A DNA stretch of 32,107 nt from Rikenellaceae bacterium (lineage in GTDB: Bacteria; Bacteroidota; Bacteroidia; Bacteroidales; Rikenellaceae), in assembly GCA_030529085.1 (NCBI GenBank), contig JAUMXM010000024.1:1-32107 (forward strand), in the 5' to 3' direction. The notes beneath the pieces were generated by a model. That model was not told where the DNA came from. It saw nothing but the letters and a program-made list of their open reading frames with translations, and did not search any database. This document shows, piece by piece, positions 1-32,107 of the stretch (position 1 is its first letter; each line of letters starts with the position of its first letter). The position numbers and the translations under genes are program-made.

Positions 1-27
1 AAGGCCAAGAAGAGCAAGAAGGAGTAG
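1..27 (+). CDS. 3' end of an unidentified gene with a lysine-rich tail (partial)
   Basis: Only the last eight codons and a TAG stop are inside the window. They encode KAKKSKKE, a strongly basic C-terminus, and are followed by a good terminator. Such tails occur on HU-like DNA-binding proteins and some ribosomal proteins, but nothing more can be said from this fragment. The gene converges on the phage-derived cassette to its right and so marks the left limit of that cassette. Confidence 0.55.
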   Translation, partial: KAKKSKKE

Positions 28-54
28 GCCGCGAGCCAACACCGATAAACAAGC

Positions 55-84
55 GAGCCGGATTGAATCAATCCGGCTCTTTTT
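55..84 (+). terminator. Rho-independent terminator
   Basis: A perfect 10-bp stem, GAGCCGGATT paired with AATCCGGCTC, encloses a 5-nt loop and is followed by five T. It ends the gene that stops at 27. Read on the minus strand the hairpin has only a weak T tract, but it could also stop transcripts of the phage cassette, whose last gene ends at 90. Confidence 0.9.
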
Positions 85-89
85 GTGTC

Positions 90-494
90 TTATCCTCTTG
101 TGAAGAGCACCCACCCCGCCTGCAGCGCCTTCTCGTCGGCCGCCACGCCATTCTCGACCCACGAAATGGCGGCCGCCAGGGGCACCATATCCTCCTTGCG
201 CCCGGTGTCGAGCACCTGGTCGGGGGCAAATCCCGTGCGCGCGCAAACAGCACAAATATAGTTCTCGGTGTGGTTTTCGCTCGGGGGCGCCCAGCGCGTA
301 ATCACTTCGCGCGGGGTGCGAAGCCCATACTTTCGCCAATAGGTGTTGAGCAGGACAAAGATGGCCCGATAGCCCCAGGCGAGCGACGAGAACTGCTTGA
401 AGGCGGGGTCGCGCGAGGGGCGCACCTCGCCCTGAAAGCGCGTGGCCGAGCGGCGGATGTTGCCCGGGTTGCAGTTCGAAAGTCCCCTACTCAT
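90..494 (-). CDS. Phage-type lysozyme / lytic transglycosylase-like protein
   Basis: A 134-aa protein without a signal peptide. It carries the pattern NPGNIRRS (residues 9-16) followed by a region with conserved tryptophans (WGYRAIF, TRWAPP). This arrangement is typical of a family in Bacteroidota prophages often labelled structural protein P5 or lysozyme-like, thought to cut peptidoglycan. It directly follows the holin gene. The holin stop and this start overlap in the string GATGAGTAG, so translation is probably coupled, and holin plus endolysin would form a lysis module. The family assignment rests on motif memory. The catalytic residue cannot be named from the sequence alone. Confidence 0.72.
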   Translation of the reverse strand: MSRGLSNCNPGNIRRSATRFQGEVRPSRDPAFKQFSSLAWGYRAIFVLLNTYWRKYGLRTPREVITRWAPPSENHTENYICAVCARTGFAPDQVLDTGRKEDMVPLAAAISWVENGVAADEKALQAGWVLFTRG

Positions 495-912
495 CGCCTA
501 TCTCCTGCTTCAGACGACGATGCACAAAGCGGCGCAACCATTGAAAGAGGGGTGCATCGGAGAGCTGGGCGGCATTTTCGAGGAAGGACCAGAGCTCCAC
601 GCCGCAGATAAAGCCTGCAAACATGCGCGCCAGGCGCAGGTGCAGAAAATCCAACACGCAGGCATCGATAAGCCACGCCATAGCCAGCGAAACAACCACC
701 AAACCAGCTTTTCGAATCGTCTGCCACGCCTTGCCACTCTCGAAATACCAGTCACGCCCCGTGCGCTTGGCCTCGGTGTAGTCGGCCGCCACCCCCGAGA
801 GGAAGTCGATGGTGATGAAGAGCAGGGCGCAGAGGATCATCGGAGCTGCGGGGGCAAAGAGCCCCATCAGGGCCAAAAGGGCCCCGCTAACGAATTTGTA
901 CAAAGCCTCCAT
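487..912 (-). CDS. Phage holin-family membrane protein
   Basis: A 141-aa protein. The start at the ATG at 910-912 is preferred, because the longer frame upstream is only the antisense-like shadow of the neighbouring gene. Hydrophobic segments lie at about residues 7-22, 24-43 and 68-90, and the C-terminal third is amphipathic and arginine-rich. Length, early transmembrane segments and position next to a lysozyme-like gene fit the Bacteroidota phage holin family, which permeabilises the inner membrane so the endolysin can reach the wall. The start overlaps the upstream connector-like gene by 26 nt, an overlap typical of compact phage gene order. Confidence 0.75.
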   Translation of the reverse strand: MEALYKFVSGALLALMGLFAPAAPMILCALLFITIDFLSGVAADYTEAKRTGRDWYFESGKAWQTIRKAGLVVVSLAMAWLIDACVLDFLHLRLARMFAGFICGVELWSFLENAAQLSDAPLFQWLRRFVHRRLKQEIGDE

Positions 913-1360
913 CGGTCGTGCAGCGCATAAAAAGGTTCTCGTCGGGGGTGTATTCGGGGTAGTCGGCAGCCGCCCCGTCGAGGTGAGAGGTGGCGCGTCG
1001 CAAGAGGGTGTTCGCTTCGCGGCGCAAGCCCCTTTGCAGGCTACGCAGGGAGCCTTCGTCGGCAGCCGTGCCGCAGTCGCTCTTGGGGGCGAGGTGGCCG
1101 ATGGGCGAGGTGTGGAGCGCTGTGCGGGGAAGGGCCACAACGCGCGCATAGAGGGCAAGCGGAGTCGCAAGGTAGTCGGACAAGAGGGTTGGATAGCTTC
1201 CGGCACGGATCGCCGCCAACAGCTCACCGCCCAAGCAGGGCTTCAGGTAGCGCTCCTCGGCCGTCACGAGGTCGGCCTCGGTGAGCGTATCGAGGGGGAG
1301 GCGTTCGCTGCTGCGAAAGGCCAGACGCAACGCCTCGGTGGGGGTAATAAGGGGTTTCAT
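887..1360 (-). CDS. Head-tail connector-like protein (DUF6712-like)
   Basis: A 157-aa, mostly helical protein that begins MKPLITPTEALRLAF and has a central TEADLVTAEERYLKPCLG stretch. This style of N-terminus (a position-indexed helical adaptor) and its place just after the portal gene match small head-completion or connector proteins of Bacteroidota phages, which I recall as the DUF6712 group. It starts 4 nt after the portal stop. The role, joining capsid and tail, is inferred from position and fold character. The exact family needs a profile search. Confidence 0.55.
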   Translation of the reverse strand: MKPLITPTEALRLAFRSSERLPLDTLTEADLVTAEERYLKPCLGGELLAAIRAGSYPTLLSDYLATPLALYARVVALPRTALHTSPIGHLAPKSDCGTAADEGSLRSLQRGLRREANTLLRRATSHLDGAAADYPEYTPDENLFMRCTTDGGFVQIR

Positions 1361-1364
1361 ACGG

Positions 1365-2588
1365 TTAGTCGATGCTTTTCAGGTTGTACTTCGTGATCTC
1401 GGAGAGGAACTGCTGCTGGCGTTCATCCTCGGGGTCGTACTCCAGGCCGTCGGCCTTACGCGCCTCCCACACCTTCATGTAGATCGGTTTGGAGCGCGTC
1501 GGAGGTCGATTGACGATCTCGAGCGACGAGCAGTCGTAGCCCAACACGCGGTGGATCAACCCGCGAATCGGCTCGGTGAGCTCGGCCTGCTCGCTCAGAA
1601 TCACCGTATTGAGAGCCACCTCATACTCTTGGAGAATACGCTCCGAGCTGAATCCCGAGGCGTAGTCCAAGCCGCTGAGCGAACGGAACCAGGAGTGGGC
1701 CACGACGATATCGGAGGTAGCCTGCGCGTGGAGCGACTGCCAATCGCCCTCGTTCTGTGCCTCAATGGGGATGAAGCGCGAATGGTCATCCTCGCTCCCC
1801 TCGCGCAAAACGAACATCACCTGTCCGGGGTTACCGGCAAACTTCTCCTCGGCCAATCGCACGATGCGCTCCGCCTCAGCCTCGTTGTCGACCGACGAGT
1901 CGAGCATCATCACACCCGAGAGCTGAAACGAGTTGTCGAGACGCGCAATGTTCCAGCGGTCGGTCTTATAGGCGATGGCCGAGACGTTGAGTCCCGCGAT
2001 GTAGGCCGGCACGCCATAGTGCGAAAACATCGGCTCATAATCCTTGTAATGGATCATGGCTCGCAGCGTGCCATCGTGCTGCTCCTCGAAGCGGGGATAG
2101 AGGGGCAAGGACAACGCCTCGGCGGGTTTGAATTGGCTCCAATCGTGGTGCAGGAGCACATGCTCGCCATCGCGCGCCAGACGGCAACGCGAGGCATCCT
2201 GGTGGTAGAGCGAGAGGAAGGAGTTATCGGCGTCGGTTACCACCTCCAGGAAGGCGTTGCCGAAGAGAGCCTTGTCGAAGGCCAGCCTGTGGAGCACCGT
2301 GCGCAGCGACTCGCCATCACCATTGACCGAGGCGATAAACGAGGCGAGGAGCGGCTCCCCCTCGTCGCAGACAAAGCCCTTGCCGGCGATGTAGTCAGCC
2401 TTGTCGTTGATGATGCGGCGGTGGGTCGTCGAGCGGCGCGCCATCAACGCCAGGGCCATCGGCCAGAGGTTATCCTCGCCCCACCGCCAGAAATGGCGAC
2501 TCTCGACCCGCGAAGCCCCTGCAACGTAGGGGTCGGCCTGGTTATTGATGGCCACCGCATGCATTTTTACACCCTTTTTTTGTTCCAT
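1365..2588 (-). CDS. Phage portal protein
   Basis: A 407-aa protein with the general pattern of HK97-like or PBSX-like portals. It has an N-terminal part that positions on the vertex (HFWRWGEDNLWPMAL), a segment on residency of helices (RRIINDKADYIAGKG), a long central alpha/beta region with paired tryptophans, and a C-terminal LSGLDYASGFSSERILQEYE element followed by a helical region. Portals form the 12-subunit ring through which DNA enters the capsid. An alternative start is the internal Met9. The gene follows the capsid gene after a 76-nt gap holding a strong hairpin. In most tailed phages the portal precedes the protease and capsid genes, so this order is unusual. Confidence 0.8.
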   Translation of the reverse strand: MEQKKGVKMHAVAINNQADPYVAGASRVESRHFWRWGEDNLWPMALALMARRSTTHRRIINDKADYIAGKGFVCDEGEPLLASFIASVNGDGESLRTVLHRLAFDKALFGNAFLEVVTDADNSFLSLYHQDASRCRLARDGEHVLLHHDWSQFKPAEALSLPLYPRFEEQHDGTLRAMIHYKDYEPMFSHYGVPAYIAGLNVSAIAYKTDRWNIARLDNSFQLSGVMMLDSSVDNEAEAERIVRLAEEKFAGNPGQVMFVLREGSEDDHSRFIPIEAQNEGDWQSLHAQATSDIVVAHSWFRSLSGLDYASGFSSERILQEYEVALNTVILSEQAELTEPIRGLIHRVLGYDCSSLEIVNRPPTRSKPIYMKVWEARKADGLEYDPEDERQQQFLSEITKYNLKSID

Positions 2589-2626
2589 AAAGTTAGGTTG
2601 TTAAGTGTGAAACATGGTTCGTTAGC

Positions 2627-2658
2627 GTGGTGTCGCGAAGTCACCCCCGCGACACCAC
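2627..2658 (-). promoter_or_regulatory. 11-bp GC-rich hairpin between capsid and portal genes
   Basis: GTGGTGTCGCG pairs perfectly with CGCGACACCAC across a 10-nt loop, just after the capsid stop. No T tract follows on either strand, so it is not a normal intrinsic terminator. An mRNA processing or 3'-end stabilising element that raises capsid relative to portal expression is the likeliest role (inference). Confidence 0.6.
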
Positions 2659-2664
2659 ATACCA

Positions 2665-3642
2665 CTACGAACGGTAGGCGTAGGAGAGCATATTCTCGTC
2701 GAGAATCTCACAGCCGGCCATAAAGAGGGCGCGCTGACGATTCTCCATCTCGTCGGGGTTGTACCACATGCGCACCTCGTTACCCGGGATGTCGGCCGTA
2801 TTGACCGCCATGACCAGGTTGCGACGATCCGTGAGCAGTGCAAACGACTGATGGAGCGAGGTCTGCGCCAGCATATTCGTAATGCAGGGATCGACGATCG
2901 GAATGCCGTGGAATGCAAGCGACGAAACACCCTCGGTTGTGGCGCGGAACGAACTTTCGACACCCATCGAATCGAGATACTGCTCGTACAGGTCGCAGAT
3001 ATCCGACGTGCAGAAGAAGGCCAACTGACCCTCACCACGCATGCTCTTGAGCGCAGGGTCGGCCATATCCCACAACTTCTGCAGCACCGCTACGGCATGC
3101 TCCGGTGCAGTCATCTCGGCAGCGGCGTAGTTCGTGTAGTTGATCACATCGTCCGTCACAGCCTGGTTGATCGACGTGAGGAAACCGTTGAAGGTGTTGT
3201 AGCCCGTGTTGCGCGACGTATCGCCTAACCACATCGTCATACGCAGATTCTCGGCAATGGCCTGCTTGAAGAGCTCGGTCTCGGCCTGCTCGAGGATCGT
3301 ACCCGTCAGATCCTCCATGTTGATATCGGCGCGTGCCGAAATCTGCTCATAGACGAGCGAGAAGTAATCGGCTGCCGAGAAACCGAGCTCGGCCTTCACG
3401 CGCTCCATCGGGATCTGCTTCTGGTACTTGGTGGCAGCATCACCGCCCGTCCAGCCGTTGGTCGTAAACTTTTTCAGGACGTTGCGACTGCCGTCCCAAA
3501 GCTGCACGACGGTGGGTACAGGCATGTTGTAGAGGACGCGGATGCCCAACTCCTTAGCGCCATCGCCCGTCAAAATGGGACGGAAAAAGATCTTCTCAAC
3601 ATCGATACCGGTGTACTGCTTGGGTGATTCCAAATAATTCAT
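2665..3642 (-). CDS. Major capsid protein
   Basis: A 325-aa protein with the composition and layout of an HK97-fold capsid subunit. The N-terminus is MNYLESPKQYTGIDVEKIFF, the middle is rich in aromatic and Asn/Thr residues (GDTSRNTGYNTFNGFL), and a C-terminal part PGNEVRMWYNPDEMENRQRA resembles the P-domain end of Bacteroidota phage capsids. There is no obvious delta or scaffold domain, although a ClpP-like prohead protease is encoded 43 nt upstream. The reading frame is intact and codon use matches the surrounding genes. Confidence 0.8.
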   Translation of the reverse strand: MNYLESPKQYTGIDVEKIFFRPILTGDGAKELGIRVLYNMPVPTVVQLWDGSRNVLKKFTTNGWTGGDAATKYQKQIPMERVKAELGFSAADYFSLVYEQISARADINMEDLTGTILEQAETELFKQAIAENLRMTMWLGDTSRNTGYNTFNGFLTSINQAVTDDVINYTNYAAAEMTAPEHAVAVLQKLWDMADPALKSMRGEGQLAFFCTSDICDLYEQYLDSMGVESSFRATTEGVSSLAFHGIPIVDPCITNMLAQTSLHQSFALLTDRRNLVMAVNTADIPGNEVRMWYNPDEMENRQRALFMAGCEILDENMLSYAYRS

Positions 3643-3685
3643 AATCTGTTTAGTTTTAAGGTTTTTTTAATGAAATTGGTTAAGG

Positions 3686-4558
3686 TTAATAGTTGCGGAA
3701 CGCCTTGATATCACGGGCATAAGCGCGCTCGTTAGCCGAGATGACGCGCTCCGAGAAGGGGGGATCGTCCGTCGGATTCAATTGCGAGGCCGCGACCGCT
3801 TTTTGGGCCTCGTCGATCGCCTTCCGGCGTTGCTGTACCGAGCCCGCAGCATCAAAGTGGAATACATTGCGGGGCTCGGGCAGCGACTCCTCCTCGTGAA
3901 TCCCCACGGCGCGCGCCAACCGTTTGAGTCCGGCTGCGATATTCTCGACGAGCGTCGAAGATTGCTCGGCAACCGATCCGATGAGGCTGTCGGCCAGACC
4001 GGCCTCGATCGCCTCCTGGGGCGAGAGCCAACGACCCGAGCCGCCATTCTCGGCCATCAGGGCTTCGAACTGCTCCTTCGGGAGCCCCGAGCGGGTCGCA
4101 TAGAGGGCGCTGAGTCGCTCATCGGTGGTGCGCAGCAATGCCGCTTGTGCCTCCAGACCTTCGGCATTTCCCTCGGTCGAACAGGTGGCACGATGGATCA
4201 GGTAGAGGGCGTTGGGCGAGAGGAGACGACACCCCTCCGAGGCGGCCTGAGCAATGATCGTGGCGGCCGAGGCGGTGTAGCCGAAACAACGGGTCGTAAC
4301 ACGACCGGGGAGCTGACGCAGGGCATCGTGGATGAGCAGGGCATCGTTCACATCACCTCCCGTCGAACGAATCGTGACGATCACCTCCGAGGCCTCGACG
4401 GCAGCGATGCGGGCGACCGCTTCGCGAAATCGTTCGTAGGTCGCCACACGACTGTCGGGCTCCTCGAACTGCCACTCCTCGGGAACACCGATCGTCCCCT
4501 CGATTTCGATGTGACACACGCCGGCCTCGTTCTTGATTTTGATTTCTGGTTTTGTCAT
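3686..4558 (-). CDS. ClpP-like prohead (head maturation) protease
   Basis: A 290-aa protein with a ClpP/crotonase fold core. The strand-turn IRSTGGDVNDALLIHDAL (about residues 63-80) is followed by GYTASAATIIAQA with the nucleophile Ser97, then LYLIHRA with His122 and a probable acidic partner near Asp146. These match the Ser-His-Asp triad of S14 peptidases. The last 75 residues are charged and helical, and could act as scaffold. Such enzymes cleave capsid or scaffold proteins during procapsid maturation. Its start overlaps the end of the small upstream gene by 4 nt, and the capsid gene follows 43 nt downstream. No cytoplasmic ClpP partner (ClpX loop site) is suggested. Confidence 0.85.
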   Translation of the reverse strand: MTKPEIKIKNEAGVCHIEIEGTIGVPEEWQFEEPDSRVATYERFREAVARIAAVEASEVIVTIRSTGGDVNDALLIHDALRQLPGRVTTRCFGYTASAATIIAQAASEGCRLLSPNALYLIHRATCSTEGNAEGLEAQAALLRTTDERLSALYATRSGLPKEQFEALMAENGGSGRWLSPQEAIEAGLADSLIGSVAEQSSTLVENIAAGLKRLARAVGIHEEESLPEPRNVFHFDAAGSVQQRRKAIDEAQKAVAASQLNPTDDPPFSERVISANERAYARDIKAFRNY

Positions 4559-4830
4559 AGATAAGGTCTTGATTTAAGCTGTTTGTAGTAGATTGTGCGC
4601 ACCTTTTCGTAGGAGCAACAGAGCTGTTCGGCACTCCAGAGCATCGCCTCGCAGCTCTTCGCCCCCGCGCGTCGCTCTCGTTCGACCAGGCGGTAGATGG
4701 CCAACTCTTCACACGCCTTGCGATTGATCAGCCCCAGCTCCTCCAGGTGGTTAAGGGTGGCGGCATCGACCTCGCGAACAAGGGGCTCGAGAACAAGTTC
4801 GCGGACCAACTTTTCGAGGCGGGTCATCAT
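4555..4830 (-). CDS. Small helical protein of the phage cassette, unknown function
   Basis: A 91-aa charged protein predicted to be all-helical. The segment from residue 35 to 85, with INRKACEELAIYRLVERERR and a C-terminal YEKVRTIYYK, resembles helix-turn-helix-containing small proteins seen in Bacteroidota phages. The DNA-binding reading is weak. It overlaps both neighbours by 4 nt (stop and start shared), so it is translated with the tail and protease genes. It could be a small terminase-like, scaffold or regulatory factor. The sequence does not decide between them. Confidence 0.5.
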   Translation of the reverse strand: MMTRLEKLVRELVLEPLVREVDAATLNHLEELGLINRKACEELAIYRLVERERRAGAKSCEAMLWSAEQLCCSYEKVRTIYYKQLKSRPYL

Positions 4831-7196
4831 CGGTCCACACGGTCAAAGGTGCAACGAATCACCCCCTTCTCGGGGTCATAGGCTCCGATGCGACGCAACG
4901 TGGCTGTGCACTCGCCAAGTTCGGTGCGGAGTCGGAAGCGGCTGCAACGAGTTACCCCCTCCCCTTCGAGGCGCATCAGAAGGGCATATTCGGCCGGTGT
5001 GAGGCGCAGGGTCTGCTCCACAGAGCCACCCTCGACTCGGTTGCGCAGCGTAGCCTCGTGGTAGCGGTGAAGCCCCTCCACGCCGTCGCGATCGTCGAAA
5101 CAGAGCGTAACACCCTGCTGCTCCTCCTCGACCACCTCGGGCGGCAGATGGAAGATAGCCAGCGGATAGCTTCCGCCGTTCGAGGGGGCACCCCACCGCT
5201 CCCCGTCGGGCAGTGCCACCAAACCGCGGTAGGAGACAATGCGGGGCGAGAAGTTGGTGCCATCCTCCTCCAAGGAGTCGCGGTCGCCCACCTGCAACAG
5301 ACGCGCCGAAGGGGCATTGAGGTAGTGGCCCACGCTGCTCAGCGTCGCAGCAAAGAGGGGGTTGCGCCGCATTCGCTCCCCTTCGAGGGCTGCCGTGCTC
5401 TCCACCGCAAAGCTCCACGCCCCGAAGGTCGCCTCCTCGTCGGCCTCCAAGCGCGCCACAGCCCCCGTGCCCGCCTGATAACCCAGACTCTCCTGCTCGT
5501 GCAGCTCCCCCGAGCGATCGAGAAGTGTGGCCGCCGGATCGAGGATGCACTTCTCGCGCCAATCGACCTCCGACTCCTCTGCGTAGAGCATCTCCGCAGG
5601 GTCGATGCGCACCGTGCGACTCGCTTCGTCGGTCAAAAAGCGGAGATCGAAGAGGTGGGCAAGGGCCTCCAGCAGCTCGATGGGACGAATCGCATGTTGC
5701 GCAACCGTCCGAAAATCGAGCGGCGATCCATAGCCCGGTGTTGAGCAGAAATCGGGGGTGATCGAGCAACGCTTGTCGAGCGTGAGGCTCATCCCCTCCT
5801 CAGCCCCCTCGAAGAAGATGCGATCGAAATACTTCGGACTATCGGGTGTTACCAACTCGGCCGGAGAGCGGAAGCGCATCTCCACCTCGGTGTAGCCGCA
5901 CTCCTCGATATAGCCATTGTAGAGCGCCCAATCGCCTGCATAATCGACCCACAGGCCGTCAGCGCTCCAATACTGCAACTTCGGCTCCTCGCACACCCCC
6001 TTTTCGGCGGTCGTAACCAATGCCGTGCGGGTATCGAACACAGCCCAAAAGGTGTTGGAAACCCCGTCCAGCGTGTAGAGCAGACGATAACGCGTATCGA
6101 GGATGTGGTCGAAGACCACCACGCGGTATTGGTGGTAGGTGCGCAGCGAATCGCGCTGATCCTGATAGCGATTCGCCAGGGTCGCCTCCAACAAACCACA
6201 GCCGGGGATGTAGATCGTGTCGAAACCCGTAAGGCGCTCACGCGAGAGGATGCGATGGTCGGTGGTATACTTCAAGTAGTACTCGAAGCCTACCGAGACG
6301 CTCGAGAGTGGTCGGAAGAGGATGCGCCCCTCCTCCTCGGTAAAACAGTGGCCGCTGTTGTAGAGCATATCGACCACCTCGCCATCCTCATCGACAGCCA
6401 TCGGAGTGGCACTCTCGACCAGGTTACCCACCGTGTTGTAGAGGGCACTCGGATCGGCGTAGACACGCCCCATGTAGTCCGCCTCGGCCGTCACCGCCCC
6501 CAGGCGACGTGCCACGAACCCCATCTTGTTGCGCGCTGCGGTCGTATCGCGCGACGGATAGGCACCACTCATGTAGAGCGAACGGAAAAACTCCGTCGAG
6601 AATAGGCGGCTTTCGATGCTATAGCCCGCCTCGGTAAAGAGTTGCTCTACGAGGGTTGCAAGGTGAAGAAAGGGGTGGTAGTCGTCGACGGTCAGGATGC
6701 GCTCGGGGGTAAGCAGATCCGTACCGTTCGACTGTTGCGCATAGTCATCGCGGTGGATGGGAAAGAACTTCACGGGACTCTCGTCGGTCCAACTTTCGAG
6801 AATAGCTCGGGGCGTGAGACTCGACGTGTAGTCGATGTTGAGATGATTTAGGCGCATCAGTGCCGCGCGGTGTGCCCAATCGGTGCCACCCTCCTTGATG
6901 CGGAGCGTGTAGCCACGATCCGAGGCCTCAACCAGCACCACGCGCCCCTCGAAGAGGAGGATCTCGTCGCAGGCAAGGGTTGCCCTGTGGGACGAGGCGT
7001 TGAAACGGGTTGCCGATTCGGGGTCGCGCCCAAATCCCAGCAGGCGGTCGTTGAAGGGGGTCGCTGGGATTGTGATGGTCAGGGTGCGCCCCTCGCGCAG
7101 GGCGTTGGGGTCGGATGCCGTAGTGAGATCAAGGGCGGGGATCACTATCGACCTCTCGGCCAGATCGCAACGTTGCTGGTCAATTCTTAGCTCCAT
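4827..7196 (-). CDS. Large tail / baseplate-like structural protein
   Basis: The longest gene of the cassette, 789 aa. It is rich in beta-prone segments and aromatic residues, with no signal peptide or transmembrane segment. The N-terminal 120 residues (LTITIPATPFNDRLLGF, then an EGRVVLVEASDRGYTLRIK strand pair) have the character of a baseplate hub or tail-tip domain. The middle has YHPFLHLATLVEQLFTEAGY, a pattern I associate with tail-associated proteins of Bacteroidota prophages. It overlaps the preceding tail-like gene by 10 nt. Function is inferred from context. A receptor-binding or tail-tip hub is most plausible. Confidence 0.55.
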   Translation of the reverse strand: MELRIDQQRCDLAERSIVIPALDLTTASDPNALREGRTLTITIPATPFNDRLLGFGRDPESATRFNASSHRATLACDEILLFEGRVVLVEASDRGYTLRIKEGGTDWAHRAALMRLNHLNIDYTSSLTPRAILESWTDESPVKFFPIHRDDYAQQSNGTDLLTPERILTVDDYHPFLHLATLVEQLFTEAGYSIESRLFSTEFFRSLYMSGAYPSRDTTAARNKMGFVARRLGAVTAEADYMGRVYADPSALYNTVGNLVESATPMAVDEDGEVVDMLYNSGHCFTEEEGRILFRPLSSVSVGFEYYLKYTTDHRILSRERLTGFDTIYIPGCGLLEATLANRYQDQRDSLRTYHQYRVVVFDHILDTRYRLLYTLDGVSNTFWAVFDTRTALVTTAEKGVCEEPKLQYWSADGLWVDYAGDWALYNGYIEECGYTEVEMRFRSPAELVTPDSPKYFDRIFFEGAEEGMSLTLDKRCSITPDFCSTPGYGSPLDFRTVAQHAIRPIELLEALAHLFDLRFLTDEASRTVRIDPAEMLYAEESEVDWREKCILDPAATLLDRSGELHEQESLGYQAGTGAVARLEADEEATFGAWSFAVESTAALEGERMRRNPLFAATLSSVGHYLNAPSARLLQVGDRDSLEEDGTNFSPRIVSYRGLVALPDGERWGAPSNGGSYPLAIFHLPPEVVEEEQQGVTLCFDDRDGVEGLHRYHEATLRNRVEGGSVEQTLRLTPAEYALLMRLEGEGVTRCSRFRLRTELGECTATLRRIGAYDPEKGVIRCTFDRVDR

Positions 7197-8155
7197 AACA
7201 GGTCGTTTTTAAGGCGTGAACGCAGGGTGATTGTGAGCGAGCGCAGGGTGCCGTAGCGAGCAATCTCGGCCTCATCGGTGAGGATGTCGACCTCGGTATA
7301 AAGGCCCTCACGCAACAACCAAACATGCTCTGCGACAAGTATTTCGGCCAAGGCCTGCATCCACTCCTCGCCTTCGAGGGCCGAGGTGAGGATCAGCCGC
7401 TCCTCGCGCTCGAGGGAGGTGACCAGGTGCCCCTTGTCGCCATAGGCGCGATTTCGCTCGATGGTCTGTTCAACCCGCTCGACACGTGGGAAGGTGTAGT
7501 GCTCGAGCGATCCTCGGTGGCTCTGCCAGGTCAGGCGGCAACTCCCCTCGGGGGCAGGAAGGAACGTGTAGCGCAGCGTGCCGAGCGTTCCGGCGTCGAT
7601 GAGCAGCGTATCGGCTTCGGGATAATCGTCGGCCGCAACGCGGTAGCACCACAGGGCTGCCATGGGGAGCATCTGAACGGCATCGTGGATGGTACCGTCG
7701 CGGCGATACTCGACGATTTTGAGCGGATGGGGCGACGAGCCGACCAGAAAGCTCAGCTCATCCCACTCCCCGGGAGCGAGGAGTCGTTCGCGCGGCAGGG
7801 TGGTCAAGAGGGCAGGTTTTGCAGACTCCTCGTCTGCAGGGCGAAGAATCAACAACGGGCTCTGCACCCGCTCGTCGGGAGTCTCGGCCTCCAGGTAGAT
7901 GGCCAACTGGCGGTCGGCAGCCGACTCGATCCCCGAACTCGTTTCGGTCGGCAACTGAAAGTCGACCAATCCACGCAGATAGGGGGCGATTTCGAAGCTC
8001 GCTTCGGTGACATCGGTAAAGCGCTTTTGGCCCAAGAGGGTACCATCGCCATGAAAAATGCGAATCACCAGGGGCGAGGCGGTCACGTCGACCACCGAGC
8101 AGCGCAGCGAGGAGGCACAGGGTGCATGCTGTGCGGGTAGCAAATCAAAGGTCAT
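7187..8155 (-). CDS. Beta-rich phage structural protein, first gene of the cassette
   Basis: A 322-aa protein without signal or membrane segments. It starts MTFDLLPAQHAPCASSLRCS and contains repeated short strands such as VIRIFHGDGTLLGQKRF and ASFEIAPYLRGLVDFQL. The C-terminal EVDILTDEAEIARYGTLRSL suggests a partner interface with the next, overlapping protein. I do not recognise the family with certainty. Position at the head of the operon and linkage to the large tail-like protein suggest a distal tail or baseplate component. The start ATG lies about 216 nt downstream of the predicted transcription start, behind a structured leader. Confidence 0.5.
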   Translation of the reverse strand: MTFDLLPAQHAPCASSLRCSVVDVTASPLVIRIFHGDGTLLGQKRFTDVTEASFEIAPYLRGLVDFQLPTETSSGIESAADRQLAIYLEAETPDERVQSPLLILRPADEESAKPALLTTLPRERLLAPGEWDELSFLVGSSPHPLKIVEYRRDGTIHDAVQMLPMAALWCYRVAADDYPEADTLLIDAGTLGTLRYTFLPAPEGSCRLTWQSHRGSLEHYTFPRVERVEQTIERNRAYGDKGHLVTSLEREERLILTSALEGEEWMQALAEILVAEHVWLLREGLYTEVDILTDEAEIARYGTLRSLTITLRSRLKNDLLWS

Positions 8156-8241
8156 AATGGGGGTGTTTTAGGGGTAATAATGAACAGATGAGGGGGACTC
8201 TCCTTTGCGAAGAGGAGGTGGCACAAAGAGCCGGCAACAAC

Positions 8242-8361
8242 TGTTGATAACAGCGATGAAATCGTGTTGATAGATGTTGATAGGAGATGAAAACCTATCC
8301 GTAAAATAGTTGGAATCAGCCGCTTATAGATTGTTGAAAAGTGCGGCTCGAGGTGTTGATA
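8242..8361 (-). repeat. Four copies of TATCAACA in a hairpin-rich leader
   Basis: On the minus strand the octamer TATCAACA occurs at 8354-8361, 8275-8282, 8265-8272 and 8242-8249, with one degenerate copy at 8332-8339. Copies sit in or beside small inverted repeats: CGAGGT/ACCTCG (8349-8354 with 8364-8369), GATAGG/CCTATC (8279-8284 with 8294-8299) and CTGTT/AACAG (8241-8245 with 8249-8253). All lie downstream of the predicted start of the phage-cassette transcript, so they could be operators or RNA loop motifs. Confidence 0.65.
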
Positions 8362-8378
8362 GAACCTCGTTTGTGGTG

Positions 8379-8410
8379 CAAATATACAACCGGCAATACC
8401 CCCTTGTCAA
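8379..8410 (-). promoter_or_regulatory. Promoter of the phage-derived cassette
   Basis: Minus strand: TATATTTG at 8379-8386 fits the Bacteroidota -7 element, with TTGAC at 8406-8410 as the -33 element. The gap after TTG is 21 nt. Transcription would start near 8372, giving a leader of about 216 nt before the first gene. Confidence 0.75.
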
Positions 8411-8462
8411 CCCCTTTTTTCACTTTTTCCAAAAAAAATAGAAAAAAGTCCCGATTTTTGTT

Positions 8463-8470
8463 TACTTTTG
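8463..8470 (+). promoter_or_regulatory. Probable -7 element of the structured RNA / corA transcript
   Basis: TACTTTTG matches TAnnTTTG, but no clear TTG lies about 20 bp upstream, where the sequence is A/T tracts only. Transcription would begin near 8475. No -7 element is visible immediately upstream of corA, so this may also serve that gene. Confidence 0.5.
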
Positions 8471-8474
8471 TCGT

Positions 8475-8790
8475 ACAAACCAAATTGTGTAGCAATAAGT
8501 ATGGATGATGGTCAATCTTACGCGGATAGTTGCAGCGTTGCGCTTGGGCGCAATGCCGAGCCGTCGTGGCCCTCAGCACGCGCATAGTGCGCGAGCCTGC
8601 TTGTTGCATCCCTACCTGATCAAATCTGCGTGTCGCCTGGCGACCTTTGTTTCCTATCTAAATACCTACTGGGAGTGCGGGCTGAGAGTGGCTCCGGTTC
8701 CCAATCCCGGCTGAAGAGGTTAAGCGGCCCGCCCGTGCGTTGAGGGCCGCAAAAAACGATGTAAAAACCAAAGTTTAGCGAACTTTTTTA
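8475..8790 (+). ncRNA. Structured non-coding RNA or long corA leader (candidate)
   Basis: About 300 nt with no convincing ORF but many stable stems: GCGTTGCGC with GCGCAATGC (near 8535-8555), CGCGCA with TGCGCG (near 8579-8592), GTCGC with GCGAC (near 8632-8644), and GCGGCCC (8724-8730) with GGGCCGC (8744-8750). A long-range pairing CGCGGAT (8521-8527) with ATCTGCG (8624-8630) closes the first two. It ends in a weak AAAGTT/AACTTT hairpin with a T tract at about 8770-8788. It could be a free RNA such as the Bacteroidales 6S RNA, or a leader sensing magnesium. I could not match it to SRP, RNase P or tmRNA signatures. Confidence 0.5.
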
Positions 8791-8804
8791 AGCGACCTTT
8801 GTCA

Positions 8805-9788
8805 ATGATTACCATCTACCTCAAGCAATACAACAAAATTATCCGCAACGCCGATACCCGCCTCTTCGATGAGTTGGGCTACGATGATATTCTCTGGATC
8901 GACATGATGCAGCCCTCGATCAAGGAGCAGCGCGCCGTCGAGAACTTCATCGAGATCAACCTCCAGTCGCGCCAACAGGTCGAAGAGATCGAGTCCACCT
9001 CGAAGTACTCCGAGAACGAGAATGCCATCATCTCGAACTCCAACTTCTTCATCCCCACGGGCGATTCGTTCCTCATCGAGCCGGTCTCGTTCATCATCTC
9101 GAACGAGGGTGTCCTGGTTTCGGTGCGTAATGCCGAGTCGCGCACCTTCCGCGAGACGGAGAAGCGCCTCCAGATGAACTACCGCAACTACGCCACGGGC
9201 TACCACCTCTTCATCTCGCTTTTGGAGGTGCGCATCGACTTCGATGCCGACCTCGTGGAGCTGGTTGCCAAGCAGGTTGCCACCCTCTCGAAGGATATCA
9301 CCTCGGAGGATTCGATCGACAAGGAGATTCTGCACCGCATCAGCGCCCTGCAGGAGAGCACGATGTCGCTGCGCGAGAATATCTTCGACCGCCAGCGTGT
9401 CCTCTCGGGCATCTTGCGCTCGGAGCGCTTCCCGAACGATATCTACCCCCGTCTGCAACTGATGATCAAGGACGTTAACTCGCTGATCAGCCACGCCGAC
9501 TTCTCGACCCAGCGTCTGGACTACATCCAGGATGCTGCCCTGGGTCTTATCAACATCGAGCAGAACGAGATCGTCAAGATCTTCTCGGTGGTAACGGTGA
9601 TCTTCATGCCCGCCACGCTCATCGCCTCAATGTATGGCATGAACTTCAAGTTTATGCCCGAGCTCGACTGGCAATTCACCTTTGCCAATGGCTTTGTGTT
9701 GCCGCTCGGCTACCTCTTTGCCATCTGCCTGATGATCCTCTGTTCGGGCCTTACGATCTGGTATTTCAAATACAAGAAATGGTTGTAA
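8805..9788 (+). CDS. corA: CorA-family magnesium/cobalt transporter
   Basis: A 327-aa inner-membrane channel for Mg2+ (Co2+, Ni2+). The signature YGMN is at residues 277-280, at the end of the first of two C-terminal transmembrane helices (about 254-276 and 297-320). The periplasmic loop after it reads FKFMPELDW, and the protein ends in a basic tail YFKYKKWL. The N-terminal 250 residues form the cytoplasmic alpha/beta and long-helix funnel. The ATG at 8805 is preferred over a TTG two codons upstream. The gene stands alone behind a structured RNA region and ends at a bidirectional terminator. Assignment is firm, ion preference is not. Confidence 0.93.
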   Translation: MITIYLKQYNKIIRNADTRLFDELGYDDILWIDMMQPSIKEQRAVENFIEINLQSRQQVEEIESTSKYSENENAIISNSNFFIPTGDSFLIEPVSFIISNEGVLVSVRNAESRTFRETEKRLQMNYRNYATGYHLFISLLEVRIDFDADLVELVAKQVATLSKDITSEDSIDKEILHRISALQESTMSLRENIFDRQRVLSGILRSERFPNDIYPRLQLMIKDVNSLISHADFSTQRLDYIQDAALGLINIEQNEIVKIFSVVTVIFMPATLIASMYGMNFKFMPELDWQFTFANGFVLPLGYLFAICLMILCSGLTIWYFKYKKWL

Positions 9789-9810
9789 AACACCACTAAA
9801 ATACAATAAG

Positions 9811-9839
9811 AAAACGCCACCCGAAAAAGGTGGCGTTTT
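9811..9839. terminator. Bidirectional terminator between convergent genes
   Basis: AAAACGCCACC and GGTGGCGTTTT form a perfect 11-bp stem around a 7-nt loop, with A and T tracts on opposite sides. It serves corA on the plus strand and the plug-domain gene on the minus strand. Confidence 0.93.
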
Positions 9840-9857
9840 CTTATCTTGGCAGGCGAA

Positions 9858-10559
9858 CTACAAGCCGTTCGAAAGCGTCTCGGCCGACTTTAGGCGCACA
9901 ACAATTGCGCCGTTTCCGCCTCGCACACCATACATCGCGGCATCCTTCATCACAATCACATAGGCTACCTGGACAAGCTGGATGTGGTCGATCGACTTCA
10001 CCTCCACCTCATCGACAATAAAGAGGGGGGCGCTATTCTCGTGGTAGGCGGCTCCGCGAATCGAGACCTGCATGGCACCCGTTTCGAAATCCTCGGTCAC
10101 GGTCACCCCGGGAATCATTCCCGAGAGGGCCGAGAGGATATCGGTACAGCCCGTTGCCATCAGCTCCTCGCCCGTGATGCGGCTGTTGTAGCCCACATAC
10201 TCGCGACGACCGACATAACTCATGCCGTAATCGAGCAGCGACTGCGACTCCTCGCTCTCGACGCTCCCCTTGTTGATGATGCGAATCTTCATGCTGCGCT
10301 TGCCGGCAACGGGGATCAGATAATCCTGCTTGTCATAGCGGATATGGAGCGTATCGTCCGCCTCGACATTTGTCAAACCAAAACGTCCCTTACGATCCGT
10401 CTGGGCATACTTCTCGGGGTCGCTCACATAGATTCTTGCGTTGCGCAGGGGCTTATCGGCCCCATCGAGCAGCAAGCCGTTGAAGGGGCGCGGCGACTGT
10501 TGTGCAAAACCAGCGAATGCGATGCACAACCAAGCACAAAGAATAAAAACAGCTCTCAT
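9858..10559 (-). CDS. Plug-only TonB-receptor-like protein with carboxypeptidase-regulatory-like domain
   Basis: A 233-aa exported protein. The ATG at 10557-10559 is chosen because it gives a clear signal peptide (MRAVFILCAWLCIAFAGFAQ). Residues 27-75 form a carboxypeptidase-D regulatory-like beta-sandwich (PLRNARIYVSDPEK and following). Residues 135-225 match the plug domain of SusC-type receptors (ILSALSGMIPGVTV, SIRGAAYHENSAPLFIVDEV, and the closing GVRGGNGAIVVRLK). The 22-strand barrel that normally follows is absent, and the gene ends cleanly at a terminator, so this is not a visible truncation. It may act as a periplasmic or outer-membrane partner of TonB or of another receptor (inference). 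Confidence 0.82.
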   Translation of the reverse strand: MRAVFILCAWLCIAFAGFAQQSPRPFNGLLLDGADKPLRNARIYVSDPEKYAQTDRKGRFGLTNVEADDTLHIRYDKQDYLIPVAGKRSMKIRIINKGSVESEESQSLLDYGMSYVGRREYVGYNSRITGEELMATGCTDILSALSGMIPGVTVTEDFETGAMQVSIRGAAYHENSAPLFIVDEVEVKSIDHIQLVQVAYVIVMKDAAMYGVRGGNGAIVVRLKSAETLSNGL

Positions 10560-10577
10560 AGTCACATCTATTTTTTG

Positions 10578-10609
10578 CGAAATTATACAAAATCTACGAA
10601 AAAAGCAAA
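10578..10609 (-). promoter_or_regulatory. Promoter of the plug-domain gene
   Basis: Minus strand: TAATTTCG at 10578-10585 as -7 element (one mismatch to TAnnTTTG) and TTTG at 10606-10609 as -33 element, 20 nt apart. The leader would be short, about 10 nt. Confidence 0.6.
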
Positions 10610-10704
10610 AAAATATCGTCTGCAGTCCGAACCCCGATTGGTCAAAAATCATCCGAAGAGCACCTTTTTTTCACCTTAGAGGGCGGTTGGTCCAAGATTT
10701 TATC

Positions 10705-10712
10705 TATCTTTG
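10705..10712 (+). promoter_or_regulatory. -7 element upstream of the flippase operon
   Basis: TATCTTTG matches the Bacteroidota -7 consensus exactly and lies 20 nt before the flippase ATG. The best upstream element, TTGG at 10687-10690, is closer than the usual 19-21 nt, so the -33 part is uncertain. Confidence 0.6.
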
Positions 10713-10731
10713 CAAGATAGATTGGGGTATT

Positions 10732-12213
10732 ATGCTCGAAAAATTAGCAAAACAGACCGCCGTTTACGGCATCAGCACGATTCTCGTCAGGTTCCTGAGC
10801 TACCTGCTCACGCCCTTCTACACGCGTGTGTTCGGGCCGGAGACCTACGGCATCGTGACGGAGGTCTACGCCCTGATTCCGCTGGCGCTGACCCTGCTGA
10901 CGATGGGCATGGAGTCGAGCTATTTCCGCTTCACGGCGCGTGTCGAGAGCGAAACGGATGATCGCGAGGAGCGTCGTCGCGGCAAGGAGCGGGTCTTCCG
11001 CACCACCTGGGGTTCGACCTCGCTGGCGGCCCTCACGTTCTTTGGCTTGGTGCTCATCCTCGCCCAACCGATTTCGGATTGGATGGGGGCAGCCTACACC
11101 TCCCACCCCGAGTACATCGCCTGGGTGGCAGCCATCGTGCTGCTCGACGTGATGACGGCAATCCCCGCTGCGAAGCTCCGCGAGGAGAATCGCGCCCTGC
11201 ACTTTGTCGCCATCAAACTCCTGAGCGTGGGGCTGAATGTGGCGCTCGCCTTCGCCTTTGGTCTGGCGGGGCTCTTCGAGAGCGACTTCGGTGTGGGGTG
11301 GGTCTTTGTGGCCAACTTTGTGGGCAGCCTCGCGGCACTCCTGGCCCTGCTCCCCGCCACGGGGTGGCTCTGGCCCTCGATCGACCGCAAGCTGTTGGGA
11401 CGCATCCTCTGCTACTCGCTACCCCTCTTGCTGGGTGGCCTGGCAGGCACGGCTAACGAGTTCATCGATCGTCAGCTCATCAAGTGGCTCGTTCCCGAGG
11501 GGGCGATGGCCGAGCTGGGCATCTACGGTGCCATCACCAAGATTGCCGTCGTGATGATGCTCTTCTACCAGATGTACCGCCTGGCCGCTGAGCCCTTCTT
11601 CCTCTCGAACTTCAAGAAGGAGGAGTTCAAGGAGATGAATGCCGCCGCAATGAAGTACTACCTGATGGCCTCGATGTTGATCTTCCTGGCCATTGCCCTC
11701 TTCCGCGACCTCTTCGCGCTGATTGTGGGGCGCGACTTCCGCGAGGGTATCTACATCCTGCCCGTAGTCTTGGCAAGCAATGTCCTGGCGGGTGTGTGGC
11801 TCAACCTCTCGTTCTGGTACAAGCGCGAGGAGCGCACCTCACTCGCCATTGTCGTAACGGGAGCGGGTCTGTTGGTGACCCTGCCGGCGGGCTTTGCCCT
11901 CATCCCGAGCCTCGGCTACTACGGTGCCGCCTGGATGCGCCTCATCAGCGAGCTGACGATGGTCGGCGTGAGCCTCTACCTCACGCGCCGCTTCTACCCC
12001 ACCCCCTACCGTTGGGGACGGATTTTGGAGTATGTCGCTACGGCTTTGGTGCTCTACGCCGCCGCCGAGTGGCTGCGCGGCCTGCTCGCCGAGCAATGGG
12101 TGACGATCTACAGCCTCAACGCGTTGCTCTTTGCAGCCTATGGGGCCTACCTCGTAAAGCGCGAAAATATTGACTTAAAAGGGATGGCGAAGAGCCTCCT
12201 GAAACGAAAATAA
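10732..12213 (+). CDS. Polysaccharide flippase (Wzx / MATE-like)
   Basis: A 493-aa polytopic inner-membrane protein with about 12-14 transmembrane helices. The N-terminal TAVYGISTILVRFLSYLLTP and YTRVFGPETYGIVTEVYA segments are characteristic of O-antigen and lipid-linked oligosaccharide flippases of the MOP superfamily. It would move undecaprenyl-linked glycans to the periplasmic leaflet. The start at 10732 is chosen over longer frames because it follows a -7 element and gives the standard family N-terminus. No glycosyltransferase genes are nearby. Instead holB follows after 12 nt, so the gene is probably a chromosomal rather than capsule-locus flippase. The substrate is unknown. Confidence 0.88.
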   Translation: MLEKLAKQTAVYGISTILVRFLSYLLTPFYTRVFGPETYGIVTEVYALIPLALTLLTMGMESSYFRFTARVESETDDREERRRGKERVFRTTWGSTSLAALTFFGLVLILAQPISDWMGAAYTSHPEYIAWVAAIVLLDVMTAIPAAKLREENRALHFVAIKLLSVGLNVALAFAFGLAGLFESDFGVGWVFVANFVGSLAALLALLPATGWLWPSIDRKLLGRILCYSLPLLLGGLAGTANEFIDRQLIKWLVPEGAMAELGIYGAITKIAVVMMLFYQMYRLAAEPFFLSNFKKEEFKEMNAAAMKYYLMASMLIFLAIALFRDLFALIVGRDFREGIYILPVVLASNVLAGVWLNLSFWYKREERTSLAIVVTGAGLLVTLPAGFALIPSLGYYGAAWMRLISELTMVGVSLYLTRRFYPTPYRWGRILEYVATALVLYAAAEWLRGLLAEQWVTIYSLNALLFAAYGAYLVKRENIDLKGMAKSLLKRK

Positions 12214-12225
12214 AGGAGAAAAACG

Positions 12226-13371
12226 ATGCAGTTCAAGGATATTATCGGTCATCACGAGCTTAAAAAGCGTTTGGTCCACTCGGTAGATGCGGGTCGCATC
12301 AGCCATGCCCAGCTCTTCACGGGGGCGGCGGGTCAAGGTTCGCTGGCCCTTGCCGTGGCCTACGTGCAGTACCTCTGCTGCCGCAACCGCCACGACGGCG
12401 ATTCGTGTGGCGTGTGTCCCGACTGCCAACAGATAGCCGCCCTGGCCCACCCCGACCTGCACCTGGTATTCCCCGTGAACAAGCAGGGCAAGAAGTCGGG
12501 CGAGGTGGCCCTCTCGGATGAGTTCCTGCCCCGTTTCCGCGAACTCTTTGCCGAGAGTCGGGGTTACTTCTCGCCCCAGGAGTGGTACGACCGCCTCGAC
12601 CTGGGCAAGACCCTCAAGGGTGCCATTGCCGCCCGCGAGGCCGACGAGATGATCCGCAAACTCTCGTTCAAGAGTTTCGAATCGGACTACAAGGTGATGC
12701 TCATCTGGCTGCCCGAAGCGATGAAGGAGGAGGCGGCCAACAAGATTCTCAAAATCTTGGAGGAGCCCTGGGAGAAGACCCTCTTCATCCTCGTCTCGGA
12801 GCAACCGACACGTCTCCTGAAGACGATCCTCTCGCGCACACAGGAGGTGACCGTGGGGCGCATCGAGGAGGGTGTTCTGGAGCAGAAGGCCCGCGAGGAG
12901 GGGATCGACGATCCGTTGCAGGCCCGCAACATGGCACGCCTGGCTTCGGGCAACCTGCTGGAGCTGAACCACCTGATTACGGGCGAGAGCGACCAGCAGC
13001 GTCGGGAGAACTTCACCCTCTTCTGCTCGTTGATGCGCCTGAGCTACAACGACAAGCACCTCGAGCTGATCGGCTGGGCCGAGGAGGTAGCGGCCCTGCC
13101 GCGTGAGCAGCAGCGCAGCCTGCTGCGCGATGCGGCGCGCCTGCTGCGCGAGAGCTTCATGCTCCATGCCGGCATGAACGACATCTCCTACCTGTGGGGC
13201 GAGGAGCTGCAATTCTGCACCAAATTTGCCCCCTTTGTGGGCGTTGAGAATATCGAACCGCTGATTGCCCAGATCGAGGAGGCACAAGCCCAGATCAACC
13301 AGAACGGCAACTCGATGATTGTATTTACCCATTTTGCGCTGGCGGTGAGCAAGATGATCAAACATTTGTAA
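12226..13371 (+). CDS. holB: DNA polymerase III subunit delta prime
   Basis: A 381-aa AAA+ clamp-loader subunit. It begins FKDIIGHHELKKRLVHSV as in DnaX-like proteins. It has a degenerate P-loop GAAGQGSLALA (residues 33-43) lacking the catalytic lysine, as is known for delta prime, and a zinc-binding cluster with Cys52, Cys61, Cys64 and Cys67. The sensor region ANKILKILEEP and an SRTQ box follow. It works with delta and tau/gamma to load the sliding clamp. It lies 12 nt after the flippase and 12 nt before folK, within one apparent operon. Confidence 0.9.
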   Translation: MQFKDIIGHHELKKRLVHSVDAGRISHAQLFTGAAGQGSLALAVAYVQYLCCRNRHDGDSCGVCPDCQQIAALAHPDLHLVFPVNKQGKKSGEVALSDEFLPRFRELFAESRGYFSPQEWYDRLDLGKTLKGAIAAREADEMIRKLSFKSFESDYKVMLIWLPEAMKEEAANKILKILEEPWEKTLFILVSEQPTRLLKTILSRTQEVTVGRIEEGVLEQKAREEGIDDPLQARNMARLASGNLLELNHLITGESDQQRRENFTLFCSLMRLSYNDKHLELIGWAEEVAALPREQQRSLLRDAARLLRESFMLHAGMNDISYLWGEELQFCTKFAPFVGVENIEPLIAQIEEAQAQINQNGNSMIVFTHFALAVSKMIKHL

Positions 13372-13383
13372 AAAAAGAGGACC

Positions 13384-13890
13384 ATGGCACGTGTAGCACT
13401 TCTTTTGGGAGGCAACGAGGGTGACATGAAGCGCACCCTGCAAACGGCCCAACGCCTGATCAACGAGCGTGTGGGTGCCGTCATGCGTTGCTCCCATCGT
13501 TATCAGAGCGAGGCGTGGGGCTTCCAATCCACGCAGCCCTTTACGAACCAAGCCCTTGAAATATCCACCGATCTGTCACCCATCGAGGTGCTGGATGCCA
13601 TCCAGCATATCGAGTCGGAGTTGGGACGCAATCGCGCCGCCGAGCAGCTCGAAAAGGCCACCACGGGGGCACGCTACACCTCGCGCCCGATCGATATCGA
13701 CATCCTCTTCTACGGCTCGGAGATCATCGACGAGGAGCGTCTGCAACTCCCCCATCCGTTGCTTGCCGAACGCGAGTTCGCGCTGCAACCCCTCGCCGAG
13801 ATTATGCGTTCATTCGCCCATCCCGTGACGGGAAAAACCGTGGGCCAGATGCTCGATGCCGTGCGCCAAAACACCGCCGAAACCGAATAA
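13384..13890 (+). CDS. folK: 2-amino-4-hydroxy-6-hydroxymethyldihydropteridine pyrophosphokinase
   Basis: A 168-aa HPPK enzyme that transfers pyrophosphate from ATP to 6-hydroxymethyl-7,8-dihydropterin in folate synthesis. Seen are the N-terminal LLLGGNEGDM (residues 6-15), the central segment YQSEAWGFQSTQPFTNQALE for pterin binding, and the hallmark RPIDIDILFYG (101-111) with its metal-binding aspartates, followed by LPHP (122-125). Length is typical of monofunctional FolK. No folP or folB is adjacent. Confidence 0.93.
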   Translation: MARVALLLGGNEGDMKRTLQTAQRLINERVGAVMRCSHRYQSEAWGFQSTQPFTNQALEISTDLSPIEVLDAIQHIESELGRNRAAEQLEKATTGARYTSRPIDIDILFYGSEIIDEERLQLPHPLLAEREFALQPLAEIMRSFAHPVTGKTVGQMLDAVRQNTAETE

Positions 13891-13896
13891 AGACGT

Positions 13897-14865
13897 ATGA
13901 AACAGAGTTTTAGTCTGCTGATAATAGCCACAGCCCTGCTGCTGACATCCTGCTTCAAGGATGTGGCCGAGAATACCACTTACCTCCTCAAGCCCCTTGT
14001 GCAACACACCTCAGGTGCCATGCTCGAGCCGCTTGAAGGGGTTGTACTCCACGCCTTCGAAGCCGATACGACGCTCTACACCGTAGCCTCCTACGACGAT
14101 GCGTTGGAGGGTGTTGTGAGCGCCAAAGCCAACCCGTCGGATCGCATCCAGGCCCTCGTCTCGGCCGCCCCATCAACCCTGGAGGGGATGACCGACCGTC
14201 TCGAGATTTCGATTCCGCCCCGCGAGATGATGCTGCTGGCCGTCGACACGGAAAATCGCCTCTACGCCTACACCCAGCTCGCCTTCGAGCAGAACATCGG
14301 CACGCTCTACGTAACGCTGATCTTCAAGACCTGGAAGGAGGGGGCAGCCTGGAAAGAGGGTTGGCAATTCTGCAACCCCTTCTTCGAGCCGACCGTTACC
14401 ATCGAAAGCTTTATCGAGGTCGGGGCCCAATCCATCGAGGGTGGTGCCACCAACGAGGAGATTGCCAACGTGAAGGTCTGCGCCTTTGCCGCCGACACCA
14501 CCGAGTGGCGCATCGCCTCCTACGACGATGCTGTGGGGGGTCGACTCACCTCGAAGAGCGACGAGACGATTACCCGCTCCAACCCCGAGTTCAACGGCTA
14601 TGAAACCAATACAAAGGGGCTCTTTCGCATGAATGTCAGCGCCTCGCCCCTGATGGTGGTGGTCATCGACCGCACCCACCGCATGTATGCCTACTCGAAG
14701 CAGGAGGTCGACCTCACCACGCCCGACTCCTCGCCCACCTATTCGGTCTACTTCCCGCTTTGGCAGACGACCTGGATCAGCGAACAGCAGGGCTGGCGCG
14801 TAGTCAATCCCGAATACGCTCCTGCGACCGACGAAGAGGAGAACAACCCTGAAAACCAAGAATAA
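13897..14865 (+). CDS. Lipoprotein with two tandem repeats, unknown function
   Basis: A 322-aa predicted lipoprotein with signal peptide and lipobox LLTSC (Cys19). Two halves are clearly related. In residues 48-165 and 191-309 both contain AFxADTTxxxxASYDDA (for example 53-69 and 196-212), a later MxYAY-type turn, and a closing GWxxxNPxxxP (155-165 and 299-309). Each half is probably a beta-sandwich domain like the DUF5119 or similar families exported by gut Bacteroidota, often near fimbrial genes, though no fimbrial gene is here. Gaps of 6 nt to folK and a 1-nt overlap with the next gene suggest co-transcription. Location is likely the outer membrane or cell surface. Function is unknown. Confidence 0.75.
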   Translation: MKQSFSLLIIATALLLTSCFKDVAENTTYLLKPLVQHTSGAMLEPLEGVVLHAFEADTTLYTVASYDDALEGVVSAKANPSDRIQALVSAAPSTLEGMTDRLEISIPPREMMLLAVDTENRLYAYTQLAFEQNIGTLYVTLIFKTWKEGAAWKEGWQFCNPFFEPTVTIESFIEVGAQSIEGGATNEEIANVKVCAFAADTTEWRIASYDDAVGGRLTSKSDETITRSNPEFNGYETNTKGLFRMNVSASPLMVVVIDRTHRMYAYSKQEVDLTTPDSSPTYSVYFPLWQTTWISEQQGWRVVNPEYAPATDEEENNPENQE

Positions 14866-16916
14866 TGACTCACAACAAGCAACATATCACCTTCTTGCGC
14901 ACGGCTGTAGCCTGCCTCTTCCTCACGGCCTTCCTCTGCCGTTGTGCCACCATCGGCACCCCGACAGGCGGTCCGAAGGACTCGCTGCCCCCCGTCATCG
15001 TGGCCCTCAACCCCGATAACTTCTCGACCAATCGCCCGCTGACCGGTCACGAGCGCATCTACATCGAGTTCGACGAGTTTATCCAAATCAAGGATCAGCA
15101 GAAGGAGTTCTTCACCTCACCCGCCATGAAAAAGAAGCCCCTGATCACCCAGAAGGGCAAGGGCATTGTCATCCAGCTGCGCGACACCCTCGAGCCGAAC
15201 ACAACCTATGCGCTGAACTTCGGCGGCTCGATTCGCGACAACAACGAGGGCAACCCGCTGAACTCGATGCGCTACGTCTTCTCGACGGGCGAGACGTGCG
15301 ATTCGATGATCGTCTCGGGCTACACGGCCGACAGCTACAAGGCCGACTCGGTCTCGAAGAGCTTCATCTGGTTCTTTGCCGTCGATTCGGTCGAGCAGGT
15401 GATCACCCACGACTCGACCCTCTTCAAGTACAAGCCCGACGTGATTGCGCGCGCCGAGAACAACGGCATCTTCATTGCCCAAAACCTCAAGCCGATCCCC
15501 TATCGCGTCTACGCCATCGAGGATACGAACGACAACCAGATGTATGAGCCTTCGGTGGATCAGGTGGGCTTCCTGACCGAGACCCCCAACCCCGCCGAGT
15601 TGCCCGATTTTGCCATCTGGCACGACTCGCTGCGCCGTTACATCTCGGCCGAGCCGCAGCTCTACTTCCGCATGTTCACCGACCGTGCCTTCCGCCGCCA
15701 TGTCTTGCAGGATTCGCACCGTCCGCTCCAACACAAGGCCGAACTCTTCTTCACGGGCGACTTCCCCGAGATCCTCTCGCTCAAGTTCGACAGCGTGCCC
15801 GACAGCAAAATCATCCGCGAGCCGGTGACCGAGAATAAGGATACCCTCTATCTCTGGTTCAACGCCGCCCCCGAGGAGCTGCCCGACACGATCAAGGGCG
15901 AGATGATCTACATGAAGCACGACACGGCCAACATCCTGCGTCCCGACACGGTCCAGCTGAAGCTCTCGTGGCGCAAGATCGAGTCGCGCGAGGAGGAGAA
16001 GGAGCGTGAGCGCCTCGAGCGCGAACGCAAGAAGGCCGAGGCTGCCGGCGAGGAGTGGAAGGAGCCCAAGAAGCCCAGCCCCTTCAAGCACACCATCCCC
16101 ACGAAGAGCGACATCAACCCCGAGGAGCACCTCTGGGCCGACTTCGACTATCCGCTGACCGAGATCGACTCGGCGCGCATCCTGCTGACCCGCACCCTGG
16201 AGGATGGCACCATCGAGGATCGCAAGCTGCACTTCGTGCGCGACACCGCCTCCCTGCGTCGCTACCAGCTGCGCAGCGATTGGCAGACGGAAGGCACCTA
16301 CACGCTGACCATCCCCGAGGGGGCTCTGACCAACATTGCCGGCGAGAAGAACGACTCGCTCGTAGCCACCTACACGGTCTTCGATCCCGAGAAGTTCGCC
16401 ACGCTGCTCATCACGGTCAAGAGTTCGCACCCGACAGCCTCCTACATCATCCAGCAACTCGACGCAAGCGGCAGACTCAAGCAGGAGAAGCGCGACGTGA
16501 AGGGGGGCTCGACCGTACAACTGAACTACGTCGCAACGGGCGAGATCCAGATTCGCATCGTGGAGGATATGAACAGCAATGGCCGATGGGATACGGGTAA
16601 CGTGGTCGAGATGCGCCAACCCGAGCGTACGGAGCTCTACGCCGACGAGAAGGGCGAGACGCTCATCGCCACGAAGGCCAACTGGGAGATCGAGCTAACG
16701 ATCGATATGGACAAACTCTTTGCCCCCGTCACGATGCAGTCGCTGCAAGAGATGCTCGACGAGCGCGAGATGCGCCGCCTGGAGCGCGAATGGGAGAAGC
16801 GCATGAAGGAGGGTCCCAAGAGGGATAATCACGGCCAAAACTCGAGCGGCTTCGGCTTTGGCTCGGGAGGTGGCGCCATGAACATGACGGGTAATATGTT
16901 CAACTCTTACCGCTAA
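14865..16916 (+). CDS. Ig-like (Big_5) domain lipoprotein
   Basis: A 683-aa exported protein with lipobox-like LCRCA (Cys27). Residues 40-145 form a bacterial Ig-like domain of the Big_5 type (PPVIVALNPDNFSTNRPL to RYVFSTG). A charged helical insert lies at about 365-405 (EEEKERERLERERKKAEAAG). A second beta-rich part follows, with a calcium-binding-like DMNSNGRWDTGN stretch near 565. The C-terminus is Gly/Asn/Ser-rich. This architecture is conserved in Bacteroidota, where it is usually just called Ig-like domain protein. It overlaps the upstream stop by 1 nt and precedes a barrel protein by 5 nt, so these may form an envelope complex (inference). Confidence 0.8.
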   Translation: MTHNKQHITFLRTAVACLFLTAFLCRCATIGTPTGGPKDSLPPVIVALNPDNFSTNRPLTGHERIYIEFDEFIQIKDQQKEFFTSPAMKKKPLITQKGKGIVIQLRDTLEPNTTYALNFGGSIRDNNEGNPLNSMRYVFSTGETCDSMIVSGYTADSYKADSVSKSFIWFFAVDSVEQVITHDSTLFKYKPDVIARAENNGIFIAQNLKPIPYRVYAIEDTNDNQMYEPSVDQVGFLTETPNPAELPDFAIWHDSLRRYISAEPQLYFRMFTDRAFRRHVLQDSHRPLQHKAELFFTGDFPEILSLKFDSVPDSKIIREPVTENKDTLYLWFNAAPEELPDTIKGEMIYMKHDTANILRPDTVQLKLSWRKIESREEEKERERLERERKKAEAAGEEWKEPKKPSPFKHTIPTKSDINPEEHLWADFDYPLTEIDSARILLTRTLEDGTIEDRKLHFVRDTASLRRYQLRSDWQTEGTYTLTIPEGALTNIAGEKNDSLVATYTVFDPEKFATLLITVKSSHPTASYIIQQLDASGRLKQEKRDVKGGSTVQLNYVATGEIQIRIVEDMNSNGRWDTGNVVEMRQPERTELYADEKGETLIATKANWEIELTIDMDKLFAPVTMQSLQEMLDEREMRRLEREWEKRMKEGPKRDNHGQNSSGFGFGSGGGAMNMTGNMFNSYR

Positions 16917-16921
16917 GAACG

Positions 16922-17713
16922 ATGAAAAAAGCAACACTGATTATAGCAGGAATCATCTTGCTGCTGTGCCTCACCTCGCACGAGGCTCAGGCCCAACACA
17001 CCCTCGGATTCAACGTCGGAGGCGGTATGGCCACGGGACGCTTCGAGCCCTCGCAGGAGACCAAGCCGATTTGGGGCACCTACACCTTCGGCTTCACGTG
17101 GCGCTACTACACCTCACAACGCATCGTAGGCTCGGTGGGTGCCGACCTGGAGTTTATGCAACGCGGCTTCCGCATTGCCACCAACGCCTCGCGTGTCGAC
17201 GACCCGAAAGACTACCTATATTATACACGTCGCGTCAATTCGATCATGCTGCCCCTCATCTGGCAGCCCCACACCTACATGTTCAACCGCCACCTGCGCC
17301 TCTATGGCGAGTTGGGTGTCACTTTTAATTATAATGTATCGTCGGACTACGAGCGCGAACGACTGGTGGGCAGCGAAATCGAAGTCGAGAAGGGCGACTA
17401 CCACTTCTCGACCGTGCGCGACAACCGCTGGGGCTACGGCCTGTGTGGTGGTGGCGGTATTGCGCTCCTCTTCGGGCAGTTCGAGTTTGTGGCACGCGCC
17501 CGCTACTACTTCGGTTACTCGGATATTCTGCGCAACCGCAACAAGCACTACGATACGATCGAGGGTTTCACCCTCACGCCTCTGCGCTCGCCGATGGACA
17601 ATCTGACGATCACCGTCGGCCTCTCCTATCGCTTTGGCAAGGAGGGTTTCGAGAGTTGGAAACCCCGCCGCAAGCGTGAAAAGAATGTAGAGGTATTTCA
17701 ATATGCACTTTAA
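16922..17713 (+). CDS. Outer-membrane beta-barrel protein (PorT-like family)
   Basis: A 263-aa exported protein with a signal peptide ending near AQA (residues 22-24). It shows repeating amphipathic strands with alternating aromatic residues, such as YTFGFTWRYYTSQRIVGSVG and LRLYGELGVTFNYNVSS, and a glycine-rich turn GYGLCGGGGIALLFG. The pattern matches the porT/OMP_b-brl_2 type of 8-10 stranded barrels of Bacteroidota. The last 20 residues are basic and extend beyond the barrel, unlike classical barrels that end in phenylalanine. Whether it is the secretion-related PorT itself cannot be decided here. Confidence 0.75.
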   Translation: MKKATLIIAGIILLLCLTSHEAQAQHTLGFNVGGGMATGRFEPSQETKPIWGTYTFGFTWRYYTSQRIVGSVGADLEFMQRGFRIATNASRVDDPKDYLYYTRRVNSIMLPLIWQPHTYMFNRHLRLYGELGVTFNYNVSSDYERERLVGSEIEVEKGDYHFSTVRDNRWGYGLCGGGGIALLFGQFEFVARARYYFGYSDILRNRNKHYDTIEGFTLTPLRSPMDNLTITVGLSYRFGKEGFESWKPRRKREKNVEVFQYAL

Positions 17714-17729
17714 ATTATAGAACAATACT

Positions 17730-18068
17730 ATGGAAACAACCCGACAGCAAAAGGTCTCAAAACAGATTCAAAAAGATATTGCCGACATCTTCCAGAAGGA
17801 GGGGCAGCACCTGGTACGCGGTCTGCTCGTGACGGTCACCACCGTGCGCGTTTCGCCCGACTTCGGCTATGCAAAGGTCTATGTGAGTGTCTTCCCCTTC
17901 GAGAAGCACACCGAGCTGCTCGCAACGCTCGAGGAGAACAACTGGTTTATCCGTCGTGAGTTGGGTCGCCGCATCCGCAACCAGCTCAAGGTGGTTCCCG
18001 AGTTGCAATTCTTCCTCGACGACTCGCTCGAATACATCGAAAACATCGAAGAGGCCCTCACGCGCTAA
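17730..18068 (+). CDS. rbfA: Ribosome-binding factor A
   Basis: A 112-aa KH-like 30S maturation factor that helps process the 5' end of 16S rRNA. It begins TTRQQKVSKQIQKDIADIF, continues with TVTTVRVSPDFGYAKVYVSV, and ends PELQFFLDDSLEYIENIEEA, all typical of RbfA. Length fits the family. It sits between an envelope barrel gene and a LolC/E-type permease, an arrangement in which rbfA and the permease are common neighbours in Bacteroidota. Confidence 0.93.
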   Translation: METTRQQKVSKQIQKDIADIFQKEGQHLVRGLLVTVTTVRVSPDFGYAKVYVSVFPFEKHTELLATLEENNWFIRRELGRRIRNQLKVVPELQFFLDDSLEYIENIEEALTR

Positions 18069-18073
18069 TGCGC

Positions 18074-18191
18074 AATTAAAAATCGGAGATTAAAGATTGA
18101 AGGACTTTGGGGATAGGGCGAGGCTCATACAAACACCAACCCACCCCTTCCTGATTTGAAATTTGTAATTTTTAATCTTTAATTTTTAATT
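18074..18191. repeat. AT-rich inverted-repeat intergenic element
   Basis: The 138-nt gap between rbfA and the permease holds AATTAAAAAT (18074-18083) and ATTAAAGATT (18089-18098), mirrored by AATCTTTAAT (18174-18183) and ATTTTTAATT (18182-18191). The central part is GC-richer. Similar AATTAAAAATT-type strings are frequent between Bacteroidota genes. It may be a transcript-end structure or the relic of a small mobile repeat. Confidence 0.6.
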
Positions 18192-18206
18192 CTTAATTTC
18201 TGTTCT

Positions 18207-19409
18207 ATGCTCGCATCGCTCTTTGCACGGAGGTATCTCTTCTCGGCCAAATCGCGCTCGGTGATCAATCTGATCGCCTCTTTGAGTGTGGTTGCCGTGG
18301 CCATACCCGTTGCGGCGATGGTTATCCTGCTCTCGGTAACAAACGGTTTCGACAGCCTGATACACCACAACTACGCCACCTTCGATGCCGAGCTGCAAAT
18401 CGCCCCCCGCACGGGCAGTGTCTTTCGGCTCGAGGAGATCGACACGGCACGCCTAAGCAGCTTGCCGGAGCTGGAGGCCTGGTCGGCCATCCTCGAACAG
18501 AAGATCCTCCTGGAGGCCAACGGCCACCAAGCCACGGTCACCCTGCGCGGCGTGGACGACCGCTATCCGCAGGTGATGCCCCTCGAAGAGGCGGTCACGG
18601 CAGGCAATGCCCAATACCGCTTGGGGGAGCTTCATCGCCTGATTTTGGGCCATGCCACCGCCTACGAGTTGGGATTCCGCTCGCTGCTCGATGCCCGTGT
18701 GAATCTCTATGCGGTACGCCGCGGGAGTTTCTCCTCGCTACTCCCCTTCTCGAACTACACGCGTCGTATGCTTCCCATCGTGGGACTCTTCTCGGCCGAT
18801 TATGGTTCGGAACAAGAGTACGCCTTCGCCCCCCTGGAGCTGGCCGAGGAGCTCTTCGAGCGTCCGGGCTCGGTCTCGGCCATTCTGCTCAAAGGGGATG
18901 ATCCCGAAGCCTTGAGCCGCGCCCTGGAGCCCCTGCTCAACGAGGAGCTGCGCCTCGTTCCCCGCAGTGAGCTGCGTGCCTCCTTCTTCCGCCTGGTCAA
19001 GTACGAGCGTTGGGGCATCTTCTTCATTGCCCTGCTGGTGCTTATCGTAGCCTCGTTCTCGGTCATCGGCGCCCTCTCGATGCTCATCATCGAGAAACAG
19101 GAGGAGCGCAAAACCCTGCGTGCGTTGGGTGGCTCCGAGGAGTTCGTGCGGTCGATCTTCCGCCACGAAGGTTATCTGATCTGCGCCTTGGGCGCCCTGA
19201 TCGGCCTCGCGCTGGGCATCCTGCTCTGCCTCGTGCAACAACACTTCGGCCTCATTAAGCTCCCGGGCAGCAATTTCCTCTCGGAGAACTACCCCGTCGA
19301 GTTGCGCTGGAGCGACCTGCTGTTAATTATCCCCTCGGTAGCGCTGATTGGTTGGATCCTCACGCGCCTCACCGTAGACAACATGATAGAAAAAGAGCGA
19401 ACAATATGA
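18207..19409 (+). CDS. FtsX-like ABC transporter permease (LolC/LolE type)
   Basis: A 400-aa inner-membrane permease with one N-terminal transmembrane helix (about 21-45), a large periplasmic domain (50-265) and three C-terminal helices (about 272-300, 324-348, 372-392). The start LFARRYLFSAKSRSVINLIA and the coupling segment EERKTLRALGGSEEFVRSIF are typical of LolC/E and related MacB-like permeases. In Bacteroidota it would extract lipoproteins from the inner membrane with a separate LolD ATPase, which is not in this window. It overlaps the next gene by ATGA. Confidence 0.85.
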   Translation: MLASLFARRYLFSAKSRSVINLIASLSVVAVAIPVAAMVILLSVTNGFDSLIHHNYATFDAELQIAPRTGSVFRLEEIDTARLSSLPELEAWSAILEQKILLEANGHQATVTLRGVDDRYPQVMPLEEAVTAGNAQYRLGELHRLILGHATAYELGFRSLLDARVNLYAVRRGSFSSLLPFSNYTRRMLPIVGLFSADYGSEQEYAFAPLELAEELFERPGSVSAILLKGDDPEALSRALEPLLNEELRLVPRSELRASFFRLVKYERWGIFFIALLVLIVASFSVIGALSMLIIEKQEERKTLRALGGSEEFVRSIFRHEGYLICALGALIGLALGILLCLVQQHFGLIKLPGSNFLSENYPVELRWSDLLLIIPSVALIGWILTRLTVDNMIEKERTI

Positions 19410-20230
19410 CACGTTTTTTCAGCCTGCTGCTGCTCTTCGCCGTAGCTCTGACAACCGCTTGCAAGCGCACCACGATTATCCCCGACGAGGAGTTGGCGAT
19501 GATCTTCCGCGATGCCTTTCTGACCAACGCCTACATCGACCACAAGGCGGTCAGAATCGACTCGCTGAACCTCTACACCCCTATTTTTGCCCACTACGGC
19601 TACACAACCGAGGATGTGCAACTCACGATTGGTAACTTCTCGAAGCGCAAGAGTGCCCGCCTGGGTGATGTCGTAGAGCGCGCCATCGAAATGCTCGAGG
19701 AGGAGGGTCTCAAACACGACCTTGCAGTCACCAAGCTCGACACCATTCGCAACGTTGCGGTACGCACCGCCGAGCGTGTTGTTTTACAGGACAGCCTGAT
19801 CCGCGTACGCACCCTCAAAGATAGCGTCCGCCTGCAATTCAGCCTTCCGGCCGAGGTGGGCGAATATGAGTTGACCTACGAATTTCGGATCGACTCGCTG
19901 GATAAAAACAAGCGCCTCTATCGCCGTACCTGGATCGAGCGCAACGACAGCACGCAGGTCAATGTGCAAATCAACGCTTTGGCACGCAATCGCGACATTC
20001 CGGTCACGCGTAAAATCACCACCGACAGCACCGCACGCGAGGTGAAAATCCACCTGCTCACCTTCCCCGAGAGCCCCAAGCGCCCCTCGATTACGGTGCG
20101 CGACCTGAAGGTCACCTTCTCGCCTCCCGAGCGCCATGCCATCGAGCAGCTCTACGAGAAACAGCTCGGCATCCGTATCTTTGCCGATGAGTTTATCCGT
20201 GCCGCGTGTGAAAAAGATAGCATCCAATAG
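19406..20230 (+). CDS. DUF4296-containing lipoprotein
   Basis: A 274-aa predicted lipoprotein with lipobox TTAC (Cys19). Residues 24-105 match the DUF4296 pattern of Bacteroidota: IIPDEELAMIFRDAFLTNAY, then the YGYTTEDVQLTI turn and a helix ending ERAIEMLEEEG. The remaining 165 residues form a charged beta-rich part not covered by that family as I know it. The start at 19406 is chosen because it gives the signal peptide and overlaps the permease stop as ATGA, implying coupled translation. Function is unknown. Linkage to a LolC/E-like permease fits an envelope role. Confidence 0.82.
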   Translation: MTRFFSLLLLFAVALTTACKRTTIIPDEELAMIFRDAFLTNAYIDHKAVRIDSLNLYTPIFAHYGYTTEDVQLTIGNFSKRKSARLGDVVERAIEMLEEEGLKHDLAVTKLDTIRNVAVRTAERVVLQDSLIRVRTLKDSVRLQFSLPAEVGEYELTYEFRIDSLDKNKRLYRRTWIERNDSTQVNVQINALARNRDIPVTRKITTDSTAREVKIHLLTFPESPKRPSITVRDLKVTFSPPERHAIEQLYEKQLGIRIFADEFIRAACEKDSIQ

Positions 20231-20540
20231 GCTGTTGAGCCGCGCAGGGTGGATCGAAAACCCCCTCATCGAGCTTTCGGACGAGGGTGAGGTGGTCGCC
20301 ATACGCTCCACCGCGCAACCCGACCGCGAGCCCTTCACCTCGTTCCGGGCAGGCCTTCTTGTCATCGGGGTCGAGGATCCGCAAGCGGTGTGGGAGGCGA
20401 TCCGCACAAACCACACCACCCCCCTCGACAAGTTGCTTGCGCCCCACCTCGGAGATGGGCATCGTGCCCTGCTTTTCAGCGGCCTGGATTACCGAAACTG
20501 GAGCCTCAGCCCCGATGCTCGGTGGCAACCAATCCCCTAA
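20208..20540 (+). CDS. Small protein, possible internally deleted amidohydrolase
   Basis: A 110-aa frame read from a GTG at 20208 (the in-frame ATG at 20136 lies deep inside the previous gene). The N-terminal SRAGWIENPLIELSDEGEVV resembles the start of amidohydrolases (a short sandwich before the barrel). The C-terminal LLFSGLDYRNWSLSPDAR resembles their last strands. The roughly 250-residue metal-binding barrel is missing between them. It overlaps the DUF4296 gene by 23 nt and is followed by a terminator. It may be a stable small protein kept after a deletion or a degenerate remnant. Confidence 0.5.
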   Translation: MKKIASNRLLSRAGWIENPLIELSDEGEVVAIRSTAQPDREPFTSFRAGLLVIGVEDPQAVWEAIRTNHTTPLDKLLAPHLGDGHRALLFSGLDYRNWSLSPDARWQPIP

Positions 20541-20568
20541 AAAAGAGCCCTCGCGCTCTTTTTTTTTG
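20540..20568 (+). terminator. Rho-independent terminator
   Basis: A short A-flanked GAGC/GCTC stem (20545-20548 with 20555-20558) extended by A-T pairs and followed by nine T. It ends the operon that starts with the flippase. Confidence 0.85.
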
Positions 20569-20586
20569 TCTTTTCGGATTTTTATG

Positions 20587-20594
20587 TACCTTTA
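20587..20594 (+). promoter_or_regulatory. -7 element upstream of dprA
   Basis: TACCTTTA, one mismatch to TAnnTTTG, 21 nt before the dprA start and just after the preceding terminator. Confidence 0.5.
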
Positions 20595-20615
20595 CATTGA
20601 GAAAAAAGCGCACAG

Positions 20616-21716
20616 ATGATAATCGAGGATCTTGCCCTGCAATTCACACCCGGACTCGGGGTCAAAGGTACAGCCCACCTCCTGGAGCTCTTCGGCACGG
20701 CGGAGCGTATCTTTGCCGCCTCGAAGGAGGAGCTCGTCGAGCGGGCCGAACTGCGACCTGCTGTAGCCGACGAGTTGGTGCGCCACAGTGGTTTTTCAGC
20801 CGCCGAACGGGAGCTGAGACATTGCGAGCGCAACCGGATCCGCATCCTCACCTCGACCGATGCGGAGTACCCCTCGCTGCTGCGCGAGATTCCCGACTAT
20901 CCCCACGTGCTCTTTGTGCAGGGTGACACCGAGGCGCTCGCCGAACGTACCCTGGCCATGGTGGGCACACGCACCTCCAGCCCCTACGGACAAAACGTTT
21001 GTAAAAACCTGGTCGAGGAGCTTTCGGAGCGCATCCCACGCCTGAAGATCATCAGCGGCCTGGCCTTCGGCATCGATGCTGCAGCCCACCGTGCTGCGAT
21101 CGAATTTGGGATCAAGACGGTGGCTGTTTTGGCCAATCCGCTCCCGGAAATCACTCCGATACAACACACCGATCTGGCGCGCGAAATTCTGCGCACGGGA
21201 GGAGCCCTGGTCAGCGAGCTGAATAGCCAAACCAAACTCAAAGGGGTCCACTACCTCACGCGAAATCGCCTCATTGCGGGGCTTGCAGCGGGGTGCATCG
21301 TTGTCGAGTCGCCGGCCGGCGGTGGTTCGCTTGCCACGGCCGACTATGCCGATGCCTACCACCGTGCTGTGATGGCCGTTCCGGGGCGCATCTCGGATCG
21401 CAACTCACTCGGCACCAACCACCTGATTCGCACCCGCAAGGCACAACTCATCGCCTCGGCCGAGGATATCATCCGCGAATTGATGTGGGATTTTGGCGAG
21501 GATCCGACCACCTTCCGCGCCAAGCCTTCGACTCCCGAACTTACACGCGACGAGGAAGGATTGCTCGGCTGCTTCCGCACCTCCGATCCGCTGAGTGTCG
21601 AGAACCTGCGCGAATTAACAGGCCTTGATACGGGCGAGCTTACCGCCCTGCTTATCGGCCTGGAACTATCGGGAGCCGTGCGCCAACTCCCGGGCAACCG
21701 TTATATGAAATTGTAG
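20616..21716 (+). CDS. dprA: DNA-processing protein DprA
   Basis: A 366-aa protein that loads RecA on incoming single-stranded DNA during natural transformation. Seen are an N-terminal helical SAM-like part, then the Rossmann-like core with MVGTRTSSPYG (near residue 113), ISGLAFGIDAAAHRAAIE, and the ssDNA-binding segment HYLTRNRLIAGLA with GGGSLATADYA. A C-terminal winged-helix-like domain covers about 300-366. Length is normal. It is followed 2 nt later by tatD, so the two are probably co-transcribed. Confidence 0.93.
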   Translation: MIIEDLALQFTPGLGVKGTAHLLELFGTAERIFAASKEELVERAELRPAVADELVRHSGFSAAERELRHCERNRIRILTSTDAEYPSLLREIPDYPHVLFVQGDTEALAERTLAMVGTRTSSPYGQNVCKNLVEELSERIPRLKIISGLAFGIDAAAHRAAIEFGIKTVAVLANPLPEITPIQHTDLAREILRTGGALVSELNSQTKLKGVHYLTRNRLIAGLAAGCIVVESPAGGGSLATADYADAYHRAVMAVPGRISDRNSLGTNHLIRTRKAQLIASAEDIIRELMWDFGEDPTTFRAKPSTPELTRDEEGLLGCFRTSDPLSVENLRELTGLDTGELTALLIGLELSGAVRQLPGNRYMKL

Positions 21717-21718
21717 CT

Positions 21719-22540
21719 ATGCAACTCATCGATACCCACTCCCACCTCTACGACGAGGCCTTCGACGAAGATCGCGCCGAGGCCCTTCTCCGCGCTGCGA
21801 ACGAAGGGGTCGAGAAGCTCTTGCTGCCGGCCATCGACAGCGAGAGCCACGAAGCACTCTTTGCCCTGGCACGTCGCGACAGAAGCCGCCTTATCCCGAT
21901 GATGGGGCTCCACCCCACTTCGATCAACGACAACCCGCACTGGCGCGAAGAGCTGGCGCTGGTCGAGAAGTACCTCGCCACACCTCCCGAGGGGATTGCC
22001 CCCTTCTGTGCCGTGGGCGAAATTGGTCTAGATTTCTACTGGAGCAGCGACTTTAAGGACGAGCAGACGGAGGCCTTTATCTACCAGCTCCGCCTGGCTG
22101 CCGAACGCGATCTTCCGGTAGCGATCCACACCCGTGCTGCCTGGGAGGCGATGAGCGAGGTGATCGGCAGCGAGTGGCAACGGGCTCGCGAGGCGGGCAA
22201 ACGATTGCGCGGTGTCTTCCATGCCTTTTCGGAGGATGCGGCCACCTATCGTCGCCTTAAGGAGCTGACCCACGGCGATTTTTGCTTTGGCATCGGAGGG
22301 GTTGTGACCTACAAGAAGAGCGTGGTGGCAACCGCCGTACCCGAGATGGAGCTTCGGGATATCCTCCTGGAGACCGACTGCCCCTACCTCACCCCCGTAC
22401 CCCATCGCGGCAAGCGCAACGAATCCTCCTATGTGAGCCACACCTGCCGCAAGGTGGCCGAGCTCAAGGGGGTTGACCCCGCAACGGTTGCCACACAAAC
22501 CACCGAAAATTCCCAACGACTCTTCAACCTAAACGCTTGA
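21719..22540 (+). CDS. tatD: TatD-family metal-dependent deoxyribonuclease
   Basis: A 273-aa TIM-barrel hydrolase. Metal ligands visible are His7 and His9 (DTHSHLYDE), Glu101 (VGEIGLDFYW), His137 (VAIHTRAA), His168 (GVFHAF) and Asp220 (LLETDCPYLTP). These enzymes act as 3'-5' exonucleases or related phosphoesterases in DNA repair and degradation. Coupling with dprA is notable but common. Confidence 0.92.
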   Translation: MQLIDTHSHLYDEAFDEDRAEALLRAANEGVEKLLLPAIDSESHEALFALARRDRSRLIPMMGLHPTSINDNPHWREELALVEKYLATPPEGIAPFCAVGEIGLDFYWSSDFKDEQTEAFIYQLRLAAERDLPVAIHTRAAWEAMSEVIGSEWQRAREAGKRLRGVFHAFSEDAATYRRLKELTHGDFCFGIGGVVTYKKSVVATAVPEMELRDILLETDCPYLTPVPHRGKRNESSYVSHTCRKVAELKGVDPATVATQTTENSQRLFNLNA

Positions 22541-22559
22541 TTTTATACATCGAACATCT

Positions 22560-23591
22560 ATGAAGTCTTCGATTCTCATCATCTACACCGGCGGTACGAT
22601 CGGCATGAAGACCGATCCCGAAACAGGTACACTCGTACCCTTCGACTTCAGCGCCATCTACCAGGAGTTCCCCTCGCTCAAGCGGCTCAATGTCGCCATC
22701 GAGGTACACACCCTCACGCCCGTCATCGACTCGTCGAACGTGCAACCCCAAAATTGGATCACGCTGGCCGAGCTGATTCGCTCCAAATATGGCCACTACG
22801 ACGGCTTCGTAGTGCTGCACGGCACCGATACGATGTCCTACACCGCCTCGGCCCTGAGCTTCATGTTCGAGAACCTCGCCAAGCCGATTGTCTTCACCGG
22901 AAGCCAGATTCCGATCGGTGTGCTGCGCACCGACGGCCGCGAGAACCTCATCACGGCCATCGAGATTGCAGGTGCCAAGGATGAATATGGCCACCCCCTC
23001 GTTCCCGAGGTGTCGCTCTACTTCCAGAACCACCTCTTCCGCGCCAACCGCACCACGAAGCGAAGCGCCGAGGCCCTGAGCGCCTTCTACTCCTACAACT
23101 ACCCGCCGCTGGCCGATGTGGGTGTCAATATCGCCTACAACCGCACCTTGATCCACCAACCCGACCACTGGATGGAGCCCTTGCGCGTAAGCAACAACTT
23201 CTCGGACAAGGTCTGCGTCGTGAAGCTCTTCCCGGGACTCAACGAGCAGATTCTGAGCTCGATTCTCTCGATCGAGGGGTTGCAGGCCGTTGTGCTCGAG
23301 ACCTATGGCGCCGGCAATGCGCCGACGGCCGACTGGTTTATCCGCCCGCTCGAGGAGGCGATTGCGCGCGGCCTGATTGTGCTCAACATCACCCAATGCA
23401 AGGGTGGCGGCGTAGCGATGGAGCTCTACGAAACGGGCCTTCGTCTGCAACAGATCGGCGTAACGAGCGGCTACGATATGACCATCGAGGCGGCCGTCAC
23501 GAAGTTGATGTATCTCCTGGGCTCGAAGGCCGATGCGAGCGAGGTGAAACAGGCACTCGAAGTCTCGCTACGCGGTGAACTCAGCCACTAA
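22560..23591 (+). CDS. ansA: Type I (cytoplasmic) L-asparaginase
   Basis: A 343-aa enzyme that converts asparagine to aspartate and ammonia. It has the family signatures YTGGTIGM (residues 9-16) and LHGTDTM (86-92), which hold the two active-site threonines and the aspartate of the catalytic set, and SGYDMTIEAAVTKLMYLL near the C-terminus. No signal peptide is present, which supports the cytoplasmic low-affinity type. It starts 19 nt after tatD and has no own -7 element in that gap. Confidence 0.92.
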   Translation: MKSSILIIYTGGTIGMKTDPETGTLVPFDFSAIYQEFPSLKRLNVAIEVHTLTPVIDSSNVQPQNWITLAELIRSKYGHYDGFVVLHGTDTMSYTASALSFMFENLAKPIVFTGSQIPIGVLRTDGRENLITAIEIAGAKDEYGHPLVPEVSLYFQNHLFRANRTTKRSAEALSAFYSYNYPPLADVGVNIAYNRTLIHQPDHWMEPLRVSNNFSDKVCVVKLFPGLNEQILSSILSIEGLQAVVLETYGAGNAPTADWFIRPLEEAIARGLIVLNITQCKGGGVAMELYETGLRLQQIGVTSGYDMTIEAAVTKLMYLLGSKADASEVKQALEVSLRGELSH

Positions 23592-23613
23592 TAGAGGCTT
23601 TATCGTTAATTTT

Positions 23614-23649
23614 TTGCACGAAAACTCCGTTGGGTGAGTTGCACGAAAA
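23614..23649 (+). repeat. Direct repeat TTGCACGAAAA
   Basis: Two identical 11-mers at 23614-23624 and 23639-23649, 25 bp apart. The second supplies the -33 element of the promoter that follows. Confidence 0.75.
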
Positions 23650-23669
23650 GATTTTTTTTCTTATATTTC
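23639..23669 (+). promoter_or_regulatory. Promoter of a candidate small RNA
   Basis: TTG at 23639-23641 and TATATTTC at 23662-23669 are 20 nt apart, as expected for Bacteroidota promoters. Transcription would begin near 23676, in a stretch with no ORF. Confidence 0.6.
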
Positions 23670-23675
23670 GGTCGC

Positions 23676-23766
23676 TTAAGGTGCGCACCAGGCTACCGAA
23701 CAAGGGGGCCGGGGCGTAAAAATTGGGCGTAAGGTGCTATCTAACAGCTCCTTGCGTAGGTTTTTA
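23676..23766 (+). ncRNA. Candidate small RNA, about 90 nt
   Basis: The intergenic stretch 23592-23955 holds no gene. Within it a promoter is followed by the perfect palindrome GGTGCGCACC (23680-23689), a G-rich spacer, and a terminator-like hairpin: GCGTAAGG (23727-23734) with CCTTGCGT (23750-23757), an inner GCT/AGC and five T at 23761. Read together these define an independent transcript of about 90 nt. Alternatively the hairpin simply ends ansA. The rest of the stretch (23770-23880) has a direct repeat TTTTTGAGAAAT at 23780-23791 and 23852-23863. Confidence 0.45.
23727..23765 (+). terminator. Terminator of the small RNA and/or ansA
   Basis: An imperfect hairpin of seven to eight outer pairs (one G-T), one T-T mismatch and three inner pairs around ATCTAAC, followed by AGG and TTTTT. 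Confidence 0.65.
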
Positions 23767-23868
23767 TCGATGTTTCCCGTTTTTGAGAAATATCGCATCT
23801 TTTGTGCCGATGGGAGCAAAAATAAAAAAAAGCACCCCCCGAAGAGGATTTTTTTTGAGAAATTTACC

Positions 23869-23876
23869 TAACTTTG
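23869..23876 (+). promoter_or_regulatory. -7 element of the exbB operon
   Basis: TAACTTTG matches TAnnTTTG. The upstream region is a long T tract from 23849, so the -33 element is not sharply defined. A 70-nt leader almost free of G, rich in A and C, separates it from the exbB start, a feature of strongly expressed Bacteroidota genes. Confidence 0.7.
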
Positions 23877-23955
23877 TAAATGACCGAATAAAAACGAAAA
23901 CCAAAACAATAAACAAACACAACAAACTAATCAAATTAATTTATCTAACACAACT

Positions 23956-24744
23956 ATGAAAAAACTTTTTATGATTCTGACGGTTGCCCTCTTCTCGCTG
24001 GGTACCGTTAACGCGTTCGCTCAGGAGGCCGAGGCTGCGGCTGCTCCTGCTACGGAGGAGGTTGCTGCTGTTGCCGAGGAGGCTGCTGTTGCTGCTGAGA
24101 CGACCATCGAGGGTGAGACGATGCACCACGTGCTGATGCAGAAGTTCCTCGAGGGTGGTTGGGGCTGGATGTTGCCCGTGCTTCTCTGCTTGGTACTGGG
24201 TCTGGCTATCGCAATCGAGCGTATCCTCTACCTGTCGCTTTCGTCGATCAACACGAAGAAGTTCATCGAGGGTGTTGAGGCTAAGCTGAAGGATGGCGGC
24301 ATCGAGGCTGCTATGGAGTACTGCAAGAACACGCGTGGTCCTATCGCTTCGATCTACTGGCAGGGTCTGTCGCGCTACAACCAGGGTCTCGACGCAGTTG
24401 AGAAGGCAGTTGTATCGTACGGTTCGGTTCAGACGGGCCAGATGGAGTCGGGTATGTCGTGGATCGGTCTGTTCATCGCTCTTGCTCCGATGCTCGGTTT
24501 TATGGGTACCGTAGTAGGTATGATCGGTGCATTCGATGCTATCCAGGCTGCAGGTGACATCTCGCCGACGCTGGTTGCCGGTGGTATCAAGGTGGCTCTG
24601 TTGACGACGCTTATGGGTCTTATCGTAGCCGTTATTCTCCAGATTTTCTACAACTATCTGATCGCTAAGATCGACAGCCTCGTTAACGCTATGGAGGACG
24701 CTTCGATCGTGCTGATGGATATCCTGACGGTTTACAAGAAGTAA
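23956..24744 (+). CDS. exbB: ExbB-type proton channel (MotA/TolQ/ExbB family)
   Basis: A 262-aa inner-membrane protein with a signal-peptide-like N-terminus (ending near AFAQ, residue 23) and an Ala/Glu-rich stretch (24-52), then three transmembrane segments at about 70-92, 168-190 and 210-232. The family signature GFMGTVVGMIGAFDAI and the long KVALLTTLMGLIVAVILQIF helix are clear. With ExbD it uses the proton gradient to energise TonB. Codons ending in T (GCT, GGT, GTT) are more frequent than in neighbouring genes, consistent with high expression. Confidence 0.9.
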   Translation: MKKLFMILTVALFSLGTVNAFAQEAEAAAAPATEEVAAVAEEAAVAAETTIEGETMHHVLMQKFLEGGWGWMLPVLLCLVLGLAIAIERILYLSLSSINTKKFIEGVEAKLKDGGIEAAMEYCKNTRGPIASIYWQGLSRYNQGLDAVEKAVVSYGSVQTGQMESGMSWIGLFIALAPMLGFMGTVVGMIGAFDAIQAAGDISPTLVAGGIKVALLTTLMGLIVAVILQIFYNYLIAKIDSLVNAMEDASIVLMDILTVYKK

Positions 24745-24773
24745 TTTTCGACCGCTATAAAGAGAGAAAAATT

Positions 24774-25193
24774 ATGAAGAAAGTATTGAATATTTTGCTG
24801 GGTGTCCTGATCGTCATCACGCTGGCCGTAGTAGGCTACGCGGTGGCTGCAGGCGGCTCGGAGGCATCGGTCAGCCTGAACCTGATCTGGGGTTACGTAC
24901 TCCTGGCAGGTGCTATTGCGGCTGCTATCGGTGGTGCCATCTATGGCATGATCCAGAGCCCGGCAGGTGCGAAGGGCTCGGTGCTCTCGGTTGTTCTGAT
25001 TCTGGCTATCATCGCTGTTGCCTACTTTGTGTCGGCCGGCCACAATGTACAGATCGTCGACCTGCAGAACAACGGCTTCTTCCCCCACATGGATACCGTC
25101 ATTTCTGAGACCTGCATTCTGGTAACCTACGTTGCTTTCGTAGCCGCTGTTGTTACGGCTCTGGTAACGGAGATCTGGGCAGCTTTCAAATAA
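24774..25193 (+). CDS. Four-helix membrane protein of the ExbB-ExbD operon
   Basis: A 139-aa hydrophobic protein with four predicted transmembrane segments (about 5-27, 38-60, 68-88, 111-136), the second and third glycine/alanine-rich. It lies 29 nt after exbB and 16 nt before exbD. I know of similar unnamed proteins at this position in Bacteroidales but no assigned function. It may be an accessory subunit of the Exb motor. Confidence 0.7.
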   Translation: MKKVLNILLGVLIVITLAVVGYAVAAGGSEASVSLNLIWGYVLLAGAIAAAIGGAIYGMIQSPAGAKGSVLSVVLILAIIAVAYFVSAGHNVQIVDLQNNGFFPHMDTVISETCILVTYVAFVAAVVTALVTEIWAAFK

Positions 25194-25209
25194 AAAGGAG
25201 ATTTAGACT

Positions 25210-25815
25210 ATGTCGAAAAGTAAGAGAAAAGTACCGGAAGTAAATAGTAGCTCGCAGGCCGATATCGCCTTCTCGCTGCTTATCTTCTTCCTGGTAGCCA
25301 CCACGATGAATACCGATACGGGTCTGGCGCGTATGCTTCCCCCGATGCCCCCTGAGAATCAACAGCAGGAGGACATCAAGGTGAAGGAGCGCAACCTGTT
25401 CCTGGTGCTCATCTCGGGTAATGGTGCTATCATGGCCGGTACGCCCACCGATCAGCAGATCATCGACCTCCGCGAGCTCAAGGATAAGGCCAAGGAGTTC
25501 GTCCTCAATCCGATGGACGACGAGGCTCTCCCCGAGAAGGAGGATACCGAGATCGAGCTGGCCGATGGTTCGAAGTGGGTATACCCTGTAAGCCAGGGTG
25601 TGATCTCGCTTCAGACCACGCGCGACACGGGCTACCAGGCATACATCCAAGTACAGAACGAGCTGACGCGTGCTTTCAACGAGATCCGCGACGAGGTTGC
25701 CGAGAAGAAGTTCGGTTCCAAGTTTGCTGACCTTCCGGAGGAGCAGCGTTCGGCAGTAGCCAAGGCTGTACCTTTGAAGATTTCGGAGGCTGAGCCGCGT
25801 AACATTAAAAAGTAA
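25210..25815 (+). CDS. exbD: ExbD/TolR-family protein, first copy
   Basis: A 201-aa protein with a short cytoplasmic basic start (MSKSKRKVPEVN), the single transmembrane helix with the essential aspartate in SSQADIAFSLLIFFLVATT (Asp18), and a periplasmic part that is longer than usual, with an extra acidic region near residues 100-125. It would form the motor with ExbB. Codon use is like that of exbB. Confidence 0.88.
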   Translation: MSKSKRKVPEVNSSSQADIAFSLLIFFLVATTMNTDTGLARMLPPMPPENQQQEDIKVKERNLFLVLISGNGAIMAGTPTDQQIIDLRELKDKAKEFVLNPMDDEALPEKEDTEIELADGSKWVYPVSQGVISLQTTRDTGYQAYIQVQNELTRAFNEIRDEVAEKKFGSKFADLPEEQRSAVAKAVPLKISEAEPRNIKK

Positions 25816-25821
25816 GGGATT

Positions 25822-26295
25822 ATGGCAGTAATGAATAAGAAGGGCAAGAAAGAGTTGCCCGCAATTTCGACCTCGTCGCTTCCTGACGTAATCTACATGA
25901 TCCTGTTCTTCTTTATGGTATCGACCTCGATGCGCGACCAGGAGCTTTTGGTTCGTTATAAACTTCCCGATGCAACGGAGGTATCGAAGCTGGAGAAGAA
26001 GTCTCTGGTGAGCTACATCCACATCGGTCAGCCCTCGCTCGCTATGCAGGCCAAGTTTGGTACTGCACCGCGTATTCAGCTGAACGATTCGTACAAGAAC
26101 ACGAAGGATATTCTCGACTTCGTAGCCGCTGAGCGTGATAAGCTCAACGAGGCCGACCGTGCCGCCATGACGGTATGCCTGAAGGCCGACGGTACCACGA
26201 AGATGGGTATCATCACCGACGTTAAGCAGGAGCTTCGCCGTGCAAATGCACTGAAGATCAACTACGCTGCGTCGAAGTCGCTCGGCTACTATTAG
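25822..26295 (+). CDS. ExbD/TolR-family protein, second copy
   Basis: A 157-aa ExbD-like protein: basic start, helix with LPDVIYMILFFFMVSTSM where Asp22 is the likely proton-binding residue, then a periplasmic beta-alpha domain ending TDVKQELRRANALKINYA. A start at the internal Met4 (25831) is possible. It starts 6 nt after the first copy. Two dissimilar ExbD proteins per operon are common in Bacteroidota and could form heteromers. Confidence 0.88.
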   Translation: MAVMNKKGKKELPAISTSSLPDVIYMILFFFMVSTSMRDQELLVRYKLPDATEVSKLEKKSLVSYIHIGQPSLAMQAKFGTAPRIQLNDSYKNTKDILDFVAAERDKLNEADRAAMTVCLKADGTTKMGIITDVKQELRRANALKINYAASKSLGYY

Positions 26296-26327
26296 TAGTC
26301 CGACGTGCGAATCCGTTCGCAAACAAG

Positions 26328-26358
26328 AAAAGACCTCCGAGCCTATCGGAGGTCTTTT
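26328..26358. terminator. Bidirectional terminator between exbD and rnhB
   Basis: AAAAGACCTCCGA and TCGGAGGTCTTTT form a perfect 13-bp stem around a 5-nt loop, with T tracts on both strands. Confidence 0.93.
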
Positions 26359-26392
26359 TTGTTAAAGAGTTGGCGCGATAAAAAGCCCCGAC

Positions 26393-26989
26393 TCAAAAGA
26401 GTTCCAACTGACCGATCTCGTGGTTGAACGTAAGACGGTGGTGGGGCGAGAGGCCGTGCTCGCGGATCGCCAAGCGGTGCTCACGCGTAGGATAGCCCTT
26501 GTTTTTGAGCCAGCCATACATCGGGTATTCGGCGGCGATGCGCTCCATGTACTCGTCACGGTGGGTCTTGGCCAACACCGAGGCCGCCGCAATCGAGGCA
26601 AAGCGCCCATCGCCCTTGACGAAACATTTGTAGGGAATCTCGAGCGTCGTACGGAAACGGTTGCCGTCGATGGCCAAAAATTGGGGAGCAGGATCGAGCC
26701 GTGCCGCCGCTAACGACATCCCCTCAAACGAGGCATTGAGGATGTTGATCTCGTCGATGCGCTCGGCCGAGACCGCCTCCACCGCCCAGGCGAGGGCCTC
26801 GCGCTCGATCACGGCGCGGAGCTTCTCACGGTTGCGTTCGGTCATCTGCTTCGAGTCGTTCAGGAGCGGATCGTAGAAGTCGGGGGGCAGGATGACCGCC
26901 GCCGCAAAGACCGGCCCGGCCAGACATCCACGTCCGGCCTCATCACACCCCGCTTCGCGCAGTTCATATTGTGAGCAAAGTTCCAACAT
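26393..26989 (-). CDS. rnhB: Ribonuclease HII
   Basis: A 198-aa enzyme that nicks RNA in DNA-RNA hybrids, including single misincorporated ribonucleotides. The active-site residues fall as in the family: Asp16-Glu17 ([15 protein letters not shown]), Asp108 (LAIDGNRF) and Asp127 (VKGDGRF), with the basic [12 protein letters not shown] and [17 protein letters not shown] segments. Length is standard. Transcribed alone and divergently from the membrane-protein gene, with TAACTTTA on the minus strand (27022-27029) as a possible -7 element. Confidence 0.94.
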
Positions 26990-27018
26990 AAAAGTTCGGG
27001 CCGCTTTGTGCGTTCCCG

Positions 27019-27049
27019 TTGTAAAGTTACGAACTTTTGCTTAATTTTG
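27019..27049 (+). promoter_or_regulatory. Promoter of the polytopic membrane-protein gene
   Basis: TTG at 27019-27021 and TAATTTTG at 27042-27049 with 20 nt between them. The start codon follows 25 nt later. Confidence 0.7.
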
Positions 27050-27074
27050 TCCATCCAAACGACCCCTTTTTACG

Positions 27075-28094
27075 ATGCGTTTCGACCCTGCCCGCCTATC
27101 GCTGATTCCGGCCTTTCTGCTGCTCGTGTTGCTCGTCGTGGTGGCTATGTGTCACACGGCAGGGGTCGCTACGCCTATGCCGCCCGTAGAGGGGCTCCCT
27201 GCGATCGAGGAGCTTCCCATCGCCCCCCTGGGCATGCTGATCAATCGCTTTGGTGTTGCACATCCCACCTGGGCCCATGCGTTGGGTGCGCTGATGATCA
27301 TCCTCTCAGCCATGTCGCTCGGACGCCTCACGGCACGCTACAAACTCTACGGCTCGGGCACCATGCTGGCCATCCCGCTCTACGCCCTCTCGATGCTGGG
27401 TGTTGTGATCTGTGACGGCTGGTTCCAGGCCCTCGTTGCCTCGACGCTCGCCACCCTGGCTATCAAGAACTTCTGCTACGCCAACCGCTCGGGCTTCTGC
27501 TTCGATAACATCTTCCGTGGCGGCATGTATCTCTCGCTGCTGATTCTGGTCGAGCCCAAAGCCCTGCCCCTGCTTATGGCCTACCCCATTGCTGTGTGGC
27601 AGTTCCGCCGCACGACCCGCGAAAGCCTTGTTGCCCTGAGTGGCCTGCTGCTCCCCGTAGCGACCCTCTGCTACCTGAATTGGGCGTTGGGAGGCACCTT
27701 CACAGCCCCCGCTACGGCGCTCTATCGCCTCGCATTGGCCGGCGAATGGACCTCCACACTCATCAGTGCATCGCTTGTCGAGCAGCTCTTCGTAGCCACA
27801 CTGCTGGTGTTGAGTCTCTTTGCCTTCAGCCTCTTCCACATCAACAGTTACACGCTCAGCACCCGCTCACGCCACACGCTGCTCTACGCATCGAAACTGA
27901 TCCCCTTCGCGGCAGCTACGCTGCTGATGCCGCACATCAACATGGCCCATCTCGCCTTGCTGATTGTTCCCACTACCCTGCTCCTTCCGGTGCTCTTTAT
28001 TCGCACCCGTCGCCCAATTGCCAACACATTGTTGGCAGTCGTAGTGGTTGCAGCCTTCGCTGCCCTCTTTTTCAGTTGCTACAACCCGTTTTAA
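27075..28094 (+). CDS. Polytopic membrane protein (DUF6427-like)
   Basis: A 339-aa hydrophobic protein with about nine to ten transmembrane segments, beginning at about residues 9-31 and ending in a final helix with FAALFFSCYNPF. Features such as NRFGVAHPTWAHALGAL and a conserved-looking KNFCYANRSG loop resemble the DUF6427 group of Bacteroidota, which has no assigned function. It is monocistronic, between its own promoter and a hairpin at 28119-28147. Confidence 0.65.
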   Translation: MRFDPARLSLIPAFLLLVLLVVVAMCHTAGVATPMPPVEGLPAIEELPIAPLGMLINRFGVAHPTWAHALGALMIILSAMSLGRLTARYKLYGSGTMLAIPLYALSMLGVVICDGWFQALVASTLATLAIKNFCYANRSGFCFDNIFRGGMYLSLLILVEPKALPLLMAYPIAVWQFRRTTRESLVALSGLLLPVATLCYLNWALGGTFTAPATALYRLALAGEWTSTLISASLVEQLFVATLLVLSLFAFSLFHINSYTLSTRSRHTLLYASKLIPFAAATLLMPHINMAHLALLIVPTTLLLPVLFIRTRRPIANTLLAVVVVAAFAALFFSCYNPF

Positions 28095-28118
28095 GAGCTA
28101 GGGCTCAATCGGCAAATT

Positions 28119-28147
28119 GTTTCTACGGCTCAAAGGGTTGTAGAAAC
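28119..28147 (+). terminator. Possible terminator hairpin with an alternative pairing
   Basis: GTTTCTAC (28119-28126) pairs perfectly with GTAGAAAC (28140-28147), with a loose T-rich tail. The 3' arm overlaps GGGTTGTAG (28135-28143), which can instead pair with CTACAACCC at 28079-28087 in the end of the upstream gene. Confidence 0.5.
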
Positions 28148-28167
28148 GGTTTAATCTTGTATTTTTA

Positions 28168-28199
28168 TTGCTGTTTTTCTATTTTTTATTGTATTTTTG
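28168..28199 (+). promoter_or_regulatory. Promoter of the AraC-type regulator
   Basis: TTG at 28168-28170 and TATTTTTG at 28192-28199, 21 nt apart, giving a leader of about 45 nt. Confidence 0.7.
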
Positions 28200-28250
28200 T
28201 AGTAGCCAAAAAAGCCATTCAAATTTACGTTCTTAAAAAATCTAAACAGT

Positions 28251-29171
28251 ATGTGGAATTACGAGTCGGCTTTCAACGCCGAAGAACCAACCATTGTCAA
28301 GCATGTCGAGAAGAGCTACACGGGAATCGAAACCATCACCCTCTCGCGCCATGCTATTGCCTATGTACTCCGAGGAAGGCAATACATCTACGACGGCGAT
28401 CGACGCCGTGCAGTGGGACGGGGAGAGATGCTCTCTCTGGGTATCGGACGCCACTACGTGGAGTCGATCCCCGAAAACGGGCAACCCTTCGAACAAATCT
28501 TCATCTACTACTCACCCGAGGAGCTACAACGCGTGTTGATGCACCTGAGCGTCACCTATCACCTGACGATCAACAACACGCACACCTGCGAAAAGTGCCG
28601 CAACCAAACATGCGTCGTGGCCGAGGCATCCCCATCGATTCGCAACTTTTTCCTCAACACAAACGCCTACCTGCGCGAAAACGACTTTCACCGCGACGAG
28701 ACCGCCGAAAACATCAAGATGACCGAGTTGGTCTACCTGATTGTCACGCAGGGCGACGGCTGCATCCGAAATCGACTCCTCGCCTCGGTCGATGTGGCAG
28801 GCGAGAATTTCGAACAGGTGATCTACGACCACATCTTCCGCGCGGTACCGATCGAACAGCTGGCCGAAAAGACCAACCGTTCACTCACCTCGTTCAAGAA
28901 GGAGTTTCGACGCCACTTCAACGCACCGCCTCACAAATGGTATGTGCGCCAACGACTTATCCACTCGCGCCTGCTGCTCATCTCGACCAACAAGTCGGTT
29001 TCCGAGATCGGCAACGAATGTAGTTTCCCGAACACCTCGCACTACATCAAGCTCTTCAAGCGGGCCTACAAACTCACCCCTGCAGCCTATCGTGCCCTAC
29101 ACCTCAAGGCGCAACAAATCCAGGAGGTGACACCTGCAGAGCCCAAAGAGGCCCTCGAGTTAATTTGTTAA
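28251..29171 (+). CDS. AraC-family transcriptional regulator
   Basis: A 306-aa protein. Residues 10-100 form a cupin-like ligand-binding half (ITLSRHAIAYVLRGRQYIYD and GRGEMLSLGIGRHY). The C-terminal hundred residues hold the double helix-turn-helix (VPIEQLAEKTNRSLTSFKKE, then SVSEIGNECSFPNTSHYIKL with the usual FKRAYKLTPAAYR end). In the linker, His111, Cys113, Cys116 and Cys121 form a CxxC-x4-C cluster. No sugar or transport genes adjoin, so the inducer is unknown. A candidate small RNA with an operator-like palindrome is encoded immediately downstream. Confidence 0.9.
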   Translation: MWNYESAFNAEEPTIVKHVEKSYTGIETITLSRHAIAYVLRGRQYIYDGDRRRAVGRGEMLSLGIGRHYVESIPENGQPFEQIFIYYSPEELQRVLMHLSVTYHLTINNTHTCEKCRNQTCVVAEASPSIRNFFLNTNAYLRENDFHRDETAENIKMTELVYLIVTQGDGCIRNRLLASVDVAGENFEQVIYDHIFRAVPIEQLAEKTNRSLTSFKKEFRRHFNAPPHKWYVRQRLIHSRLLLISTNKSVSEIGNECSFPNTSHYIKLFKRAYKLTPAAYRALHLKAQQIQEVTPAEPKEALELIC

Positions 29172-29245
29172 ATACTTAAAATATCATTGTTTTAATTTTT
29201 TATAAATTACAATCTATTCAATAAACGTGGTTTTTTAAGAAAATT

Positions 29246-29267
29246 TATCACAAAAAAGGTTGTGATA
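29246..29267 (+). promoter_or_regulatory. Operator-like palindrome over the small-RNA promoter
   Basis: TATCACAA-N6-TTGTGATA is a perfect 8+8 bp inverted repeat. Its right arm contains the TTG that serves as the -33 element, so a bound protein would compete with RNA polymerase or contact it. The half-sites are in the opposite order to a CRP site. Confidence 0.65.
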
Positions 29268-29290
29268 TTCAAAAAAACCATCTATCTTTG
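29260..29290 (+). promoter_or_regulatory. Promoter of a candidate small RNA
   Basis: TTG at 29260-29262 and TATCTTTG at 29283-29290, 20 nt apart, a textbook Bacteroidota pair. Start near 29297. The preceding 80 nt after the AraC gene are AT-rich and hold nothing else recognisable. Confidence 0.75.
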
Positions 29291-29296
29291 TTACCA

Positions 29297-29383
29297 GAAA
29301 AGTGGGATTCTCCCACACTCATTAACCTAACTAACCTAACCAAGGCGACCCTTGTTGTGAAACAACGGTCGTCTTTCTTGTTT
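29297..29383 (+). ncRNA. Candidate small RNA, about 87 nt
   Basis: A predicted transcript with a 5' hairpin GTGGGA/TCCCAC (29302-29307 with 29311-29316, 3-nt loop), an unstructured AACCTAACTAACCTAACC linker, and a terminator hairpin. No ATG-started ORF lies in or after it on this strand, so it is not a leader. The repeated CCTAAC units in the single-stranded linker could be the target-pairing region (inference). Confidence 0.55.
29344..29383 (+). terminator. Terminator of the small RNA
   Basis: GGCGACC (29344-29350) pairs with GGTCGTC (29367-29373, one G-T), with an inner TTGTT/AACAA stem and GTGA loop. A T-rich tail interrupted by C and G follows. Confidence 0.75.
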
Positions 29384-29420
29384 ATTCACAACGAAATAGC
29401 CCGAACAGGCCTAAAACAAA

Positions 29421-29450
29421 AGCGGGGATACTCTTAGGAGCATCCCCGCT
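29421..29450 (-). terminator. Terminator of the 140-aa protein gene
   Basis: AGCGGGGAT and ATCCCCGCT form a perfect 9-bp stem. On the minus strand it is followed by TTTTGTTTT. Confidence 0.85.
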
Positions 29451-29459
29451 ATCGCTTAC

Positions 29460-29882
29460 CTATCGCCGTTGCAAGCGAGCCGATATCTGATAGGTATCAA
29501 CGAGCTGCAACAGACGCCGATCGGCCGCAGCGCATCGGTGAATCTTTTGCGCCAGCTCACGCGAACGGTGATAGAGCTCGCCGGCTGGATAGAGCCCACG
29601 CTCGTGGTCGTAATACCTGCCATCGAGGGCCAACTTCTCAGCCTCAAGATAGGCGCGCATGGCCAACACACGTGCCCCACAAGCCCAGAGAAAGTCCCCC
29701 TTGCGCTCCATCTCCACCGAAGCCAGATGCGCTCGTCGATCCTCGTTGCGCTCCTGCGCATAGAGCGACGCCACACGACGATCGTAGTCCGCAGCCAACC
29801 TCTTCATCTCCTCGCAACCGATGGTCAGCGCCTCACCTTGCAGCCGAGCCACAAGACGATAGTTCTTTTTGTTGTTTTTCAT
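29460..29882 (-). CDS. Hypothetical basic helical protein
   Basis: A 140-aa cytoplasmic protein of unknown family, rich in Arg, Ala, Leu and Tyr. It has a lysine/asparagine-rich start (MKNNKKNYRLVARLQGEALT) and long predicted helices, the central one KGDFLWACGARVLAMRAYLE. No signal peptide or membrane segment. The gene has its own promoter, a 160-nt structured leader and its own terminator, so it is regulated as a separate unit. The regular gene architecture argues for a real gene, although I cannot name a function. Confidence 0.65.
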   Translation of the reverse strand: MKNNKKNYRLVARLQGEALTIGCEEMKRLAADYDRRVASLYAQERNEDRRAHLASVEMERKGDFLWACGARVLAMRAYLEAEKLALDGRYYDHERGLYPAGELYHRSRELAQKIHRCAAADRRLLQLVDTYQISARLQRR

Positions 29883-29923
29883 AACACACCAAAATTAAAC
29901 GTGAAACAAAATGGATCCGCGAC

Positions 29924-29979
29924 TGTCGAAGATGTCAAAGAACGGAATGGGCACAATACGCCCATAGAGGCCTTCGACA
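29924..29979 (-). promoter_or_regulatory. Structured leader of the 140-aa protein gene
   Basis: The roughly 160-nt leader (29883-30044) contains an outer stem TGTCGAAG/CTTCGACA (29924-29931 with 29972-29979) and an inner stem ATGGGC/GCCCAT (29947-29952 with 29960-29965). About 40 nt separate it from the start codon. It could be a cis-regulatory RNA. Confidence 0.5.
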
Positions 29980-30050
29980 GCCAATCGGATAGGGTGTGTT
30001 ACTTCTTTTTTTTGAAAAGATGCGCCACGTCTTGGGCGCTTATGATGGTA

Positions 30051-30081
30051 CAAAGATAGATAAAAAAAAGGAAAGTGCAAA
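30051..30081 (-). promoter_or_regulatory. Promoter of the 140-aa protein gene
   Basis: Minus strand: TATCTTTG at 30051-30058 and TTTG at 30078-30081, 19 nt apart. The -33 element lies inside the terminator hairpin of the upstream barrel gene. Confidence 0.75.
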
Positions 30082-30096
30082 AAAACTGCACTTTCC
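30061..30096 (-). terminator. Terminator of the barrel / DUF4136 operon
   Basis: GGAAAGTGCA and TGCACTTTCC form a perfect 10-bp stem around a 7-nt loop. On the minus strand a run of eight T follows. Confidence 0.92.
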
Positions 30097-30125
30097 GGGT
30101 GATATGGCGATGGCTCGTCGCGGCA

Positions 30126-30749
30126 TCAAAAGGAGACACCGAAACGCAAGCCGAAGTTGCTGATACCATCGAGCGAGTAGGTCAACAGATCGCCCTGATT
30201 CGTAGCGTAGCTGTAGTAGAAGGCGGCATGGAATCCAAAGCGCATATCGGGGCGCGGAAAGATCGAGACACCCACCTCGGGTTGCAGGTAGAAGCCCCAC
30301 GTATCGGTGTATTGCTTATAGACGTAGTAATAGGAGCTGATCTGCGCATAGGAAGCCCCCAACTTCATCCCGACATAGGGTTGGAAGATCGACTGCTTAA
30401 ACCAATTATAGCGTCCTGCGACACCAAACGGGAGCTGAAAGAGGGCATGCTTCTGGCTCGTCGTGAGGGCCGAGCCATCGCTCAAAGTGAGGGTCTCGCG
30501 CGGGAAGGATTTGAAGTTGGTCTGGTAACTCAAAAATCCACCAATCGTAATCGCATCGGTAAGGAAGTAGCCACCCTCGAAATTCATACCCCACCCCGAG
30601 GTTTTGTCGGCAAAGTCGTTTGTTGCCGGCATACCCAGCTGCCAATCGATATTGAAATAGGCATCGGGCAAGACCTGCGCCTTGGAGGGGTGAGCAACCG
30701 CCATCAGAAGTGCCATAATGGCGGCCAAACGGATGTAAAGATGTTTCAT
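30126..30749 (-). CDS. Outer-membrane beta-barrel protein
   Basis: A 207-aa exported protein with a signal peptide (cleavage near SKAQ, residues 22-25) and about eight amphipathic strands, ending in GLRFGVSF with the C-terminal phenylalanine recognised by the BAM machinery. Patterns such as WGMNFEGGYFLTDAITIGGF and YVGMKLGASYAQI are typical of small OmpA/OmpW-like barrels. It is 13 nt downstream of a lipoprotein gene, and the two probably act together at the outer membrane. Confidence 0.82.
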   Translation of the reverse strand: MKHLYIRLAAIMALLMAVAHPSKAQVLPDAYFNIDWQLGMPATNDFADKTSGWGMNFEGGYFLTDAITIGGFLSYQTNFKSFPRETLTLSDGSALTTSQKHALFQLPFGVAGRYNWFKQSIFQPYVGMKLGASYAQISSYYYVYKQYTDTWGFYLQPEVGVSIFPRPDMRFGFHAAFYYSYATNQGDLLTYSLDGISNFGLRFGVSF

Positions 30750-30762
30750 AAGGCTGTTCTCG

Positions 30763-31440
30763 TTAATTATTCTTTAGGTAAGGTGACTGCTCGAAGGCCT
30801 GCACGATGCCCGCCTCAGCCGCCTCGATATCGATGCTCGCCGAGGGGTTGAGCAACCCGCTGATGTAGCTGTTCCAGACGACTGTCAGCTTCGCATCGCG
30901 CTCATTCTCGACCGCCAAATCGACCATCTCGGTCAGGAGCGAACCGGTCGTGTAGCCGTAATAGACACTGAAGGGGTGGTACCAACCACCCCACCAATCT
31001 CCCCAATAGCCGGGCGACCAATAGTAGGGATAATAGCTCCACCAATAGGGGTTGTTGTAGCCCGTGAAGTAGGTTGTCTCTTCGACGTAGCTGAGCTGCA
31101 CGCCGGCATCGGCCTCCGAGCGCAGCGCCCCATCGAGGATGCGCTCATAGCCGCGCTCAGCCAGCTCATCGGCCACCGCCGTCACAAGCTGTTGAGCCTT
31201 CTCGTCGGCCCAATATTTGGCTACGGTATTCCCCGACCCGTCGGTTGCCCCCTCGCCAATGAGGAGAATGCTGTCGGGGAGGTAGAAGGTTTCGATGGCC
31301 GCAAAGTCGGCCTCCTGATCATAGGCCGTATAGACCAGGTATTCGTCGCGAAGCGACGCGGTCGACGGCTCTTTTTGGCACCCTGCTGACCCCACCAGAG
31401 CCAGGAGCGCCAAGCAATAAAGAATCGGTTTTGGTTGCAT
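30763..31440 (-). CDS. DUF4136 family lipoprotein
   Basis: A 225-aa lipoprotein with lipobox GSAGC (Cys21). The layout fits DUF4136: an N-terminal AAIETFYLPDSILLIGEG region, a helix DEKAQQLVTAVADELAERGYE, an aromatic-rich middle (about residues 128-158, with over twenty Trp and Tyr), and the closing segment TVVWNSYISGLL. Function of the family is unknown, and a stress or envelope-integrity role is often guessed. First gene of a two-gene operon with the barrel protein. Confidence 0.85.
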   Translation of the reverse strand: MQPKPILYCLALLALVGSAGCQKEPSTASLRDEYLVYTAYDQEADFAAIETFYLPDSILLIGEGATDGSGNTVAKYWADEKAQQLVTAVADELAERGYERILDGALRSEADAGVQLSYVEETTYFTGYNNPYWWSYYPYYWSPGYWGDWWGGWYHPFSVYYGYTTGSLLTEMVDLAVENERDAKLTVVWNSYISGLLNPSASIDIEAAEAGIVQAFEQSPYLKNN

Positions 31441-31522
31441 AACACAGCGATTTAATGTTCACCTTGAGCCGATTCAAATTTTGAGCCAAACGAGCAACTT
31501 CAGGCGATGTACGGCACAAAAA

Positions 31523-31543
31523 AAAGGGCCGAAAAGCCCTCTT
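31523..31543 (-). terminator. Terminator of the nitroreductase gene
   Basis: AGGGC and GCCCT with a CGAAAA loop. On the minus strand the stem is followed by eight T. The preceding 80 nt toward the DUF4136 gene hold no other clear signal. Confidence 0.85.
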
Positions 31544-31565
31544 ACGTTAAATCGCACCCCTGCCG

Positions 31566-32099
31566 CTACTTCTCATAGCGATGCACATGCGCCTCCTTGT
31601 CCCACGCGGGAAGCGGCGCGGGCGAGAAGGTGGTGTAGCCGATAGCCACGGCGCAGAGGATGTTGTACTGCTCGGGGATCGAGAGCAGCTCGCGCAGGAA
31701 CTGATCGGCCGTCGGGCCGTCGGGCTCATCCTTGAATTGGAGCGAGCCATCGACATGGACCCAGCAGGAGCCGAGCCCCTCCTCCACGCAGGCCAGCTGG
31801 AGGATGGTGGTCGATATGGAGGCGTTCACGAGCCACTTATCGGTGACGGTCGTATCACCCAGCACAACAATTGCCAGCGGCGCGCCCTTCATAAACGAGG
31901 AGCCGTAGTCGCGCATCTCGGCCATTCGTTCGATGGTGGCCTTGTCGTCGATAATGAGCAGGTGGGTCGAATGCGAATTGCGCGACGAGGGGGCCGAGAG
32001 GGTCGCCTCGACGAGGCGGTCGATCACCTCCTGGGGTACAGCTTGCGGCTCGAATTTACGAATCGAGCGACGCTTTTCAAGCAGAGTCTTAAATTCCAT
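31566..32099 (-). CDS. Nitroreductase family protein
   Basis: A 177-aa FMN-dependent oxidoreductase. It has the N-terminal KRRSIRKFEPQAVP signature for FMN phosphate binding, APSSRNSHSTHLLIID, and the C-terminal region CAVAIGYTTFSPAPLP with the second flavin contact. The substrate is not apparent. It could reduce nitro compounds or quinones with NAD(P)H, as a homodimer. The start codon is close to the window edge, so its promoter is not visible. Confidence 0.9.
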   Translation of the reverse strand: MEFKTLLEKRRSIRKFEPQAVPQEVIDRLVEATLSAPSSRNSHSTHLLIIDDKATIERMAEMRDYGSSFMKGAPLAIVVLGDTTVTDKWLVNASISTTILQLACVEEGLGSCWVHVDGSLQFKDEPDGPTADQFLRELLSIPEQYNILCAVAIGYTTFSPAPLPAWDKEAHVHRYEK

Positions 32100-32107
32100 A
32101 AGTCGTT

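Follow-up and report, generated by a model that had tools for sequence, protein, structure and literature searches.

A two-locus, phage-derived gene set of Rikenellaceae as a candidate gene-transfer-agent-like particle

A block of nine genes at one end of an Alistipes-like genome contig is read here, with a probability of about 0.66, as the structural and lysis locus of an inherited, phage-derived DNA-packaging particle of Rikenellaceae, similar to gene transfer agents (GTAs) and known from its genes alone. The same joint reading includes a second, usually distant locus, which contributes the motor (the large terminase, TerL), a protein of ~95 aa and a divergently transcribed repressor of the CI/LexA type. 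The window, i.e., the whole stretch of DNA that was analysed, is 32,107 bases long and makes up the entire contig C30 of G000, a MAG of 1.9 Mb in 74 contigs that is 85% complete.

The nine-gene block and its products

Reading of the open frames in the window bore out the original prediction of nine intact minus-strand genes at positions 90-8155. Their order along transcription is g322, g789, g91, head maturation protease, major capsid protein, portal, DUF6712 protein, holin and endolysin. The block and its borders, with profile matches, are as follows:

8799..9788, plus strand: corA, host gene at the right border (PF01544, 2.8e-50)
8156..8412, minus strand: promoter-like TTGACAA - spacer - TATATTTG and a leader of ~200 nt with same-strand TTATYAACA repeats
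7187..8155, minus strand: g322, first gene of the block, 322 aa, putative adsorption/tail-tip protein (from position only)
4827..7196, minus strand: g789, 789 aa, putative tail hub/adsorption protein (from position only)
4555..4830, minus strand: g91, small conserved protein, 91 aa, found in 41 of 55 loci with full flanks
3686..4558, minus strand: head maturation protease of the ClpP type with a conserved C-terminal tail (Pfam PF00574, 1.9e-27; PHROG phrog_94, 9e-38)
2665..3642, minus strand: major capsid protein, MCP (profiles phrog_1623 and phrog_212)
1365..2588, minus strand: portal protein (phrog_11226, 1e-21; PF04860, 1e-9, slightly below its cut-off)
887..1360, minus strand: DUF6712 protein at the place of a head connector (PF20459, 2e-8)
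487..900, minus strand: holin (PF05105, 5.8e-11)
90..494, minus strand: endolysin-like protein (phrog_873, 1.6e-41)
55..79, strand not given: intrinsic-terminator-like stem between the lysin gene and a convergent host gene

As can be seen, each of the products originally named as prohead protease, major capsid protein, portal, holin and endolysin has profile support. Ser97 and His122 of the protease are invariant in 91/91 sequences with letters at these positions (95 aligned, some genomes twice). In two loci (L048 of G158, and L275), the protease gene is cut to an 88-aa frame in which the conserved C-terminal tail alone is left, as if a scaffold part were perhaps all that is still needed. The window copy of the capsid matches phrog_1623 at 7e-6; the same profile matches 13 of 15 members of the capsid family (best 2.8e-10), and phrog_212, “major head protein”, matches three of the 15. 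The endolysin domain matches, more weakly (6e-9), a tape-measure family. The protein that had been called a connector is present as the DUF6712 protein, but the connector label comes from position only. The tail- or baseplate-like label given to the 322-aa and 789-aa proteins found no backing, since neither has a useful Pfam, PHROG or PDB match; PDB profile searches with MCP, g789, g322 and a tube-like protein of relatives (see below) likewise returned nothing convincing.

No terminase, integrase or repressor match above cut-off was found among the nine block proteins, the lone integrase-like match (PF13102, on the capsid) falling below its cut-off. Thus, the original prediction that all three are lacking stands for the block but not for the genome, which carries a terminase and a phage-type repressor at another locus. 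No integrase or replication gene was detected above cut-off among 12 proteins of the window genome (nine from the block and three from the terminase locus).

Of the two predicted borders, the right one, at corA, was recovered as described. At the left one, the contig stops 89 bases past the lysin stop codon: the terminator (an 11-bp stem) and the tail of a convergent plus-strand gene are there, but this gene is represented by its last 27 bases because the contig ends. The encoded C-terminus resembles that of the convergent gene past lysin in the three close relatives compared. GC3 of the block genes (0.70-0.81) may be set beside that of corA (0.85) and of the next plus-strand gene (0.77), and an Rfam scan of the window gave no match. 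Positions 9858-10652 of the window encode a stand-alone 264-aa protein that we take, by eye, to consist of a carboxypeptidase-like domain and a TonB plug without a barrel; a similar short protein lies upstream of the block in six loci.

Occurrence, inheritance and selection

Of 151 genomes of the genus, 144 carry a capsid match (as do 59 of the 61 good ones); 139 of the 144 have a single match and the other five have two. The matches are 41-75% identical to the window's capsid, the window itself and two short second matches excepted, and none in the genus contains a stop codon. When 200 genomes of the family were drawn, 181 were positive (105/109 good ones), and they represented 17 of 22 genera; one of the family matches listed (G155) is interrupted by an in-frame stop. 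From the order, 247 genomes were drawn, and eight of them had a capsid match, three of these being Rikenellaceae. The five matches in the remaining 244 genomes comprised four weak ones and a strong but partial one at a contig end (G395, 2e-39). The latter piece, in a genome of another family (L116, G395:C33), consists of the protease and the N-terminal part of the capsid, and is either contamination or the result of transfer. The best 80 of 239 capsid relatives have titles that name Alistipes, Rikenellaceae or Bacteroidales, and the isolates Alistipes muris DSM 112343, A. montrealensis kh20, Alistipes sp. An66 and Marseille-P5061 are among them.

Among these best 80 loci and the window, 42 have the complete set of nine genes in unchanged order, many others being cut by contig ends. 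In 39 of 60 loci, a corA homologue precedes the block at a distance of no more than 4.5 kb. In the 55 loci with full flanks (window counted), the portal was found in 55, g322, capsid and DUF6712 protein in 54 each, g789 in 53, protease in 52, lysin in 47, holin in 45 and g91 in 41.

TerL, scored as present at E of at most 1e-60, was detected in 179 of the same 200 family genomes (105/109 good ones). Capsid and terminase were both present in 173 genomes and both absent from 13, a class partly swollen by incomplete assemblies, while eight genomes had the capsid only and six the terminase only (Fisher p = 5e-11; one terminase-negative genome is assumed to be G243, which is missing from the list of positives). 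The corresponding numbers for good genomes are 103, 2, 2 and 2 (p = 0.006). Both loci are lacking in genera g10 (2/2 genomes), g12 (4/4), g2 (1/1) and g22 (1/1); G109, at 99% completeness, is positive for the terminase and negative for the capsid.

Protein distances were compared with those of one host marker, TsaD, in 30 genomes by the Mantel test. The correlation was 0.85 for TerL, 0.82 for portal and 0.63 for MCP; within the genus (19 genomes), the values were 0.79, 0.72 and 0.84, respectively (p = 1e-4 throughout). Since tsaD adjoins TerL in several genomes, the TsaD-TerL pair is not fully independent; this adjacency may raise the TerL value and leave those of portal and capsid unaffected. 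TerL and portal distances correlate with each other at 0.82, and the lowest correlation, 0.50, is that between capsid and TerL (0.83 within the genus).

All nine block genes are under purifying selection. In 30 close pairs, which were picked by portal identity and are non-independent, median dN/dS was 0.077 for the portal, 0.14 for protease, 0.18 for holin, 0.21 for capsid, 0.22 for lysin, 0.24 for both g91 and g789, 0.26 for the DUF6712 protein and 0.35 for g322, and the highest value of any pair was 0.58. The portal is thus the most constrained gene of the block and g322 the fastest evolving one. The original prediction had named variably broken relatives with dN/dS near 1 as evidence against it, and the capsid and portal values are far from this. 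The block is a trait of the family and not a stray prophage.

The terminase-repressor locus

Terminases were also searched for with Terminase_6N in 24 chosen genomes. Matches were found in 23, one in each except G127 (four) and G014 (two), and G197, the genome without a match, was positive in the 200-genome TerL search. Terminases of the PF03354 family are present in four of the 24. In 19 of the 22 genomes in which places could be compared (G176 was left out), TerL is on a contig other than that of the capsid or at least 66 kb away from it; it adjoins the protease in G163 and is ~10 kb from the capsid in G186 and 20 kb in G204.

In the window genome, TerL is on contig C37 (L093:8676-9923), its sequence being broken by a run of N from the assembly. 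A terminase elsewhere, in a longer prophage interrupted by the assembly, had been expected to speak against the original prediction. A terminase does exist elsewhere, but the outer neighbours of its locus are host genes, with tsaD at one end and KduI-like and dehydrogenase genes at the opposite end, so it is not inside a prophage. A divergent phage-type repressor flanks TerL in 17 of 18 orthologous loci, and a gene of ~95 aa precedes TerL in 15 of the 18, the repressor lying on the opposite side. The repressor of the window genome combines an HTH_3 with a Peptidase_S24 domain, and its G023 counterpart gives matches to phage repressor families.

The active sites of the terminase are intact: Walker A, the Walker B aspartates and the acidic residues of the nuclease are invariant (30/30 and 28/28 sequences with letters at these positions). 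Beside TerL of the window genome, no gene was recognisable as a small terminase; a TerS-like protein at the terminase locus of G158 matches a small-terminase profile of 319 positions only from position 200 to 260. A second terminase of the same family (47%) is found at another genomic site in G127 (L095, G127:C1:664157-665527); no block genes are present within 19 kb of it, and it may perhaps belong to a separate prophage.

Two genomes of the family carry the two loci in a linked or nearly linked state. In G163, repressor, TerL, protease, MCP, portal and DUF6712 protein genes form a single row; g322, g789, holin and lysin had no match in the stretches read. In G186, the repressor, the ~95-aa gene and TerL are followed, after ~4 kb of other frames (one of which looks by eye like RNase HII), by the block, all on a single strand, and in its genus-mate G169 the two loci are on different contigs. 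Since the loci are linked in G163 and ~4 kb apart in G186, they can be derived from one ancestral phage, whose parts probably drifted apart.

The block itself also varies. In other genera and in parts of Alistipes, an extra protein of 170 aa is encoded between capsid and portal and an extra protein of 138 aa upstream of g322. Their profiles retrieved near-identical sets of loci (32 and 28, some genomes twice). The 170-aa protein is presumably tail-tube-like, a label that follows a sequence pattern and has no database match behind it. This tube-like family was found in 9 of 25 genomes overall, and not in the window genome or in 13 of 19 other genomes of the genus. The one tape-measure family searched, PF20155, was present in 5 of 25 genomes and not found in the window genome. 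Because neither family was found there, the window version seems to be reduced to a head with its portal and connector, the lysis genes and the two proteins that have no assignment.

Regulatory sequences were considered at both loci. A promoter-like pattern is present no more than 700 bases upstream of g322 in 50 of 66 loci, a count that carries no background rate. In 27 aligned leaders (the window and 26 relatives, picked for a promoter-like pattern near the gene), TTATYAACA occurs on the gene strand 37 times exactly and 97 times with up to one mismatch, against 0 exact and 7 near matches on the other strand and shuffle means of 0.3 and 5.6. The leader is otherwise poorly conserved around these repeats, whose spacings are often near multiples of 10-11 bases by eye. 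The repeat is one base off the DnaA-box consensus. Exact tandem pairs 0-4 bases apart were not found in 12 genomes, so the leader repeats are mostly inexact. An exact copy of the palindrome TTCAANNNTTGAA, a putative repressor operator, lies between the repressor and TerL genes at 5 of 18 terminase loci, whereas upstream of the block it is present in one of 66 loci. A repressor operator shared by the two loci was looked for in these 18 and 66 loci and not found, and with such counts joint control of the loci stays a proposal.

In 19 of the 57 loci that have lysin and enough sequence (23 of 75 with looser clustering), comEC lies downstream of the block on the same strand. Its start is no more than 345 bases from the lysin end and overlaps it once (e.g., L041:3832-5847, L136, L148, L175), and the gap is 34 bases in eight of the 19. 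The ComEC domain (PF03772) was confirmed by Pfam in four genomic or scaffold copies. Lysin and comEC may be transcribed together, as one unit for both release and uptake. In the window, comEC is missing from the place past lysin.

What the element may be

No free phage with the block capsid was found in 50,697 phage records or in the scanned viral contigs. The capsid and g789 match a single record, MT838736, and the portal matches MT838736, MT838805 and also, at 24%, a single Escherichia phage that is entered twice. MT838736 and MT838805 (L272, L273) are unannotated “Bacteriophage sp.” scaffolds from human faeces sampled in Mexico. MT838736 is a virome scaffold of block genes, and MT838805 spans the portal to lysin and then runs into host comEC. 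They may come from the VLP study PMC8361208, although the accessible text of that paper gives no accession link to them; if so, their DNA came from a particle fraction, though it may be contamination. The two scaffolds offer a lead to packaged DNA. Reads of a flow-sorted gut virome, among which Alistipes is one of the commonest genera of the unassembled part (PMC4568480, as far as its accessible text goes), are equally ambiguous between particle DNA and contamination. Two pattern-seeded scans of 2.9 million viral contigs retrieved eight with the capsid. Their lengths do not exceed 12.9 kb, and the longest starts within a gene resembling host RNase HII.

The nearest named phage terminases are those of Bacteroides fragilis phages such as B40-8 (46-47% over 99% of TerL). 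B40-8 differs from the block in being a phage of 45 kb that has a tape measure and replication genes, and block profiles found no other block gene in it. Comparisons of the MCP, g789, g322 and tube-like families with one B40-8 protein each were also negative, the single-sequence B40-8 side making them weak.

A GTA-like particle suits these data best, ahead of prophage, satellite, shell and relic, since most of the family retains the genes for motor, portal, capsid, protease and lysis, though they are usually unlinked. Phage-derived head, portal and packaging genes, near-universal single copies inherited vertically in the clade (by one host marker), purifying selection on the structural genes and the lack of integrase or replication genes alongside are what one can expect of a GTA. 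Upon DNA damage, the S24-type repressor would be inactivated through RecA. Heads would then be built, and loaded with fragments of the producer's own chromosome, by terminase, capsid, protease, portal and connector. Lysis of the producer would fall to holin and endolysin, adsorption to the 322-aa and 789-aa proteins, and recipients would take up the DNA. A delivery route was not recognised, since the tube-like family and PF20155 were not found in the window genome. Fourteen of the 200 genomes, which have only one of the two loci, count against the GTA-like reading. In the accessible text of a faecal VLP study, Rikenellaceae are abundant in total DNA and absent among the named packagers (PMC12946183), which is mild evidence against constant high production.

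The lack of tube-like and tape-measure matches in the window genome and in many relatives, together with the fast evolution of g322, as expected of an adsorption or competition protein, would also agree with a domesticated particle that serves some role other than gene exchange, either a killing or signalling particle released by lysis or heads that package DNA without delivering it. We consider this unlikely: the active sites of terminase, portal and protease are intact in step with the capsid, and such sites would be needless for a DNA-free device. Repeated re-infection of the family by an ordinary temperate prophage or a phage-dependent satellite is distinctly improbable, even though TerL is related to the terminases of B. 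fragilis siphophages, G163 has a contiguous version and G127 a further terminase of the same family. The element is nearly always single copy, often near corA and congruent with a host gene; no integrase above cut-off was seen among the 12 proteins scanned, and no free phage with this capsid was found in the phage records and viral contigs searched, which gave MT838736 and eight short fragments. No integration module was seen in these proteins and no variable occupancy among the genomes, in a comparison made above the level of strains within a species. Integrase or replication genes of its own, such as a PICI-like satellite would have, were also not seen among the block proteins, and the genome carries a conserved terminase elsewhere. 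The latter finding disfavours both a terminase-borrowing satellite and a plain protein cargo shell, which the original prediction had entertained next to the domesticated, GTA-like particle; it is this last suggestion that near-universal single copies, dN/dS well below 1 and host-gene congruence support.

Slow decay of a functionless remnant of an ancient prophage might explain the genera that lack both loci, the stop codon in G155, the loss of the protease domain in G158 and the missing tail-like genes in part of the family. It is even less probable, given median dN/dS of 0.08-0.35 for the nine genes, a maximum of 0.58 for any pair, invariant active sites and stop-free capsid matches throughout the genus. 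A phage-type capsid in a compact gene row is also what one would expect of an encapsulin-like shell for protein cargo, but such a shell does without portal and terminase, and here no block gene is better conserved than the portal, and the terminase co-occurs; we regard this as scarcely credible. A tailocin (tail genes and no capsid) is disfavoured by the presence of capsid, portal and protease.

The GTA-like element has a counterpart in FpGTA of Faecalibacterium prausnitzii, which PMC12946183 calls the first GTA found in the human gut microbiome; the word Alistipes is absent from the main text of that paper. The comparison is by description in the accessible text, not by gene-by-gene homology. 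Both belong to gut commensals and have phage-derived heads and two separate operons or loci, one with lysis genes, and no tail was seen in FpGTA. The FpGTA TerS, which has no obvious DNA-binding domain, may be compared with the TerS-like protein of G158. In contrast to the Alistipes element, FpGTA belongs to another phylum and has capsid and terminase in a shared operon, whereas the Alistipes genes are usually at different loci, with a divergent S24-type repressor at the terminase, and span most genera of a family. With alphaproteobacterial GTAs such as RcGTA, the element shares mostly vertical inheritance, long-term preservation and a link to ComEC, which acts in uptake of RcGTA-delivered DNA according to the accessible text of PMC10883770. 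RcGTA, too, is from another phylum, and comEC is a gene neighbour in some Rikenellaceae genomes. Particles and packaged DNA have been shown for FpGTA, whereas the Alistipes particle, and any transfer by it, is predicted from genes. Judged by title and the opening of the abstract, none of the papers listed by full-text searches, in a collection that lacks most subscription papers and preprints, describes this system. The element is easily overlooked because the terminase is usually not beside the capsid.

A further-reaching version of the GTA-like reading, plausible to us though less than an even bet, is that of an ancient, family-wide GTA of Bacteroidota that is induced by DNA damage via its own CI/LexA-type repressor, was split in two loci, shed tail genes in some members of the family and was joined by comEC in part of Alistipes. 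If true, genes for DNA release and DNA uptake would stand in one transcription unit in part of Alistipes. Linked, nearly linked and split versions all occur in the family, and the tube-like gene, the protease domain and the TerS-like gene are each present in some versions and missing from others; this range makes the paring down of a phage testable. GTAs have been described from few lineages, and an element kept by nearly all examined Rikenellaceae would keep a path for gene exchange permanently open among bacteria that are common in the gut.
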